The position numbers and the translations under genes were made by a program. The notes beneath the pieces were generated by a model that was given only the letters and a program-made list of their open reading frames with translations, was not told where the DNA came from and made no database searches. From Ruminococcus sp. (GTDB taxonomy: Bacteria > Bacillota > Clostridia > Oscillospirales > Ruminococcaceae): DNA of 60,788 bases. The stretch covers positions 1 to 60,788 of the forward strand of contig JALCDN010000002.1 in assembly GCA_022641595.1 (NCBI GenBank), given 5' to 3'. Below, piece by piece: positions 1-60,788 of the stretch (positions are counted from its first letter, which is position 1; each line of letters begins with the position of its first letter).

Positions 1-1
1 T

Positions 2-94
2 GCAAAAAAGGTCTCTGATGAAGACTTTGAATCAATTGCGATTAATAAAATTAAGCCTTTTGAATTATGGAATTATAGGATTATCCCAAATTAA
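2..94 (+). CDS. C-terminal fragment of an unknown protein (cut by window edge)
   Basis: The second frame is open from the window edge for 30 codons and ends at TAA. The visible tail ends in KPFELWNYRIIPN. A terminal aromatic WNY-x-I-x-P pattern occurs at the end of some DDE transposases (ISAzo13-like), so a transposase is possible, but 30 residues cannot settle it. The gene converges on the phosphopantetheinyl transferase. The open frame could also be chance. Confidence 0.35.
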   Translation, partial: AKKVSDEDFESIAINKIKPFELWNYRIIPN

Positions 95-121
95 AATCAT
101 CATCTTATTATTTCACAAGTC

Positions 122-688
122 CTAAGTCTCCTGCATCTGCATTCTCGCAAGTGCCTGAGACTTTTTTTTCGGGTCGGAGATTCTGCACAGCGACACCACA
201 TAGCGGTCGGATATTATGTGCTGCGAAAACACAAAACCATCGGCATTGCTTGTTATTCCTCTTTCGCCGAACGAGAACTCTATCGTTTTCATAGGATATG
301 AAATTCCAATTCCTATTGCTTTTACAAAGCTTTCTTTCAGCGTCCAGAGCCGAAAGAACATAAGGTCAGGATTTTCGGCATTTTCAACAAGTCTTGTTTC
401 GCCTTGCGTGAAAACCCTCCTCATAACCTTTTTCGGACATGGCCGAACGTTTTCCGCATCGACACCTGCCTCATATCTTCCAACGTAACAGACCGTCATT
501 CCGCTGCAATCACTTAGATTATAATGAACCGTACTGCAATTCAAAAGATACGGCTTTCCGTACTCACCCTTTCCAACAGCCGAATTTTTATAATCTATTC
601 CATACCTTTCAAGGCATCTTCCGAGCAGCTTGTGTGCATAAGCGTGCTGCTCAGCATGAGGCAAAACCCTCATTGAAATCTCCAGCAT
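122..688 (-). CDS. 4'-phosphopantetheinyl transferase (Sfp/AcpT type)
   Basis: The product is a cytoplasmic enzyme that would move the phosphopantetheine arm of CoA onto a serine of acyl- or peptidyl-carrier proteins. The family signature is clear in the C-terminal half: a GVDAE metal-binding motif around residue 80 and, later, the W-x-L-K-E-S-x-x-K motif (RLWTLKESFVKAIG). At 188 aa it is slightly short for the Sfp group (about 220). The start is the ATG at 688, which follows an AGGAGA ribosome site; an ATG eight codons upstream overlaps that site. No carrier-protein or synthase gene lies nearby, so the substrate is unknown. Confidence 0.85.
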   Translation of the reverse strand: MLEISMRVLPHAEQHAYAHKLLGRCLERYGIDYKNSAVGKGEYGKPYLLNCSTVHYNLSDCSGMTVCYVGRYEAGVDAENVRPCPKKVMRRVFTQGETRLVENAENPDLMFFRLWTLKESFVKAIGIGISYPMKTIEFSFGERGITSNADGFVFSQHIISDRYVVSLCRISDPKKKSQALARMQMQET

Positions 689-768
689 TTTACTTTTCTC
701 TCCTGACTGCACATAAAAATGTATTGTTATTTCTTGTTTTTGTTATTATGTTTTAGCCGTTTTGTATA

Positions 769-797
769 TGGACACTTAAGAGTAGCGGTGTTATAAT
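769..797 (+). promoter_or_regulatory. sigma-A promoter of the Ser-rich lipoprotein gene
   Basis: TGGACA (769-774) and TATAAT (792-797) are separated by 17 bp, about 85 bp upstream of the lipoprotein start. Confidence 0.6.
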
Positions 798-883
798 ATT
801 AATGTATAATTAAAACTTGTAAACGGTATTTTAATTTAGGTCGACAAAACCGTTTGCTCACTGTTACAGGAGGTAACATTATT

Positions 884-1714
884 ATGATGGACTATAAAAG
901 ACTTTTAGCAGGTGCTATGATATTTTCAATGCTCGCCGCAACAGCTACCGGCTGCTCCGACAAAAAAAGCAGCTCCGATTCTTCATCATCTTCATCTTCG
1001 TCCTCATCGGAGTCGCAGACTGAAGCCGCTTCTGCAACCTCAGCAGAAAGCTCTGAATCTTCATCTGCTGAAGAAGAACTCTCTACAGAGGCATCTTCTG
1101 AAGCTGCAACAGCTCCTGTCCCCGTTGAAGCCTCAGGCGACAACGTTGTAACATTTGACGACGGCAAATTTGATTTTGCAACCGCAGTTACAGATGACAC
1201 TCCTGATGCCGCTCAGGGTACGCTTGAAGTCGTTGACGTTCAGGGAAACAAAATGCTTAAATTTACTGATTCCGGTACATCATGTGCTGACAAGAAAACT
1301 CAGAAAGTAAAGATAAATGCCGTAAACCTCATAGGTCAGGCAAACCTTGACAAGGTTGACACTATTGCTTTCGATGTCTATGCCGATGCAACAGCATCAT
1401 CTCTGCAAGCAAAAGACGGCTCAATGCTCAAAGCTCCGGGCTGGATAGGCGGCGGCGGCGGAACTGTCATTGCTGACGGCAAAACATGGTACGATTTCAG
1501 CGAATACAGCTCCGAGGACTACAAAAACGAAATGTCCGCTGCCTGCCACGTTGAATTTAAATTTCTCCTTGCCTCAGCAGGAAAGAAATGGTCAAACGAA
1601 ATGACCGATGCCAACTTCCTTATTATGAGATGGGGTCTGCAAAACGAGTCTAACCTCTATATCGACAACATTGCTTTCTATGACAAGGACGGCAACACTA
1701 TTCCTCTTGCATAA
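884..1714 (+). CDS. secreted lipoprotein with Ser/Glu-rich linker and carbohydrate-binding-like domain
   Basis: I do not recognise a named family. The protein starts with a lipoprotein signal peptide: KRLL, a hydrophobic core, then a lipobox ending in TATGC. A linker of about 60 residues, almost all Ser, Glu and Ala, follows and probably spans the cell wall. The remaining 180 residues end in NLYIDNIAFYDKDGN, a pattern common at the end of beta-sandwich (galactose-binding-like or CBM-like) domains. The start at 884 is chosen because AGGAGGT lies 9 nt upstream; 887 is an immediate ATG alternative. The role is probably surface binding of a polysaccharide, by analogy only. Confidence 0.75.
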   Translation: MMDYKRLLAGAMIFSMLAATATGCSDKKSSSDSSSSSSSSSSESQTEAASATSAESSESSSAEEELSTEASSEAATAPVPVEASGDNVVTFDDGKFDFATAVTDDTPDAAQGTLEVVDVQGNKMLKFTDSGTSCADKKTQKVKINAVNLIGQANLDKVDTIAFDVYADATASSLQAKDGSMLKAPGWIGGGGGTVIADGKTWYDFSEYSSEDYKNEMSAACHVEFKFLLASAGKKWSNEMTDANFLIMRWGLQNESNLYIDNIAFYDKDGNTIPLA

Positions 1715-1751
1715 TCTGCATTTCTGAAAATCATAGTTTACTTTTACGAAA

Positions 1752-1785
1752 ACAACCTGAGAAGAAACTTCTCAGGTTGTTTTTA
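1752..1785. terminator. bidirectional intrinsic terminator between lipoprotein gene and proS
   Basis: A perfect 13-bp stem (1752-1764 with 1768-1780) with an AAA loop is followed by a T run. An A run on the other side lets it serve proS on the minus strand as well. Confidence 0.9.
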
Positions 1786-1806
1786 TAGGTACCATTTTTT
1801 TGATTA

Positions 1807-3249
1807 TTAATAAGCTTTGCCCCAATAAACCATAGTTTTTGCAGGCTTGCCACAGCAAACGCATTTATCTGAGATATTTTCCTGTTCAAAAGGAATACAG
1901 CGTGAACCAACACCTGTTTTCTCCTTAACCATGTCTTCGCACGCCTCATCGCCGCACCACATAGCCTTAACGAAGCCATCGCCTTTTTCTTGAAGAACGG
2001 AAACAATTTCGTCCATTGTTTTGCAGGCGTAAGTACGGTTTTCACGGTTTTCGAGAGCCTTTTTATAAAGACCGTCGTGAACCTCCTGAAGCTTGGCAGA
2101 AACGGTTTCCTCGAGCATATCCAAAGGAACGATTGATTTTTCGCCGTTGTGACGGGTAGCGACTACGCACTGACCTGCTTCAATATCTTTAGGACCGATT
2201 TCGACACGAACCGGAACACCTTTCATTTCGTACTCAGAGAATTTCCAACCCGGAGAATTTTCGCTATCGTCGAGCTTAACTCTCAGACCTGCCTTTTCAA
2301 GACGCTCTTTAAGCTCTGCTGCCTTTTGAAGAACGCCGTCCTTGTGCTGGGCAACAGGAATAATTACTGCCTGAATCGGAGCTACAGCAGGTGGAAGAAC
2401 AAGACCGCTGTCATCGCCGTGAGTCATAATTACAGCACCGATAAGACGTGTTGTAACGCCCCAGCTTGTCTGATGAGGATTAACACGTTTGTTTTCCTTG
2501 TCGGTAAATTCAATTCCGAAAGCTTTTGCGAAGCCGTCGCCGAAGTAATGTGAAGTTCCTGCCTGAAGAGCTTTGCCGTCGTGCATAAGTGCCTCGATAG
2601 CGTAAGTAGAAACAGCACCTGCAAATTTATCGCTTTCTGTTTTCTGCCCTTTGATAACAGGCATAGCGAGGGCTTTTTCGCAGAAATCGGCATAGATATT
2701 AAGCATTCTCTCAGTTTCCTCAATAGCCTCCTGAGCAGTTGCGTGAATGGTATGACCCTCCTGCCAGAGGAACTCTCTTGAACGCAGGAACGGACGTGTG
2801 GTTTTCTCCCATCTTACAACGCTTACCCACTGGTTGTAAAGTTTTGGCAGGTCACGGTAAGAGTGGACAATATTGGCGTAATGTTCGCAGAAAAGAGTTT
2901 CGGAAGTCGGACGAACGCACAGTCTGTCCTCAAGCTTTTCGTTTCCGCCCATAGTTACCCATGCAACCTCAGGTGCAAAGCCCTCAACGTGGTCTTTTTC
3001 CTTTTGCAGAAGGCTTTCCGGGATAAACATAGGCATACATACATTTTCGTGACCTGTAGCCTTGAACATACCATCGAGGATATGCTGGATATTTTCCCAT
3101 ATAGCGTAGGCATATGGGCGTATTACCATACAGCCCTTAACGCTTGTGTATTCAATAAGCTCAGCTTTTTTAACAATATCGGTGTACCACTGAGCGAAGT
3201 CCTCGTTCATTGAAGTAATAGCGGTAACGAGTTTTTTTTCCTTAGCCAT
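1807..3249 (-). CDS. proS: prolyl-tRNA synthetase, short (archaeal/eukaryote-like) form
   Basis: Class II aminoacyl-tRNA synthetase that charges tRNA-Pro. At 480 aa it is the short type without the editing insertion of the roughly 570-aa bacterial form. The class II core is visible: the PTSET and [14 protein letters not shown] stretches (motif 2 region), then [17 protein letters not shown] (motif 3). The C-terminal extension carries a Cys set (CGDEAC then CVCC), as in the zinc-binding tail of this type, and ends in the typical ...YWGKAY. No T-box-like leader is seen upstream. The terminator at 1752-1785 closes the gene. Confidence 0.95.
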
Positions 3250-3292
3250 AAATTTCAGCTTCTTTCTAATTATTGTTTTTCGGACTATTATA

Positions 3293-3345
3293 GGATACCT
3301 CTAAAAACCGGTTTTTCTTAATCAAACGAGTTGTTAGAATCACCC
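3293..3345. repeat. collapsed copy of the MITE-like repeat (family 1)
   Basis: About 53 bp joins a left end (GGATACCTCTAAAAAC) directly to TTTTTCTTAATCAAACGAG plus a decayed right end. It matches the two ends of the full copies at 3678-3833 and 11921-12085 with the middle missing. It overlaps the last codons of the neighbouring 94-aa gene. Confidence 0.65.
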
Positions 3346-3624
3346 ATTACTTTTTGAATTATCGTCGTCACTGTTTTTCTGAGGTGAATCGTAGATACTT
3401 CTTACCTCAGAAGTTCTGTCGTCCGAACTTGAGGTGCGGTGTTTTTGCAGGTACTTGTCGATTGCGGCGGCGATTTTTGGAGTAAGCACAGCTAAAACGT
3501 ATATAAGTGCCATAACGAGCAGACAGAGCAAGCCGAACTTTATAATGGAAGTGAAAGTAAAAACTTTTCCGCCATCTTTAGCGGTTTCAGCCGCAAGTGC
3601 CTGAATAAAAGCAGTATTCACCAT
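3340..3624 (-). CDS. small single-pass membrane protein, function unknown
   Basis: A 94-aa protein with a short polar N-terminus, one transmembrane helix at about residues 29-51 (FGLLCLLVMALIYVLAVLTP), and a hydrophilic tail rich in Ser, Asp and Asn. The layout resembles small OadG-like subunits, but no partner decarboxylase genes are nearby, so no function is assigned. The start at 3624 follows a strong AAAGGAGG site. Its last codons overlap a collapsed repeat, so the C-terminal end may have been rewritten by that insertion. Confidence 0.65.
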   Translation of the reverse strand: MVNTAFIQALAAETAKDGGKVFTFTSIIKFGLLCLLVMALIYVLAVLTPKIAAAIDKYLQKHRTSSSDDRTSEVRSIYDSPQKNSDDDNSKSNG

Positions 3625-3677
3625 GAATGCCTCCTTTAAAGCAAAGTGAGTGCATTATCAGATTCCGATTTACTTAT

Positions 3678-3833
3678 GGGTACATCTTAAAACTCCTTTT
3701 GATAAAAACAGATATGTACGGCATCTGTTTCGTCACCCTACCTCATAGTGCGACAGCACGCTTTCTAAAGGTTTCCTTGTGCCTGCTGCACTATCTGATT
3801 TTTCCTTAATCAAACTAATTTTTAGAGGTACCC
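3678..3833 (-). repeat. MITE-like repeat, family 1, inverted orientation
   Basis: About 156 bp with ends GGGTACATCTTAAAACT and AATTTTTAGAGGTACCC. The interior (CATAGTGCGACAGCACGCTTT, then CTGATTTTTCCTTAATCAAAC) matches the reverse complement of the copy at 11921-12085. Its right end overlaps the final codons of the adjacent solute-binding-protein gene. Confidence 0.85.
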
Positions 3834-5227
3834 TTATTAAATGCAGCTAATTCTGTATCTACAGTCTGGGAAGTCTGAGTAATAAGAGCATTGCGGGTAT
3901 CGTCGGAGTTGTCGCCGCTTGCAAGGAGTTCACGGGCAAGTCTGTTTACAACGCTCTGAGGTGTATAATAGACAGTGTTGCCGCTTACAGCATCGCTTAT
4001 GCCGTAGGCGAAATCAATCATAGCAGGTGTTTTGGTATTATGTGTAATTTTCTGTATTGCATCGTACTGCTCCTGAGTGATAAAGCTTTCGGTAATGCCC
4101 TTAGCGTCTTTTTCTACAGCGAGAGCATTTTGTTTGGCAGCGTCTCTGAATTTCTGTTCATAGGCGACCATTCTTTCGCATTTTATGTAATCGGCAACAG
4201 CCTCGCCCTTATCGGAGTTCTTGACGAGCATTCTTGCCTGATAGTCAGCGGTAACGGTATAGTCCGTGGCATCGGCTGATTTTGGGTACGGAACAATCAT
4301 AATATCGCCCTGAGGGTTTACAGCATTTGACTTACCCAAAGCCCACTGACCTGCACCGAGAAAGAGTGTCGAGAAATCCGACGGAAAGCAGGCGCACGTT
4401 TCGTTATCGTATAGACCGCTTTCTGAAAGATTTGCCATAAATGACTCTGCCTCGTTGATTTTTGGGCTTGAAACATTATTTTTAAGCTGACCGTTTTCGA
4501 GGGAAACTATTGGCTGACCTGTTGACTGCATAAGCGGTTTTCCGATAAGACCCTTTATGCCAAATCTTTCGGCATCTTCAGGAGTTCTGTCAACGAAAGT
4601 TTTCATCATCTGTGAGAAGGTATCCCAGTTCCATTTACCGTCAAGGTAGAGCTGATACGGGTCCTGCAAGCCCTCTGACTTCATAAGCTGTCTGCTGTAT
4701 ATAATAAGTGAAGGTTCGGAAATATCAAATGGAATTACATAATGTGAGCCGTTATAGGAAAGAGCTTCGATAGCAGGACGCATTTCGTCCCACATAGTAT
4801 TTTCCATATCGAGCTGATCATAGTAATTATCAAGCGGTTCAAACCAGTCTCTTGCAACCCCCTGAGGGAAAAGGGACGGATCATATGGAAACATATCGAC
4901 TGTATCGCCTGCGTGAATACTGTTTTCGAGGACATTATATTTGTCTGCAACGTCGATATTCAGATATTGAATGCTTGCACCGTACTTGTCACGCAAAAGC
5001 TGAAGTGCAGTCGGAACATTATCTTCCTCAGAGCCTGTGATATCGTAATCAGACATCCAGTAAATTACCTGACCGTCAACCGGTGACAGCGGCTGTCCTT
5101 CAAGCTCCTCTGACTGCTGTGACGACTGAGTGATTTGCTTATCGGACTTTTTTTTATTGCAGCCGGTTACGCTGAAAACTGTAATCACAGCGCAGATTCC
5201 GGCAAAGATTCGTGTAAAATTTCTCAT
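3815..5227 (-). CDS. extracellular solute-binding lipoprotein (ABC family 1 type)
   Basis: A 470-aa lipoprotein: signal peptide with lipobox VTGC at about residue 20, a charged/Gln-rich linker, then a large two-lobe binding fold with features of sugar-binding family 1 proteins (PVDGQVIYWMSDYDITG near the start, AQMLV-like and DYIKCER segments later). The start at 5227 follows AGGAG at 8 nt; the longer open frame to 5317 has no ribosome site. No permease or ATPase gene is adjacent, so it is an orphan receptor. The last residues (KGTSKN) and the TAG stop lie inside a family 1 repeat, so an insertion has replaced the original C-terminus. Confidence 0.85.
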   Translation of the reverse strand: MRNFTRIFAGICAVITVFSVTGCNKKKSDKQITQSSQQSEELEGQPLSPVDGQVIYWMSDYDITGSEEDNVPTALQLLRDKYGASIQYLNIDVADKYNVLENSIHAGDTVDMFPYDPSLFPQGVARDWFEPLDNYYDQLDMENTMWDEMRPAIEALSYNGSHYVIPFDISEPSLIIYSRQLMKSEGLQDPYQLYLDGKWNWDTFSQMMKTFVDRTPEDAERFGIKGLIGKPLMQSTGQPIVSLENGQLKNNVSSPKINEAESFMANLSESGLYDNETCACFPSDFSTLFLGAGQWALGKSNAVNPQGDIMIVPYPKSADATDYTVTADYQARMLVKNSDKGEAVADYIKCERMVAYEQKFRDAAKQNALAVEKDAKGITESFITQEQYDAIQKITHNTKTPAMIDFAYGISDAVSGNTVYYTPQSVVNRLARELLASGDNSDDTRNALITQTSQTVDTELAAFNKGTSKN

Positions 5228-5325
5228 AAAAGCAGCTCCTAACAAAATCCGCATAAAGCTACCATGCTTTTTCAAAGCTACGGCAGCTGCTCGGATTGAC
5301 AAAAGGTAATCTGCCAAAACTCATA

Positions 5326-5485
5326 TTGATGTTTCAACTAACTCTTGAATTTTTCTGCTTGCCCAAAAGCCAGAATATGTCATCAGAAAAACTTGAAATA
5401 CGCCAGTATTACTGTGCTTTTCTTCCTAAGCTTTTGACTTTTATTCTGTGAATAAAATATTCACGTTTTAGCTGCCACATCAATA
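5326..5485 (+). repeat. imperfect palindromic repeat, family 3, copy A
   Basis: About 160 bp that aligns along its length with the reverse complement of 16956-17119. The longest shared block is CCTAAGCTTTTGACTTTTA followed by TTCTG. The ends (GATGTTTCAACTAACT and TTAGCTGCCACATC) are roughly inverted, as in a small non-autonomous element. It fills part of the 600-bp gap before rimP. Confidence 0.8.
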
Positions 5486-5618
5486 CCATAACAGTTTTTC
5501 ACAAATTCCCAAAAATAATTATAACCAATTTTCCCCCTCTTGTCAATAGCTTCTACGCCTGTTCTGCACGGCAGCAGTCCATTATTTTCCGAAACCTTGA
5601 AAAATATCTGCAAAATAC

Positions 5619-5647
5619 TTGATTTTGGGAGAAGAACGTGGTATAAT
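5619..5647 (+). promoter_or_regulatory. promoter of the rimP-nusA-infB operon
   Basis: TTGATT (5619-5624), 17 bp, TATAAT (5642-5647). It lies about 180 bp upstream of rimP, giving a long leader. Confidence 0.75.
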
Positions 5648-5667
5648 ACTATTGTATCATAGCTTAG

Positions 5668-5698
5668 ACTAAAGACCGGAAGCCTTCCGGTCTTTAGT
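5668..5698 (+). terminator. leader hairpin of the rimP operon, possible attenuator
   Basis: A 15-bp stem (5668-5682 with 5684-5698), rich in G and C at its tip, begins about 14 nt after the expected transcription start. It is followed by TTTATATATA rather than a clean T run. It could be an attenuator or a 5'-stabilising structure. Confidence 0.5.
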
Positions 5699-5832
5699 TT
5701 ATATATAGGCACTGTCAGAAAATGCCTGTATTGTTTGCTTTTACTTTTACACGAAAGGAGCCGCCCGTCCGCAACGACCGATTTTATGACAAAATGACAC
5801 AAGCTCTGAGCCGTGCATCGGGTTAGTATTCT

Positions 5833-6309
5833 ATGAAATTAAAAAAATACGGCGCTACCGAACAGAAAATCTACGACCTCGTAAAACCTATTACTGATGA
5901 ACTCGAATTTTTCATCTGGGACGTCTGCTTCGTCAAAGAAGGCGCAATGTGGTATCTGCGTGTCTTCATCGACAGAGACGAGGGCATCACTATCGACGAC
6001 TGCGAAACTGCTACTCGTCCTATCAGCGAAATGCTCGACCGCATCGACCCTATCGAACAAAGCTATATACTCGAAGTCGGCTCGGCCGGTCTTGAACGTG
6101 AACTCCTTAAAAAAGACCACTTCGAAGTCTGCATCGGCGATATGGTAAGAGTTCACTTTATCCGCACCGTTGACGGTCTTAAAGAAATTTCCGGCGTCCT
6201 CAATGAATTCTCAAACGACGGAATTACCCTTAAATGCGAGGACGACTGCACTAAATTTTTCAGCTTTTCAGATATCTCATCTGTAAAGCTTTACATGGAT
6301 TTTGAATAA
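5833..6309 (+). CDS. rimP: ribosome maturation factor RimP
   Basis: A 158-aa cytoplasmic protein needed for 30S subunit maturation. Family features are the N-terminal alpha/beta domain with LRVFIDRDEGITIDDCE around residues 40-55, the YILEVGSAGLERELL stretch (family S-P-G-L-x-R-x-L, with A for P here) around 80-95, and the C-terminal SH3-like domain. Length is typical. It is the first gene of the translation operon, 26 nt before nusA. Confidence 0.95.
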   Translation: MKLKKYGATEQKIYDLVKPITDELEFFIWDVCFVKEGAMWYLRVFIDRDEGITIDDCETATRPISEMLDRIDPIEQSYILEVGSAGLERELLKKDHFEVCIGDMVRVHFIRTVDGLKEISGVLNEFSNDGITLKCEDDCTKFFSFSDISSVKLYMDFE

Positions 6310-6335
6310 CTTATATAATGGAGGAATTTACAGAA

Positions 6336-7661
6336 ATGAACAAGGGTTTTTTTGATGCGCTGAAGGTTCTCGGCGACGAAAACAGCGTTGACACAAATAC
6401 GCTCGTTGAAAAAGTTAAATCGGCTATGCTCAAAGCCGCAAGAAAGGCTTACCCCCACAGCGAGGAAAACATAAGGGTGGATATCGACCCCATTACAAAT
6501 AAATTCGATATGTACATCATCCAACAGATTATCGACGACCAGCCTATCGACGAAAATGAAGTCAATATAGATGTCGCCAAAACAAGAGACCCCAACGCTT
6601 ACGTCGGCGGTACTATCCCACTTAAAATCGATATCTCAAAATTCGGCAGAGCCGCTGCACTTTCTGCAAAACAGTCAATAAAAGGCGACCTGCGTGAAAT
6701 CAACAGAGAACACGTCCTTAACCGCTTCGCCGACAAGGAACACGAATGCATTACGGCTACTGTTTCTCAGGTTGAACCTGGAAGAGGCACTGTTACTGTC
6801 GTTTACGAAAATACCGAGCTTTACCTTTTCAGAAATGAACAGATCCCCGGCGAAGTTCTGACGGAAGGTCAGCAAATCAAAGTCTACATTACCGGCATCG
6901 TAAACAAAACAAAAAAACCTATCATCAAAATCTCACGCTCACATAAAGACCTGGTAAAACGTCTCTTTGAAATAGAAGTTCCAGAAATCTATGACGGCAT
7001 CGTAGAAGTAAAATCAATTTCAAGAGAAGCAGGCTCCCGTACAAAAATTGCCGTATCCTCAAAAGACCCCAACGTTGATGCCGTAGGTGCCTGCATTGGT
7101 CCTAAGCGTTCACGAATTACTGCTATCGTCAGCGAACTTAACGGCGAGAAAATCGACATTATCCCTTACAGCGACGTTCAGGAGGAATTTATCGCACGCT
7201 CACTCGCTCCTGCTGAAGTCCTCAAAACAATAATCACAAGCTTTGAAGAAAAAACCTGCACAGTTATCGTTCCAAATAACCAGCTCTCGCTTGCTATCGG
7301 CAACAAAGGTCAGAACGCTAAGCTTGCTGCAAAACTCACAGGCTTCAAAATCGACATAAAACCTGCTTACGATGCCGTTACAGGCGAGGCCGCTAAGGAA
7401 ATGGACGAAAACTTCGTTTCTGCTGCCCATACCGCTTTGGACTCAGACGACGACATTATGCTTGACGATTCCTCCGACAGCTCAGATACAATCGCTATTG
7501 ACGACGATATCGAAAACGCTCCGTCTTTTACTGATTCTGCCGAAAATAAAGATGCTTCAGACGATAACACTTCTTCAGAAGAAAAAATCAATGAGCAATC
7601 CTCTGCCTGCGACAACGAAAACTCCGATAATACCGAAACTTCTGACTCCGTTTCGGACTGA
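6336..7661 (+). CDS. nusA: transcription termination/antitermination factor NusA
   Basis: RNA-polymerase-binding elongation factor of 441 aa. Order: N-terminal RNAP-binding domain (about 1-120), S1 domain (about 130-200), then two KH domains with VDAVGACIGPKRSRI and SLAIGNKGQNAKLAAKLTG. Instead of a second acidic repeat domain it ends in about 75 low-complexity residues rich in Asp, Ser and Glu. The start is the ATG at 6336, placed after GGAGG; an in-frame ATG at 6318 precedes that site. Second gene of the operon. Confidence 0.95.
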   Translation: MNKGFFDALKVLGDENSVDTNTLVEKVKSAMLKAARKAYPHSEENIRVDIDPITNKFDMYIIQQIIDDQPIDENEVNIDVAKTRDPNAYVGGTIPLKIDISKFGRAAALSAKQSIKGDLREINREHVLNRFADKEHECITATVSQVEPGRGTVTVVYENTELYLFRNEQIPGEVLTEGQQIKVYITGIVNKTKKPIIKISRSHKDLVKRLFEIEVPEIYDGIVEVKSISREAGSRTKIAVSSKDPNVDAVGACIGPKRSRITAIVSELNGEKIDIIPYSDVQEEFIARSLAPAEVLKTIITSFEEKTCTVIVPNNQLSLAIGNKGQNAKLAAKLTGFKIDIKPAYDAVTGEAAKEMDENFVSAAHTALDSDDDIMLDDSSDSSDTIAIDDDIENAPSFTDSAENKDASDDNTSSEEKINEQSSACDNENSDNTETSDSVSD

Positions 7662-7675
7662 TGAGGACTTAAATT

Positions 7676-7951
7676 ATGATTAAGCCTAAAAAAATTCCTA
7701 TGAGAATGTGCCTCGGCTGCGGCGAAATGAAACCCAAAAAGGAACTCGTAAGAATTGTAAAATCACCGGAAAATGTAATCTCTCTCGACCTTACAGGAAA
7801 AAAATCCGGAAGAGGCGCTTACATCTGCCGCAGCTGCGACTGCTTCGAAAAAGCCCGCAAAGGCAGACGCTTCGAAAAATCCCTCTCCTGCAAAATCGAC
7901 GACTCAGTCTACGAGGTGATGCAAAATGAACTCGCCGCAGAAAATAATTAA
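7676..7951 (+). CDS. rnpM: RnpM / YlxR family RNA-binding protein (DUF448)
   Basis: A 91-aa basic protein of the YlxR family, encoded between nusA and infB in most Firmicutes. It has the family signature MRMCLGCGEMKPKKELVRIV and a GRGAYICRSCDCFEKA stretch. The Bacillus homologue binds and modulates RNase P, hence the symbol. Its 3' end overlaps the next gene by 26 nt, so the two are probably translationally coupled. Confidence 0.9.
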   Translation: MIKPKKIPMRMCLGCGEMKPKKELVRIVKSPENVISLDLTGKKSGRGAYICRSCDCFEKARKGRRFEKSLSCKIDDSVYEVMQNELAAENN

Positions 7952-8261
7952 TCTGCTTACTATCTGCCGCAGAGCTGGAAAAGCTGTCTCAGGCTTTGAC
8001 CCTTCCTGCGAAGCTATGAAAAATGGTACGGTCTACTGCATAATTACCGCTTCTGACCTCTCGGCAAAATCCGAAAAGGAAATCCGTTTCAACGCCGATA
8101 AATACAACGTTCCGGTAATCGGTATATGTATCAGCAAAAATACACTCGGCTCTTTTCTCGGTAAACCAACAGGTATCGTTGCCGTCTGCGACAAAGGCTT
8201 CGCCGAGAGATTTATTCAGCTCGACGCTGAATTTCATAAGGCTGACGCCAATACGGACTGA
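7926..8261 (+). CDS. L7Ae-family ribosomal protein-like YlxQ
   Basis: A 111-aa member of the L7Ae/L30e/S12e fold, which binds kink-turn RNA. Visible features are the N-terminal NLLTICRRAGKAVSGFD and the central ITASDLSAKSEKEI block. The start at 7926 lies inside the end of rnpM and is preceded by GAGGTGAT. Conserved position before infB. Confidence 0.85.
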   Translation: MNSPQKIINLLTICRRAGKAVSGFDPSCEAMKNGTVYCIITASDLSAKSEKEIRFNADKYNVPVIGICISKNTLGSFLGKPTGIVAVCDKGFAERFIQLDAEFHKADANTD

Positions 8262-8388
8262 CCACACCCTCTTTTCATTAAACGGGCTTACGCCCATAAT
8301 TATACATCTTAACTTTAATTAAAATTTCAGCACCTGCCGCTTATTTATCCGCCGCAGATGCTCACATACTCAGGAGGTATATCGGCCT

Positions 8389-11124
8389 ATGACCAAAAAA
8401 ATCAAGCTCAGTGAGGCTGCCAGAGACCTTAACGTTTCTGTTCAGGACATTATCGCTTTCTTCTCCGAACACGGTGACACCAAAAAGAAAACAGGCTCAA
8501 GTATTTCTACCGACGAAATGAACCTTCTCCTTGAACACTACTCTCAGACACATCAGGTTGAAAACTTCGACGAATACTTCGCTTCAAGAAATGACAAGCG
8601 TCCATCTGCTAAGGTTCAGGAAAAATCCGAAAATACTGCAACAGAAATCACCACAAACAAAAAATCCGTGAGCAAACCTGCTGCTTCTCCAAAGCCTTCA
8701 ACTGCTGCTTCTGACGAAATCAAAAAAAATTCAGACGCAAACAGCCTGCAAAACTCCCCTAAGAACAGCTCTTCAGCAAAATCGGATTATATAAAGAATA
8801 CTGCCGAAAACAAAAGTGCTTCCGATATCAAGAAAACTCCCGACAGACAGCCCTCTGCCAATAAGCAGCAAGCCACTGCAAAACCATCAGAAAAATTTAA
8901 AGCTGACACCAAGAATAGTTCTCAGCCTGCATCTGAATCTGCTCCTGTAAAAATTCAGACTACTGCTGCTGAACCCGTCAAGGAGGAAAAATCCGTGCAG
9001 AAGCCCGATAATAAAAACATTTCCGCTCCAAATGCAAACAAAAACCATACCGCCTCCGCAAATAAAGAAAAGCAGCTGCCAAAAGCTCAGAAACACGGCG
9101 AAAGAACTAAGCTTAACGTTTCAATCAGCTCCGAAACCGCTTCTAATGCCACTCAAAGACGTACCGTCGATACAAGAGGTACTTATGTTGACCTCGACAA
9201 GTATAATGAACGATACGAACAAATCGCTCCCGCAAGCAAGGGTAAGGACAACTTTACCGCAAGAAAACAAAAAATTAACCAGAAATCCGCTCAGAGAAGC
9301 CGCCAACAATACTCAAACAAGGAAACAGAATCCGAAAAGCTTCGCCGCCTTGAACTCGAACGTGCAAGACGTCAGCAGCTTAAAGTAATGATTCCTGATA
9401 ACATTCTCGTCGGAGAACTCGCTTCACGCCTTAAAGTTACTGCTACTGACGTTATCAAAAAACTTATGGGTCTGGGCGTTATGGCTACTATAAACCAGGA
9501 AATCGACTTCGATACCGCTTCACTTATCGCCGAGGAATTTAACGCTAAGGTAGAAAAGGAAGTCATCGTTACTATCGAAGAACGCCTTATCGACGACTCC
9601 GATGATGAGGATAACCTTAAAGAAAGATGCCCTGTTGTCGTCGTTATGGGTCACGTCGACCATGGCAAAACTTCTATCCTCGACAAAATCAGACACGCTA
9701 ATGTCACTGCTTCTGAGGCCGGCGGCATCACTCAGCATATCGGCGCTTATCAGGTAAATTACCACGGAAAACATATCACTTTCCTCGATACTCCAGGCCA
9801 TGAGGCTTTCACTTCTATGAGAGCAAGAGGCGCTAATATCACAGATATCGCCGTTCTCGTTGTTGCCGCTGACGATGGCATAATGCCTCAGACTGTTGAA
9901 TCTATCAACCACGCTAAGGCTGCCGGTGTATCTATCATCGTCGCTATCAACAAAATGGACAAAGAAGGTGCTGACCCGGAACGTATCAAGCAGCAGCTTA
10001 CTGAATATGAACTCGTTTGCGAAGACTGGGGCGGCGACGTTATATGTGTTCCCGTTTCAGCTAAAACAGGCGAAGGTATCGACGACCTTCTCGAAAATAT
10101 CCTCCTTATATCCGAAGTGCGTGAACTTAAAGCTAACCCCGACAAGCTCGCTAAGGGTACTGTCGTTGAGGCAAGACTCGACAAGGGCAGAGGCCCTATC
10201 GCTACACTTCTTGTCCAGAACGGTACTCTCAACACCGGCGACATAATTATCGCAGGTACTGCTGTCGGCAGAGTCCGTGTTATGACAAACGACAAGGGCA
10301 AAACCGTTAAATCCGCAGGTCCTTCGGTTCCTGTCGAGATAACAGGTCTTGCTGACGTTCCAAGCGCAGGCGATACTTTCAATGCTGTCGAGGACGAACG
10401 CCTCGCAAGAGAACTTGTTGAACAAAGAAAACATGAAGCTAAACAGGAACAGTTCAACACATACAAAAAAGTTACTCTCGATAACCTCTTCAGTCAGATC
10501 GCTGAGGGCGAAATCAAGGAGCTTCCTATTATAGTTAAGGCTGACGTTCAAGGCTCTGTCGAAGCTGTAAAACAATCACTTGAGAAAATCTCCAATGACG
10601 AAGTAAGAGTCAAGGTCATCCACGGCGGTGTAGGTGCTGTCAGCGAAAGCGATGTCATGCTCGCAAGCGCTTCAAATGCTATTATCGTTGGTTTTAACGT
10701 AAGACCCGACCCTGTTGCAGCAGAAAGTGCTGCCCGTGACGGCGTTGACATAAGACTCTATAGAATCATTTACGACGCTATCGAGGAAATCACTACCGCT
10801 ATGAAGGGTATGCTCGCTCCAAAATTCAGAGACGTTGAAATGGCACGCATCGAAGTAAGACAGGTTTATAAAATTTCAAATGTCGGTCTCGTTGCCGGCT
10901 GCTACGTCGTAAACGGCAAAGTTACAAGACAGTGCAGCATCAGAGTCGTTCGTGACGGTATAGTCGTCGCTGAAGACCAGATCGATAGCCTCAAACGCTT
11001 TAAGGACGACGTCAAGGACGTTGCTGAGGGCTATGAGTGCGGTATAAGTCTCGAAAAATTTGCCGACGTCAAGGAAGGCGACATCTTCGAAGCCTTCGTA
11101 GTCGAGGAATACACCGAAGACTAA
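8389..11124 (+). CDS. infB: translation initiation factor IF-2
   Basis: GTPase that brings fMet-tRNA to the ribosome; 911 aa. An N-terminal IF2N segment is followed by a long low-complexity Lys/Ser/Ala/Asn-rich linker (about 60-300), a second IF2N-like domain (about 335-390), and the GTPase domain with [14 protein letters not shown] and NKMD motifs (about 420-560). Domains II, III and the fMet-binding C-terminal domain complete the protein. The start follows AGGAGGT. The 368 bp after it hold the family 2 repeat. Confidence 0.97.
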
Positions 11125-11166
11125 TCCTATATAAATAGTTACTCCAAAGCCCTGCTGCTTCCCAGA

Positions 11167-11302
11167 ATACGCAGACGGCTTGCGTACGCAAGCAGAGGAC
11201 TTTAAGTCGGAACTGATTTTCTATCTTATCTGTATTTTCACCCTCCGACTTAAAGCCCGTGATGTTCACAGCCTGAAAGGCTGCGAACATCCGTCTGCGT
11301 AT
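11167..11302 (+). repeat. cloverleaf-like structured repeat, family 2, copy 1
   Basis: A 136-bp element closed by a perfect 12-bp stem (11167-11178 with 11291-11302). Inside are three arms: a 16-nt palindrome (11178-11193), a 12-bp stem CTTTAAGTCGGA/TCCGACTTAAAG around an AT-rich loop, and a hairpin GTTC-A-CAGCC-TGAAA-GGCTG-C-GAAC. The copy at 59071-59199 has the same architecture with compensating changes in three stems. It lies between infB and the next gene, so it is probably transcribed. The rest of the 11125-11492 gap shows nothing further. Confidence 0.8.
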
Positions 11303-11492
11303 AACGTGACCCGCCGCTTGCCACACCCCCTGCTTTAAAATTTATAGCGGCTGCACTTTACCTGCGTGAAAATCATCGTCAATGCACTTTCAATAAAATG
11401 CAAAGCAATACACTACTGAAGTACACAAACAACGTAATCAAATCTTAAGACAAGTCCGCTCGGACTGCCTTTATAATCAGGAGGCTTAATTT

Positions 11493-11909
11493 ATGGATAC
11501 CGACAGAATGAGTACGGCAGATATGCTGCAATACTGCGACGAAGCCCTGGCTTGGGACCAGTTTGGTCCGGTTGACATCTTCTTTTTTGAATCAGTCAAG
11601 AAAATATTACTCGGTCAATGCAGTGCCATCGAAGAGCCTGATAAGACCATCGATGACCTTATGGGTATCGAAAGACCGGTTCGGGACGACGAACTTGCTC
11701 CGGATTACGATAAGTATGAAGACCTGTATTACGACGAGGACGACGACGATAACTCCGGTGAATATGAAAAAAATCCCGCAGATACAGCTTTCGACAGCAC
11801 CCTGTTTAACGACGGATTCTTTATTACATATGATAAGGATAAAAAAGCCGATGACGCAGAAAATAAATCAGAAAGCAATAACACTGAGGGCTTTACCGTA
11901 AATATGTAA
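11493..11909 (+). CDS. acidic protein of unknown function in the infB-rbfA interval
   Basis: A 138-aa, strongly acidic protein. The first 45 residues look folded (ADMLQYCDEALAWDQFGPVDIFFFESVKKILL). The rest is low complexity with runs of Asp/Glu (DEDDDDN) and a Lys/Asp/Asn tail. I do not recognise a family. A good AGGAGG site precedes the ATG. It is flanked by repeats of families 2 and 1 and splits a normally tight operon, so it may be a lineage-specific insertion. Confidence 0.7.
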   Translation: MDTDRMSTADMLQYCDEALAWDQFGPVDIFFFESVKKILLGQCSAIEEPDKTIDDLMGIERPVRDDELAPDYDKYEDLYYDEDDDDNSGEYEKNPADTAFDSTLFNDGFFITYDKDKKADDAENKSESNNTEGFTVNM

Positions 11910-11920
11910 GACTTATTCTT

Positions 11921-12085
11921 TTAAGGGCACCTCTAAAAACTCGTTTGATTAAGGAAAATCAGATAGGTTCGGCAGCTGCAAGGAAACCTTCCGAAAGCGT
12001 GCTGTCGCACTATGAGGGGGGTTGACACAGTAGATGCCGTGTATAGCTGCTTTTTCTCAAAAGTAGTTTTTAGAGGTGCCCTTAA
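11921..12085 (+). repeat. MITE-like repeat, family 1, best-preserved copy
   Basis: A 165-bp element with perfect 21-bp terminal inverted repeats: 11921-11941 is the exact reverse complement of 12065-12085 (TTAAGGGCACCTCTAAAAACT). No coding capacity. The palindromic TTAA at both tips may be the duplicated target or part of the ends. Other copies lie at 3678-3833 and 33177-33333, with collapsed or partial ones at 3293, 27903 and 42567. Confidence 0.9.
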
Positions 12086-12136
12086 GCCTATCAGAAAAAG
12101 TTCTAAGCCAATTATGAAAGGTACGGTATTTTTTAT

Positions 12137-12472
12137 ATGCCAAATTTTAAAAACAGCCGTTTGGCTGAAGACATCAAACGTGAAATGACAGCTATAATAA
12201 GAGAACTTAAAGACCCAAGAATCGCTCCGATGACATCAATTGTGAGAGTTGAGCTGTCAGGCGATATGTCACACTGCAAAATTTTTGTTTCATGCATTGA
12301 AGGATTGGAAACCGCAAAACAGTCCGTAAAAGGACTCGAAAGCGGAGAGGGATTTATTAAAAGAGAGCTTTTCCACAGACTCAAAATGCGGAAATGCCCG
12401 GAGCTTAAGTTTATCGCTGACGACTCAATCGCCCACAGCGCTGAAATAAACAAAATGCTCAAGGAAATTTAA
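12137..12472 (+). CDS. rbfA: ribosome-binding factor A
   Basis: A 111-aa KH-like protein that helps mature the 16S rRNA 5' end in the 30S subunit. Family features are the start RLAEDIKREMTAIIRELKDPRI and the ending VPEL-like RKCPELKFIADDSIAHSAEINKML. Length is typical. The ribosome site is weak (AAAGG, 15-20 nt upstream). Stop and next start are close (nrnA begins 14 nt later). Confidence 0.95.
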   Translation: MPNFKNSRLAEDIKREMTAIIRELKDPRIAPMTSIVRVELSGDMSHCKIFVSCIEGLETAKQSVKGLESGEGFIKRELFHRLKMRKCPELKFIADDSIAHSAEINKMLKEI

Positions 12473-12485
12473 TGAGGTGTTGAAT

Positions 12486-13445
12486 ATGCTTATTGATTTA
12501 AGTGAGGCGTGCGAATTTATCAGAAACTGTAATGACGCTGTCATTCTTACCCACCAAAGCCCCGACGGCGACTGCATCGGCTCAGGTCTCGCTTTGCAGG
12601 ATATTCTGAAATCACTCGGAAAAAGAAGCCGTGTCATCTGCTGCGACGAATTTCCGAAAAGATACGATTTCATGACCAAATGTGCCGATAATGATACCAA
12701 CTTTACCCCACAGAACATTATAGCCGTTGATATCGCCGACGCTCAGCTTATGGGAAGTCTTAAAGAAATATACGCCGATAAGGTTCAGCTTTGCATAGAC
12801 CACCATATATCTAACGTAAACTATGCTCAGAAAACACTGCTGAATCCTCAGGCTTCCGCTACCTGCGAGGTCATCTACGAAATAGCCGCCGCTTTGGGTG
12901 TAACTATTACCGATTTCTGTGCTATGTGCATCTACACCGGTATGGCTACTGACACGGGCTGCTTCAAGTACGAAAATACCTCCGCAAGATGCCACGAAAT
13001 CACTGCCGAACTTATGAAAAATCATAAGCTGAAATACGCTCTCATAAACCGCAATATGTTCGATGTAAAATCTATCGGCAGAATCAGAATGGAAAAAGCT
13101 GTCATGGAAATTATGGAATATTACCTCGACAACCGCCTTACCATTATCTGCATCACAAGTGATATACTCAAATCTATGAACGTCGACGGAAATGACCTCG
13201 AGGGCTGTGCTTCACTGCCGCTTCAGGTAGAAGGCGTTGAAGTCGGCGTCACCATAAAGGAAAAATCAACGGGCGTTTACAAAGTCTCTATGCGTTCGGC
13301 AAACGAAGTCAACGTATCAGATATATGCAAGCTGCTCGGCGGCGGCGGTCACATAAAAGCCGCAGGCTGCCTAATAGAGGGCAGTCTCGAATTTGTCAAG
13401 AAAACTATCATCGACGCTGTAAGAAAGGGTATGGACGGCGAATGA
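12486..13445 (+). CDS. nrnA: DHH/DHHA1 phosphoesterase, NrnA-type (oligoribonuclease / pAp phosphatase)
   Basis: A 319-aa manganese-dependent phosphoesterase that degrades short RNAs and dephosphorylates pAp. The DHH domain has THQSPDGDCIGSGLAL and CIDHHISN; MCIYTGMATDTGCF is the third metal-binding block. The DHHA1 domain ends in LLGGGGHIKAAG. The ATG at 12486 follows GAGGTG; the GTG at 12477 lies within that site and was rejected. Its stop overlaps the truB start (ATGA). Confidence 0.93.
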   Translation: MLIDLSEACEFIRNCNDAVILTHQSPDGDCIGSGLALQDILKSLGKRSRVICCDEFPKRYDFMTKCADNDTNFTPQNIIAVDIADAQLMGSLKEIYADKVQLCIDHHISNVNYAQKTLLNPQASATCEVIYEIAAALGVTITDFCAMCIYTGMATDTGCFKYENTSARCHEITAELMKNHKLKYALINRNMFDVKSIGRIRMEKAVMEIMEYYLDNRLTIICITSDILKSMNVDGNDLEGCASLPLQVEGVEVGVTIKEKSTGVYKVSMRSANEVNVSDICKLLGGGGHIKAAGCLIEGSLEFVKKTIIDAVRKGMDGE

Positions 13446-14338
13446 ACGGAATCCTTTGCATGAACAAGCCTCAGGACTTTACCTCGTTCGATGTTATAGC
13501 AAAGCTTCGGGGTATCCTTAAAATCAAAAGACTGGGTCATGCAGGTACGCTCGACCCTATGGCTACAGGAGTTCTTCCGGTTTTTGTCGGCAGTGCTACA
13601 AAAGCCTGCGATATCATACCGGATACCGCAAAATCTTACACGGCAGGCTTCAGACTCGGCTGCATCAGCGACACTCAGGACTCAAGCGGCTCTCTGTCTG
13701 AAATCTCCGATATGAATGTAACTGCACAAATGCTTTTACATACACTGCCACTCTTTACAGGCGACATTATGCAGCTTCCACCAATGTTCTCGGCTGTTCA
13801 GGTAAACGGTCAGCGACTCTATGACCTTGCACGAAAAGGCATTGAGGTTGAACGTGAAAAACGTCAGATTACTATCAATAGCTTATCACTTGCTCAATAT
13901 GACGAAAACTCCCGCTCAGGCTTACTTAATATCAACTGCTCAAAAGGTACTTATGTAAGAACCATCATTCACGATATCGGTCAGAACCTCGGCTGCGGTG
14001 CTGTTATGACAAGCCTTGTAAGAACCTCATCATGCGGTTTTTCACTCGACTGCTGTCACACCTTCGCTGAAGTCGAGAACGCCCGTGACAACGGCTGCCT
14101 TGAACAGCTTATCATTCCTGTCGAATCCGTCTTCTCCTCACTGCCAAAGCTAAAGCTAAGTCAGGTTCAGACCAAAATGTACAGAAATGGCGTAAAACTT
14201 GACCTTTCAAGAGTCTATAATATTCTTTCGGACTGCGACACATACGCTGTGTACGGCTTCGACGAGAAATTTATTGGTACTGCTGTTGCCGACCATCAAA
14301 AAAACGAACTGAGAATAGGCAAAAATCTCGCTTTGTAA
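13442..14338 (+). CDS. truB: tRNA pseudouridine(55) synthase TruB
   Basis: A 298-aa enzyme that makes pseudouridine 55 in the T arm of tRNAs. It has the catalytic motif GHAGTLDPMATGVLPV (catalytic Asp) near residue 40 and the KSYTAGFRLGCISDTQDSSG segment. The start is the ATG overlapping the nrnA stop; the open frame extends 39 codons upstream but only in a frame inside nrnA. Confidence 0.95.
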   Translation: MNGILCMNKPQDFTSFDVIAKLRGILKIKRLGHAGTLDPMATGVLPVFVGSATKACDIIPDTAKSYTAGFRLGCISDTQDSSGSLSEISDMNVTAQMLLHTLPLFTGDIMQLPPMFSAVQVNGQRLYDLARKGIEVEREKRQITINSLSLAQYDENSRSGLLNINCSKGTYVRTIIHDIGQNLGCGAVMTSLVRTSSCGFSLDCCHTFAEVENARDNGCLEQLIIPVESVFSSLPKLKLSQVQTKMYRNGVKLDLSRVYNILSDCDTYAVYGFDEKFIGTAVADHQKNELRIGKNLAL

Positions 14339-14356
14339 ATCTGAGGTGCTTTTATT

Positions 14357-15256
14357 ATGAAATCTGCTGTCGCTCTCGGACTTTTCGACGGTGTCCATTC
14401 AGGTCACAGAAAAGTCATTGAATATCCGGTAAAGCTCGCTGAACGTGGGTTTGTTCCGTGCGTCCTCACATTTTCAAACGCTACACTTACTCAAAAACAA
14501 GGACGCAGCTTCAAATACATCTACACCGATGAACAAAAATCACGCATCTTGAAAAGCCTCGGTATCGTTCGGATTTTTGAAGTGGATTTCAATAATGTCA
14601 AAAATATGAGCGGCGAAAGCTTCGCTGCCGAATTTCTCGCAAATAAACTCAATGCAGGCTGGGTTACCTGTGGACGTGATTTCAGATTCGGTCACAATGC
14701 CGCCTGCGGCTCGGACGAGCTTATCGAACTCGGTCACAAATACGGCTTTGAAACATCTGTCGCCGACGATGTTAATATCGACGGCGAAAAAGTTTCCTCA
14801 AATAAAATAAGAACACTGCTCTCGGACGGCGATGTCACTGCTGCTGCACGTCTGCTCGGTGACAACTACAAAATCTCTGGAAATGTCGTTCACGGCTATA
14901 AAATCGGTCGTACTCTGAATTTTCCTACGATAAACCAGCTTTTTAACGACGGTCAGCTGACTGTTAAGTACGGCGTGTATGCATCACAAACAAATATCAA
15001 CGGAAAATGGCTCGACTCTGTAACAAATGTAGGCGTAAAGCCTACTATTGCAGGTAATAGGTCTCCGCTTGCCGAAACCTACATAATCGGCTTCAGCGGC
15101 AACCTCTACGACACCTTTACTCAGGTTCGGCTGATAAAATTTTTAAGAAGTGAAATGAAATTCAATTCACTCGACGAACTAAAAACTGCTATGTCTCACG
15201 ATATAGCTTCAAGCATTACAATTTTGAAAAGCACTGATTCAAGTTTCACACCTTGA
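14357..15256 (+). CDS. ribF: bifunctional riboflavin kinase / FAD synthetase
   Basis: A 299-aa cytoplasmic enzyme converting riboflavin to FMN and FAD. The N-terminal nucleotidyltransferase domain has LGLFDGVHSGHRKVI; the ISSTRIR equivalent is VSSNKIRTLL. The C-terminal kinase domain has GNVVHGYKIGRTLNFPT and ends with GVKPTI-type and FLRSEMKF segments. Last gene of the rimP operon, 18 nt after truB, with a GAGGTG site. No FMN riboswitch is seen. Confidence 0.94.
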   Translation: MKSAVALGLFDGVHSGHRKVIEYPVKLAERGFVPCVLTFSNATLTQKQGRSFKYIYTDEQKSRILKSLGIVRIFEVDFNNVKNMSGESFAAEFLANKLNAGWVTCGRDFRFGHNAACGSDELIELGHKYGFETSVADDVNIDGEKVSSNKIRTLLSDGDVTAAARLLGDNYKISGNVVHGYKIGRTLNFPTINQLFNDGQLTVKYGVYASQTNINGKWLDSVTNVGVKPTIAGNRSPLAETYIIGFSGNLYDTFTQVRLIKFLRSEMKFNSLDELKTAMSHDIASSITILKSTDSSFTP

Positions 15257-15353
15257 CATAACACCTCTGAAAATGATTTCAGTGCTTTCTCAGGCAGCAG
15301 ATGAAATCTTCACCAATACTGCCAACAGATAGTTTTAAAAAGGAATGATTACT

Positions 15354-16805
15354 ATGGAAAAAAGAGTAAGAACTCGATTTGCTCCAAGCCCTACAGGCTA
15401 TATGCACATCGGAAACCTAAGAACAGCACTTTATACCTACCTCATAGCAAGAAAAAACGGCGGCGACTTCATCCTAAGAATCGAGGACACCGACCAGGAA
15501 CGCTATGTTGAGGGCGCTGTTGACGTTATCTACAACACACTCAGACTTACGGGTCTCAATTGGGACGAAGGTCCGGATATCGGCGGCCCTGTAGGCCCTT
15601 ACGTTCAGTCACAGAGAATGGGTATGTTCAAGGAATACGCTCTGAAACTCATTGAAAGCGGCGACGCCTATTACTGCTTCTGCGACAAGGAAAGACTCGA
15701 CGAAGTAAGAAAAATTCAGGACGCTTCTCATATCGCACCTATGTATGACCGCCACTGCCGCAATCTCTCAAAAGAGGAGATTCAGGAAAAACTTAATTCC
15801 GGTATTCCTTACGTCATCAGACAGAAAATGCCACTTGACGGTACTACCACTTTTCACGACGAGGTATACGGCGACATAACCGTTGAAAACGCTACGCTCG
15901 ATGACCAGATTCTAATAAAAACTGACGGTATGCCAACATATAACTTCGCAAACGTTGTTGATGACCACACTATGGGCATCACTCACGTTGTAAGAGGCAA
16001 CGAATACCTCTCATCAACCCCAAAATATAACCTCCTGTATAAAGCTTTCGGTTGGGACGTTCCGATTTATATACACTGCTCACCGGTTATGAAGGACCAG
16101 ACTACAAAGCTCTCTAAACGTAACGGCGATGCTTCCTTTGAAGACCTCCTCGCAAAGGGCTACCTCAAAGACGCCGTTGTCAACTTCATCGCACTCCTTG
16201 GCTGGGCTTCTAAGGGTGAACAGGAAATCTTTTCTCTTGAGGAACTTGCTCAGGAATTCGATATCAGCGGAATCTCAAAGTCACCTGCTATCTTCGACCC
16301 AATAAAACTCAAGGCTATCAATGCTGAATATATCAGACGTATGTCGGCTGAGGATTTCTGCAAATACATCACCCCTTACATCAAGCAAACCGTTAAACGT
16401 GATGATATCGACTTTAAAATGCTCGCATCAGTTTTACAGCCAAGAACCGAACTTTTCACAGACGTTCCGGAACAGGTCGACTTCATTGACGCTCTCCCTG
16501 AATACGACACTGCTATGTACTACCACAAGAAAATGAAAACAAATGAGGAAACTTCCCTCGAAGCTCTGAAGGCTGTTCTGCCTGTTCTCGAAAACCTCTC
16601 CGACTGGAATGCCGAAAATATCCACGCCGCCCTATTTAAACTCATAGCTGACCTCGGTGTCAAGAACGGCTGGCTGCTCTGGCCGCTAAGAACTGCTATT
16701 TCAGGCAAACAGTTCACTCCGGGCGGTGCTGTTGAGCTTTGCGATATACTCGGCAAACAAGACTCTCTCGCAAGAATCAGAAAAGGCATTGAAAAGTTGT
16801 CGTAA
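15354..16805 (+). CDS. gltX: glutamyl-tRNA synthetase
   Basis: Class I synthetase of 483 aa. HIGH-type motif [21 protein letters not shown] near the N-terminus; KMSKS-type motif TTKLSKRNG around residue 258; [16 protein letters not shown] follows. The helical anticodon-binding domain occupies the last third. The second ATG (15354) is used because AAAAAGGA sits just ahead of the first. Separated from ribF by about 100 bp without a clear terminator. Confidence 0.96.
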
Positions 16806-16955
16806 AACAATTCATTGCAATATGTTCTGTCGGATTTGCTGCTTATGCACTGCCTCTGTGCAGTGTTACCTTAATATTTCGCTGTATTTTCACTACGCTA
16901 TCACATTGTGAGAATAAAATTTAGGAAAACACTGAATGTGCTTTGTATTTTTTCT

Positions 16956-17119
16956 TATCGATGCAGCAGCTAACTCGTGAATATTTTATGCTCAGAATAA
17001 AAGTCAAAAGCTTAGGAAAGAAAAACGTAGTAATACTTGCATATTGTAATTTTTTCTGACGACAGATTTTGGCTTTCAGGCAAGCATAAAATTCAAAAGT
17101 TAGTTGTAACATCAACATA
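16956..17119 (-). repeat. imperfect palindromic repeat, family 3, copy B
   Basis: About 164 bp, the reverse-complement match of 5326-5485. The two halves are themselves imperfect inverted repeats: TTGAATTTTATGCTTGCC is mirrored by GTGAATATTTTATGCTC, and the tips are GATGTTACAACTAACT and AGTTAGCTGCTGCATC. It occupies the centre of the 393-bp gap between gltX and the next operon; nothing else convincing is seen there. Confidence 0.8.
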
Positions 17120-17198
17120 TTAAGCTGCTGCTGAAATACCACAATGCAAAAAAATTACAACAGCAGCAAATTTCTCTGATTTTAAGGAGGTCTAATAA

Positions 17199-18323
17199 AT
17201 GGTTGAGGTCAAAAACCTTACTAAGCACTACGGCGACAAAAAAGCTGTGGACAATATCAGCTTTAAAGTCGAAAAGGGCGAAATCCTTGGATTTCTTGGC
17301 CCTAATGGTGCAGGAAAATCTACCACTATGAATATGCTTACCGGATATATCTCGTCAACATCAGGTCAGGTTCTGATAAACGGTACGGATATCCTCGAAG
17401 AACCTAACAAGGCTAAGGCAAATATCGGATATCTTCCCGAAATTCCGCCTCTCTACGTCGATATGACTGTTATGGAATACCTGAACTTTATGTTCGACCT
17501 GAAAAAATGCAAGCTTCCAAGAAAGTCTCACCTTAAAGACATCTGCGGTCTTTGCAAAATTACCGACGTCTCAGAACGTATCATCAAAAACCTCTCAAAA
17601 GGTTACAGACAACGTGTGGGACTCGCTCAGGCTCTTATCGGCAACCCTCCGGTACTCATTCTCGACGAACCGACTGTCGGCCTCGACCCTCAGCAAATCA
17701 TTGAGATACGCACACTCATTAAAAAACTCGGCAAAAGCCACACCGTTATCCTGTCATCTCATATTCTGCCGGAAATTCAGGCGGTATGCGACAGAATCGT
17801 TATCATAAACAAGGGTGTCATCGCAGCCGACGGTACCGCCGAAGAAATCGCAAAGAACCTTACCAACGAACATAAAATGGTCGCAAGAATCGAAGGCTCA
17901 TCAAAAACTGCCGAAGACAAAACCGACATCATCAATGCTATCAAAAATATCAGCGGTATAAAGTATATCCGTGCCGATATGGAACGTGAAAAAGGTGTTT
18001 TCGATTACGATATCGAGGCTGAACAGGGTATGGATATCAGACGTGATATCAACAAAATCTGCTTTGAACACGGCTGGAATATCCTTATGCTTCAGCTTTC
18101 CGACCTCACACTCGAGGATATCTTCCTAAAAATCACTATGGGCGAGGGTCACAGCGAAAACAGCTCGGATAATAACGAAAAATCCTCCGCTCCAACAACA
18201 AATACTGCCACGGAAACTGCTACGCCTGATAAAACTGATGAAAAGGTCAGCGATAATACCGCTAAACCCGAAAAAATCAAGGATTCAAAGAAAAATTCCA
18301 AAAACAACGGAGGCAAAAAATAA
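17199..18323 (+). CDS. ABC transporter ATP-binding protein (GldA-like)
   Basis: A 374-aa ATPase of an ABC-2 type exporter. Walker A GPNGAGKST (residue about 37), Q-loop region YLPEIPPLY, signature LSKGYRQRVG, Walker B LILDEPTVGLDP, and H-loop SSHIL. After the nucleotide-binding domain and a regulatory segment comes a tail of about 60 low-complexity residues rich in Ser, Asn, Lys and Glu. It heads a four-gene operon with an ABC-2 permease, a GldG-like protein and a DUF4340 protein, overlapping the permease start by 1 nt. The substrate is unknown. Confidence 0.9.
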   Translation: MVEVKNLTKHYGDKKAVDNISFKVEKGEILGFLGPNGAGKSTTMNMLTGYISSTSGQVLINGTDILEEPNKAKANIGYLPEIPPLYVDMTVMEYLNFMFDLKKCKLPRKSHLKDICGLCKITDVSERIIKNLSKGYRQRVGLAQALIGNPPVLILDEPTVGLDPQQIIEIRTLIKKLGKSHTVILSSHILPEIQAVCDRIVIINKGVIAADGTAEEIAKNLTNEHKMVARIEGSSKTAEDKTDIINAIKNISGIKYIRADMEREKGVFDYDIEAEQGMDIRRDINKICFEHGWNILMLQLSDLTLEDIFLKITMGEGHSENSSDNNEKSSAPTTNTATETATPDKTDEKVSDNTAKPEKIKDSKKNSKNNGGKK

Positions 18324-19027
18324 TGGGCGCTATATTCAGACGTGAACTTGGTTCATTCTTTAAATCAAGCATCGCTTATATCTTTTTGGCAGTCTTCTTC
18401 CTGTTTTCAGGCTACTTCTTCTGTGCAGGAACTCTGTATTCCTCCACATCAGATATGTCGTCAATGTTTGGTGCACTCTTTCTTGTCATTCTTTTCCTCA
18501 TTCCGATACTTACTATGAAGCTTCTTAGTGAGGAGAAAAAACAAAAAACCGACCAGGGTATTCTCACTGCTCCTGTAGGACTGTGGTCAATAGTCCTCGG
18601 AAAATACCTTGCTGCACTTACTCTTTATATCATCGGCATAAGCATAACACTTGTCTACGCACTTATCCTTAGCTACTTCGGAACCGTTGTGTGGTCGTCC
18701 GTACTTGCAAATTACCTTGCACTCATTCTTCTCGGTTCGGCTTTCATTTCAATCGGCGTTTTCATCTCATCACTGACAGAAAACCAGATGTCCTCAGCTA
18801 TCGTAAGCTTCGTAGCCCTTATGCTCCTCTATATGATTGACTCCATCGCAAACCTCTTTTCAGTTCACATTATAAAGAACATTCTTGTTTCACTTTCATT
18901 CTATACAAGATACCTTGAATTTACAAGCGGTATATTCAATCTTTCAAGTGTAGTATTCTACATCAGCGTTGCGTTCCTCTTTAACTTCTTCACGGTAAGA
19001 GTTTTAGAGAAAAAACGCTGGAGCTGA
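18323..19027 (+). CDS. ABC-2 type permease (GldF-like)
   Basis: A 234-aa integral membrane protein with six predicted helices, beginning MGAIFRRELGSFFKSSIAYIFLAVFFLFSGYFF, the usual opening of this permease family. Cytoplasmic loop LLSEEKKQKTDQGILTAPVGLWSIVLGKYLA is the conserved coupling region. The start codon overlaps the ATPase stop (TAATG). With the ATPase it forms the transport core. Confidence 0.9.
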   Translation: MGAIFRRELGSFFKSSIAYIFLAVFFLFSGYFFCAGTLYSSTSDMSSMFGALFLVILFLIPILTMKLLSEEKKQKTDQGILTAPVGLWSIVLGKYLAALTLYIIGISITLVYALILSYFGTVVWSSVLANYLALILLGSAFISIGVFISSLTENQMSSAIVSFVALMLLYMIDSIANLFSVHIIKNILVSLSFYTRYLEFTSGIFNLSSVVFYISVAFLFNFFTVRVLEKKRWS

Positions 19028-19058
19028 GTTTTCTTCGGAAAGGAAGGTAATCTGTATA

Positions 19059-20648
19059 ATGAAAAATAATGCCAAATTTATGAAAAAACTTAAATACGGC
19101 TCTATGGCTGCCGTTATAACAGCTATTGTTATAGCTATTGTTATCGTTCTGAATATCGTTATGTCGTCACTTATGAAACGTTACCCTATAAAGTTCGACC
19201 TGACATCAGATAACAGATACGAACTTTGCAGCGAAAGCAAGACCGTTCTTAAAAATATGAAGTCGGACGTCGAAATCGCTGTTATGTACCCTGAAGAAAC
19301 TCTCAAGCAAATGAACTACTACAATATGATTCCTGCTATCCTTGAAAAATATCAGGTTTACGCAAACCAGGGCAAGGGAAATGTTGATATCAAATACTAC
19401 GATATAACAAAAGACCCTGATGTAGTTTCAAAATACAGCAAAAACTACAACGGTACTATAACACAAGGCTCAGTCGTTGTAAGCTGCGGCGACAAGGTAA
19501 AGGTTGCCAATATTAAAAGCTTCTTTACTCAGGACTCAAGCTCACAAAATCAGACTCAGTCTTCTTCTCAAGAGCAGAAACTCCTTTTTGTCGGTGAAAG
19601 TACTATAACTTCCGACATTATGTCAGTTACTGACGCAAATCCACTCAAAGCCGGCGTTCTTGCATATCTTAACGGCGACGGTTCAACCAGCCAGGAAAGC
19701 TCATCAAGCCAGGACAGCTCAAGCCAGACGATATTCAGCGATATGGCTGCTTACCCGGTATCTCAGCTTTACAGCCTTCTTGACTCAAACGGCTATACCT
19801 GCTCAGAAGTTACTATTCTTAAAGACAAATTAAGTGCAGATGACTACGACCTGCTCGTTATTCCTGCTCCGGAAAGCGACTTCACTCCGGACGTAATCTC
19901 AAAACTTGAAGACTTTCTCTACAACGGCGGCAAGTATGGCAGAAATATCCTGTACATTCCAAGCCCTACAGCAAAAAATCTGCCGAATATCCAAGGTTTG
20001 CTCGCTAAATGGAGCATTCAGGTCGAAGACTCATACGTTCTTGACGATGACAGCAGCATTTCTGCTTCACTTCAGGCTCTCAGCGGTCAGTCAACTATGG
20101 CTCCTACCGCTACTATCTCCAACACAGATGCTGTAGGTGAGCTTCCTAATGCTTCACTTCCTATCGCTGTTCCTTACTCAAGAGCTATTACTCTTCTTTC
20201 CAAAAACAGCGACGTTACAGCTTCAGCTATTTTACAGTCAAGCAAAACCTCATACCAGCGTCCTCTCGACAGCGGCGAGAATTTCAAGTCCTCAGACGCA
20301 AAGAAAGACGTCAACAACCTCGTTACTATCTCAACCCGTAAGGTTCAGCTTGACAATACCTCAACTGCTACAAGCAGTATCCTCGTTTTCGGTTCTCTCT
20401 TTATCGCCGACCCGTCCGTTATGGGCAACACAAGTGCTTATAACAACGCAAACTTCGTCCTTAATACGGTAAATAAAATGACAGGCAAGGAAAACAGTGT
20501 CGTTATTCCTCAGAAAAACCTCGAGCAACACGTTATTACCGTCAGCAAAAGTCAGCTCGGTGCTTTAAGAGCCGCTGTTGTCTACATCATTCCTGCTTTC
20601 GTCGTTGTATGCGGTCTTGTCGTATTTGTAAGGAGAAAGAACAAATGA
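19059..20648 (+). CDS. GldG-like auxiliary protein of the ABC system
   Basis: A 529-aa membrane-anchored extracytoplasmic protein: an N-terminal helix (about residues 14-38), a GldG-type ABC domain (KFDLTSDNRYELCSESKTVLKNMKSDVEIAVMYPE), two Ser/Gln-rich low-complexity spacers, and a C-terminal helix (AAVVYIIPAFVVVCGLVVFVRRK). Such proteins accompany GldA/GldF-type transporters. The next gene starts within its stop codon. In gliding Bacteroidetes the homologues serve motility, but here the role is unknown. Confidence 0.85.
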   Translation: MKNNAKFMKKLKYGSMAAVITAIVIAIVIVLNIVMSSLMKRYPIKFDLTSDNRYELCSESKTVLKNMKSDVEIAVMYPEETLKQMNYYNMIPAILEKYQVYANQGKGNVDIKYYDITKDPDVVSKYSKNYNGTITQGSVVVSCGDKVKVANIKSFFTQDSSSQNQTQSSSQEQKLLFVGESTITSDIMSVTDANPLKAGVLAYLNGDGSTSQESSSSQDSSSQTIFSDMAAYPVSQLYSLLDSNGYTCSEVTILKDKLSADDYDLLVIPAPESDFTPDVISKLEDFLYNGGKYGRNILYIPSPTAKNLPNIQGLLAKWSIQVEDSYVLDDDSSISASLQALSGQSTMAPTATISNTDAVGELPNASLPIAVPYSRAITLLSKNSDVTASAILQSSKTSYQRPLDSGENFKSSDAKKDVNNLVTISTRKVQLDNTSTATSSILVFGSLFIADPSVMGNTSAYNNANFVLNTVNKMTGKENSVVIPQKNLEQHVITVSKSQLGALRAAVVYIIPAFVVVCGLVVFVRRKNK

Positions 20649-22126
20649 ACAAGAAAGTTAAAGGCATTATCGGGCTCGGTGCTGTTCTTGCAGTACTGGG
20701 CGGCGGTCTTGCCTATCTGAAAAACACCGAGCCTGCCGACGACAAATCATCAAGCTCATCTTCCTCTGTCGCCGAATCGGGTGCAGGCATTCAGCTTATC
20801 CGCAAAGATACCAACACAGTAAAACAAATCGATATCTCAAACTCTCAAAGCACTTTTACTGTACTTCGCACAGCTAAAGCAAAAAGTGACAAGGAAAATC
20901 CTACGTTCACCATCAAGGGCTACGAAAATATCCCTCTGGTAAACACTACTATCTACACTCTTGCCAATAACGTCTCTGAGCTTGACTCTCTCTCTGTTGT
21001 TACAGATTCCCCGGATGACCTATCAAAATACGGTCTCGACAAGCCAGAAGTAACCGCTACATTCTATTACGACTCCGGCGACCCCATTACTATCTATATC
21101 GGCAATATCTCACCGGTCAGCACTGCCACTTACTTTATGATGAAAGGCAGCAACACCGTATATACAGTCTCTACTTCGTCCCTTTCAAACTACAGAGACA
21201 GCATTTCTGCCTACGTTTCAAAAACTATTGTCGAAAAGCCCGCCGATGACGATATGCCAGTTGTCAAAAATCTCAGTATACACCGCCAAGACCTCGACTA
21301 CGACATCAAGCTTCAGTATGACGAACGCTCTAAGAATGACAAGTATAAGGGCGGTACGGCTTCTACTCACGTTATGACGGAGCCTATCTACTGCTACCTG
21401 AGCCTCGAACGCTCAACCTCTGCTGTAACAGGAATCTTTGGTCTTACCGCCTCAGACTTCTACAAGATTTTGCCTGACGAAAGCGATATCGCTGAGGCAG
21501 GGCTTACCTCACCTTTCTGCACGGTCACTACCGAATGCGATAACGGTAAAACCTACAAACTCCTGCTTAGCGAACCTTTTACCGACGACGACGGCGTAAA
21601 ATGCTACTACGCTATGCTCGACGGCGGCAACATAATCTACATCGTTTCAGCAGACAAAGCTGTCTGGGGTACAATTAAACCAATTGATATCGCTTCAAGC
21701 AACATCTTTGGCTCAACTATCTGGGACATCCGTCAGATGGTTATAAGCGGCAAAGATATCAAAACCGATACGTTCGATGGCAACGGCTCATCAGCCGATG
21801 ACTACAAGGTCACTAAAAACGGCAAGTCTCTCGATACCGAACGCTTCCGTCTTTTCTACGCTTTCCTGCTGTCAACCTCCGCTGACGACCTCGCAATCGG
21901 AAAAACTGTCCCTGCTGATGCAAAGCCTCTTGTCTCGGTAAGCATCAAGGATACTTACATGGATAAACCTCAGGAAATCTCTTTCTATGAGGACGGCTCT
22001 CTATCCTGCATCATCACTGTTGACGGTCAGGCTCGCTTTATATGCAGCCGCTCATACGTTGACACCCTCATCGGAAATATCGCCAAAATAGATACCGGTG
22101 AAAATTACGTCACTACTTGGAAATAA
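20645..22126 (+). CDS. DUF4340 domain membrane-anchored protein
   Basis: A 493-aa protein with an N-terminal signal anchor (IIGLGAVLAVLGGGLAYLK), a Ser-rich linker, and repeated modules with the pattern LSKYGLDKPEVTATFYY...ITIYIGNISP, characteristic of DUF4340 proteins that end GldAFG-like operons. The start at 20645 overlaps the gldG-like stop and follows AAGGAGA; the longer frame to 20609 lies inside that gene. Extracytoplasmic, function unknown. Confidence 0.85.
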   Translation: MNKKVKGIIGLGAVLAVLGGGLAYLKNTEPADDKSSSSSSSVAESGAGIQLIRKDTNTVKQIDISNSQSTFTVLRTAKAKSDKENPTFTIKGYENIPLVNTTIYTLANNVSELDSLSVVTDSPDDLSKYGLDKPEVTATFYYDSGDPITIYIGNISPVSTATYFMMKGSNTVYTVSTSSLSNYRDSISAYVSKTIVEKPADDDMPVVKNLSIHRQDLDYDIKLQYDERSKNDKYKGGTASTHVMTEPIYCYLSLERSTSAVTGIFGLTASDFYKILPDESDIAEAGLTSPFCTVTTECDNGKTYKLLLSEPFTDDDGVKCYYAMLDGGNIIYIVSADKAVWGTIKPIDIASSNIFGSTIWDIRQMVISGKDIKTDTFDGNGSSADDYKVTKNGKSLDTERFRLFYAFLLSTSADDLAIGKTVPADAKPLVSVSIKDTYMDKPQEISFYEDGSLSCIITVDGQARFICSRSYVDTLIGNIAKIDTGENYVTTWK

Positions 22127-22258
22127 TATTTTATCAGCTTATTTGCTTCAACAGTAAAATGAACTCAACTGTGCGTGCTGCCTTAAACAATGTTTAAGCC
22201 TTGTACACATATTGCAAAACCGTATCTTTAGATGTGCCCTTTTGTCAGATGCACTCAG

Positions 22259-22294
22259 AATTCTTGACATACTTGCCGTATGTCAAGAATTTTT
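22259..22294 (+). terminator. terminator of the Gld-like operon
   Basis: Perfect 14-bp stem (22259-22272 with 22278-22291), 5-nt loop, then TTTTT. Upstream, at about 22225-22240, is a solitary family 1 repeat end (TCTTTAGATGTGCCCT). Confidence 0.9.
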
Positions 22295-22399
22295 GATAAA
22301 AGATGACCGAATAGCAAGATGTGCGCAAAGTCGCAAGACCTGACTTGTGCATTGTCGCCTTTTAAACCGCACGGTGAAACGATTAGGGAGGATTTGAAT

Positions 22400-22672
22400 A
22401 TGGATCAGAAATTTTACACTTACAGAGGTTACCCTCTCGTCAGAAAAAAAGATACTATTTACTACGGATATATGTCAGACCCATTCGTCGTTATGATGCA
22501 GATTATGTCGGTCAAAAAAACCGAAAACGGTGATATCGCCGATAAAATCAAGGTATACCAGATGTCAACCGACCCATCTGTTGACCCTATTAAGGCTTTC
22601 GTTAAAAATACCGAAAGAGATAGCCTTTACGACGCTCTCGACCTCGCTGCCGCTTGGCTCCAAAGAGCCTGA
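22400..22672 (+). CDS. small conserved-looking protein, unknown function
   Basis: A 90-aa soluble protein starting MDQKFYTYRGYPLVRKKDTIYYGYMSDPFVVMMQI. The alternation of aromatic and charged residues suggests a beta-rich N-terminal half, followed by a helical C-terminus (LYDALDLAAAWLQRA). I do not recognise a family. The ATG at 22400 follows GGGAGG; the upstream extension has no ribosome site. It is flanked by terminators, so it is monocistronic. Confidence 0.75.
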   Translation: MDQKFYTYRGYPLVRKKDTIYYGYMSDPFVVMMQIMSVKKTENGDIADKIKVYQMSTDPSVDPIKAFVKNTERDSLYDALDLAAAWLQRA

Positions 22673-22697
22673 GTTTCTATCAACATCACATAAAATT

Positions 22698-22735
22698 ACC
22701 GCCGCTGTCAGAATATGCTGACTGCGGCGGTTTTT
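22698..22735 (+). terminator. intrinsic terminator after the 90-aa gene
   Basis: ACCGCCGC-TGTCAG pairs with CTGAC-TGCGGCGGT (one mismatch), followed by TTTTTA. Confidence 0.9.
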
Positions 22736-22757
22736 ATTGAAAAATAATTATATTTCC

Positions 22758-22786
22758 TTGAAATAATAAATATAATGTGTTATAAT
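22758..22786 (+). promoter_or_regulatory. promoter of the zinc-ribbon/TPM pair
   Basis: TTGAAA (22758-22763), 17 bp, TATAAT (22781-22786). A family 1-like end (GGACATCTTTAAAAAG) lies at about the expected start point. Confidence 0.75.
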
Positions 22787-22866
22787 CAAAACAGGACATC
22801 TTTAAAAAGAGATTTTTAACAATGCCATGTAATAATCAAAATTTTAACCCGATAGGAGGATTCCAC

Positions 22867-23934
22867 TTGGATACCTTTGAAGCAGTACAATATAAATGCC
22901 CAAACTGCGATGCAGAACTTAACTTTAAACCGGATACTCAGGACTTCGCCTGCGATTACTGCGACAGCCACTTCACTGAAGCCGAAATTAAACAGATTTG
23001 CGCCGAAAACGAACAGATGAAACTCGACAAAAATGTTGTTGAGGAAAAATCTAAATTCGAGGAAAATACCTGCCTCTACCACTGCGCAAGCTGCGGTGCC
23101 GAAATTATGTGCGAGGAAACCTCGTCAGCTCTGTTTTGCTATTACTGCCACGAACCTATTATACTTTCCGGCAGACTCTCAGGCGACTATAAACCGGATA
23201 AAGTCATAGGCTTCTCGGTCTCACACGACAAGGCTATTGATGACTTCAAAAAATGGTGCGGAAAAAGATTGTTCTGTCCAAAAGACTTCAAGCAGAAACA
23301 ACAACTCGAAAAAATGACCGGTCTCTATGTTCCATTCTGGGTCGTTGACTGCAACATCGATGCTCATTATGAGGGACTCGCCAAAAAAGTCCGCTCATGG
23401 TCTTCCGGCAATTACAACTACACTGAAACAAAAGAATATAACGTCGTAAGGTCAGGTTCTATTGTACTTGAGGGTCTGCCCGCCGACGGCTCACGCAAAA
23501 TCGAGGACGCTCTGATGGAGGCTATCGAACCTTTTGACTACACTAAGTCAAAAGACTTCTCTATGTCATACCTCAGCGGATTTTTCGCCGATAAATATGA
23601 CGTCGACAAACAGGGCATCTTCCCACGAATCAAACAAAGAGCCACAAATGCCTCACAAGCTATCATAAAAAAATCACTCAGTCAATACTCTTACACTTCC
23701 CCTTCGTCGGAATACTATAACTTCAAAAAAACAAACTGGCAATATATGCTTCTGCCTGTTTGGTTTATGACTTACAAACACGGCGGAAAAATGTACGAAT
23801 TTGCCCTGAACGGTCAGACAGGTAAAATTGCCGGTACACCCCCGCTTGATTCAACTAAACTTGCTCTTTTCAGCAGTGCAGTCGGCGTTTGTGCAGCACT
23901 TCTTACATTTTTCGGCTGTTACTTATTTCTGTGA
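22867..23934 (+). CDS. zinc-ribbon membrane protein (TFIIB-type zinc finger)
   Basis: About 355 aa. Two zinc ribbons are visible: CPNC-x15-CDYC near the N-terminus and CASC-x15-CYYC around residues 80-100. A long soluble middle follows (VPFWVVDCNIDAHYEG), and one transmembrane helix at the very end (LFSSAVGVCAALLTFFGCYLF). I prefer the TTG start at 22867, which has AGGAGGA 6 nt upstream, over the in-frame ATG at 22822, which has only a weak site. It is 18 nt from the TPM-domain gene, and such pairs recur in Firmicutes. Function unknown. Confidence 0.8.
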   Translation: MDTFEAVQYKCPNCDAELNFKPDTQDFACDYCDSHFTEAEIKQICAENEQMKLDKNVVEEKSKFEENTCLYHCASCGAEIMCEETSSALFCYYCHEPIILSGRLSGDYKPDKVIGFSVSHDKAIDDFKKWCGKRLFCPKDFKQKQQLEKMTGLYVPFWVVDCNIDAHYEGLAKKVRSWSSGNYNYTETKEYNVVRSGSIVLEGLPADGSRKIEDALMEAIEPFDYTKSKDFSMSYLSGFFADKYDVDKQGIFPRIKQRATNASQAIIKKSLSQYSYTSPSSEYYNFKKTNWQYMLLPVWFMTYKHGGKMYEFALNGQTGKIAGTPPLDSTKLALFSSAVGVCAALLTFFGCYLFL

Positions 23935-23952
23935 TAAATCAGGAGCTTTATT

Positions 23953-24903
23953 ATGTCAAAATATATTTCAAGAATATCAATTATCTTTATTGCAATTATA
24001 TTGTCGCTAAGCTGTATGATTCTCCCTGCGTCCGCCGCATCTGTCAATAAGCACATTTCAAACTCGGACGATATCAGCAAAACCAAAAATTTCGCCAACT
24101 GTCAGGTCTATGACGAAAAAGGACTTTTCACTGACGACGAGCTTAAACAACTAAATAAACTCGTGTACGATACCGCTAAAGATATAAATATGTACTTCGC
24201 AATCTACCTTAGCTCCGAGGCACGTTCTGACGATGATACTCAAAACTTCGCCGATACCCACTATGAAGACCTTTTCAACATGGATACAAACGGTCTGATA
24301 TATTATATGGATTTGTCCGGACAGACCAGTCCTTATGACTATATCTCAACAAGCGGTCGTGCAATGCTTGTTTATCCCAATGAGCGTGACGCCGGCTCTG
24401 ATAACGTTATCGACAAGATGCTTGGCAGAATTTTCATGGACCTGCCTGCTTCCGGTGAGGAAATTACTGCCTCAAAAATTTATAAAGGCATAGAAACTAT
24501 TTGCAGTCAAGTTGAAACATACAATGAGCAAAGCCGTGAAGATAGTATATACGCTCATGACCCATACAAGAATACATATATCTACGAAAAAAATAATGAG
24601 ACTATTATTTCATCTACGAAACCGCTTATGTCTGCCAGAAAATATATTATGCCTGGACTTGGCGTTGGCATTATTGCGTTTCTCATCACGTTCTTTTCAA
24701 TAAAGCAATCCTATAAATTCAAGTCATCATGTTCACCTATGGCATACGTTGACAAAGGAAATACAGGGCTTAGCGTATGCAAAGACGATTTCCTGCGTGA
24801 ACACGTTACAAAGGTAAGAATTCAATCATCATCAGGTGGCGGCTCTCACGGCGGTGGCGGTGGTGGTGGCGGCTCACACGGTGGCGGCGGCGGTCACAGA
24901 TAA
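23953..24903 (+). CDS. TPM-domain membrane protein with Gly/His-rich tail
   Basis: A 316-aa protein: signal peptide ending ILPASAAS, then a TPM_phosphatase-type domain (NCQVYDEKGLFTDDELKQLNKLVYDTAKDINMYFAIYLS), a transmembrane helix (about 235-255, PGLGVGIIAFLITFFSI), a cytoplasmic segment, and a C-terminus of Gly runs interrupted by SH. The extracytoplasmic TPM fold is often linked to membrane-protein maintenance. The His/Gly tail could bind metal, which is inference. Partner of the zinc-ribbon protein upstream. Confidence 0.85.
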   Translation: MSKYISRISIIFIAIILSLSCMILPASAASVNKHISNSDDISKTKNFANCQVYDEKGLFTDDELKQLNKLVYDTAKDINMYFAIYLSSEARSDDDTQNFADTHYEDLFNMDTNGLIYYMDLSGQTSPYDYISTSGRAMLVYPNERDAGSDNVIDKMLGRIFMDLPASGEEITASKIYKGIETICSQVETYNEQSREDSIYAHDPYKNTYIYEKNNETIISSTKPLMSARKYIMPGLGVGIIAFLITFFSIKQSYKFKSSCSPMAYVDKGNTGLSVCKDDFLREHVTKVRIQSSSGGGSHGGGGGGGGSHGGGGGHR

Positions 24904-24916
24904 ACTTAATAAAATT

Positions 24917-24951
24917 TTGACGGCTTCAGGAAAATTTCCAAGCCGTCATTT
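24917..24951. terminator. terminator after the TPM gene, probably bidirectional
   Basis: GACGGCTT pairs with AAGCCGTC, with an inner GGAAA/TTTCC hairpin, flanked by TTTTC on one side and AAAATTTT on the other. It overlaps the last codons of the convergent XRE gene. Confidence 0.8.
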
Positions 24952-25167
24952 TCTTTTATACGGTCGCCTTTCGTCGGTAAGTCCGAGAAGATAGTCTATG
25001 CTCGTATCGTAAAACTTTGCAAGTTTAACAAGTGTTTCCGCATTCAGTGAAATAACACCATTTTCATATTGTGAATAGGTATTCTGCGATACATTCAGAT
25101 ATTCCGCAAGCTCACGCTGCTTTATGTCTTTATCTTCACGGAGGTTTTTTATTCGTTCAAATTTCAT
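24946..25167 (-). CDS. XRE-family helix-turn-helix repressor
   Basis: A 73-aa DNA-binding protein consisting almost only of a Cro/CI-type HTH: RIKNLREDKDIKQRELAEYLNVSQNTYSQYENG, then ETLVKLAKFYDTSIDYLLGLTD. The start at 25167 (MKFERIKN) matches the family's usual N-terminus; the open frame runs 26 codons further but adds no domain. It is divergent from a 53-aa gene, with two palindromes between them, so it probably represses that gene and itself. Confidence 0.9.
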   Translation of the reverse strand: MKFERIKNLREDKDIKQRELAEYLNVSQNTYSQYENGVISLNAETLVKLAKFYDTSIDYLLGLTDERRPYKRK

Positions 25168-25192
25168 TTTTTTCACCCATGTACAGTATGAC

Positions 25193-25239
25193 ATATCTGG
25201 AATCAAGATATTGACTTTTATCTGTATTTCAGATATAAT
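25193..25239 (+). promoter_or_regulatory. divergent operator/promoter region of the XRE pair
   Basis: TTGACT (25211-25216), 17 bp, TATAAT (25234-25239) drive the 53-aa gene. Two inverted repeats flank or overlap the promoter: ATATCT-N7-AGATAT at 25193-25211 and TATCTG-N5-CAGATA at 25219-25235. The second lies in the promoter spacer, so binding there would block transcription. Confidence 0.75.
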
Positions 25240-25267
25240 ATACACATAATTATAAGGAAGTGAAATT

Positions 25268-25429
25268 ATGACCGATTATAAATCTCTTTACTACGCATTA
25301 TTCAACGAGATAACAGATGTTATTTCAAAGTATGAAGAACTTTCAGGAGCATATGCTGATAACGAACAGTTTGTTACTGATTTACAGGAGCTTCAGCAGC
25401 GAGCCGAAACAAGGTTCGTTGAACAGTAA
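25268..25429 (+). CDS. 53-aa helical protein controlled by the divergent repressor
   Basis: A small acidic protein (MTDYKSLYYALFNEITDVIS at the start, ELQQRAETRFVEQ at the end), predicted as two helices with a coiled-coil-like heptad pattern. It has an AAGGAAGTG ribosome site, a perfect-spaced promoter and its own terminator, so it is likely to be real despite its size. I recognise no family. Confidence 0.7.
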   Translation: MTDYKSLYYALFNEITDVISKYEELSGAYADNEQFVTDLQELQQRAETRFVEQ

Positions 25430-25468
25430 AAAAAACTGCTGTGGAGATTACTCACCACAGCAGTTTTT
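25430..25468. terminator. bidirectional terminator between the 53-aa gene and the GH94 gene
   Basis: AAAAACTGCTGTGG pairs with CCACAGCAGTTTTT around a 10-nt loop. Flanking A and T runs allow it to work in both directions. Confidence 0.9.
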
Positions 25469-25471
25469 GTG

Positions 25472-27868
25472 TCAGCCCATAACGACTGTAATATTATTTG
25501 AAGCTGAAAGAAGCTTTGCAGGAACGTAAGCTGAATCAAGCTTTTTGCCGTTCAGAACGACTTCCTTTACGCCACTCTGTACATGAGCGGAATTATCAAC
25601 ATTGATACAAAGCTTTTTACCTCTGAATATTTTTTCCATTTTGAAGCCGTCCCATTCAGACGGAACAGATGGTGAAATCGTAATGCCATCAGCATCGGGT
25701 CTGATACCACAGATACCCTCAACGCAGCCTACCATTACTGTTGAAGCCGTACCTGTAAGCCAGTGGACGTGTGAACGTCCCTCATAAGGTGAGGCTTTGC
25801 TTTCAGTGAACTGACCGTGAACGTAAGGTTCCATAACTCTTATTTCAGCCTTATCGTTCATAGCGGCAGGAGCGCTCTCCATAAAGTATTCAAATGCACG
25901 GTTTCCGTGACCGAGCAAGGATTCCGCAAGAATAAGCCAGCCCTGAGACTGTGAGAAAATACCGCCGTTTTCCTTTGTATCTGCATTGAACACCTGCATT
26001 AAAGCACCGTCAAAGTAATGCTCTCTGTACGGAGGTTCAAGAAGCTTTGCACCATAAGGTGTATTGAGGATATTATGGACACTATTCATAGCTGTATCAG
26101 CCTGTTTTCCGTTGGCAAATCCGGAAATAACGCTCCAGCTCTGAGGATTGAGCCACATATTTGCTTCGGGGTCATTTTTCGCACCGACAATTACGCCGTT
26201 ATCACGGATACCTCTTATAAATCTGTCCTCGTCCCAGCATTTTTCAAGTGCCTGAGCAAGCTGAGGCTGAACCTTATTAATATAAGAAACGTATTCGGAA
26301 TCATTTTTGGATTCTGCCATATCCTTGATGACGCTCATAGCGTAGTAGAGCTGAAAAGCGACAAAGGTTGACTCACCATTCTTGCCAAGTCTCAGACAGT
26401 CGTTCCAGTCAGCGTGAAGACCGGCAGGCATTTTGTGGCTTCCGAGTCTTTCCATTGAGAAGTTTATAGCACGTTTGAGGTGATTGTAAACCGAGTCCTC
26501 ACCGCCGTTTGCGTAGACGATAACCTCATCGAGGAACTCTTTGTTACCGCTTTCGCCGATATACTTGACGATAGTCGGGAAAAGCCAGAGTGCATCGTCG
26601 GCACGGTAAGACGGGTGACCTGTTTCCTTGACATAAGATTCATCATCAGGAGTATTTTCATGACCTGCATTGTGATTGAACTTAACAAGTGGCAGACCGC
26701 CGCCGTTGTCGACCTGAGCCGAAAGCATAAAGCGGATTTTTTCGAGAGCCATTTCAGGAGCAAGATGAATGATACCCTGAATATCCTGAACAGTGTCCCT
26801 GTAACCGTAACCGTTTCTGAGTCCGCAGTAAATAAACGAAGCGGCTCTTGACCATATAAATGTTATGAAACACTGATAAGCGTTCCAGACGTTAATCATA
26901 TTGTTAAACTCATCTGACGGAGTTTCGACCTTAAAGTTTTCGAGTTTTGAGTGCCAGAAATTTTTAAGCTGAGCGATTTCGGCATCTACCTTACCTGCTG
27001 ACTTATACTGATTCAGAATAGCATCGGCTTCACAGTTATTTTTTCTGCCGAGTATAAAAATAAGTTCACGGGTTTCGCCCGGAGCGAGAACGAGGTCTGA
27101 CTGCAAAGCACCGCATGAATTCTCGTTGTAGTTCATAACGTTGTCGCACTTGCCTCTTTCGACGGCAATAGGGTTTGAGAAAGTTCTGTAGCGACCGATA
27201 AAGTTTTCAAAGCTGCCGTTGTATGCAGAAATATCGCTGCCAACCATACCGAAGAAACGTTCCATATTATTTGAGCCTGTAGAATCCTTACCGCTATGCT
27301 CGTTGATATGCTGAAGGATTTTATTCTGCTCAAAGCTTGTACGGGAGATAAAGAGCGTGTACTGAAGATTAATCTGATCTTGTTCGTAATTAGGCTCGTT
27401 TGTAAACTCAACGAAGCCGAAAGTGGAAAGATTTCTTGATTTTGAGTCTGTGTTGGTAATTTTTGTACGCCATACCTCATAAGTCTGACCGTATGGTACA
27501 TAGTAAGTGGTTTCGGACTTAATCTTCTCATATTCCGAGGTAATCACGGTGTAAGCCGTACCGTGACGGCACTCACTTTTGAACTTATCGAGCGGCTTGC
27601 CTACAGGCTGCCATGAAGCCGACCAATAGTCCGAAGTATCGTTGTCTCTTATATAGATATATCTTCCCGGCAGAGCCATTTCAGAGTTAAAGCGGAAACG
27701 TGAGATACGACCGTTTGCACCTGACTTAACGAAGCTGTATCCTGCTGCATTATTGGAAATAATTGCGCCGTATTCAGGGTCACCGAGGTAATTTGCCCAA
27801 GGTGCCGGTGTATCAGGTCTTGTGATGACATATTCCTTATTTTTGAGGTCAAAGAATCCGTATTTCAT
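25472..27868 (-). CDS. GH94 glycoside phosphorylase (cellodextrin or N,N'-diacetylchitobiose phosphorylase-like)
   Basis: A 798-aa cytoplasmic enzyme that would split a beta-linked oligosaccharide with phosphate. N-terminal beta-sandwich domain: YVITRPDTPAPWANYLG and GRYIYIRDNDTSDYWSASWQPVG. Catalytic (alpha/alpha)6 barrel: GYGYRDTVQD and the general-acid motif HADWNDC around residue 486. The N-terminal motifs look closer to the chitobiose/cellodextrin branch than to cellobiose phosphorylase, so specificity is open. The start at 27868 follows AAAGGAGA. It lies downstream of the cellobiose phosphorylase gene on the same strand, with 214 bp between. Confidence 0.88.
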   Translation of the reverse strand: MKYGFFDLKNKEYVITRPDTPAPWANYLGDPEYGAIISNNAAGYSFVKSGANGRISRFRFNSEMALPGRYIYIRDNDTSDYWSASWQPVGKPLDKFKSECRHGTAYTVITSEYEKIKSETTYYVPYGQTYEVWRTKITNTDSKSRNLSTFGFVEFTNEPNYEQDQINLQYTLFISRTSFEQNKILQHINEHSGKDSTGSNNMERFFGMVGSDISAYNGSFENFIGRYRTFSNPIAVERGKCDNVMNYNENSCGALQSDLVLAPGETRELIFILGRKNNCEADAILNQYKSAGKVDAEIAQLKNFWHSKLENFKVETPSDEFNNMINVWNAYQCFITFIWSRAASFIYCGLRNGYGYRDTVQDIQGIIHLAPEMALEKIRFMLSAQVDNGGGLPLVKFNHNAGHENTPDDESYVKETGHPSYRADDALWLFPTIVKYIGESGNKEFLDEVIVYANGGEDSVYNHLKRAINFSMERLGSHKMPAGLHADWNDCLRLGKNGESTFVAFQLYYAMSVIKDMAESKNDSEYVSYINKVQPQLAQALEKCWDEDRFIRGIRDNGVIVGAKNDPEANMWLNPQSWSVISGFANGKQADTAMNSVHNILNTPYGAKLLEPPYREHYFDGALMQVFNADTKENGGIFSQSQGWLILAESLLGHGNRAFEYFMESAPAAMNDKAEIRVMEPYVHGQFTESKASPYEGRSHVHWLTGTASTVMVGCVEGICGIRPDADGITISPSVPSEWDGFKMEKIFRGKKLCINVDNSAHVQSGVKEVVLNGKKLDSAYVPAKLLSASNNITVVMG

Positions 27869-27902
27869 AATAATTCTCCTTTGTAGTAAAATCTTATACA
27901 TT

Positions 27903-28075
27903 GGGCATCTGTAAAAACCTATTTGATAAAGAAAAAACTGTACGGGAAATAAGGAGTGCCGTCCCTGACCGCAAATAAGCGTAGGTCAGGAACTTTTGTG
28001 GCACAGCAAGTAAAGTCACCTTAGCGGCAACAGCTTGCGCTTTCCTTAAAGCCGTACAGTTTTATGCTGCAAAAT
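27903..28075. repeat. structured spacer with a family 1-like end
   Basis: The spacer between the two GH94 genes begins GGGCATCTGTAAAAAC, like a family 1 end, continues TTTGATAAAGAAAAA, then diverges. Long-range pairing is visible: CTGTACGG with CCGTACAG, and CCTGACC with GGTCAGG. No matching right end is seen, so this is a hybrid or decayed copy. Transcribed, it would form a large hairpin between the two phosphorylase messages. Confidence 0.5.
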
Positions 28076-28082
28076 ATTAAAG

Positions 28083-30542
28083 TCAGCCCATAACGACTTC
28101 AACGGAGTGTTCATTGCCATCGCCAAAGACAGGAAGAACATTGCCGTCGATAGCCTTGCCGTCAACAGTAACACTCTTTATACCCTTGCAAACGTGATCA
28201 GGGTTCTTGAAAGTGATGTTGAATGTATCGCCTCTGAACTTTCTTGTAGCTGTAAAGCCGTCCCATTCGTGAGGGATAGACGGGTCAACTTTAAGACCGT
28301 CCCAATCAGGGATAATACCGAGGATATACTGAGAAACGGCAACGAAGTTCCATGCTGCAGTACCTGTGAGCCATGAGTTCTTAGCCTCACCGTGTCTCTT
28401 AGCGTCCTTACCGGCAATCATCTGAGCGTAAACGTAAGGTTCGGTTCTATGAAGCTCTGAGTACTTAGCCTCACGGTAAGCCGGAGCAATTTTTGAGTAA
28501 TATTCAAAAGCCTTGTCGCCGTGGCCGACGAAAGCTTCTGCACAGATTATCCATGCATTGTTGTGGCAGAATATACCAGCATTTTCCTTATAACCGCCCG
28601 GATAGGTTGAGATTTCGCCGTACTCGATGTAGTACTTTGTGAAAGCAGGGTTGTTAAGAACGAGACCGTGTTCGGAGTTAAGGTACTTATCAACGCTTGC
28701 GAGAGCCTTGATATCTGCACCTGATTCCTTGCCAACGCCCGACATAACAGCGAAGCCCTGAGGTTCGATAAAGATTTTGCCTTCAGTGCATTCTTTTGAG
28801 CCCATTTTTCTGCCGAAGTCATCATAAGCTCTTATGAACCAGTCGCCGTCGAAGCCGAAGTCCATAATTTTCTTTTTCATACTGTCGATTTCAGCCTGAG
28901 CCTTATCAGCTTCAGCGTTGTCGCCGAGTCTTCTGCAAAGCTCAACGTAGTTAGGGCCTGAGTAAGTAAACAGGGCTGCAACGAAAATAGATTCAGCAAC
29001 CTTGCTGTACTTGTCATCGCCGTACTTAGGCGAGGTTGAAGTCTGGAAAGATTCACCCGGTTCGCTTGAGAAGCAGCTGAGGTTGATGCAGTCATTCCAG
29101 TCAGCACGCATAGCCAATGGCAGTCCGTGAGGGCCAACATTCTGGCAGACGTGGTAGAAGCTCTGTTTAAGGTGGTGCATCATAGACTGAGCCTTGCTTG
29201 CGTCGTTATCGTAAGGAACCTTTTCATTGAGAATTGAATAGTCGCCTGTTTCCTTGATATAAGCAGCAACAGAGAGTATCATCCACAGTGGGTCATCTGA
29301 GAAATCGCCGCCGACTTCATCGTTACCTTTTTTGGTAAGAGGCTGGTACTGGTGGTAGCAGCCGCCGTCCTCGAACTGAGTTGAAGCGAGGTCGATAAGA
29401 CGTTCTCTTGCTCTGTCCGGAATCTGGTGGAGGAAGCCGAGCAAGTCCTGATTTGAGTCACGGAAGCCCATACCACGACCTATACCGCTTTCAAAGTATG
29501 AAGCCGAGCGTGACATATTGAAAGTGACCATACACTGGTACTGGTTCCAGATGTTGACCATTCTGTTCATTTTTTCTTCAGGAGTATTTACAGTATATTT
29601 AGAGAGAAGCTCGTCCCACATTTTCTTATTTTCGGCAAGAGCAGCGTCAACCTTTTCGGAGGTATTGAACTGTTCAATCATCTGATAAGCCTTTGACTTA
29701 TTCATAGAACCGTCAGCGTTGAACTTCTGGTCAACAGGGTTTTCAACGTAACCGAGAATGAAAACGAAGTCTTTGGACTCACCCGGCTGAAGGGTAATGT
29801 CAACTGAGTGTGAAGCGATAGGCGACCAGCCGTCGGCTTCAGTGTTAGTTGAAGCACCGTTCATAACAGCCTGAGGGTTTTCGAAGCCGTTGTAGAGACC
29901 GAGGAAAGCCTCTCTGTCGGCATCAAAGCCTGCAATATCGGTATTAACGGTATAGAAAGCGAAGTGGTTACGTCTTTCCTTATATTCGGTTTTATGGAAG
30001 AGAGTAGAGCCTTCGACCTCTACCTCACCAGTATTAAAGTTTCTCTGGAAGTTTGTGGAGTCGTCCTGAGCGTTCCAGAGGCACCATTCGATGAAAGAGA
30101 AGAGTTTAAATTTCTTCTGAGTAAGACCTGAGTTAGTGAGGGTCATTTTCTGGATTTCGCCGTTATAATTCTGTGGAACGAAGAAAGTGACTTCAGCGGT
30201 GAGGTCATTTTTCTTACCTTTGATAATAGTGTAGCCCATACCGTGACGGCACTCATACTCATCGAGTTCAGTCTTAACCGGAGACCAGCCAGGACACCAT
30301 ACAGTACCGTTATCGTTTATATAGAAATAGCGGCCGCCCATATCGACAGGAACGTTATTATAGCGATAACGGGTAATTCTTCTGAGGCGAGCGTCCTTGT
30401 AGAAGTGATAGCCGCCTGCGGTATTTGAGATGAGGGAGAAAAATGCCTGAGTACCGAGGTAATTAATCCAAGGGTACGGAGTTTTAGGGGAGTTGATGAC
30501 ATATTCCTTGCGAACGTCATCGAAATTACCGAATTTCTTCAT
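28083..30542 (-). CDS. cbpA: cellobiose phosphorylase (GH94)
   Basis: An 819-aa cytoplasmic enzyme converting cellobiose and phosphate to glucose 1-phosphate and glucose, saving ATP during cellulose use. Recognised by [47 protein letters not shown] and ECRHGMGYT, all typical of this enzyme. The general acid is the Asp in RADWNDC around residue 482. Length matches known members (about 810). The ribosome site is AAGGAG and a good promoter lies upstream. The gene symbol is one of several in use. Confidence 0.95.
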
Positions 30543-30595
30543 AAAAAGGCTCCTTAAATAGAATTTTCTGAATAGCGGAAATCCGCATCTGAAAC

Positions 30596-30624
30596 ATTAT
30601 AACATATTTGTAAAAAAATTACAA
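30596..30624 (-). promoter_or_regulatory. promoter of the cellobiose phosphorylase gene
   Basis: On the minus strand, TTGTAA (30619-30624), 17 bp, TATAAT (30596-30601), about 50 bp upstream of the start. Confidence 0.75.
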
Positions 30625-30672
30625 TAGATTTGCCGAAAAAACAGCTAAAAGAGTAGAATCCGAGTTATCTTT

Positions 30673-31680
30673 TCAGACGACGGAGAAGAAACGCTGATGA
30701 GCCTCAAAAGATTCGGCAGGTTTTATCTCACGGTAGCCTGTTGTAGATGCAGGCATATGGAGGTTAGGGGCATCTATCATAGCAGTCATAGGTTCAGGAC
30801 AGAAGTAGCCGTTAAAGCCACGGTCGTTCCAGATAATCCAGAATTTATACTCATCGGAGACTTCGTAGCAGAGTTTTTTGCCATTGGAAATATCCTCGGC
30901 AATAATGCCGTGAAAGTCCTCGTGATTAAGTCTTGTTTTTTCGCCGAAGTACATATCATTGGAAATATCCTGTAAAACAGGGCATTTGTTGCCTGTTTTG
31001 TATTCAAGGTCGTACATAATCGGTGAGCGCAGGCGACCAGTTGGGAGGCATCTGCTGTTAAGCTCACATTTTCTGCCTATCGGGACAGTAAGTCTGATAT
31101 CGCTTTCCTTGCCGCCGTCAACGAAAGGAGAATTAATTGTTGTGTGTGTAGCGAGTGACATCGGCATCATTTTGTCGGAGAGGTTAGTAAATTTGACAGC
31201 ATATTCGAGTCCGCATTCGGAGAGAGTGAAAGTAAATTCTGCTAAGAATTTAACCGGCAGGAACTTAAAGAACTCGTCATTTTCGTCGTACAGGTACTTA
31301 GTTTTGACCCATGCGCAGTTTTCGTCGAAGCTGTGTTCAACGAGCTTATGGACACGTTTGTGCAGAAAGCCGTGGATATGGTTATTAAACGGAGCTTTTT
31401 CGTTTACCGGAAGATGGTACATAGCATCTGATGCTTTGAGAACACCATCGGCAAATCGGTTAGGCAGGTACAGTGTTGGCAGACCCCATACTTCGGGTGA
31501 ATTTTTGATATCGTCAGCAGTGTTTGAGTCCTTGAAGCGGAAAAATTCGATACCGTTCTTATCGTCTCTGAGTCGTATGACATTAGAGCCTGCCTCATAG
31601 GCGACGAGAGCGCAGTAGCCGGCAGATTTTAGCTGAACGCAGCTCATACCGTTAAAATCGAGCAATTGTGTAGAGTTCAT
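30673..31680 (-). CDS. aldose 1-epimerase-like protein
   Basis: A 335-aa protein of the galactose-mutarotase fold. Visible hallmarks are GLPTLYLPNRFADGVLKA near residue 60, NNHIHGFLHKRVHKL with a His pair around residue 100, and late acidic positions. It may interconvert sugar anomers for the neighbouring phosphorylases, or act on a related sugar. The sequence is divergent from classical GalM, so substrate is uncertain. Same strand as cellobiose phosphorylase, 130 bp upstream of it. Confidence 0.75.
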   Translation of the reverse strand: MNSTQLLDFNGMSCVQLKSAGYCALVAYEAGSNVIRLRDDKNGIEFFRFKDSNTADDIKNSPEVWGLPTLYLPNRFADGVLKASDAMYHLPVNEKAPFNNHIHGFLHKRVHKLVEHSFDENCAWVKTKYLYDENDEFFKFLPVKFLAEFTFTLSECGLEYAVKFTNLSDKMMPMSLATHTTINSPFVDGGKESDIRLTVPIGRKCELNSRCLPTGRLRSPIMYDLEYKTGNKCPVLQDISNDMYFGEKTRLNHEDFHGIIAEDISNGKKLCYEVSDEYKFWIIWNDRGFNGYFCPEPMTAMIDAPNLHMPASTTGYREIKPAESFEAHQRFFSVV

Positions 31681-31737
31681 GGGAAATCAACCTCATTTCT
31701 TTAAATAATATAATATAGTGAAGCAAGATACTGATTA

Positions 31738-33111
31738 TCAGTCATTGGTTCTGTCATTGATATCGACGTAATCTGAAAGCGGAGCGACAGCCTTGTAAGC
31801 GGGTCTTATAATTTTGTTGGAGTTTACAAGCTCCTCAATTCTGTGTGCAGACCAGCCGGCGATTCGGGATATAGCGAAAATCGGGGTATACAGCTCATAA
31901 GGCAGACCAAGCATTCTGTAAACGAAACCGCTGTAGAAATCCACATTTGCGCATACACCCTTATAGATGCGGCGTTCCTCTGAAATAATTTGTGTAGCGA
32001 GGCTTTCGACCTTGCTATAGAGTTTAAATTCTTCCTCCATACCTTTTTCGACTGAAAGTTTTTCGACAAAAGACTTAAATACCTTAGCTCTCGGGTCAGA
32101 AATCGAGTAGACAGCATGACCCATACCGTATATAAGACCTGCCTTATCGAAAGCTTCCTTGTGGAGGAGTTTACGCAGATAGATGCTGATAGCCTCGTCA
32201 TCGGACCAGTCCGTGATATTTTTCTTGAGGTCATCGAACATCATAACGACCTTGATGTTTGCACCGCCGTGCTTAGGGCCTTTCAGCGAACCGAGGGCAG
32301 CAGCGACAGCGGAATAGGTATCCGTACCCGAAGAAGAAACGACATGAACAGTGAAAGATGAGTTGTTACCGCCGCCGTGTTCAGCGTGAAGAACCAGAGC
32401 GAGGTCAAGAATGCGTGCTTCAAGCTCGGTGTAGGTTCTATCGGGGCGGAGCATATATAGGATATTTTCGGCAGTTGAAAGTTCCGGCAGAGGTTTATGA
32501 ATGTAAAGGCTTTCGCCGTTTTTGTAATAATTGAATGCCTGATAGCCATAGACTGCAATAACGGGGAAAATAGTTATAAGTTCTATGCACTGTCGAAGAA
32601 CGTTTGGAATACTTATATTATCGGCGGCATCGTCGTATGAATAGAGTGCGAGAACGCATTTAGCCATCATATTCATCATATTGTCGCTTGGGGACTTCAT
32701 AATTACGTCACGGGTAAATGTAGTTGGAAGTCGGCGGAAGTCTGCAAGAAGGCCTTTAAATTCGCAAAGTTCGTTCATAGTCGGCATTTTACCGAAGAGG
32801 AGGATATATACAGTTTCCTCAAAGCCGAAGCGTTTGCCCTTAATGAAGCCGTCGACTATATTCTCGACGTCGATGCCTCTGTAGTAAAGCTTTCCATCAC
32901 AAGGGACATTAACGCCGTCAATACATTCGGAAGATTTTATTGTGCTGATATTAGTGAGACCTGCAACAACGCCGTTGCCGTTAATATCTCTTAGGCCACG
33001 TTTTACGTCATATTTCTGATATAAATCTGTATCAATGACATAGCTTGAGCGACTTTTTTCTGCAAGGTTTTCAATAAGCGGAGTAATTTCAGTGAATCCG
33101 TAATCTGACAT
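31738..33111 (-). CDS. gltA: citrate synthase
   Basis: A 457-aa enzyme condensing oxaloacetate and acetyl-CoA. Family motifs include LVLHAEHGGGNNSSFTVHVVSSSGTDTYS split over the active-site His region, GSLKGPKHGGAN, and GMGHAVYSISDPRAK with the second catalytic His. It belongs to the longer clostridial type with an extended N-terminus. The start at 33111 (MSDYGF) has GGAAGGA about 9 nt upstream. The open frame extends 24 codons, to a CAT inside a family 1 repeat, and was rejected. It lies 57 bp upstream of the epimerase gene and may be co-transcribed. Confidence 0.9.
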   Translation of the reverse strand: MSDYGFTEITPLIENLAEKSRSSYVIDTDLYQKYDVKRGLRDINGNGVVAGLTNISTIKSSECIDGVNVPCDGKLYYRGIDVENIVDGFIKGKRFGFEETVYILLFGKMPTMNELCEFKGLLADFRRLPTTFTRDVIMKSPSDNMMNMMAKCVLALYSYDDAADNISIPNVLRQCIELITIFPVIAVYGYQAFNYYKNGESLYIHKPLPELSTAENILYMLRPDRTYTELEARILDLALVLHAEHGGGNNSSFTVHVVSSSGTDTYSAVAAALGSLKGPKHGGANIKVVMMFDDLKKNITDWSDDEAISIYLRKLLHKEAFDKAGLIYGMGHAVYSISDPRAKVFKSFVEKLSVEKGMEEEFKLYSKVESLATQIISEERRIYKGVCANVDFYSGFVYRMLGLPYELYTPIFAISRIAGWSAHRIEELVNSNKIIRPAYKAVAPLSDYVDINDRTND

Positions 33112-33176
33112 ATTCTTCATTCCTTCCAAAGTAGAAAATTCCAAAGCATTGGTACAAAGTGACGAAGTGACAAATT

Positions 33177-33333
33177 GGTACATTTAAAGACTTCTTTTGA
33201 GAAAAAGCCGCTATGCACGGCATCTGCTGTGTAAACCTCCATCATAGTTCGACAGCACGCTTTCGTGAAGTTTCCTTGCAGCTGCCACACCTATCTGATT
33301 TTTCCTTAATCAAACGAGTTTTCGGAGGTATCC
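33177..33333 (-). repeat. MITE-like repeat, family 1, inverted orientation
   Basis: About 157 bp with the shared core (TAGTTCGACAGCACGCTTTC, GAAGTTTCCTTGCAGCTGCC, CTGATTTTTCCTTAATCAAA) and right end GAGTTTTCGGAGGTATCC. It lies just upstream of citrate synthase and may contribute to its leader. The rest of the 480-bp gap holds AT-rich sequence and the marR promoter. Confidence 0.85.
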
Positions 33334-33513
33334 AAAAGATTAAAAAAATTTATCCCATCATAATATTATAACTTTTATTATAAAACACTTTTAAGCTTTT
33401 GTCAAGATGATTTTTATTTTTACGTCGCAATAAAAAAACAAACACAATGCGGTAAGTTGTAGAAGATGTACAAAAAATGCAATATAAGTTTGTAAAAATC
33501 AACAACTGCGGCA

Positions 33514-33570
33514 TTGACAACAAGTGAAAGCGGTGATATAATATACTTCACAGACTGTTAGACAGCTAAC
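33514..33570 (+). promoter_or_regulatory. promoter and probable operator of the marR-ABC operon
   Basis: TTGACA (33514-33519), 17 bp, TATAAT (33537-33542). The palindrome GTTAG-ACAG-CTAAC (33557-33570) lies 15 nt after the -10, over the early transcribed region, and fits a MarR dimer site for autorepression. Confidence 0.75.
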
Positions 33571-33590
33571 TTTATTACGGAGGTGACACT

Positions 33591-34043
33591 TTGAACAAAA
33601 AAGAAGAAATCCTTGCTGAACACCGCAACATTGTTAATCTTGTAAAAAGACTGATTTTCAATTCCCACTGTGCACACGTTGAAGATAAGCTCACCCCCGC
33701 CAATGGTCAGATAATCGGCTACCTGTACCACAATCAGAACAGGGATATCTTTCAGAAAAATATTGAGGAGGAATTTTCTATCCGCCGCTCAACCGTCTCA
33801 AAAACACTTCGCCTTATGGAAGAAAAAGACTACATAAGACGTGAATCAGTTGACGGTGACGCAAGACTCAGAAAAATATCCCTTACCCCAAAAGCCTTGC
33901 GTATTGCAGACTTTATCGAGTCAGATATGCAGAAACTTCAGGATATCGCTTTCAATGGCATATCAGACAGCGACCTCGAGGTTATCTTCAGAGTTGCCGT
34001 CAAAGTAAGGGAAAATATCGAAAATGCTCTCGGTTCACATTAA
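33591..34043 (+). CDS. MarR-family transcriptional regulator
   Basis: A 150-aa winged-helix repressor. HTH and wing: IFQKNIEEEFSIRRSTVSKTLRLMEEKDYIRRESVDGDARLRKISLT, with the conserved Asp-x-Arg pair in the wing. The start is TTG at 33591, preceded by GGAGGTG. It is the first gene of an operon with two ABC half-transporters, so it probably represses them until a toxic or signal ligand binds. Confidence 0.92.
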   Translation: MNKKEEILAEHRNIVNLVKRLIFNSHCAHVEDKLTPANGQIIGYLYHNQNRDIFQKNIEEEFSIRRSTVSKTLRLMEEKDYIRRESVDGDARLRKISLTPKALRIADFIESDMQKLQDIAFNGISDSDLEVIFRVAVKVRENIENALGSH

Positions 34044-34075
34044 ATGCTTCATTCAAAAGTTAGGAGAGATGATTA

Positions 34076-35842
34076 ATGATCAGAATTTTCAGATATCTGA
34101 AAAAAAAGGAAGTCGCTTTCATTCTGATAAGCCTTGTATTTATCGTCGGTCAGGTATGGCTCGACCTTAAACTGCCGGACTATATGAAAGACATTACTGT
34201 CCTTATCCAAAAGAAAAACACAGAACTTGCAGACGTTTTAAAGCCGGGATTCAAAATGCTCGGCTGTGCTTTCGGAAGTCTCGCACTTTCGTGCATCGTC
34301 GGATTTTTCGCCGCAAAGGTTGCCGCAGGTTTTGCAAACCGACTCCGTTCAAAAACGTTCTCAAGCGTTCAGAACTTCTCTATGGAGGAGATAAATAAAT
34401 TCTCAACCGCAAGCCTCATCACACGTTCAACTAATGATATAACTCAAATACAGATGTTCATCGCAATGGGACTTCAGGTTCTTATAAAAGCTCCTATCCT
34501 CGCAGTATGGGCAATTATGAAAATCCTTAACAAGGGCTGGCAATGGACAGCGGCAACAGGCGGTGCTGTCGGAGTTCTTTGTCTTATTATACTCTTTATC
34601 CTTATATTTGCCGTTCCTAAATTCAAAATTGTTCAGAACCTCACCGATAACCTCAACCGTGTAACCCGTGAAAACCTCACAGGTATCCGTGTCGTCAGAG
34701 CCTACAACGCCGAAAATTACCAGCAGAACAAATTTGAAGATGCCAATCAGAAGCTTACCGCTACAAACCTCTTTGTAAACAGAGTTATGGCTATTATGAT
34801 GCCCGGTATGTCACTTATTATGAGTGGTCTGTCGCTATCAATCTACTGGATTGGTGCATACATTATCAATAGTGCATCAACTATGCCGGATAAAGGTCAG
34901 CGTTTTGCAGATATGGTTGTCTTCTCGTCATACGCCGTACAGGTTGTAATTGCGTTTATGATGATGACAATGATTTTCATTATAGCTCCTCGTGCAGCCG
35001 TTTCAGCAAAACGTATCAACGAGGTTCTCGACACAAAATGCAGAATTATCAACGGTTCGAAAACTCAGGGCTTAAATGGCAGCGAGGGCTGCATTGAATT
35101 CAGAAACGTAAGTTTTAAGTATCCCGATGCCTCCGACTACACTCTCAGCAACATAAGCTTTACCGCAAAAAAAGGCGAAACCGTTGCATTTATCGGTGCT
35201 ACCGGAAGCGGCAAGACTACTCTTGTAAACCTTATCCCACGCTTTTATGACGTAACCGAAGGCGATGTTCTTGTTGACGGCGTAAACGTAAGAGAATATG
35301 CCAAAGAGTCACTTAACGACCGCATAGGCTATGTTTCACAGAAAGCCGTGCTTTTCAGCGGTACAGTTGCCTCAAACGTTGCTTATGGCGAAAACGGCAA
35401 AAATTCATACTCAGAAAATGACGTGAAAAAAGCTGTCGAAATCGCTCAGGGTACGGAATTTGTCGAGAAAATGCCTGACACTTTCAATGCATCAATAGCT
35501 CAGGGCGGAAACAACGTCTCAGGAGGTCAGAAACAGCGTATTGCAATCGCAAGAGCCGTTTGCAGAAAACCGGAAATCTATATCTTTGACGACTCATTCT
35601 CGGCTCTCGACTACAAAACCGATAAAACACTGCGTGCCGCACTAAAGCGTGAAACTGCCAATACAACGTCCATTATCGTCGCTCAGCGTATCGGCACAAT
35701 CAAAAATGCCGACAAAATTATCGTTCTCGACGACGGAAAAATTGCAGGCAGTGGTACTCACTCTCAGCTTATGAAAAACTGCGAAATTTACCGTGAAATC
35801 GCTCTTTCACAGCTCTCAAAGGAGGAACTCGAAAATGACTAA
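34076..35842 (+). CDS. ABC exporter half-transporter, subunit 1
   Basis: A 588-aa membrane ATPase: six transmembrane helices (about 1-310) then an ATPase domain with GATGSGKTT (Walker A), NNVSGGQKQR (signature) and IYIFDDSFSALD. The residue after the Walker B Asp is Asp rather than Glu (FDDSF), as in the degenerate site of heterodimeric exporters, so it probably pairs with the next gene product. Multidrug or peptide export is likely. It overlaps the next gene by 8 nt. Confidence 0.9.
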   Translation: MIRIFRYLKKKEVAFILISLVFIVGQVWLDLKLPDYMKDITVLIQKKNTELADVLKPGFKMLGCAFGSLALSCIVGFFAAKVAAGFANRLRSKTFSSVQNFSMEEINKFSTASLITRSTNDITQIQMFIAMGLQVLIKAPILAVWAIMKILNKGWQWTAATGGAVGVLCLIILFILIFAVPKFKIVQNLTDNLNRVTRENLTGIRVVRAYNAENYQQNKFEDANQKLTATNLFVNRVMAIMMPGMSLIMSGLSLSIYWIGAYIINSASTMPDKGQRFADMVVFSSYAVQVVIAFMMMTMIFIIAPRAAVSAKRINEVLDTKCRIINGSKTQGLNGSEGCIEFRNVSFKYPDASDYTLSNISFTAKKGETVAFIGATGSGKTTLVNLIPRFYDVTEGDVLVDGVNVREYAKESLNDRIGYVSQKAVLFSGTVASNVAYGENGKNSYSENDVKKAVEIAQGTEFVEKMPDTFNASIAQGGNNVSGGQKQRIAIARAVCRKPEIYIFDDSFSALDYKTDKTLRAALKRETANTTSIIVAQRIGTIKNADKIIVLDDGKIAGSGTHSQLMKNCEIYREIALSQLSKEELEND

Positions 35843-37670
35843 TCAGGAAACTCCACAAAGACACCGCAAACCCCCTATGGGCGGTCCTATGGGCGGACGT
35901 CCGGGAATGGGCGGCGAAAAACCGAAAGAGTTCAAAAAAACTTTCGGTAAGCTAATTAAATACTGCGACAAGTATATCCCGATAATCGTTGTTGCTCTGA
36001 TACTCTCGTTTGCAGGCACTATCCTGTCGCTTATAGGCCCGAATAAGCTCAGCGATATAACCGATATCATAGCAAAAGGCATTATGGGCAATATGAAAAT
36101 GAACAAAATCGACAGAATCGGTTTCTTTCTCGCAGCAATTTATGGCATAAGCTTTATCTTCACATACATTCAGGGATTTATTATGGCTACGGTTACCCAA
36201 AAAATCTCTAAACGCATGAGAAGCGATATTTCGGAAAAAATTAACCGTGTTCCGCTTAATTACTTCAACAAAACAAGCTACGGTGATGTTCTCAGCCGTG
36301 TTACAAACGATGTCGACACAATCGGTCAGACACTCAACCAGAGCGTCGGTATGCTTGTAACGGCTGTAACAATGTTTCTCGGCTCACTGCTTATGATGTT
36401 CATCACAAACGCAACTATGGCTGTTACTGCCGTTATTACGACAATTCTCGGCTTCGTACTGATGATGCTGATTATGTCACGTTCACAGAAATACTTCCTC
36501 AGCCAGCAGAATGAGCTTGGCAAAATCAACGGTCATATCGAGGAAATTTACACAGGTCACAACGTCGTAAACGTCTACAATGGCACAAAAAAAGCTCAGG
36601 CTGAATTTGAGGCAATCAATTCCCGTCTCTACAACAGTGCATGGAAATCACAGTTTCTTTCCGGACTTATGATGCCGATTATGGGATTTATCGGAAACTT
36701 CGGATACGTTGCCGTTTGCGTTGTCGGCGCACTTCTTGTTATCAACGGTAAAATTACTTTCGGCGTTATCGTTGCTTTCATGATTTATATCAGACTCTTT
36801 ACCAACCCTCTTTCGCAGATTGCACAGGCTGCAACAAGCTTACAGTCTACTGCTGCTGCTGCAGAACGTGTTTTTGAATTTCTCGGCGAAGATGAGCTTT
36901 CAGACGAAAGCCGCAAATCAGCTTCTGTTTCCGAAGTAAAGGGCGATGTTGAATTCAAGAACGTAAAATTCGGCTACACTCCTGAAAAAATCATCATCAA
37001 CAACTTTTCCGCCCACGCTCATGCAGGTCAGAAAGTCGCAATCGTAGGTCCTACCGGTGCCGGAAAAACAACCCTTGTTAATCTGCTTATGCGTTTCTAC
37101 GAGCTTGACGGCGGAAATATCCTCATTGACGGCGTTTCAACCACAGATATGTCAAGAAGCAGCGTTCACGACCTGTTTTGCATGGTATTGCAGGACACTT
37201 GGCTCTTTGAGGGTACTATAAAGGAAAATATTGTCTACAGCAAACAGAATGTCAGCGACGAGGACGTCGTAAAGGCTTGCAAGGCTGTAGGCATCGACCA
37301 CTTCATACGCACTCTCCCACACGGCTATGACACGATTCTCAACGACAAAGCTAACCTTTCAGCAGGTCAGAAACAGCTCATAACCATCGCTCGTGCTATG
37401 ATTGAAAATGCTCCGCTACTCATTCTCGATGAGGCTACAAGCTCTGTCGATACCCGCACCGAGCTTCAGATTCAAAAGGCTATGGACAGTCTTACTGTCG
37501 GCAGAACATCGTTTGTTATCGCCCATCGTCTTTCGACTATCAAAAATGCTGACCTCATTCTCGTTATGAAGGACGGCGATATTATCGAAAGCGGCAACCA
37601 TATTCAACTCCTTGAGCAAAACGGCTTCTATGCCGAGCTTTACAACAGCCAGTTTGAAAAAACTGCCTGA
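35835..37670 (+). CDS. ABC exporter half-transporter, subunit 2
   Basis: A 611-aa membrane ATPase with a Pro/Gly/Met-rich N-terminal extension, six helices, and an ATPase domain: GPTGAGKTT, NLSAGQKQL, and canonical Walker B Glu in LLILDEATSSVD. Together with subunit 1 it forms a heterodimeric exporter with one canonical site. The start at 35835 follows AAAGGAGG inside the end of subunit 1; the 14 codons upstream are in that gene's coding region. Confidence 0.92.
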   Translation: MTNQETPQRHRKPPMGGPMGGRPGMGGEKPKEFKKTFGKLIKYCDKYIPIIVVALILSFAGTILSLIGPNKLSDITDIIAKGIMGNMKMNKIDRIGFFLAAIYGISFIFTYIQGFIMATVTQKISKRMRSDISEKINRVPLNYFNKTSYGDVLSRVTNDVDTIGQTLNQSVGMLVTAVTMFLGSLLMMFITNATMAVTAVITTILGFVLMMLIMSRSQKYFLSQQNELGKINGHIEEIYTGHNVVNVYNGTKKAQAEFEAINSRLYNSAWKSQFLSGLMMPIMGFIGNFGYVAVCVVGALLVINGKITFGVIVAFMIYIRLFTNPLSQIAQAATSLQSTAAAAERVFEFLGEDELSDESRKSASVSEVKGDVEFKNVKFGYTPEKIIINNFSAHAHAGQKVAIVGPTGAGKTTLVNLLMRFYELDGGNILIDGVSTTDMSRSSVHDLFCMVLQDTWLFEGTIKENIVYSKQNVSDEDVVKACKAVGIDHFIRTLPHGYDTILNDKANLSAGQKQLITIARAMIENAPLLILDEATSSVDTRTELQIQKAMDSLTVGRTSFVIAHRLSTIKNADLILVMKDGDIIESGNHIQLLEQNGFYAELYNSQFEKTA

Positions 37671-37719
37671 TAAAATTTGTATCAGCAAAATTCCTACAGC
37701 CTATAAATATTTCGTGTGC

Positions 37720-37752
37720 AAAAAGAGGACGGTCACTGACCGCCCTCTTTTA
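37720..37752. terminator. shared terminator of the ABC operon and nudix gene
   Basis: AAAAGAGG and CCTCTTTT enclose CGGTCA/TGACCG. The structure covers the last codons and stop of the convergent nudix gene, with A and T runs on both sides. Confidence 0.8.
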
Positions 37753-38149
37753 TTGCGTTTCTTGCCTTAGCCACGATAGTCCTGTCATTTTCGTATGATA
37801 GGATATTTGAAGCGTGAACGATGTCAACCCACCTGATATCGGCAATTTCGTCTTCCTGAGGGGCGAAATTGACGTTTTTTGCTTTTGCAAGGAAGTAAAC
37901 TACTACCTTATTGGTATCCCTGCGAGGAGAATATGTGACAGTTTCCCTGAATGTGGGGTCAATGATAACGTCAACCGACGTTTCTTCCATAATCTCACGT
38001 TTAGCAGTTTCCACTTCTGTTTCTCCGTCTTCAACATGACCTTTGGGGAAAGACCAGTGTCCGCTGTTAATATGCTTTACCAGGAGGATTTCTATGTTAC
38101 CGTGTGATTTACGGTAAACGATAGCACCGCATGATTTTTCATGAAGCAT
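37733..38149 (-). CDS. Nudix hydrolase (MutT/diadenosine-polyphosphatase-like)
   Basis: A 138-aa enzyme cleaving a nucleoside diphosphate linked to another group. The Nudix box is GHVEDGETEVETAKREIMEE followed by TSV, matching the consensus except that the near-final Gly is Ser. The start KSCGAIVYRKSHGNIEILLVKH and the W-S-F-P-K-G entry resemble the bis(5'-nucleosyl)-tetraphosphatase group. The start at 38149 follows AAAGGAA; the 41-codon extension is unsupported. Confidence 0.88.
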   Translation of the reverse strand: MLHEKSCGAIVYRKSHGNIEILLVKHINSGHWSFPKGHVEDGETEVETAKREIMEETSVDVIIDPTFRETVTYSPRRDTNKVVVYFLAKAKNVNFAPQEDEIADIRWVDIVHASNILSYENDRTIVAKARNAIKEGGQ

Positions 38150-38467
38150 ATTGATTCCTTTCCAAGAAACTACTGACGGCAGTCTCCGAAAGCTGCTGTA
38201 AAGCAAAACAAGGCATTGCAAGCCGATAATGCTACAACATAAAAGCCTTTTGACCGGCATAATGCACGGCATATTTTGCCTTAATAGCTTCGGGGATTAC
38301 ACGGATATTCAGTGCCTCCCTGATTTTGTAGCAACTATTGCAAACATTATACCATATTTTGTTGAATTTGTCCAGTACCTGCAAAAAACTTATGAAAATC
38401 GTATTTCATTTCCCGTAAATTTTTCAAAGTTACATTTAGAGTTTGTGTGTAAAATTTTTAAATGCCC
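38150..38467. other. gap with no clear gene
   Basis: AT-rich spacer between the divergent nudix and fusion genes. A loose inverted relation is visible between GCTGCTGTAAAGCAAAACA (about 38194) and TGATTTTGTAGCAAC (about 38322), perhaps a decayed repeat. No good open frame is seen. Confidence 0.4.
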
Positions 38468-38496
38468 TTGACGAGAAACGGAAAATGTAGTAAAAT
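38468..38496 (+). promoter_or_regulatory. promoter of the epimerase/acyl-CoA synthetase fusion gene
   Basis: TTGACG (38468-38473), 17 bp, TAAAAT (38491-38496). A leader of about 140 nt precedes the start codon. Confidence 0.7.
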
Positions 38497-38641
38497 AGAA
38501 GTATATCTACGTTTTGCAGCAAGACGATAAAATTAAAGTACCTATCTGCTACAACCTTACTTTATTTTACCGTACTGCTATAACTATCGGTGTACCCGAC
38601 ATTGAAACGCAGTGATTTTTCAGAAAGGAAGTCCATTTATA

Positions 38642-41164
38642 ATGAAAATAAGTTTTTCAACCCTTGCCTGTCCAAATTTTTCGTGGACGGACATCTACTC
38701 TATGGCAAAAGACTTTGGCTTCGATGGTATTGAAATCCGTGGCCTCGGTTCAGACATTTTCTCCGTAAAGGCTCAGCCCTTTACTGAATCACAGCTACCT
38801 AAAACGGTTGCAAAGCTTCAAAGCCTCGGACTTGAAATTCCTTGCCTTTCGTCCGGTGCCTGCCTGAAATTCAGTGACTCCTTTGATGACGCTTTCAATG
38901 AGGTTACTCAGTATGCTCAGCTCGCTCAGAAAATAAATACACCTTTTATCAGAATCCTTGCTGACCTTGAACCTATGCCCTCCGGTGAAGTTGATGACTC
39001 TGTAATCGTTGAGGAGCTTAAAAAACTTGCCGTTATAGGCGAAAAATATAACGTCACTCTGCTTGTTGAAACAAATGGCGTGTACTGTGATACAAAGCGT
39101 CTCAAAAATGTCCTTGACAGCGTTTCAAGCCGCAAGGTTGCTGCTCTGTGGGATATGCACCACCCTTACAGATTCGCAGGCGAAACTCCAGCTCAGACAG
39201 TTGAAAACCTCGGCGAATATATCAAGTACGTCCACATCAAAGACAGCGTCATGAACGGCGATACTGTCGAATACAAGATGATGGGCGAAGGCGATATGCC
39301 TGTTTCCGATATGCTCGCTGCTCTCAACAGCATAAGCTACAACGGCTATATATCTCTCGAATGGGTTAAACGCTGGTCGGATAAGCTTTGCGATGCAGGT
39401 GTCGTTGTACCGCATTTCGCAAACTTTATGTCCGGATTTATCACAAAACACCAGTTTCCTCTTCAGGACAACATTGCAGGTACAGGAAAATATGTATGGC
39501 CAAAAGAAACCCTCATCGACTGCACTTTTCCTGATGTCCTCGACAGAATGTGTGAGGAATTTCCAAATCAGTACGCTTTCCGCTATACAGAGCTTGACTA
39601 TACAAGAACTTACCTCGAATTTCGTGACGATGTTGACTGCTTTGCAAGAGCCCTCGTTGCAATGGGCGTAAAAAAAGGCGACCACGTTGCTATCTGGGCT
39701 ACTAATATCCCTCAGTGGTACATCACATTCTGGGCTACAACAAAAATCGGTGCTGTTCTTGTAACTATGAACACTGCATACAAAATCCATGAGGCTGAAT
39801 ATCTTCTTAAACAGTCGGATACACACACCCTCGTTATGATTGACGGCTACAAGGACTCAGACTATATCGGTATTATTAATGAACTTTGCCCTGAGCTTTC
39901 CTCATCAAAGCCAGGTCAGCTCAACTCAAAGAAATTCCCATTCCTCAAAAACATTATAACTACTGATGCAAAACACAACGGCTGTTTTACTTGGAACGAG
40001 GCTCTTTCTATGGCTTCCGAAGTTCCTTGCAGCGAAATCGAGAAAATCAGAAAATCTATAAATAAAAACGATGTCTGCAATATGCAGTATACCTCCGGTA
40101 CTACAGGTTTCCCGAAAGGCGTTATGCTGACTCACTACAACGTTGTCAACAACGGCAAGGCTATCGGCGACTGTATGGATCTTTCAACCGCCGACCGAAT
40201 GATGATTCAGGTTCCGATGTTCCATTGCTTCGGTATGGTTCTGGCTATGACCGCTTCTATGACTCACGGCGTAACTATGTCACCTATCCCGGCTTTCTCA
40301 CCAAGAAAAGGTCTTAAATGTATAAATCAGGAGAAAATTACCTGCTTCCACGGCGTTCCGACTATGTTCATCGCTATGCTCGGTCACGAGGACTTCCCGA
40401 AAACCGATTTCTCACACATGAGAACAGGTATTATGGCCGGCTCACCATGCCCTATAAAAACTATGCAGGACGTTATAAACAAAATGCATATGAGCGAAAT
40501 CTGCATAACTTACGGTCAGACTGAGGCTTCCCCTGCTACAACAATGAGCAAGACTACTGATACAATCGAGGCTCGTGTAAATACCGTTGGCGGCCCTATT
40601 TTCGGAGTTGAATGCAAAATAGTTGACCCAGAAACCAATCAGGACCTCCCGGACGACACTGACGGCGAATTCGTTGCCCGTGGCTACAACATTATGAAGG
40701 GCTACTACAAAATGCCTGAGGCTACTGCTGCTGCTATCGACAGCGACGGCTGGCTGCATACAGGCGACCTCGCAAGACGTACTCCCGACGGATACTTCAA
40801 AATCACAGGCCGTATCAAGGATATGATTATCCGTGGCGGCGAAAATATATACCCAAAAGAAATAGAAGATTTCCTCTATACTCACCCAAAGGTTAAGGAC
40901 GTTCAGGTAATAGGCGTACCAGATAAGGACTACGGCGAGGAAATTATGGCTTGCATCATTCTTCAGGACGGTCAGACCTGCACTGAAGACGACATCAAAA
41001 AATATGTCCTCGACCATATGGCAAAACACAAAGTTCCAAGATATGTTGATTTCGTCAATGAATTTCCGATGAACGCAGCAGGAAAAATTCTTAAATACAA
41101 AATGCGTGAGACTGCTGTCGAAAAGCTCCATCTCCAGAACGCAAGCAAAATCGTTACCGCTTAG
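38642..41164 (+). CDS. fusion: sugar-phosphate isomerase/epimerase-like TIM barrel + AMP-dependent acyl-CoA synthetase
   Basis: An 840-aa protein with two enzymes in one frame. Residues about 1-265 form a xylose-isomerase-like TIM barrel (MAKDFGFDGIEIRGLG at the start; LWDMHHPYRFAGE and YVHIKDS carry metal-binding residues; GYISLEWVKRW ends the barrel). Residues about 290-840 form an acyl-CoA synthetase: P-loop YTSGTTGFPKGVM (about 485), YGQTEASP, HTGDLARR, GGENIYPKEIEDFL, and the catalytic Lys in AAGKILKYK (about 813). Both halves look intact. The ATG at 38642 follows AGAAAGGAAG. The substrate linking the two activities is unknown. Confidence 0.88.
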   Translation: MKISFSTLACPNFSWTDIYSMAKDFGFDGIEIRGLGSDIFSVKAQPFTESQLPKTVAKLQSLGLEIPCLSSGACLKFSDSFDDAFNEVTQYAQLAQKINTPFIRILADLEPMPSGEVDDSVIVEELKKLAVIGEKYNVTLLVETNGVYCDTKRLKNVLDSVSSRKVAALWDMHHPYRFAGETPAQTVENLGEYIKYVHIKDSVMNGDTVEYKMMGEGDMPVSDMLAALNSISYNGYISLEWVKRWSDKLCDAGVVVPHFANFMSGFITKHQFPLQDNIAGTGKYVWPKETLIDCTFPDVLDRMCEEFPNQYAFRYTELDYTRTYLEFRDDVDCFARALVAMGVKKGDHVAIWATNIPQWYITFWATTKIGAVLVTMNTAYKIHEAEYLLKQSDTHTLVMIDGYKDSDYIGIINELCPELSSSKPGQLNSKKFPFLKNIITTDAKHNGCFTWNEALSMASEVPCSEIEKIRKSINKNDVCNMQYTSGTTGFPKGVMLTHYNVVNNGKAIGDCMDLSTADRMMIQVPMFHCFGMVLAMTASMTHGVTMSPIPAFSPRKGLKCINQEKITCFHGVPTMFIAMLGHEDFPKTDFSHMRTGIMAGSPCPIKTMQDVINKMHMSEICITYGQTEASPATTMSKTTDTIEARVNTVGGPIFGVECKIVDPETNQDLPDDTDGEFVARGYNIMKGYYKMPEATAAAIDSDGWLHTGDLARRTPDGYFKITGRIKDMIIRGGENIYPKEIEDFLYTHPKVKDVQVIGVPDKDYGEEIMACIILQDGQTCTEDDIKKYVLDHMAKHKVPRYVDFVNEFPMNAAGKILKYKMRETAVEKLHLQNASKIVTA

Positions 41165-41261
41165 GACTTGTTCTCATAGGTTTTGCGTGTAGATTTCTGA
41201 ACATAATATTTTTATGCTAAAAATGAGAATGTTGTCCTTTATAAAAGGAGAAGTGCATACT

Positions 41262-41969
41262 ATGGCTACACCACATAACAGTGCCGAATACGGCGATATC
41301 GCCGAAACCGTCCTCATGCCCGGCGACCCGCTCAGAGCTGAGTTTATCGCCGAAAATTACCTCGAAAACCCCGTTTGCTATAACAAAGTCCGTGGTATGC
41401 TCGGCTTTACAGGAACATACAAAGGCAAAAAAATCTCCGTTCAGGGAAGCGGTATGGGAATGCCTTCAATCGGCATTTATTCCCATGAGCTTTTTAACCT
41501 GTACGGAGTCGAAAATATTATCAGAGTTGGCACGGCCGGTGCTATTGCCGACTTTGTAAAGCTTCGTGATGTCGTTATCGCCCAAAGTGCAAGCACTAAT
41601 TCCAATTACGCTGCACAATACGCTTTGCCCGGTACTTATGCACCAACGGCTTCGTATAAGCTGCTTGCAGAGGCTGTAAGTGCCGCAAAGAAATCAGGAG
41701 CTGACTTTCACGTCGGAAATATTCTTTCAAGCGACACCTTCTACGATGACAGCCAAAGTACTGCAAAATGGCAGAAAATGAACGTACTTGCTGTTGAAAT
41801 GGAGTCCGCTGCACTATATATGAACGCCGCAAGAGCTTCAAAGAACGCACTCTGCATTCTTACCGTCTCGGACTGCCCACTTAAAGGACTTTCAACCTCG
41901 GCTCAGGAGCGTCAGACCACGTTCAAAGCAATGATGGAAATTGCACTCGAAACCGCTGTCAATATATAA
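41262..41969 (+). CDS. deoD: purine nucleoside phosphorylase, DeoD type
   Basis: A 235-aa cytoplasmic enzyme that releases purine bases from nucleosides with phosphate. Family motifs include VLMPGDPLRAEFIAENYLE, SVQGSGMGMPSIGIYSHEL, IIRVGTAGAI, VEMESAALY and the Asp-containing TVSDCPLKG. It forms hexamers in known members. The start at 41262 follows AAAAGGAG. No terminator is seen before the small-RNA promoter 20 bp downstream, so read-through into the sRNA units is possible. Confidence 0.95.
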   Translation: MATPHNSAEYGDIAETVLMPGDPLRAEFIAENYLENPVCYNKVRGMLGFTGTYKGKKISVQGSGMGMPSIGIYSHELFNLYGVENIIRVGTAGAIADFVKLRDVVIAQSASTNSNYAAQYALPGTYAPTASYKLLAEAVSAAKKSGADFHVGNILSSDTFYDDSQSTAKWQKMNVLAVEMESAALYMNAARASKNALCILTVSDCPLKGLSTSAQERQTTFKAMMEIALETAVNI

Positions 41970-41990
41970 AAAAACAAATTAACTTAAATT

Positions 41991-42023
41991 TTTAAGATTA
42001 TTTTAAGACTGATGAAATATAAT
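41991..42023 (+). promoter_or_regulatory. CiaR-like direct repeat and -10 box of sRNA unit 1
   Basis: TTTAAG (41991-41996), ATTAT, TTTAAG (42002-42007), then exactly 10 nt before TATAAT (42018-42023). There is no -35 hexamer at the normal distance, so activation by an OmpR-family regulator bound to the direct repeat is likely. The same arrangement precedes unit 2. Confidence 0.8.
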
Positions 42024-42029
42024 AATAAT

Positions 42030-42148
42030 CGGATTAAGGAAACCCTGAAAGTCGTTCGATTAAAGAGTTGCCTTGAGTAATCCCCCCAATTCCCCCTCTG
42101 ATTTTATTTTATTTTTAAACCGTGTTTGTATTCATGCACGGTTTTTTT
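42030..42148 (+). ncRNA. csRNA-like small RNA, unit 1 (long form)
   Basis: Predicted transcript of about 119 nt. A 5' stem-loop pairs GGATTA with TAATCC across a 38-nt segment that unit 2 lacks. An unpaired region follows (AATCCCCCCAATTCCCCC, then TCTGATTTTATTTTATTTTT), and an intrinsic terminator (AAACCGTG/CACGGTTT, then a T run) ends it. No start codon with a ribosome site lies inside. The two-hairpin, C-rich middle plan matches the csRNAs of streptococci. This is a prediction from sequence only. Confidence 0.7.
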
Positions 42149-42233
42149 ATTGCTCAGATTGTGAATAATCAAAATGATTTGCTATAAATTTGATTGCTAC
42201 ACTATACAATAAAATTTCCAAAAATCTTTAATT

Positions 42234-42266
42234 TTTAAGATTATTTTAAGACAAATGAAATATAAT
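42234..42266 (+). promoter_or_regulatory. CiaR-like direct repeat and -10 box of sRNA unit 2
   Basis: TTTAAG (42234-42239), ATTAT, TTTAAG (42245-42250), 10 nt, TATAAT (42261-42266). Box, spacer and distance are identical to unit 1, although flanking sequence upstream differs. Confidence 0.8.
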
Positions 42267-42272
42267 AATAAT

Positions 42273-42353
42273 CGGATTAAGGTAATCCCCCCAATTCCCC
42301 CTCTGATTTTATTTTATTTTTAAACCGTGTTTGTATTCATGCACGGTTTTTTT
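42273..42353 (+). ncRNA. csRNA-like small RNA, unit 2 (short form)
   Basis: Predicted transcript of about 81 nt. The 5' hairpin is compact (GGATTA-AGG-TAATCC), followed by the same C-rich single-stranded region and the same terminator hairpin with a T run as unit 1. The two units look like a tandem duplication of promoter, RNA and terminator. The C-rich middle could bind G-rich ribosome sites. Confidence 0.72.
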
Positions 42354-42368
42354 ATTGCCATTAGTGTT

Positions 42369-42548
42369 TTAATTCTGATGACGTACAACACCATACTCAT
42401 CGTCAAGGCTGAAATACGGACAGTCAAAATTATTGCCTGATACAAAGCGGCACATTTCGTCCTCATCGAGATTTATAAGACAGACATAGCACTCACATTC
42501 CTCATCGTAAACGTAGTTGGTACAGCTTTCGCAGTTGGTCTTTTTCAT
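42369..42548 (-). CDS. DUF6472-like small Cys-rich protein
   Basis: A 59-aa protein. It begins MKKTNCESCTNYVYDEECEC and ends CPYFSLDDEYGVVRHQN, a pattern I associate with the small DUF6472 proteins common in clostridia. Six or seven Cys residues, in C-x2-C and C-x-C arrangements, suggest zinc binding. The ribosome site GAGGTG lies about 6 nt upstream of the ATG. Function unknown. Confidence 0.8.
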   Translation of the reverse strand: MKKTNCESCTNYVYDEECECYVCLINLDEDEMCRFVSGNNFDCPYFSLDDEYGVVRHQN

Positions 42549-42566
42549 TTTACACCTCTTAATTAT

Positions 42567-42598
42567 GGTATCTCTAAAAATGAGTTTTCAGAGATACA
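42567..42598. repeat. minimal family 1 remnant (two ends joined)
   Basis: GGTATCTCTAAAAATGAG is joined directly to TTTTCAGAGATAC. These are the left and right ends of the family 1 repeat without an interior, forming a hairpin in the leader region of the DUF6472 gene. Confidence 0.6.
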
Positions 42599-42608
42599 AT
42601 TATAATTT

Positions 42609-42641
42609 AAAAAACGGCAGTCCTCTTAAAAAGGACTGCCG
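42609..42641 (-). terminator. terminator of the GH74-dockerin gene
   Basis: On the minus strand CGGCAGTCCT pairs with AGGACTGCCG, followed by TTTTTT. Confidence 0.93.
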
Positions 42642-42659
42642 CTACTTAATCTGATAATA

Positions 42660-45326
42660 TTATGCTACAGGAAGAGCCTTTACCGAACCTAAAACATACT
42701 GCTGAATTGTAACAGCGTCCTGAGCGTTCAAACCGTTTGAGCTTCCCTGAACGTCTGCATTTTTAACTCCCTGAGCGGTAAGCGGATATTTTACGGAATT
42801 TATAGCGTAACGTCTTACAGCAACAACATCTGAAATGTCGACTTTGCCATCGCAGTTAGCGTCACCGTAAACAACGCCTGCACCTGAAGTTGTAGGCTGT
42901 ACTGTAGTAGATTGTGCTGTAGTAGGCTGAGTTGTAGGATTTGGTGAATCTGAAGCAATTTTACCATAAACGATACCTGCACCGACAGTACTCATATAAA
43001 CAGTACCAAAAGTATTCATATCGCCTACAAGGAAGTTACCATTACCTGTACCGCCATACTGGTAGTCGGAGTTAATGAGAACCCATGTCTTACCTGAATC
43101 CTGTGAGCGGTAAACGCCCTCTTTATCGTTTTCAAAAGGCTTGCCCCACATATAAAGTGTATTAACGTCGCCCTTCTTTTCAGGAGCGCCGTAGCCTATT
43201 GACTTGCAGTAGAAAACGTTGAGTTTTTCGACATTTTTGCCTGAACCTGTAACGTGATAAGCACCATAGTATCCTGCTCCGACAACGAGGTTATCCTCAC
43301 CGAGGTAAGCTATTCTGCCGCAGCTGTCGCACTGGTCGTACTTAGCAATCTGAGTACCTGTGAAAGTTTTGCCGTAGTCCGTGCTGACGTAGAGAGTGTA
43401 GTTAGCGTCTGAGAGCTCAGCTTCTTTCTTTGAATAGAACCAAGAAGAATTGTAATAAGTAGCGTAAGCGTAAACAACGTTAGGCTTATTAGTTTCAACG
43501 AGCATCTGTGTAGTTTTTGAGCCATAATTCGAAGCAATACCTGTGCAAGCAGTCCATGTTGCACCGAAGTCGTCTGAATATTTAACATCGCCGCTGTCTT
43601 TTTCGCTCTTGAATATACGGTATTTGCCGTCGCTGATTTCAGTGATAGCAGCCTTACCGCCTGCTGAGCAAGACATTTTAGTCCATGTAGTGCCTGCATC
43701 GAGTGAGTAGAAACCTGAAGCTGTGTCGTTCTGATTTTCGGCTACACGAACCATAACCTTAGGATTCTGAGGGCAGTAAGCGATAGCTGAAGTTGAGCCC
43801 ATATTTGGAACATACTGAACACCCGGCTGGTCAACGTCGGAGTGAATGAAACCGTCGTAGTCGCCGATAGCGGAGTAAGCCTTGCCGCCCGGAACGCTTG
43901 TCATATCAAGAGCAACGACTTCCTCGATGCCCTTTGCGTGGAAAGTAGCCTCAGGGTCATCAGTCCAGATTTTGTCCCACTTAAATACGCCGTTACCGGA
44001 AGTAACCAAAGCTCTTGTAGGGTCTTTAGGGTCAAGGACGATAGATCCTGACCAGTGGATAGCCTTACCCCTGATCCAGCTGCAGCCGCCGTCATTAAGG
44101 TAATCGTAGAGCTGTTCCTGAACCATTTCGCCGGTGTCTTTATTCCACTTATACTCGCCCATTTTACCTGGGTAGATAGTAGTCCATGTAGTACCGCCGT
44201 CTTCTGAACGATAGAGCCATTCGCCCCAGCAGGTGCTGTCCTTGCTCCAGCTCTGACTGCTCCATACAGCACAGGTAGTAGCGATAAGTTCGTTTGCGTT
44301 ATCAGGAGCACTTACGCAAGCACCGAAGCTGTTGTTTACAGGTGAAATGTTAGTAGTTTTGCCTGTTTTCGGGTCGTACTTATAAACGCCGCCGGAGCCG
44401 TTTCCGAATGCAAGACCTGCAACGTATGTAATGAGAAGATTTCCATTGCAGTCCTGATTGATTCTTGATGGAAAAACGGTAGTCGGAAGGTCTGCACTGA
44501 GGGTTGTGAAGTTATCCGAGCCGACATCTGCAACAGCTACGTTTGCAACGCCTGTTATTGAAGTAGCAACATAAACTTTACCATTATAGATGCGGATAGA
44601 TGCTACACCGTTCTGAGTATTGTAAGCACCATCGCTTACAGCATTGACCATATGGTCTGTCCATGTAGGCCATTTGATTGAGTTTTTGAAGTAGCCGAGC
44701 TTACCGTAGCCGCTTACCTGAGACCATGTTTTGCCGCCGTCCTTAGACATAATGAGAGCGGAATCGCCTGTGCAGACATCGCCGCCACAGTAGATTATAT
44801 TTGGGTTATCAGGGTCAACAGCGATAGACTCACCGCAATGACGACCGTCGCCGTTACCCATAACCTGAATCATATCAGTAACGTCGACCTCAGAGAAAGT
44901 TTTGCCGCCGTCGGTAGTACGCAGAATAGAAGTTTTTGCGTTGCTGAAGTAAGCACAGCCGCAGAGGAAGTAAGCGGTATTGTCGTCTGTAGGGTCAATA
45001 GCCATAGCGTCTACGCTGAGCAGACCTCTGTCAGCCTCGGTAATAAAAGCCATAAGCTGGTCCCATGATTGTGTCTGATAGTTATACTTGTAAGCGCCGC
45101 CGACGTCTGTGCGGGCATACATAGCACTTTTGCCTGTAACTATGCCTGAAACGAAACCGCCGCCTGAAATCTGAACTGCACCCCAGTTCATAGTATCGGT
45201 AGCGGAAGTCGAAGATTCAGCAGCGTCTGCGAAGTCAGCGGATTTGAGAGAGGGAACAAACGAAAATCCTGTAACTGCCAGACAAGCTGCTGTAATAACA
45301 GAAACTGCCTTTGATCTGAAATTCAT
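42660..45326 (-). CDS. secreted GH74 xyloglucanase with type I dockerin
   Basis: An 888-aa secreted enzyme. Signal peptide (AVSVITAACLAVTGFSFVPSLKSADFADA), then a GH74 catalytic region of two beta-propellers (about 40-780) starting WGAVQISGGGFVSGIV and the catalytic-Asp motif YARTDVGGAYKY. Many BNR-type repeats (S-x-D-x-G-x-x-W) are visible. A Thr/Gln/Pro linker (about 785-815) leads to a dockerin with duplicated Ca-binding loops (DANCDGKVDISDVVAVRRY and ADVQGSSNGLNAQDAVTIQQY). It would cut xyloglucan backbones and bind a cohesin-bearing scaffold. No cohesin or scaffoldin gene lies in the window. Confidence 0.93.
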   Translation of the reverse strand: MNFRSKAVSVITAACLAVTGFSFVPSLKSADFADAAESSTSATDTMNWGAVQISGGGFVSGIVTGKSAMYARTDVGGAYKYNYQTQSWDQLMAFITEADRGLLSVDAMAIDPTDDNTAYFLCGCAYFSNAKTSILRTTDGGKTFSEVDVTDMIQVMGNGDGRHCGESIAVDPDNPNIIYCGGDVCTGDSALIMSKDGGKTWSQVSGYGKLGYFKNSIKWPTWTDHMVNAVSDGAYNTQNGVASIRIYNGKVYVATSITGVANVAVADVGSDNFTTLSADLPTTVFPSRINQDCNGNLLITYVAGLAFGNGSGGVYKYDPKTGKTTNISPVNNSFGACVSAPDNANELIATTCAVWSSQSWSKDSTCWGEWLYRSEDGGTTWTTIYPGKMGEYKWNKDTGEMVQEQLYDYLNDGGCSWIRGKAIHWSGSIVLDPKDPTRALVTSGNGVFKWDKIWTDDPEATFHAKGIEEVVALDMTSVPGGKAYSAIGDYDGFIHSDVDQPGVQYVPNMGSTSAIAYCPQNPKVMVRVAENQNDTASGFYSLDAGTTWTKMSCSAGGKAAITEISDGKYRIFKSEKDSGDVKYSDDFGATWTACTGIASNYGSKTTQMLVETNKPNVVYAYATYYNSSWFYSKKEAELSDANYTLYVSTDYGKTFTGTQIAKYDQCDSCGRIAYLGEDNLVVGAGYYGAYHVTGSGKNVEKLNVFYCKSIGYGAPEKKGDVNTLYMWGKPFENDKEGVYRSQDSGKTWVLINSDYQYGGTGNGNFLVGDMNTFGTVYMSTVGAGIVYGKIASDSPNPTTQPTTAQSTTVQPTTSGAGVVYGDANCDGKVDISDVVAVRRYAINSVKYPLTAQGVKNADVQGSSNGLNAQDAVTIQQYVLGSVKALPVA

Positions 45327-45363
45327 TATCAGCACTCCTTTTAAAAATTTTCCATGTATAAAT

Positions 45364-45392
45364 ATTGTAACATATTGCACATAAAAAGTCAA
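45364..45392 (-). promoter_or_regulatory. promoter of the GH74-dockerin gene
   Basis: On the minus strand TTGACT (45387-45392), 17 bp, TACAAT (45364-45369). Confidence 0.75.
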
Positions 45393-45477
45393 TGAGGGTT
45401 GCAGATTATTAACATTTTGTTCAAATGAGAAATCATATGAGTTCACATTTTCTCATATCAACAGCAAAGTATATGTA

Positions 45478-47715
45478 TCAGAGACCATTTTTTCTGTATT
45501 TGGAAGGAGTTATACCTGTTTCGTGTTTAAACTGGTGCAGAAAATATTCATACGATTCATATCCGCATTTTTCGGCAATTTCGTTGATACGTTCGTCCGT
45601 ACCCGAAAGCAGTCTTTTGGCAAAAGAGATTTTGCTGTTGATTATGTCGTTTGTAAGGCTGACTCCGAAGCATTTGCAGTAAATTCTCTGAAAGTAGCCT
45701 TTGCTGATATATATACCGCCTGTAAGGTTATCCACAGTCCATTTTTCGCCTGGTTGGTGATAAATTTTCTCTCTTATTGCGATAAGCTTGTCGTAGTGGG
45801 GAATGTCGTTTGAGTTGCCTGACGTCTTATTGCGATAATTCTCGACCTCGTTTTCTGTCATTGCGAAGAAGATGTCCGGTGTCATATCGTGGCTTATGTA
45901 GCTGCATATTGAGCCGATGCTCACCTGAATTTTGTACGGCTTGAACGAAGTGCAGTTATACTGATTTATATATTTTTCAAATCTTCCTACTGATTCGCTC
46001 AGGTGACCGTCATCATAGTCGCACATACCTACGGCAGCGAAAGTGGCGTCACTTATTCTTGCACATATTTCGTCACCGTAGAAGCTGCCCTGTAAAGCCG
46101 ATGCAACGACAGAACGTATGCTGTCGCCCTCTAAGTGACCGAATGTGTCGTTAATACGTCTGATACCGTCGACCTGTGCGATAAATAGAAAGAGCTTGCG
46201 GTTTTCAGCAGAAGCCGTGTCAAATTTCTTATGAAAGAGTGCATCAAAACCGTTGGCGTTGTAGATACCCGTGAGAGCGTCACGCATTTGGGCGAGAAAT
46301 GCCTTGTTTGCGGTACTTTTCAGGTAATTCTGAATACGGACATATTCAATGCCTGTTTCGAGGTAAGAAATCCATTCGGCGTAGAGGTCACTTAGCAAGC
46401 ATTTTCCGTCGCAGTAGGAAATTGCACTGTAGCCGAAAATTCTGCCGTTATGGTGGAGGGAATTGAAGAAAAAGGTTTTTGGTGAGTCGTGTGGCTGAGT
46501 AAGTGCGGGCAGAAGTTCTGATGACTTAAAGATTTTTCCGGAAGGCTTGCGTTCGTAAGTAGTTTTATGAAGCTTTATCTGCATATTATCAGAAAAGCCG
46601 GACGTACGGTATTGGTCGTCATCTACATCGCTGCAATAGTCCCAGTCATCGCAAAGGCATATAAACAGTTCCTCCATACCGCCAAGCAGATAAGTATAGC
46701 GGTCAGCACAGTCCATAAGCTTGTCAACAGTAGATGAGAGGGTAAGATTTGCGAGCATATTGCTGCTTCTTATAAGGCTGTCGTACATTTTCTGAGAGGA
46801 AATCTGTTTGTGGAGCGTGACAACAGACTCCGCAGCTTCGTTACAGCCGCAGCTTCTTCCTGTAACTATGTGACCGTTGTCGAACAATACAGGCTGTATA
46901 ATAGTCTCTGAGCCTGTAATTTTCTGAAAGAGCCTGCACACCGTTTGTGCACCGAGCTTTTCGTTGGCACGGCGATATGATGTAATAGAGGGTACATTAA
47001 GCTTTGCGTCGGCGGAATCGTCGTGACCTGTAACGATAATATCTTCCGGAACTCTTATTCCGTGTTCAAGCAGTGAAGAAATAAGGCTTTCAGCGGAAAC
47101 ATCATTTGCGCAAACAACTGCCTGAGGGCGTGGAAACACTGTTCCGCCGGCGATATCTGCACCAAGCTTTGTCGCAGGTATTTTCCAGTAATCGCCGTAT
47201 CGCCACATAGAGGGGTCAGGAGTAATGCCATGTTTTTTCAAAGAATTGATAAAGCCTTGAAGTCGCTGTTCGGAGCAATATTCATTTTGATAAGCGGTTA
47301 GACAGAAAAGTCTTGAACAGCCGTGAACATCAATAATGTGGTCCGTAATCTGTTCAAAAGCGGCGGCATCGTTGACCGGAACGCCCTGAAGTCTGTCATT
47401 TTCGGAGAAATAGATTTGCATAGCCGGAATGCCCGATGCGATAATATCGTTTTCTATTGAGCGGCGTGTCGAGCTTTTGAGGATAAGCTGACTATCGAAA
47501 ATAACGCCGTCAAAGAGTCTGTAATTAATGAGTTTAAAGATATTATTCTCTGCATTCTGGTGGGGATTATCCTCATCGAAATTTGAAAAGAAATTAAAAA
47601 CAGCAGTGTCGCAGTTCAGATTCCGACATTGTTGGGTGATGCCGTTGATTATGCTCTGCTGGTAGTCATTGCAGCAGACTCCGGTAATCACAGCAATAAG
47701 CCTGCGTTTTTTCAT
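45478..47715 (-). CDS. hybrid regulator: LacI-like sensor, GGDEF-like domain and AraC HTH
   Basis: A 745-aa protein in three parts. Residues about 1-280 resemble the periplasmic-binding-protein sensor of LacI-type regulators (LIAVITGVCCNDYQQSIINGI; PQAVVCANDVSAESLISSLLEHGIRVPEDIIVTGHDD). Residues about 470-620 look like a diguanylate cyclase (RDALTGIYNANGFDALF; GHLEGDSIRSVV), but the active-site region reads ARISDATFAAV, so the GGDEF motif is lost and it should be inactive. Residues about 655-745 form an AraC DNA-binding domain (INEIAEKCGYESYEYFLHQFKHETGITPSKYRK). It is immediately upstream of, and codirectional with, the xyloglucanase gene, so a sugar-responsive regulator of it is plausible. 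Confidence 0.85.
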   Translation of the reverse strand: MKKRRLIAVITGVCCNDYQQSIINGITQQCRNLNCDTAVFNFFSNFDEDNPHQNAENNIFKLINYRLFDGVIFDSQLILKSSTRRSIENDIIASGIPAMQIYFSENDRLQGVPVNDAAAFEQITDHIIDVHGCSRLFCLTAYQNEYCSEQRLQGFINSLKKHGITPDPSMWRYGDYWKIPATKLGADIAGGTVFPRPQAVVCANDVSAESLISSLLEHGIRVPEDIIVTGHDDSADAKLNVPSITSYRRANEKLGAQTVCRLFQKITGSETIIQPVLFDNGHIVTGRSCGCNEAAESVVTLHKQISSQKMYDSLIRSSNMLANLTLSSTVDKLMDCADRYTYLLGGMEELFICLCDDWDYCSDVDDDQYRTSGFSDNMQIKLHKTTYERKPSGKIFKSSELLPALTQPHDSPKTFFFNSLHHNGRIFGYSAISYCDGKCLLSDLYAEWISYLETGIEYVRIQNYLKSTANKAFLAQMRDALTGIYNANGFDALFHKKFDTASAENRKLFLFIAQVDGIRRINDTFGHLEGDSIRSVVASALQGSFYGDEICARISDATFAAVGMCDYDDGHLSESVGRFEKYINQYNCTSFKPYKIQVSIGSICSYISHDMTPDIFFAMTENEVENYRNKTSGNSNDIPHYDKLIAIREKIYHQPGEKWTVDNLTGGIYISKGYFQRIYCKCFGVSLTNDIINSKISFAKRLLSGTDERINEIAEKCGYESYEYFLHQFKHETGITPSKYRKNGL

Positions 47716-47772
47716 AATAGCACTCCATTAAGATAAAATATTTAAAAACTGCCAGATATATTCACATTATTC

Positions 47773-47802
47773 ATTATAACACCTTTTCTCACTCAAAGTC
47801 AA
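47773..47802 (-). promoter_or_regulatory. promoter of the hybrid AraC regulator
   Basis: On the minus strand TTGACT (47797-47802), 18 bp, TATAAT (47773-47778). Confidence 0.7.
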
Positions 47803-47860
47803 TAGGTCACAAAATTTGCTTTTTTGGCTCGAAAGCCGAGAAAAAAATATGTAAAAATGC

Positions 47861-47888
47861 TTTACAAGTTTGTAAAATATGTTATAAT
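47861..47888 (+). promoter_or_regulatory. promoter of the CmpB-like membrane protein gene
   Basis: TTTACA (47861-47866), 16 bp, TATAAT (47883-47888), only 16 nt before the start codon, so the leader is very short. Confidence 0.65.
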
Positions 47889-47904
47889 AGTATGGGGTGA
47901 TATT

Positions 47905-48723
47905 ATGATATTCAATTTTTATCAGCTTTTATTTTTCTTTTTTATATATGCTATACTCGGTTGGTGTACAGAAGTCATATATGCTGCGGTAAATTCCGGA
48001 AAATTTGTAAACAGAGGCTTCCTTAACGGCCCATACTGTCCGATTTACGGGCTTGGAGTCATTACTGTCGTTATCGCACTTTATCCGATAAGAGGCAACC
48101 TTCTCATACTATTTGCAGGCTCGGTTGCACTTACAACCGCTCTGGAATTTGTCACGGGTTATATGCTTGAACGAATTTTTAATCAGAAATGGTGGGACTA
48201 CAGTGACGAGCATTTTAACGTCAAGGGCTATGTCTGTTTAAGATTCTCGCTTTTGTGGGGACTCGCCTGCGTACTTGTAGTATCGGTAATACACCCGGGA
48301 GTTGTAAGATTTGTTGACGCAATCCCACACACCGTCGGAATCGTGATTCTTTGCGTACTACTGCTTAGCATCGCAAGTGACATTGTAATCACTATGCTTG
48401 CAATTCTCCACATAAAACGTTCAATCAGAGTTCTCAATGCTATTTCCGCCGAAATGAAAACTATCTCCGACTTTGCTGGCGGCAAGCTCTATGACGGCGT
48501 AAACGTTATCATCGAGCAGAAACAGTCCGCCAAGGAAAAATATGAAGTTCAGTCCGCTGAGTACAAAGCTAAGATTGAATCCATAAAGCTGAAACTCAAA
48601 CAGCTTTCAACAGGAAAAAGCTTTGTACACAGACGTATTGAAACCGCATTCCCGATGCTTAAAGTCTACAAGGGCAGAAGTCTTAAAGACGTACGGGATT
48701 TCCTTGAACAGCACAAATTGTGA
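47905..48723 (+). CDS. putative ABC transporter permease (CmpB family, PF06541-like)
   Basis: A 272-aa membrane protein with five or six helices, starting FYQLLFFFFIYAILGWCTEVIYAAVNSGKFVNRGFLNGPYCPIYG split across two helices; the ILGWxxE and NRGFLxGPxCPIYG motifs define this family. The KWWDYSDEHFNVKGYVCLRFSLLWG segment is also conserved. The last 80 residues are a cytoplasmic coiled coil (VNVIIEQKQSAKEKYEVQSAEYKAKIE). The start at 47905 follows GGGGTGA, a G-rich ribosome site. The transport role is only suggested by its name; no ATPase is adjacent. Confidence 0.85.
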   Translation: MIFNFYQLLFFFFIYAILGWCTEVIYAAVNSGKFVNRGFLNGPYCPIYGLGVITVVIALYPIRGNLLILFAGSVALTTALEFVTGYMLERIFNQKWWDYSDEHFNVKGYVCLRFSLLWGLACVLVVSVIHPGVVRFVDAIPHTVGIVILCVLLLSIASDIVITMLAILHIKRSIRVLNAISAEMKTISDFAGGKLYDGVNVIIEQKQSAKEKYEVQSAEYKAKIESIKLKLKQLSTGKSFVHRRIETAFPMLKVYKGRSLKDVRDFLEQHKL

Positions 48724-48733
48724 ATACACCGAC

Positions 48734-49261
48734 TTAGCTGACCGTAACCAATCTGAATCCGCCGTCCGCCGTAAATTCTGCGACAGAGGCGGATTTTTTG
48801 TCGCCAAGCAGTTCGCCCAGAACCGTCACCATATCGCATTCAGGAGCTTTCCCCTGCTCCACAGCCGACTTTATCGTAAGCACATTTATACTGTATTGGC
48901 TTGTGGTCAGGTCTTTTCCGCAAACAACATAACACGAAGGCGGTATACGCCACTCATTCAGAAGCTTTGTCAGTAACTTTGCAGGGTCTTTTACGCTGTC
49001 AAGTACAATTACCTCACAATGTCCCATGAATACGTCCTTTCCGCCACTAATCCGTGCATTCTCACGAACCTTCTCAAACGAACTTCCGTGTGCGGTTATA
49101 TCCTGTGAGTTGTCGCCAAAAAACTCCATTCGTGCAGAGCAATCAGAATTTTCAGTGATATAAAGTGTTTTCAGATAAAGCTTGTCATAAACGTCAGCAC
49201 TTCCGCACCCTGTAAGAAACATACTGCACAGAATAATCGTCGCAATTATTATTTTACGCAT
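48734..49261 (-). CDS. short GerAC-like lipoprotein of a germinant-receptor cluster
   Basis: A 175-aa lipoprotein with a signal peptide and lipobox (SMFLTGCGS), followed by a region like the N-terminal domain of GerAC proteins (DKLYLKTLYITE, GHCEVIVLDSVKDPAKLLTKLLNEWRIPPSCYVVCGKD). GerAC proteins are usually 350-400 aa, so the second and third domains are missing. The start at 49261 overlaps the end of the permease gene by 13 nt and has GGAGG upstream. Whether it is a compact functional form or a truncation is unclear. Confidence 0.75.
   Translation of the reverse strand: MRKIIIATIILCSMFLTGCGSADVYDKLYLKTLYITENSDCSARMEFFGDNSQDITAHGSSFEKVRENARISGGKDVFMGHCEVIVLDSVKDPAKLLTKLLNEWRIPPSCYVVCGKDLTTSQYSINVLTIKSAVEQGKAPECDMVTVLGELLGDKKSASVAEFTADGGFRLVTVS
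48756..48799 (+). terminator. terminator of the CmpB-like gene, inside the gerAC-like 3' end
   Basis: AATCCGCC (48756-48763) pairs with GGCGGATT (48788-48795) and a T run follows on the plus strand. The 24-nt loop is long, so its strength is uncertain. Confidence 0.55.
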
Positions 49262-50271
49262 ACATTTTTCCTCCGCCTTGCAACGAGCAGAATTGCAGGT
49301 GCTATCGCCGTTAAAGCCGTTGCCATGCCGTAAAATTTTGTTCCGACAGCAAGGACATTCAAAATAACTGCCGCACACAGCATTGCGGCAACTGATGTCA
49401 GACTGCGGAATTTATCAAATTTCGGGAAAATAGCCTTGAGCAAATACGATATTGCAATGCCTTGAAGTGATATCGAAAGTATTGCAAATATTACAAAAAC
49501 TACCGCAAATATCGAGTCAAGACGCTGACTGCTAAGCGGCTGCGAAAGCTCTGCGGCTGTTATAAACGGAAATTGTGTTATACTCATTATTGCTCCGACA
49601 ACAGATATGGTTATGAAAGATATCAATGCAACAAAAAATATACGTCCTGCAAAGTAAAACACTGTCGTTTTTATAACACTGTCCGCCGATTTTTCAAGCA
49701 GCATAAGATATGCCCCAAAGCTGCCGCCGAGTGCAAAACCGCCGATAATTCCGTCAAGATATCCCGAATCACTGCCGGTAAATTCAAGATAATGCGGCTC
49801 AATACGACCGATTGCTCCGACAACGACTACGATAAGACAGATAACTCCAAATCCTGCGGCTATAACCGCCGCCCTTGCAATCGCTTTAAGTCCGCAAGAC
49901 GTAACGTACAGGCAAACCGCTGCTATAAGAAGCGAAATCAACAGCTTGTCACCTATACGATTATCGAAAACAGACGGAATATAAATCGCTTTCGCCGTAT
50001 TCCACACGTTTATCAGAAGTGCACCGCCCCACATCACCGAAAATGCAAGAAGAATACTTTTCAACCACAATGTGCCTGACGACGATATTTTAAAGTTTTT
50101 GCGGCACAGTGCTACAGCAGGTATTGCGGCTACAGACTGTATAGCGGCAGCGGTAAGGATTCCAAGAGCCATCGGAGTTCCGATTCTGCCTCGCATACAT
50201 ATTATTGCAAAGGCATCGCTTATCAGTAAAAGTGCGGCGAACTGTCCGAATGATATTTTATTTTTACTCAT
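49249..50271 (-). CDS. GerAB-like permease of a germinant-receptor cluster
   Basis: A 340-aa membrane protein with about ten helices of the amino-acid permease type (ISFGQFAALLLISDAFAIICMRGRIGTPMALGILTAAAIQ at the start, divided over helices; FPFITAAELSQPLSSQRLDSIFAVVFVIFAILS later). In GerA receptors this subunit binds the small-molecule germinant. The start at 50271 follows GGAGGA and overlaps the end of the gerAA-like gene by 8 nt. Confidence 0.8.
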   Translation of the reverse strand: MSKNKISFGQFAALLLISDAFAIICMRGRIGTPMALGILTAAAIQSVAAIPAVALCRKNFKISSSGTLWLKSILLAFSVMWGGALLINVWNTAKAIYIPSVFDNRIGDKLLISLLIAAVCLYVTSCGLKAIARAAVIAAGFGVICLIVVVVGAIGRIEPHYLEFTGSDSGYLDGIIGGFALGGSFGAYLMLLEKSADSVIKTTVFYFAGRIFFVALISFITISVVGAIMSITQFPFITAAELSQPLSSQRLDSIFAVVFVIFAILSISLQGIAISYLLKAIFPKFDKFRSLTSVAAMLCAAVILNVLAVGTKFYGMATALTAIAPAILLVARRRKNVCVK

Positions 50272-51727
50272 GGTATTCCTCCACGGTAAAGCCTCCGTCC
50301 TGCATACTGCGAAAGCCCTCCCTTGACGCTGTATCACGCATTCCGCCAACCTTAAACGGCGAAATCGGTGCAGTAAACGGAAATCCATAGTCCTCCGTAG
50401 AACATATGTTCACAAGAACTATGCACCCAACAAGACTTATGCCAAACAGCCCGAGAGTTCCGCCTGCTACCAGAAAAAGAAGTCTCAGCATCGTCACACT
50501 CTGACTTATTTCAGGTACTACAAAACCTGCCGTTACCGCAAGTGCAACCATAGTAAGCATCGGCGTACTTACAAGACCGGATTTTACAGCAGCATCGCCT
50601 ATTATAAGTCCCCCGACGATGCTTACAGCTCCGCCGACAGCTTTCGGAAGCCTGAGACCTGCCTCACGGATTATTTCGTACATCAGAAGTGCTCCTACAG
50701 CCTCAAACATCAGCGTTATAGGTGCTTCCTTTTCCGCCTGTGCAAGTATCATAAGCAGCGTACTGTTCAGAAGCTCAGGATTGTAAAGCGATACCGCAAC
50801 GTAAAGTGACGGCAAAAGTATCGAAATCAAAAATGCCGCATACTTTATCCAACGTATGAAAACAGCATAATACGGCTTGAATGCGTAATCATCAAGTGTC
50901 TGAAAACTCTCACAGAAAAGCTTTGGAATAACAATTGCAAACGGTACTCCGTCGATAAGCACCGCCACACGTCCCTCAAGAAGCTTTGAGCATAAAACAT
51001 CAGGACGTTCGGTAGTGCCTGTTGAGCTGAATATCTCAAATCTTCGGCTTTCAACAAAAGGTCTGAGGTAGCCTGTTGATAAAACGGTTTCAAGCCTTAC
51101 ACGGCTCAGAGACTGCTTTATATGACTAAGAAGCTCTCTTGGCACACGGTCTCTGAGGTAACAAAGACAAACGTCCGTCTGACTGCGGCTGCCTATCACA
51201 GAAAGCTCCTGCACAAGCATCGGACTTTTAAGCCGCTGCCTTATAAGCGACATATTAGTTCTTATGACCTCAACAAAGCCCTCGTGTGCGCCCATAATGT
51301 TCGCTTCGCCAGAAGGCTCGGAAATTCCCCTTACAGCATAGCCCTGTACTCCAAACGCAAGTGCATGGTTTCCGCCGTTGACTACAAGAACCGCAAAGCC
51401 TGAGTTTATCGTGCGAAAAAGCTCGCCGTAGTTTTTCACTATCGGACGGTCTACAGATAAAAGCAGATTGTTTTCAATGTGGTCAAGAAGCAGCTCGGCA
51501 TTTGGTAAGGCAAGATTTATTCTCGTTATCGGGTGAAGTACAAGCTCAGTAATTGTACTTGTCGATAGCATTCCCTCACAACATAAAAGTGCACATCTTA
51601 CTCCGCCGGTTGTGAACTCATTCACAAGAAGGTCTGACGTACCGCCGCCTATTTCCTTGATTTTTTTCAGATTCAGCGTTATATCCGCTATAAGCGGCTG
51701 AAAATAGTATTCGTCACGGTTTTCCGT
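50264..51727 (-). CDS. GerAA-like subunit of a germinant-receptor cluster, start codon apparently ACG
   Basis: Membrane protein of the GerA family: soluble N-terminal domain (about 1-280), with RDRVPRELLSHIKQSLSRVRLETVLSTGYL, then membrane helices including PITLMFEAVGALLMYEIIREAGLRLPKAVGGAVSIVGGLIIGDAAVKSG split over two segments. The frame stays open upstream of the GTG at 51625 and encodes NLKKIKEIGGGTSDLLVNEF, the usual N-terminus of this family. The only codon well placed after the AGAGGTGAG ribosome site is ACG at 51727, where an ATG would be expected. The full frame is 487 codons, the normal length; with GTG 51625 it would be 453 aa and lack the first conserved block. Confidence 0.75.
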   Translation of the reverse strand, partial: TENRDEYYFQPLIADITLNLKKIKEIGGGTSDLLVNEFTTGGVRCALLCCEGMLSTSTITELVLHPITRINLALPNAELLLDHIENNLLLSVDRPIVKNYGELFRTINSGFAVLVVNGGNHALAFGVQGYAVRGISEPSGEANIMGAHEGFVEVIRTNMSLIRQRLKSPMLVQELSVIGSRSQTDVCLCYLRDRVPRELLSHIKQSLSRVRLETVLSTGYLRPFVESRRFEIFSSTGTTERPDVLCSKLLEGRVAVLIDGVPFAIVIPKLFCESFQTLDDYAFKPYYAVFIRWIKYAAFLISILLPSLYVAVSLYNPELLNSTLLMILAQAEKEAPITLMFEAVGALLMYEIIREAGLRLPKAVGGAVSIVGGLIIGDAAVKSGLVSTPMLTMVALAVTAGFVVPEISQSVTMLRLLFLVAGGTLGLFGISLVGCIVLVNICSTEDYGFPFTAPISPFKVGGMRDTASREGFRSMQDGGFTVEEYHE

Positions 51728-51831
51728 TTTAGCTCACCTCTGTATCAGATTTTAACTGCCCTTATTATTGCACAAATTTTATATTTAATTCCGAAATGCA
51801 CAAAAAGTCGCAAAAAATACATTTCAATCGC

Positions 51832-51860
51832 TTGTAAGTTTTAAGCAATAGTGATATAAT
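51832..51860 (+). promoter_or_regulatory. promoter of the MATE exporter gene
   Basis: TTGTAA (51832-51837), 17 bp, TATAAT (51855-51860). A TTTAAG lies in the spacer but has no partner repeat at the right distance. Confidence 0.75.
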
Positions 51861-51896
51861 TTAAGGATATCTATAAATCTTTAAGGAGGTCTGTTT

Positions 51897-53237
51897 ATGA
51901 CAAAGGATATGACAAACGGAAACTCTTTGCGGCATATCATTATGTTTTGCATACCGATGGTGTTTGGCAACATATTCCAACAGCTATACAGTATGGTTGA
52001 CGCAATTATAGTTGGAAAATATATCGGATTAAAGGCTCTTGCCGCCGTCGGTTCAACAGGGTCGATATGCTTTCTCATACTTGGCTTTGCAGAAGGAATA
52101 TGCAGCGGCTTTTCAATTAAGGTTGCTCAGAGCTATGGTGCGGGAAATTACTCAAAGATGCGTAAATACGTTGCAAATTCGCTTTACCTATGCGGAGTTG
52201 TGTCGGTTGCGCTGACAGTTGTAACGCTTATCTTTACAAGACATATCCTAACGCTTATGCAAACTCCTGCCGACATAATTGACGACGCATACAGCTACCT
52301 TTTCATAACATTTGCAGGAATCACTGTTACTATTCTTTACAATATACTTTCGTGCGTTCTCAGAGCCTTGGGAGACAGCCGCTCACCACTCATATTCCTC
52401 GCAATAGCGTCACTTCTGAACATCGTACTCGACATCGTTTTTATACGTTCGTTCGGAATGGGAGTAGGCGGAGCTGCTCTTGCAACGGTAATTTCACAGG
52501 CAGTCTCAGGTGTGCTCTGTATAATTTACATAAAAAAGTATTTTGACATTCTCACATTTGAAAAGGGCGAAATGAATTTCGACCCTCAGCTTTGCAAAAA
52601 GCTTATAAATGTCGGAATTCCTATGGCACTTCAGTTCTCGATAACCGCAATCGGCTCGATTATCCTACAAACGTCCATAAACAAACTCGGAACAGACTAT
52701 GTGGCTTCGGTAACAGCTGCCCTCAAAATCCAGATGCTCGTTATGGGCCCTATGGAATGTATAGGTATCACTATGGCTACGTTCTGCGGTCAGAACAAGG
52801 GTGCAAAAAAATTCCCGAGAATCAAAAAAGGTCTTTGGCAAAGCATCGGAATTTCTATGATTTACTGTGCATTTTCTTGGCTTCTCGTGAATTTTGCAGG
52901 TCAGTACATCGCACTGCTTTTCGTCAATAAAAGCGACACAAGAATTATAAGCCTTGCTATGCACTATCTGCGTGTAGTTACAGCGTTTTTCCCCGCACTC
53001 GGAATACTTTTCATTCTCCGTAATTCACTTCAGGGGCTCGGCTACAGCTTTCTGCCTATGACAGCCGGCTTTACCGAGCTTATCGCAAGGTCACTTGTGG
53101 TCATAATATGCGTTCCGATTATCGGATATAACGGGGTTTGCTATGCAAGTCCGTCCGCATGGCTTGCCGCCGACGTTCTGCTGATTATTACTACTTTCGT
53201 AAAACTTCCAAAGCTTAAAACCGCACTGTCTGAATAA
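51897..53237 (+). CDS. MATE-family efflux transporter
   Basis: A 446-aa membrane protein with twelve helices in two homologous halves. Hallmarks are FCIPMVFGNIFQQLYSMVDAIIVGKYIGLKALAAVGS at the start (in separate helices) and the matching IPMALQFSITAIGSIILQTSINKLGTDYVASVTAA block in the second half. It would export cationic drugs or metabolites using an ion gradient. The start at 51897 follows AAGGAGGT. Confidence 0.93.
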   Translation: MTKDMTNGNSLRHIIMFCIPMVFGNIFQQLYSMVDAIIVGKYIGLKALAAVGSTGSICFLILGFAEGICSGFSIKVAQSYGAGNYSKMRKYVANSLYLCGVVSVALTVVTLIFTRHILTLMQTPADIIDDAYSYLFITFAGITVTILYNILSCVLRALGDSRSPLIFLAIASLLNIVLDIVFIRSFGMGVGGAALATVISQAVSGVLCIIYIKKYFDILTFEKGEMNFDPQLCKKLINVGIPMALQFSITAIGSIILQTSINKLGTDYVASVTAALKIQMLVMGPMECIGITMATFCGQNKGAKKFPRIKKGLWQSIGISMIYCAFSWLLVNFAGQYIALLFVNKSDTRIISLAMHYLRVVTAFFPALGILFILRNSLQGLGYSFLPMTAGFTELIARSLVVIICVPIIGYNGVCYASPSAWLAADVLLIITTFVKLPKLKTALSE

Positions 53238-53278
53238 GCTTAATGGTACCTCTGATTTGTGAAAATTTTGTGCAACCC

Positions 53279-53307
53279 TTTACTTAAAGAAAAAAATATG
53301 ATATAAT
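53279..53307 (+). promoter_or_regulatory. promoter of the CPBP protease gene
   Basis: TTTACT (53279-53284), 17 bp, TATAAT (53302-53307). A family 1-like fragment (GGTACCTCTGA) lies just upstream at about 53245. Confidence 0.7.
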
Positions 53308-53385
53308 TAATTTGTATGTATACAAATTTTATGCAGCACCGATAAAATCTTCTATTGCTGCCTTTACTTCTTCGGAGGACTAAAT

Positions 53386-54564
53386 ATGGTTGATGATATA
53401 ACACCGGAATACTACCGTGCCGAAATTGCTTCACTGCATCAAGAGGTTTCAGAGCTTAAAAAACTAAATCAGCAGCAGATTACTCTCGACCCAATGAACC
53501 CTTTCGGCAACAAAACACAGTACACCGATTTCAGCGGCGATTACTCTGAAATTGTGCCACAGGTAAAGACTCCGGGCTGCATTATCCCGGTTGAACCAAA
53601 TACCGCCGAAAAACATTCAGTCCGCCACTTTTACAACATCGCCGGTCTTATGGTAATCCTGCATGAAGTGGCTGTAAACGCTTTTATGATTATTTTTATG
53701 CTGATAGCTTCAGGTGTCCTGCAATTCAGAAATATCGGCATCGATGCCGTTTCGCTCAGCAATTATCAGTCAAACTCGTCCATATCTATGGGCATAAACC
53801 TGATTGGATTCCTTATATGCAATGTGGGATTCGCTTTGCTTGGTCTGCGTATGGCTAAAATAAAGCCTCTGACAATCATAAAAACCCGTGACTTCAACTT
53901 TGCAAGATGCTTTCAGTACTGCCTTATCGCAATATTTTTACAGATGATTGCCGGCTGCACCTCATTCGGTATCAGCGACATCATCGAAAAATACGGCTAC
54001 ACCGTCTACAGCGTTGACGACGCTTTCCAGAACAATATTATTACCGGCAAACTAATAACGTTTATTTACACCTGCATCGTAGCACCTATTACTGAAGAAA
54101 TTTTCTTCCGTGGTATGATGCTCAAGCTACTGTCAAAGGCTAACCAACGGTTTGCCGTCTTTGCAACAGCTTTCCTGTTCGGACTCGGTCACGGCAACAT
54201 TTCACAATTCGCACTCGGATTTATCGTCGGCATCTTCTTTGCACACATAACGCTCAAGCACAACTCAATTGTTCCGTCAATTATCGCACATATGTTTCTC
54301 AACACATTCTCAACCGTACTTTCCGAATTTTGCACACAAAAATCATCGCTTATTTCAGCATCGCTCGGCTTTGTTTACAATATAGTTGCTATCTTAGGTT
54401 TTATACTTCTCATCGAGTTCAGGCTCGCAAACAAGCTTCCGTCAACAACTCCGGAGCAGAGCAGACGTGGTATCGCAATCGCCAAAACCTCAGTTCCGTT
54501 TGTATTCGCTGTTGTAATTTATGTTGGAATAGTTGCCTACAACATACTCTTTGTTTCGAAATAA
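53386..54564 (+). CDS. CPBP-family intramembrane metalloprotease
   Basis: A 392-aa membrane protein with a short coiled N-terminus (EIASLHQEVSELKKLNQQQ), about eight helices, and the three CPBP motifs: APITEEIFFRGMM (Glu-Glu plus Arg), FLFGLGHGN (His) and IIAHMFLN (His). Related to CAAX prenyl proteases and bacteriocin-immunity proteins. A substrate is not apparent, and no bacteriocin gene is nearby. The start follows GGAGGA. Confidence 0.9.
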   Translation: MVDDITPEYYRAEIASLHQEVSELKKLNQQQITLDPMNPFGNKTQYTDFSGDYSEIVPQVKTPGCIIPVEPNTAEKHSVRHFYNIAGLMVILHEVAVNAFMIIFMLIASGVLQFRNIGIDAVSLSNYQSNSSISMGINLIGFLICNVGFALLGLRMAKIKPLTIIKTRDFNFARCFQYCLIAIFLQMIAGCTSFGISDIIEKYGYTVYSVDDAFQNNIITGKLITFIYTCIVAPITEEIFFRGMMLKLLSKANQRFAVFATAFLFGLGHGNISQFALGFIVGIFFAHITLKHNSIVPSIIAHMFLNTFSTVLSEFCTQKSSLISASLGFVYNIVAILGFILLIEFRLANKLPSTTPEQSRRGIAIAKTSVPFVFAVVIYVGIVAYNILFVSK

Positions 54565-54942
54565 TCAGAAAATATTGTGAAAATATGGCATTTCACTGTT
54601 AATAATGTACTCAATGCTGCTTTTCAGTTCAGACAAATCTGCATCAAGCTCATCATTGTCGTTTTCGGCGAGCGATTTAATTCGTGAAACCGTGCGTTCG
54701 GCTTCGATGAGCTTGTCGTTTCTTATCACAAAATCAGATTCTTTATAAAATTTTTCCCACTCATTTTCAAGCTTTGCCGCACCTTTTTTCACTGCCTGCT
54801 TGTCGGAGGAGTGCTTCTCCGACTGTATTTCGCTGATTGTCGCAATAAGCCGCTTTCCACTGCGATTAATCCTGTCACCGAAATAGAATGCAGACCCTAT
54901 GAGAATAAGGAGTATCACAAAGCTTATTTTTATCCTCGTCAT
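54565..54942 (-). CDS. DUF4363 family membrane-anchored protein
   Basis: A 125-aa protein with one N-terminal helix (ISFVILLILIGSAFYFGDRI) and a helical extracytoplasmic domain (KLENEWEKFYKESDFVIRNDKLIEAE). DUF4363 genes commonly follow DUF421 (YetF) genes, as here with a 4-nt overlap (ATGA). Function unknown. Its stop directly abuts the convergent CPBP gene. Confidence 0.8.
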   Translation of the reverse strand: MTRIKISFVILLILIGSAFYFGDRINRSGKRLIATISEIQSEKHSSDKQAVKKGAAKLENEWEKFYKESDFVIRNDKLIEAERTVSRIKSLAENDNDELDADLSELKSSIEYIINSEMPYFHNIF

Positions 54943-55619
54943 ATTTTCTGCTCCTTTTTATCAACAATATTATACTGTCCGTCAGAATCTGCGGTCATAA
55001 GGAAAACCTCTTTCGGACGGAGCTTCTCGGCGGTCAGCACGTTCTTGAGCCAATCTGATGTAAGTCCAAGCTTTTGAAGTGCCTTGTCAAGCACCTTGCC
55101 GTCCGTAATGACAATCTGCTGAGGGTCACTGCCACACTTTGAAAGTCCGATGTCGGAACAGGTCGGCGTGTCGAACTGAGGCTTTTTCAGTACCGAAATG
55201 CTGCCTGTTGTTTCAACCACAGCGTACTGCACGTCCTCGACTGAGAATACACCATTCGCCCTGAGCGCTGTCATAAGGTCGTCGATTGAGTAGCGGAGGT
55301 CCTTCATAACCTGACGGTCAATTTTGCCCTCACTTATGATGATTTTCGGACGTCCCGATATTATGCACCGAACTCGTGGAAATTTCAGTGTTACCAGCGA
55401 CATTATTACCTCAAGACAAACAAGTGCGATTATCGGAGTTATACCCACAGTCAGCGGAATATTGCTGTCCTCAAGCGGAAGCGTTGCAATGTTTGATACA
55501 AGAATTGTTATAACAAGCTCTGACGGCTGAAGTTCGCCGAGCTGACGTTTGCCCATAAGTCTTACCGAAAAAATAACTACAAAATAAAGAATAGCCGAGC
55601 GAATAAGTACGATACTCAT
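54939..55619 (-). CDS. DUF421 / YetF-like membrane protein
   Basis: A 226-aa protein with three N-terminal helices (LIRSAILYFVVIFSVRLMGKRQLGELQPSELVITILVSNIATLPLE divided over the first two) and a soluble C-terminal domain containing RPKIIISEGKIDRQVMKDLRYSIDDLMTALRANGVFSVEDV in two blocks. The MGKRxLGELQPSELV motif defines the family. The ribosome site AAAGGA lies in the 3' arm of a long hairpin (55627-55672). Confidence 0.88.
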   Translation of the reverse strand: MSIVLIRSAILYFVVIFSVRLMGKRQLGELQPSELVITILVSNIATLPLEDSNIPLTVGITPIIALVCLEVIMSLVTLKFPRVRCIISGRPKIIISEGKIDRQVMKDLRYSIDDLMTALRANGVFSVEDVQYAVVETTGSISVLKKPQFDTPTCSDIGLSKCGSDPQQIVITDGKVLDKALQKLGLTSDWLKNVLTAEKLRPKEVFLMTADSDGQYNIVDKKEQKI

Positions 55620-55626
55620 AAAAAAT

Positions 55627-55672
55627 CCTTTCGTTAGGGAATATCATTTAAAAGATATTCTTTACCGAAAGG
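55627..55672 (-). promoter_or_regulatory. hairpin covering the ribosome site of the DUF421 gene
   Basis: On the minus strand CCTTTCG...GAATATC pairs with GATATTC...CGAAAGG, enclosing an 8-nt AT loop; the 3' arm ends in the AAAGG of the ribosome site, 7 nt before the ATG. Folding would hide the site, so translation may depend on temperature or a binding partner. Confidence 0.55.
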
Positions 55673-55685
55673 GTTAAAATATGCA

Positions 55686-55713
55686 AAAAAGCCGCAGAAA
55701 AACTGCGGCTTTT
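55686..55713. terminator. terminator of the cytidylate-kinase-like gene
   Basis: AAAAGCCGCAG pairs with CTGCGGCTTTT over a 5-nt loop, flanked by A6 on the plus strand (T6 on the minus strand). Confidence 0.93.
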
Positions 55714-55777
55714 AAGAGAGATAGGAGTTTGAGCTTGTTTCCATAAGCTTATGAGAACAAGTTCTTAGATAAAAACG

Positions 55778-56401
55778 TTAGTCAGGGTCGTTTTCGAGAC
55801 ATTTTTTATAAGCGGCAACAATCAGGTCGGCACAAAGCTCATCACCGAGTGATGGAGTGTTAAGGCATAGAGCATACTGCTCCTTATCCTGCCATAGTCT
55901 GCCGGAGTTGGTGTTATAAAATGTTTCACGACGTTTATCGGCTTTTTTGAGGATACCCTCAGCCTTTTTAGGTTCAATCATGTATTCATCGACAGCACGT
56001 TTGATACGCTTGTCTTTGTCGCCGTAAAGGTAGACGCTGAAGCAGCCGTGTTCCTCAAGGATATAGCTTGCACAGCGGCCAACGATAACAACGCTTGGTT
56101 CAGAAGCAGCGATGTTCTGAATAATATTGCTTTCAGCAATAAATACCTTGTCTGAAAGAGGAAGGCTTTCCTCTACAGATTTAGTAGGATTAGAAGCTAT
56201 CATAAGTGAGTAGAGAAAACTTGTAGGGACGTTTTCCTCTGCTTTTGAGAGGTGTTCTGCGTCAACATTGAAGTGTTTAGCAGCCATTTCGAGTATTTCC
56301 CTGCTATAGCATTTGATGCCAAGCTTTTCGGCAACGAGCTTACCGATAGTACTGCCACCCGTACCGTATTGTCTTTCTATAGTAATAATTCTTTTTTTCA
56401 T
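55778..56401 (-). CDS. cytidylate kinase-like P-loop protein
   Basis: A 207-aa protein of the cytidylate-kinase-like family. It starts KKRIITIERQYGTGGSTIGKLVAEKLG: the loop GTGGSTIG replaces a classical Walker A (GxxxxGK[ST]), as is usual in this family. VIVGRCASYILEE, and RRETFYNTNSGRLWQDKEQYALCLNT in the C-terminal half, are also family features. It is probably a nucleoside or nucleotide kinase of unknown substrate. The start at 56401 has an unusual G-rich ribosome site (GGGGGC). Confidence 0.85.
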   Translation of the reverse strand: MKKRIITIERQYGTGGSTIGKLVAEKLGIKCYSREILEMAAKHFNVDAEHLSKAEENVPTSFLYSLMIASNPTKSVEESLPLSDKVFIAESNIIQNIAASEPSVVIVGRCASYILEEHGCFSVYLYGDKDKRIKRAVDEYMIEPKKAEGILKKADKRRETFYNTNSGRLWQDKEQYALCLNTPSLGDELCADLIVAAYKKCLENDPD

Positions 56402-56680
56402 AAAATGCCCCCATTTCCGAAGCAAAATGCTGTAACACAAAGCAGATTGCAGTCAGCAGTTATTCGAATAATATGTTATATAATGTAAATACTGCCAAAA
56501 AGCCAATAAGGTGAAGCACATTGATAAAAGTGTACAACAAACAAATTAGCTATGTATATATTATATCACTTTTTCAAAACTTTTCAAGCAAATTTATACA
56601 TTTTTTCAAAATTTCAAAAATTTCAACATTTTGCACAAATCATATTAAAAGTTTTGTGTACTTTAGACAGCATTGAAGAT
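56402..56680. other. AT-rich spacer without a visible gene
   Basis: About 280 bp of AT-rich sequence between the kinase-like gene and the tRNA terminator. No open frame with a ribosome site and no clear repeat are seen. It must contain the promoter of the minus-strand kinase-like gene, which I could not place with confidence. Confidence 0.5.
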
Positions 56681-56716
56681 AAAAATAAGATGTTTAAGCA
56701 ACAGCTCAAACATCTT
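56681..56716 (-). terminator. terminator of the tRNA-Leu gene
   Basis: On the minus strand AAGATGTTTGAGC pairs with GCTTAAACATCTT (one G-T pair), followed by ATTTTTA. The stem starts right at the tRNA CCA end. Confidence 0.85.
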
Positions 56717-56801
56717 GGTACAGGTGACAGGACTTGAACCTGCACGGGGGTAGCCCACCAGAACCTAAATCTGGCGCGTCTGCCAATTTCGCCACACCTG
56801 C
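56716..56801 (-). tRNA. tRNA-Leu (anticodon UAG), CCA encoded
   Basis: The 86-nt minus-strand sequence folds as a class II tRNA: acceptor GCAGGTG with CACCTGT, anticodon arm CCAGA-TTTAGGT-TCTGG giving UAG, a long variable arm, T arm GCAGG-TTCAAGT-CCTGT, discriminator A and a genomically encoded CCA. Confidence 0.97.
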
Positions 56802-56852
56802 ATAAATAAGCGACAAAGATTGCAGTAGGTAAAGCGAATCACCTACCTTAAT

Positions 56853-56881
56853 ATTATACCACAGAATTAAAATCTTGTCAA
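56853..56881 (-). promoter_or_regulatory. promoter of the tRNA-Leu gene
   Basis: On the minus strand consensus TTGACA (56876-56881), 17 bp, TATAAT (56853-56858), about 50 bp before the tRNA. Confidence 0.85.
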
Positions 56882-56895
56882 GAATTTTTTGTCGT

Positions 56896-58074
56896 TTATT
56901 TATCAGATGAAGTATATTGCTTGTCGAATGTAATAACCGTGTAATAGTTTACAGGCTGAAAGCTCAGTTTATCGTCGATAATCTCCTTGAGCTGCTGGTC
57001 GGTAAATTTTATATCATATGGTACAACAAGGTCGAAAATGAGGTTTGTATGCGTTTCGCCGGAAACCAGTCTGAAATCATGAATACTTAGGTTTTCCGAA
57101 ATATTTTTGATAATACTGCGAACCATTGACCTGCATTCATTGACTTTTTGGTCATCAACATCAACCGGGTCCATATGTATAGTCATAAGCACGCCAAGTT
57201 CATGATTTATGCGGTGTTCTGCGACATCAACAGCATCGTGAAGCATAACGAAATCGTCGTTGCAGCGAACCTCAACGTGGCAGCTGCCGATAAGGCTTCC
57301 AGGACCGTAGCTGTGTATAAGCAAGTCGTGAATGCCGATAATGCGTTCATCGCTCATAATAATTTCCTGTATTTTTGCGACGAGTTCTTCATCAGCCGGT
57401 TTGCCTATCAGGTCGTCGACAGTATCCTTGATGATGCCGTAACCTGCTTTGAGAATGAAAGCGGAGACAATAACGCCCATAATTCCGTCCACTGGGAGCT
57501 TTGTAAACAGCGAAGCGATAACAGCGACAACTGTAGCCGAAGTGGCAATTACGTCATTTTTGCTATCTTTTGCGGTAGCAATCATAACTGTTGAATTGAT
57601 TTTGTGACCAAGAATGTTGTTAAAGTGTGACATCCAGAACTTCAGTGCAATTGAAAGCACGAGCGATGCCAGAACAATCCAGCTGAACTTAACTTCTTCA
57701 GGGTGAAAAATTTTAGCTGCCGAGTCTCTGAACAGCTCAAAGCCCATAATTACGATGATTGCAGATATAAGCAGTGAAGTAAGGTATTCAATTCTGCCGT
57801 GGCCGAACGGGTGATCCTTATCAGCAGGTTTAGCAGCCATTTTATACCCAAAAAGCGTAATAATACAGCTTGCACTATCCGAGAGATTATTGAACGCATC
57901 TGATATTACCGCAATGGAATTTGACATTATGCCCATTGCATATTTTACGACAAATAGAGTTACATTGCAAGCTATACCGACAAAGCTGCTGAGTGTTCCA
58001 TACGACTCCCTTGTCTTAGGCGAATCTACGTTTTCGGGTTCTTTCACAAATTTTCTGACGAGAAAGCTTATCAT
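56896..58074 (-). CDS. cation diffusion facilitator (CDF) family exporter
   Basis: A 392-aa membrane protein. Six helices carry the metal-binding residues, SNSIAVISDAFNNLSDSASC (helix 2) and HPFGHGRIEYLTSLL, and the soluble C-terminal domain includes HDLLIHSYGPGSLIGSCHVEVRC and LTIHMDPV. It would export Zn, Mn or Fe ions in exchange for protons; the metal cannot be read reliably. An extra C-terminal segment of about 90 residues extends beyond the usual length (about 300). The start at 58074 (MISF) follows AAAGGTG. Confidence 0.92.
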   Translation of the reverse strand: MISFLVRKFVKEPENVDSPKTRESYGTLSSFVGIACNVTLFVVKYAMGIMSNSIAVISDAFNNLSDSASCIITLFGYKMAAKPADKDHPFGHGRIEYLTSLLISAIIVIMGFELFRDSAAKIFHPEEVKFSWIVLASLVLSIALKFWMSHFNNILGHKINSTVMIATAKDSKNDVIATSATVVAVIASLFTKLPVDGIMGVIVSAFILKAGYGIIKDTVDDLIGKPADEELVAKIQEIIMSDERIIGIHDLLIHSYGPGSLIGSCHVEVRCNDDFVMLHDAVDVAEHRINHELGVLMTIHMDPVDVDDQKVNECRSMVRSIIKNISENLSIHDFRLVSGETHTNLIFDLVVPYDIKFTDQQLKEIIDDKLSFQPVNYYTVITFDKQYTSSDK

Positions 58075-58162
58075 AATTTCACCTTTCAAAAGCTCCTGGA
58101 TTTTTCGACAAAACGTCGTCGATTCGAAGCTTTGTGCTGATCATCGATGTATATTAGGAATA

Positions 58163-58191
58163 ATTATAACATATTTCAATAAAAATTTCAA
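58163..58191 (-). promoter_or_regulatory. promoter of the CDF exporter gene
   Basis: On the minus strand TTGAAA (58186-58191), 17 bp, TATAAT (58163-58168). Confidence 0.8.
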
Positions 58192-58204
58192 GCTGTTTAG
58201 TTAA

Positions 58205-59020
58205 TTGTCTAAGAAAATTTTAAACATAGAAAATTCTGGCAAGATTCTGCAAAATAAATGTAGTGAATGATATGCATAGGCAAAAAAATATCGGCTTAAA
58301 CCAGCTCCCTCTCAAAGGCGGTCAAGTCGATATTTTTGCGTTCAAAATGCACCCTCTATACATTTTTAAGCGATTTCCGTAACGAGCAGAGTGACATAAA
58401 CGGTGTCACAAGTTCAAAATATTGAAATAAAGGTTAAGACCGAGCATAGATTTCGGCTGCATATAGGCGATTGAACATTTATAGGCGTCAATGTTCAAAA
58501 GCAGCCTGATTTCAGTAATTATAATTAATCAATTAATAAATGATGAGAAGCACCAGTGGAGTTTAACTGTACTTCCATAAAGAACTGCTGTTACAGTGGA
58601 TAATGTTGAACTGAAGAACGGTATAGCCACGTCTCATTCAACAATTGTATTATAGCGTAGTTCCAAAAAATTTGCAATAGACGATATTGCACACTATTAG
58701 GACAAAATTGCTATTTTATGGATTCTTAGTATTTATTAAATTATTGTAAATCAGTAAAATATAAAATGTAAAATATCACGTTCAAATCTAATCATAAATT
58801 TGAATAAATTGTGTACGTAATCTGACAGTTGACAATTTATGTCAACGTATTACCGTACAAACCGTATAATCAAATATCGCATTAAAAAATGTCAGTTCAC
58901 AACTGCTTAAAAATTCAAATGCGTATAAAATTAATAAGATAAATCATTTAAATTTAAATTCAAGATTACCGCCAAATAAATATTTTTCTTTTAACTTTGT
59001 TCATCTTTTACCGCAAATAA
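58205..59020. other. 800-bp AT-rich non-coding island with several palindromes
   Basis: No open frame of useful length. Visible structures are a pair ATATCG/CGATAT flanking about 34 nt near 58290-58335, a stacked hairpin at 58455-58506 (GGCTGC...GCAGCC outside, TTGAACATT/AATGTTCAA inside, with ATAGGCG twice), two loosely similar blocks with CAGTGGA near 58555 and 58595, and GTTGACA-N5-TGTCAAC at 58828-58846. It may be the remains of a mobile element. Confidence 0.5.
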
Positions 59021-59021
59021 A

Positions 59022-59045
59022 AAATGCAGGATTTGATCCTGCATT
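59022..59045 (-). terminator. terminator downstream of the TPR-like membrane protein gene
   Basis: AATGCAGGAT pairs with ATCCTGCATT around a 3-nt loop; on the minus strand a T6 run follows. It lies beyond the family 2 repeat, so that repeat would be part of this gene's transcript. Confidence 0.9.
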
Positions 59046-59070
59046 CTGGAATTCCAAAATTTTCATCGTC

Positions 59071-59199
59071 GGAGCGCAGACGGCTTGCGTATGCAAGCTG
59101 TGGGTGCAGTCGAACTAAATTACTAAATATGCTATAAAATTTCCTCCGACTGCGCCCTTATGTTCGCCGCCTGAAAGGCGGTGAACACGTCTGCGCTCC
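59071..59199 (+). repeat. cloverleaf-like structured repeat, family 2, copy 2
   Basis: A 129-bp element with a perfect 12-bp closing stem GGAGCGCAGACG/CGTCTGCGCTCC, the near-palindrome GCTTGCGTATGCAAGC (59083-59098), a second stem GGGTGCAGTCG/CGACTGCGCCC, and a hairpin GTTC-G-CCGCC-TGAAA-GGCGG-T-GAAC. Same plan as 11167-11302, with compensating changes. Confidence 0.8.
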
Positions 59200-59211
59200 G
59201 AAATGAAGTGA

Positions 59212-60060
59212 CTACAATTTACCGTTTGCAGCACTTTCAATACGTTTTTTGTAGTAATCTTTTGTCCACTTATATTCAAAGCCAGTGAAATTGTCGAGAA
59301 ACTTTGAAGCATTTCCGATAGCGAGCTGAACGTTATCTCCATCGCCCATTTTAGCGTAAATATACACAGCAGTGATAAGAATTTCGAGGAAACATACATC
59401 ACTTTTGCCGATTGGTTTGTAGCCGCAGTTAAGCAGACTGAAAGCATCGGAGTACTTCTTTGCAGCGCAGTCGATGAAAGAGAGTGCAATGTACATTTCG
59501 GCTTTTTTGCGCATATCTTTGTTATGCTGAAGGTAGAGCTGAATGAACTTGATATTTTCACTTCGGAAGTCCTCACCGTCACGCCAGTTTCCTGATTTAC
59601 CGAGAATAAGAAGCTGTTCACGGCAAAACTCAAACTTAGTGTTGCCTGAAAGCTTGTCGATGTCGATGTTATCGAGGTAAAAAGAGGCACTTTTGAGGTC
59701 GCCGATTTTATTGAGGTATGAAACGAGTTCGATTACCACAACCGGGTCGGGCTTTTTGACATTATTAACGAAAGCGTCAGCATAGGCGTCACAGAAGTCA
59801 CGACAGTAGCCCTGATTGCGGAAGATTTCGTCAAGCTCGTCAGATTTTGGAGTTTTGGCAATAATAACTCCGAAGAACGCTGCCAAAGATAATCCTATGG
59901 AAAGGACAGTAGAAATTATGGGGACAATAGCTGTAAAGCTATCGCCGAGTACTGCATACACAGCTGCTGAAATTGCGGCGGAGGCGACTATTCCGATACC
60001 GATTGCGGGAAGGACGCACTTTTTGAATTTATTTTTAACGATTTGTGCTGATGACAGCAT
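59212..60060 (-). CDS. membrane protein with helical-repeat (TPR-like) domain, unknown
   Basis: A 282-aa protein with two N-terminal helices (VLPAIGIGIVASAAISAAVYAVL and FTAIVPIISTVLSIGLSLAAFFGVII, each within about 25 residues) and a soluble domain of helical pairs (LVSYLNKIGDLKSASFYLDNI; MYIALSFIDCAAKKYSDAFSLLNCGY) that looks like TPR repeats. No family is recognised. I start it at the ATG at 60060, with GAGGGGTGA upstream; the GTG at 60069 overlaps that site. The G-rich ribosome site is notable. Confidence 0.75.
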   Translation of the reverse strand: MLSSAQIVKNKFKKCVLPAIGIGIVASAAISAAVYAVLGDSFTAIVPIISTVLSIGLSLAAFFGVIIAKTPKSDELDEIFRNQGYCRDFCDAYADAFVNNVKKPDPVVVIELVSYLNKIGDLKSASFYLDNIDIDKLSGNTKFEFCREQLLILGKSGNWRDGEDFRSENIKFIQLYLQHNKDMRKKAEMYIALSFIDCAAKKYSDAFSLLNCGYKPIGKSDVCFLEILITAVYIYAKMGDGDNVQLAIGNASKFLDNFTGFEYKWTKDYYKKRIESAANGKL

Positions 60061-60302
60061 ACTTCTCACCCCTCATAAATAAAAATCCGTAGCAAAAGAA
60101 GGCATACAGATTTTCTTTTCGGGCATTCTGGAATCCGAATAAATGATTTACAAAAGTCGGCTTCATCATTGCCCTGTTAAATTAATTTTAACACAGCTTT
60201 CAAATTTAGTCAACAACTTAGCTATCATACTTGAAAAAATCGTTAACTTGCACAAAAAAGCGGCTTCAAATTTTAACGCTGAAAATTTTCGTTTACGCAA
60301 TT

Positions 60303-60334
60303 TTTAAGCTTATTTCAATAAAACGTGTTATAAT
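60303..60334 (+). promoter_or_regulatory. degenerate CiaR-like box and -10 of the response regulator gene
   Basis: TTTAAG (60303-60308), CTTAT, TTCAAT (60314-60319), then 9 nt to TATAAT (60329-60334). There is no -35 at the normal distance (AAGCTT there). It resembles the boxes at 41991 and 42234, with two changes in the second half-site. The rest of the 60061-60431 gap shows nothing clear. Confidence 0.55.
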
Positions 60335-60431
60335 AGGTATAAGATGGTTCTTATTATAAATATGTTGGCAGTTTGTCCGATATTATAGAATGTTTATAAT
60401 AGATTATACTGATATATGGGGATTGATTTAT

Positions 60432-60788
60432 ATGAGATTACTTGTTGTTGAAGATGAAACTCAGCTTGCCGACGCTCTTACCGAAATTCTTAAGCGTAAC
60501 AAATATTTTGTTGACACAGCATACGACGGCATAGACGGACTTGATTGTGCGCTTTCCGATGTCTATGACTGCATTTTGCTCGACATTATGCTGCCGGGTA
60601 TGAACGGTATGGAAATTCTTAAAAGACTTCGCTCTGCCAAAATCTCAACGCCTGTTCTGCTGCTTACCGCAAGAAGCGAAATTGACGACAAAATTAACGG
60701 ACTTGACTGCGGTGCTGATGATTACCTCACAAAGCCGTTCATAACCGGTGAGCTTCTTGCCCGTATCCGTGCCTTGACAAGACGTAAA
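60432..60788 (+). CDS. OmpR-family response regulator (cut by window end)
   Basis: The first 119 residues are visible, covering the whole receiver domain: acidic pocket VVEDE, phospho-acceptor Asp in ILLDIMLPGMNG, Thr in LLLTARSE and Lys in YLTKPF, ending in ELLARIRALTRR. That ending is typical of regulators with an OmpR winged-helix output domain, which lies outside the window along with the expected sensor kinase. The ribosome site is G-rich (GGGGATTG). The promoter box suggests autoregulation. Confidence 0.93.
   Translation, partial: MRLLVVEDETQLADALTEILKRNKYFVDTAYDGIDGLDCALSDVYDCILLDIMLPGMNGMEILKRLRSAKISTPVLLLTARSEIDDKINGLDCGADDYLTKPFITGELLARIRALTRRK

Follow-up and report, generated by a model that had tools for sequence, protein, structure and literature searches.

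A predicted small RNA family behind a CiaR-type promoter box in Ruminococcus, and its candidate response regulator

Ruminococcus is a main degrader of plant fibre. The genome of Ruminococcus sp., a bacterium of the rumen and gut, contains what appears to be a small RNA (sRNA) gene in two tandem copies. Both lie in a single stretch of 60,788 nt (the window, i.e. the whole stretch of DNA that was analysed), and each is preceded by a direct repeat resembling that found upstream of the csRNA genes of Streptococcus. An earlier note on this DNA had suggested a possible counterpart of the streptococcal CiaR-csRNA system. The locus raises the questions of whether the units encode a regulatory RNA, which protein reads the repeat, and how far the resemblance to the streptococcal system extends. 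If the answer proposed here is correct, Ruminococcus has a genus-wide regulatory RNA together with a candidate regulator and a promoter code.

The tandem units and their relatives

The elements of the two units are located as follows.

41991..42007, + strand: copy 1, direct-repeat box TTTAAG-ATTAT-TTTAAG (exact match)
42018..42023, + strand: copy 1, -10 element TATAAT, 10 nt downstream of the box
42030..42148, + strand: copy 1, predicted sRNA of ~119 nt (start inferred from the -10 element, end from the T-run)
42067-42149, + strand: copy 1, match to covariance model R1
42082..42096, + strand: copy 1, C-rich stretch CCCCCC-AATT-CCCCC (from the sequence)
42117..42148, + strand: copy 1, terminator hairpin and T7 run (T7 at 42142-42148); the helix covaries across relatives
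42234..42250, + strand: copy 2, direct-repeat box TTTAAG-ATTAT-TTTAAG (exact match)
42261..42266, + strand: copy 2, -10 element TATAAT, exactly 10 nt past the box
42273..42353, + strand: copy 2, predicted sRNA of ~81 nt (start inferred)
42271-42354, + strand: copy 2, match to covariance model R1 (E 7e-11)
42287..42301, + strand: copy 2, C-rich stretch CCCCCC-AATT-CCCCC (from the sequence)
42347-42353, + strand: copy 2, T7 run (from the sequence)

The boxes, the exact 10-nt gaps, the TATAAT elements and the terminator T7 runs described in the earlier note are all present at these positions. If transcription is assumed to begin 7 nt after the -10 element the RNAs would be ~119 and ~81 nt long, reproducing the lengths that had been proposed, and the absence of a coding frame is upheld in that the list of open reading frames of at least 60 aa in the window contains none that overlaps either unit. 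The main difference between the copies is an insert in the hairpin loop of copy 1. The two boxes are the only exact matches to TTTAAG-N5-TTTAAG in the window (zero-mismatch scan), compared with a composition-based expectation of 0.017 per window, or ~1e-5 with TATAAT at exactly 10 nt. Allowing up to 2 mismatches, 14 boxes are observed vs 12.8 by chance. Upstream of the units deoD (identified from sequence) ends at 41969, and the downstream neighbour is a 928-aa open reading frame on the - strand (42660-45446). From its sequence the latter has a signal-like start and a dockerin-like end, and it is perhaps a surface glycosidase.

In the minimum-energy folds of both window copies AAUCGGA is paired with UCUGAUU around a C-rich loop. 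The C-stretch is unpaired in copy 1, and two of its cytosines are paired in copy 2. The proposed 5′ hairpin (GGATTA...TAATCC) is not the minimum-energy form in either window copy; of two relatives folded, GGAUU-AAGU-AAUCC is the minimum-energy form in one and not in the other. We aligned 36 sequences chosen from 72 box-bearing ones, leaving out copies with long inserts (including window copy 1), those with unclear terminators and most near-duplicates. In this alignment 7 of the 9 pairs of the terminator helix have changes on both sides, and the 5′ helix exhibits no covariation. With the structure that was used, pairing is possible in 94.0% of cells, vs 85.2% in shuffles. The 5′ helix is indirectly supported by self-complementary inserts in its loop, identified by eye in window copy 1 and at two further loci (L010 and L073). 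The core GGATTAAG.AATCCCCC.ATTCCCC is nearly invariant in the 36 sequences, and the terminator is variable.

Of 125 genomes from the genus (judged to be Ruminococcus from its named relatives), 108 contain a match to the covariance model R1, as do 60 of the 68 that are of high quality. The search of related genomes suggested in the earlier note reveals a family. There is usually one copy per genome, with two in 11 of the 108. Paired copies are seen elsewhere 78 nt apart (G090:C74:7828-8070) and ~2 kb apart (G005:C142, L106). In an order-level sample, searched using stricter filters that can lose weak matches, R1 matches occur in 3 of 394 genomes, i.e. the genome of the window itself, another of the same genus (G028) and one weak match. 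The last of these (G399; 36 bits, E 4.5e-4) lies outside the genus and was discarded, the part examined containing a terminator-like repeat. BLAST using copy 1 gave matches in 27 of 60 relatives, 26 of them in the same genus with the source genome counted. A pattern leaving out the box, run over named genomes, found 96 loci, 57 of the 80 listed being Ruminococcus; the loci include R. flavefaciens FD-1, 007c and ATCC 19208.

Six chance-level matches to Rfam at a loose threshold, RsaE among them, were rejected. A literature search gave no paper describing such an sRNA in Ruminococcus among the matches listed, one query having matched unrelated words. Judged by sequence, this is an sRNA family that has no match in Rfam at the gathering score (csRNA families included) and that lies under a CiaR-type box in a different class from the streptococci. 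At another locus (L158:1500-1650, G080:C9) a box precedes a predicted RNA that has a hairpin, only one C-run (TCCCCC) and then a terminator, possibly a second, shorter type of sRNA.

The promoter box and a candidate regulator

R1 was run on the 96 pattern loci and the window; up to E 0.1 there are 82 matches, and for 78 of them E is below 1e-4. Upstream sequence was checked for the 76 of these that lie outside the window, and after setting aside three cut by contig ends there were 73 that could be read. A box is present upstream of 72 of these, 68 being exact and 4 having one mismatch; none of the 21 pattern loci with no R1 match below 1e-4 has a box within 60 nt. The box is outside the model, but the training sequences of R1 had been selected for an upstream box, and the model may therefore favour copies that have one. 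The C-rich stretch and the direct repeat are conserved together, the opposite of the separation that the earlier note had named as counter-evidence. The first box is 47-48 nt upstream in 23 of the 73 matches, mostly because there are three half-sites in a row (by eye), and otherwise 36-37 nt. The sole readable match with no box at the usual place (L048) has one ~230 nt further up. That locus (L048:1114 and 1339) belongs to an Oscillospiraceae genome and contains a unit resembling the sRNA; the usual box distance would be 36-48 nt.

The pattern Box-N10-TATNAT occurs in 117 of the 125 genomes of the genus, compared with 3 of 125 for the reversed pattern. It is not absent beyond the genus, since it is found in 23 of the 394 order-level genomes (the source genome and G028 included) vs 3 for the reversed pattern. 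There are four such places in the source genome. Two are the sRNAs, the third is before a VTC and DUF4956 gene pair (C28) and the fourth is before the gene of a dockerin and Cthe_2159 protein (C30). The box in relatives is also found before VTC-like, LTD-domain and GPDPase_memb/GDPD genes; the families were assigned by searches on single examples, and VTC in relatives was named by likeness. A regulator gene at L137 was rejected as box-adjacent, as a short open reading frame and a terminator lie in between (by eye).

A candidate for the protein that reads the box is an OmpR-family response regulator, the gene of which starts in the same window.

60292-60297, + strand: extra half-site-like TTTACG upstream of the regulator promoter box
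60303..60319, + strand: regulator promoter box TTTAAG-CTTAT-TTCAAT (box scan)
60329..60334, + strand: regulator promoter -10 element TATAAT, 9 nt past the box
60432..60788, + strand: CiaR-like response regulator, 5′ part, 119 aa (contig end cuts the gene; Response_reg 102 bits)
G000:C54:15792-16304: piece of the regulator that includes its remainder, residues 52-222 (on another contig of the same genome)

The protein presumably belongs to the QseB/PmrA/CiaR-like group. It falls below every equivalog cut-off in NCBIfam (best RppA, 214 bits vs 250), and its best match among solved structures is 1kgs, 'DNA binding response regulator D'. Some regulator match at 1e-40 is found in 122 of the 125 genus genomes. 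Among the matches listed, an orthologue (at least 73% identity, partial matches being counted as present) is found in 114 of 125 and is not among them for G076, G082, G087, G096, G011, G099, G021, G126, G094, G110 and G130. A kinase gene encoding a long P/T/D-rich stretch lies 3′ of the regulator on contig C54, and a HisKA domain was detected in the G030 kinase, the outer part of which is P/T/D-rich. The kinase that follows the regulator at four loci (L243, L247, L252 and L191) has an unusually long P/T/D-rich stretch between membrane segments (by eye), which is probably disordered.

We note that the regulator gene has the box in its own promoter. Upstream regions, 44 in all, were read in 43 of the 114 orthologue genomes. 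The box with a -10 element at 9-10 nt is present at up to 3 mismatches in 41 of the 43; the exceptions are G148, which has no box, and G117, which reads N. Letter-shuffled controls reach this level in 2 of 880 cases. The second half-site of the promoter box is mostly TTCAA[GT], TTAAAG or TTTAAT, which is why a strict search around 50 regulator loci did not detect it, whereas the search allowing mismatches did. In other genera, 26 homologues at the best-matching loci (50-68% identity) were examined; 7 of them have box and -10 element within 2 mismatches, one exactly, a level reached by 0 of 880 shuffles. The pairing of regulator and box therefore seems older than the sRNA.

CiaR is 80-99% identical among streptococci (PMC3091779), and its recognition helix is given in section 5 of that source as VVEVYVSKVRKKL, with the pattern VVEVY[VI]SK[VI]RKKL. 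The corresponding helix of the candidate, NIEVYISFLRKKL, is identical at 8 of 13 positions with three further V/I/L exchanges; an N in place of V and an F in place of K set it apart from all the CiaR sequences listed, and the comparison is of the helix alone. This is the top score among 40 regulator rows from seven genomes, the next best being 7. Three rows share it, one of them a paralogue (G000:C34); two rows are a single protein, and 10 of 50 regulator loci gave no row.

The pattern of loss is consistent with a functional connection. Of the 68 high-quality genomes, 4 have no strict box and 3 of these also have no regulator (Fisher p 3e-4, ignoring kinship), and sRNA and regulator are associated with p 0.004 (kinship again ignored). 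When all 125 genomes are included there is weak association, with p 0.02 for the box and 0.04 for the sRNA on the same basis. Against a connection, five of the 68 keep the regulator with no sRNA match. One genome (G126) has the sRNA and boxes with no regulator orthologue found, and in another (G145) the regulator with a box in its promoter is accompanied by no strict regulon box.

Possible mechanism and alternative explanations

We think it likely that the two units are genes for trans-acting sRNAs conserved across the genus, activated through the box by a CiaR/PmrA-like regulator and acting by repression of G-rich translation starts by the C-stretch. The response regulator would bind TTTAAG-N5-TTTAAG immediately upstream of the -10 element, and we infer that it activates rather than represses. 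Its targets would be its own operon, including the gene of a membrane histidine kinase, the sRNA genes, and genes of surface or envelope proteins (VTC/DUF4956 and dockerin/Cthe_2159). The RNA of 80-120 nt would begin with a 5′ hairpin, followed by the stretch CCCCC-AAUU-CCCC-UUCU, most of it unpaired, and would end in a terminator. Its C-stretch would most likely pair with G-rich translation-start regions, leading to repression, and the regulator's own mRNA is possibly among the targets, thus providing a brake.

The C-runs can pair with G-rich SDs. A perfect complement of the C-stretch occurs in the source genome only at the two sRNA genes themselves. Matches to the perfect complement are present in 18 further genomes, and were compared with sRNA positions in part. 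The 12-nt extended complement AGAAGGGGAATTH has 27 matches in the genus vs 19 for the reversed control, which is not a clear enrichment, and no gene recurs among the 27 places beyond near-identical pairs (by eye). GGGG precedes the start codon of the regulator in 14 of 36 cases vs 18 of 362 background genes (p 3e-8); the genomes are related, and the excess could result from shared ancestry. When start regions are ranked by duplex energy, the best 5% include 5 of the 36 from the regulator, and the best 10% include 9. AAGGGGAATT is found just before or upstream of the start of two genes near sRNAs (L103:4934 and L128:6802, both - strand), which may be targets in those species only.

These data bear on another reading, in which the RNA is real and driven by the box, and its C-stretch binds a protein (i.e. 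acts as a sponge or decoy) instead of mRNAs. The near-invariance of the stretch in the alignment, the lack of clear enrichment of extended complements and the confinement of perfect complements in the source genome to the sRNA genes would all be explained by this, but the G-rich regulator starts hint at pairing, and on balance we think it rather unlikely. It is distinctly improbable that a different member of the OmpR family reads the box, with the box in the candidate's promoter reflecting cross-control. The paralogue (L193, G000:C34:12504-13166; ~53% identity to the candidate, present in part of the genus) could be the box regulator instead since its recognition helix is identical, and G126 has boxes and sRNA with no orthologue detected. 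Against this, among the matches listed the orthologue greatly outnumbers the paralogue type, and the candidate's promoter box is kept in nearly all of the genomes in which it was sought (41 of 43).

Other explanations concern the nature and ancestry of the units. Mobile repeats of the type considered include RUP and BOX, and the two near-identical tandem copies might be such a repeat, or a promoter-terminator decoy with no RNA function. However, there are 1-2 copies per genome and at 41 of 75 loci deoD is no more than 600 nt away, on which grounds a mobile repeat was rejected; moreover the transcribed core is near-invariant and the terminator covaries. That there is no RNA gene here is scarcely credible. 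We also consider it very unlikely that this is a true homologue of the streptococcal csRNAs under a true CiaR orthologue, whether ancestral or transferred. Such descent would account for the same box at the same distance from TATAAT, the helix identities and the common order of hairpin, open stretch and terminator. But in the samples searched the sRNA is confined to the genus apart from the one weak match, it matches no csRNA family in Rfam, its C-stretch is different, with CAU missing up to the terminator in the window copies, and according to section 5 of PMC3091779 (2010) CiaRH is apparently not found outside streptococci.

Trans-acting sRNAs under the candidate regulator are thus the reading that we prefer. 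As a tentative extension of it, regulator and box may form an older, reusable module that occurs in two distant classes and that other genera of the family have as well, Ruminococcus having recruited a non-homologous C-rich sRNA that brakes its regulator.

Comparison with known systems

Like the Ruminococcus sRNA, RsaE/RoxS (RF01820) has an open, C-rich stretch that presumably base-pairs with start regions, and RsaE is under the control of SrrAB/ResD. The units differ from it in scoring 18.3 (E 1.2) and 15.8 bits against a gathering score of 79. PmrA recognizes direct repeats of the TTAAG type. The PmrA model gives 176 bits for the candidate regulator (cut-off 330) and BasR structures are among its structure matches, although it differs from the PmrA/BasR regulators in reaching no equivalog cut-off.

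The closest comparison is with the csRNAs of Streptococcus. These differ in the class of the host and in that Ruminococcus usually has one copy per genome. They have a complement to the SD and start codon where the Ruminococcus RNA has C-runs, with a family stretch of CCCCC-AAUU-CCCC rather than CCUCC. An anti-AUG CAU is present in 53 of 61 csRNAs (PMC3091779), whereas there is none between the C-stretch and the terminator in either window copy. We have not filed the RNA as a csRNA, because the window copies lack the start-codon complement between C-stretch and terminator, the likeness to csRNAs is one of design and the regulator was compared with CiaR by the helix alone. The csRNA-like counterpart proposed in the earlier note is partly sustained, as to a conserved sRNA family, a box regulon and a regulator with a CiaR-like helix and its own promoter box; the anti-ribosome-site role is hypothetical.

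What is shared is the overall design. The csRNA promoters have the box NTTAAG-N5-TTTAAG, for which a 10-nt spacing was used in the search (PMC3091779), and in both systems it lies 10 nt before TATAAT. Both have a small RNA with an intrinsic terminator and stem-loops around an open stretch (the RNA and its 5′ stem being predicted in Ruminococcus), more than one copy can be present, and the recognition helices of the response regulators resemble each other in the motif (V/I)EVY(V/I)S..RKKL. By analogy the Ruminococcus system would work like CiaR-csRNA. That the Ruminococcus family has this box at this spacing, together with a helix that nearly matches, suggests that regulator-driven sRNAs of such design have more than one origin, or are older than was thought.
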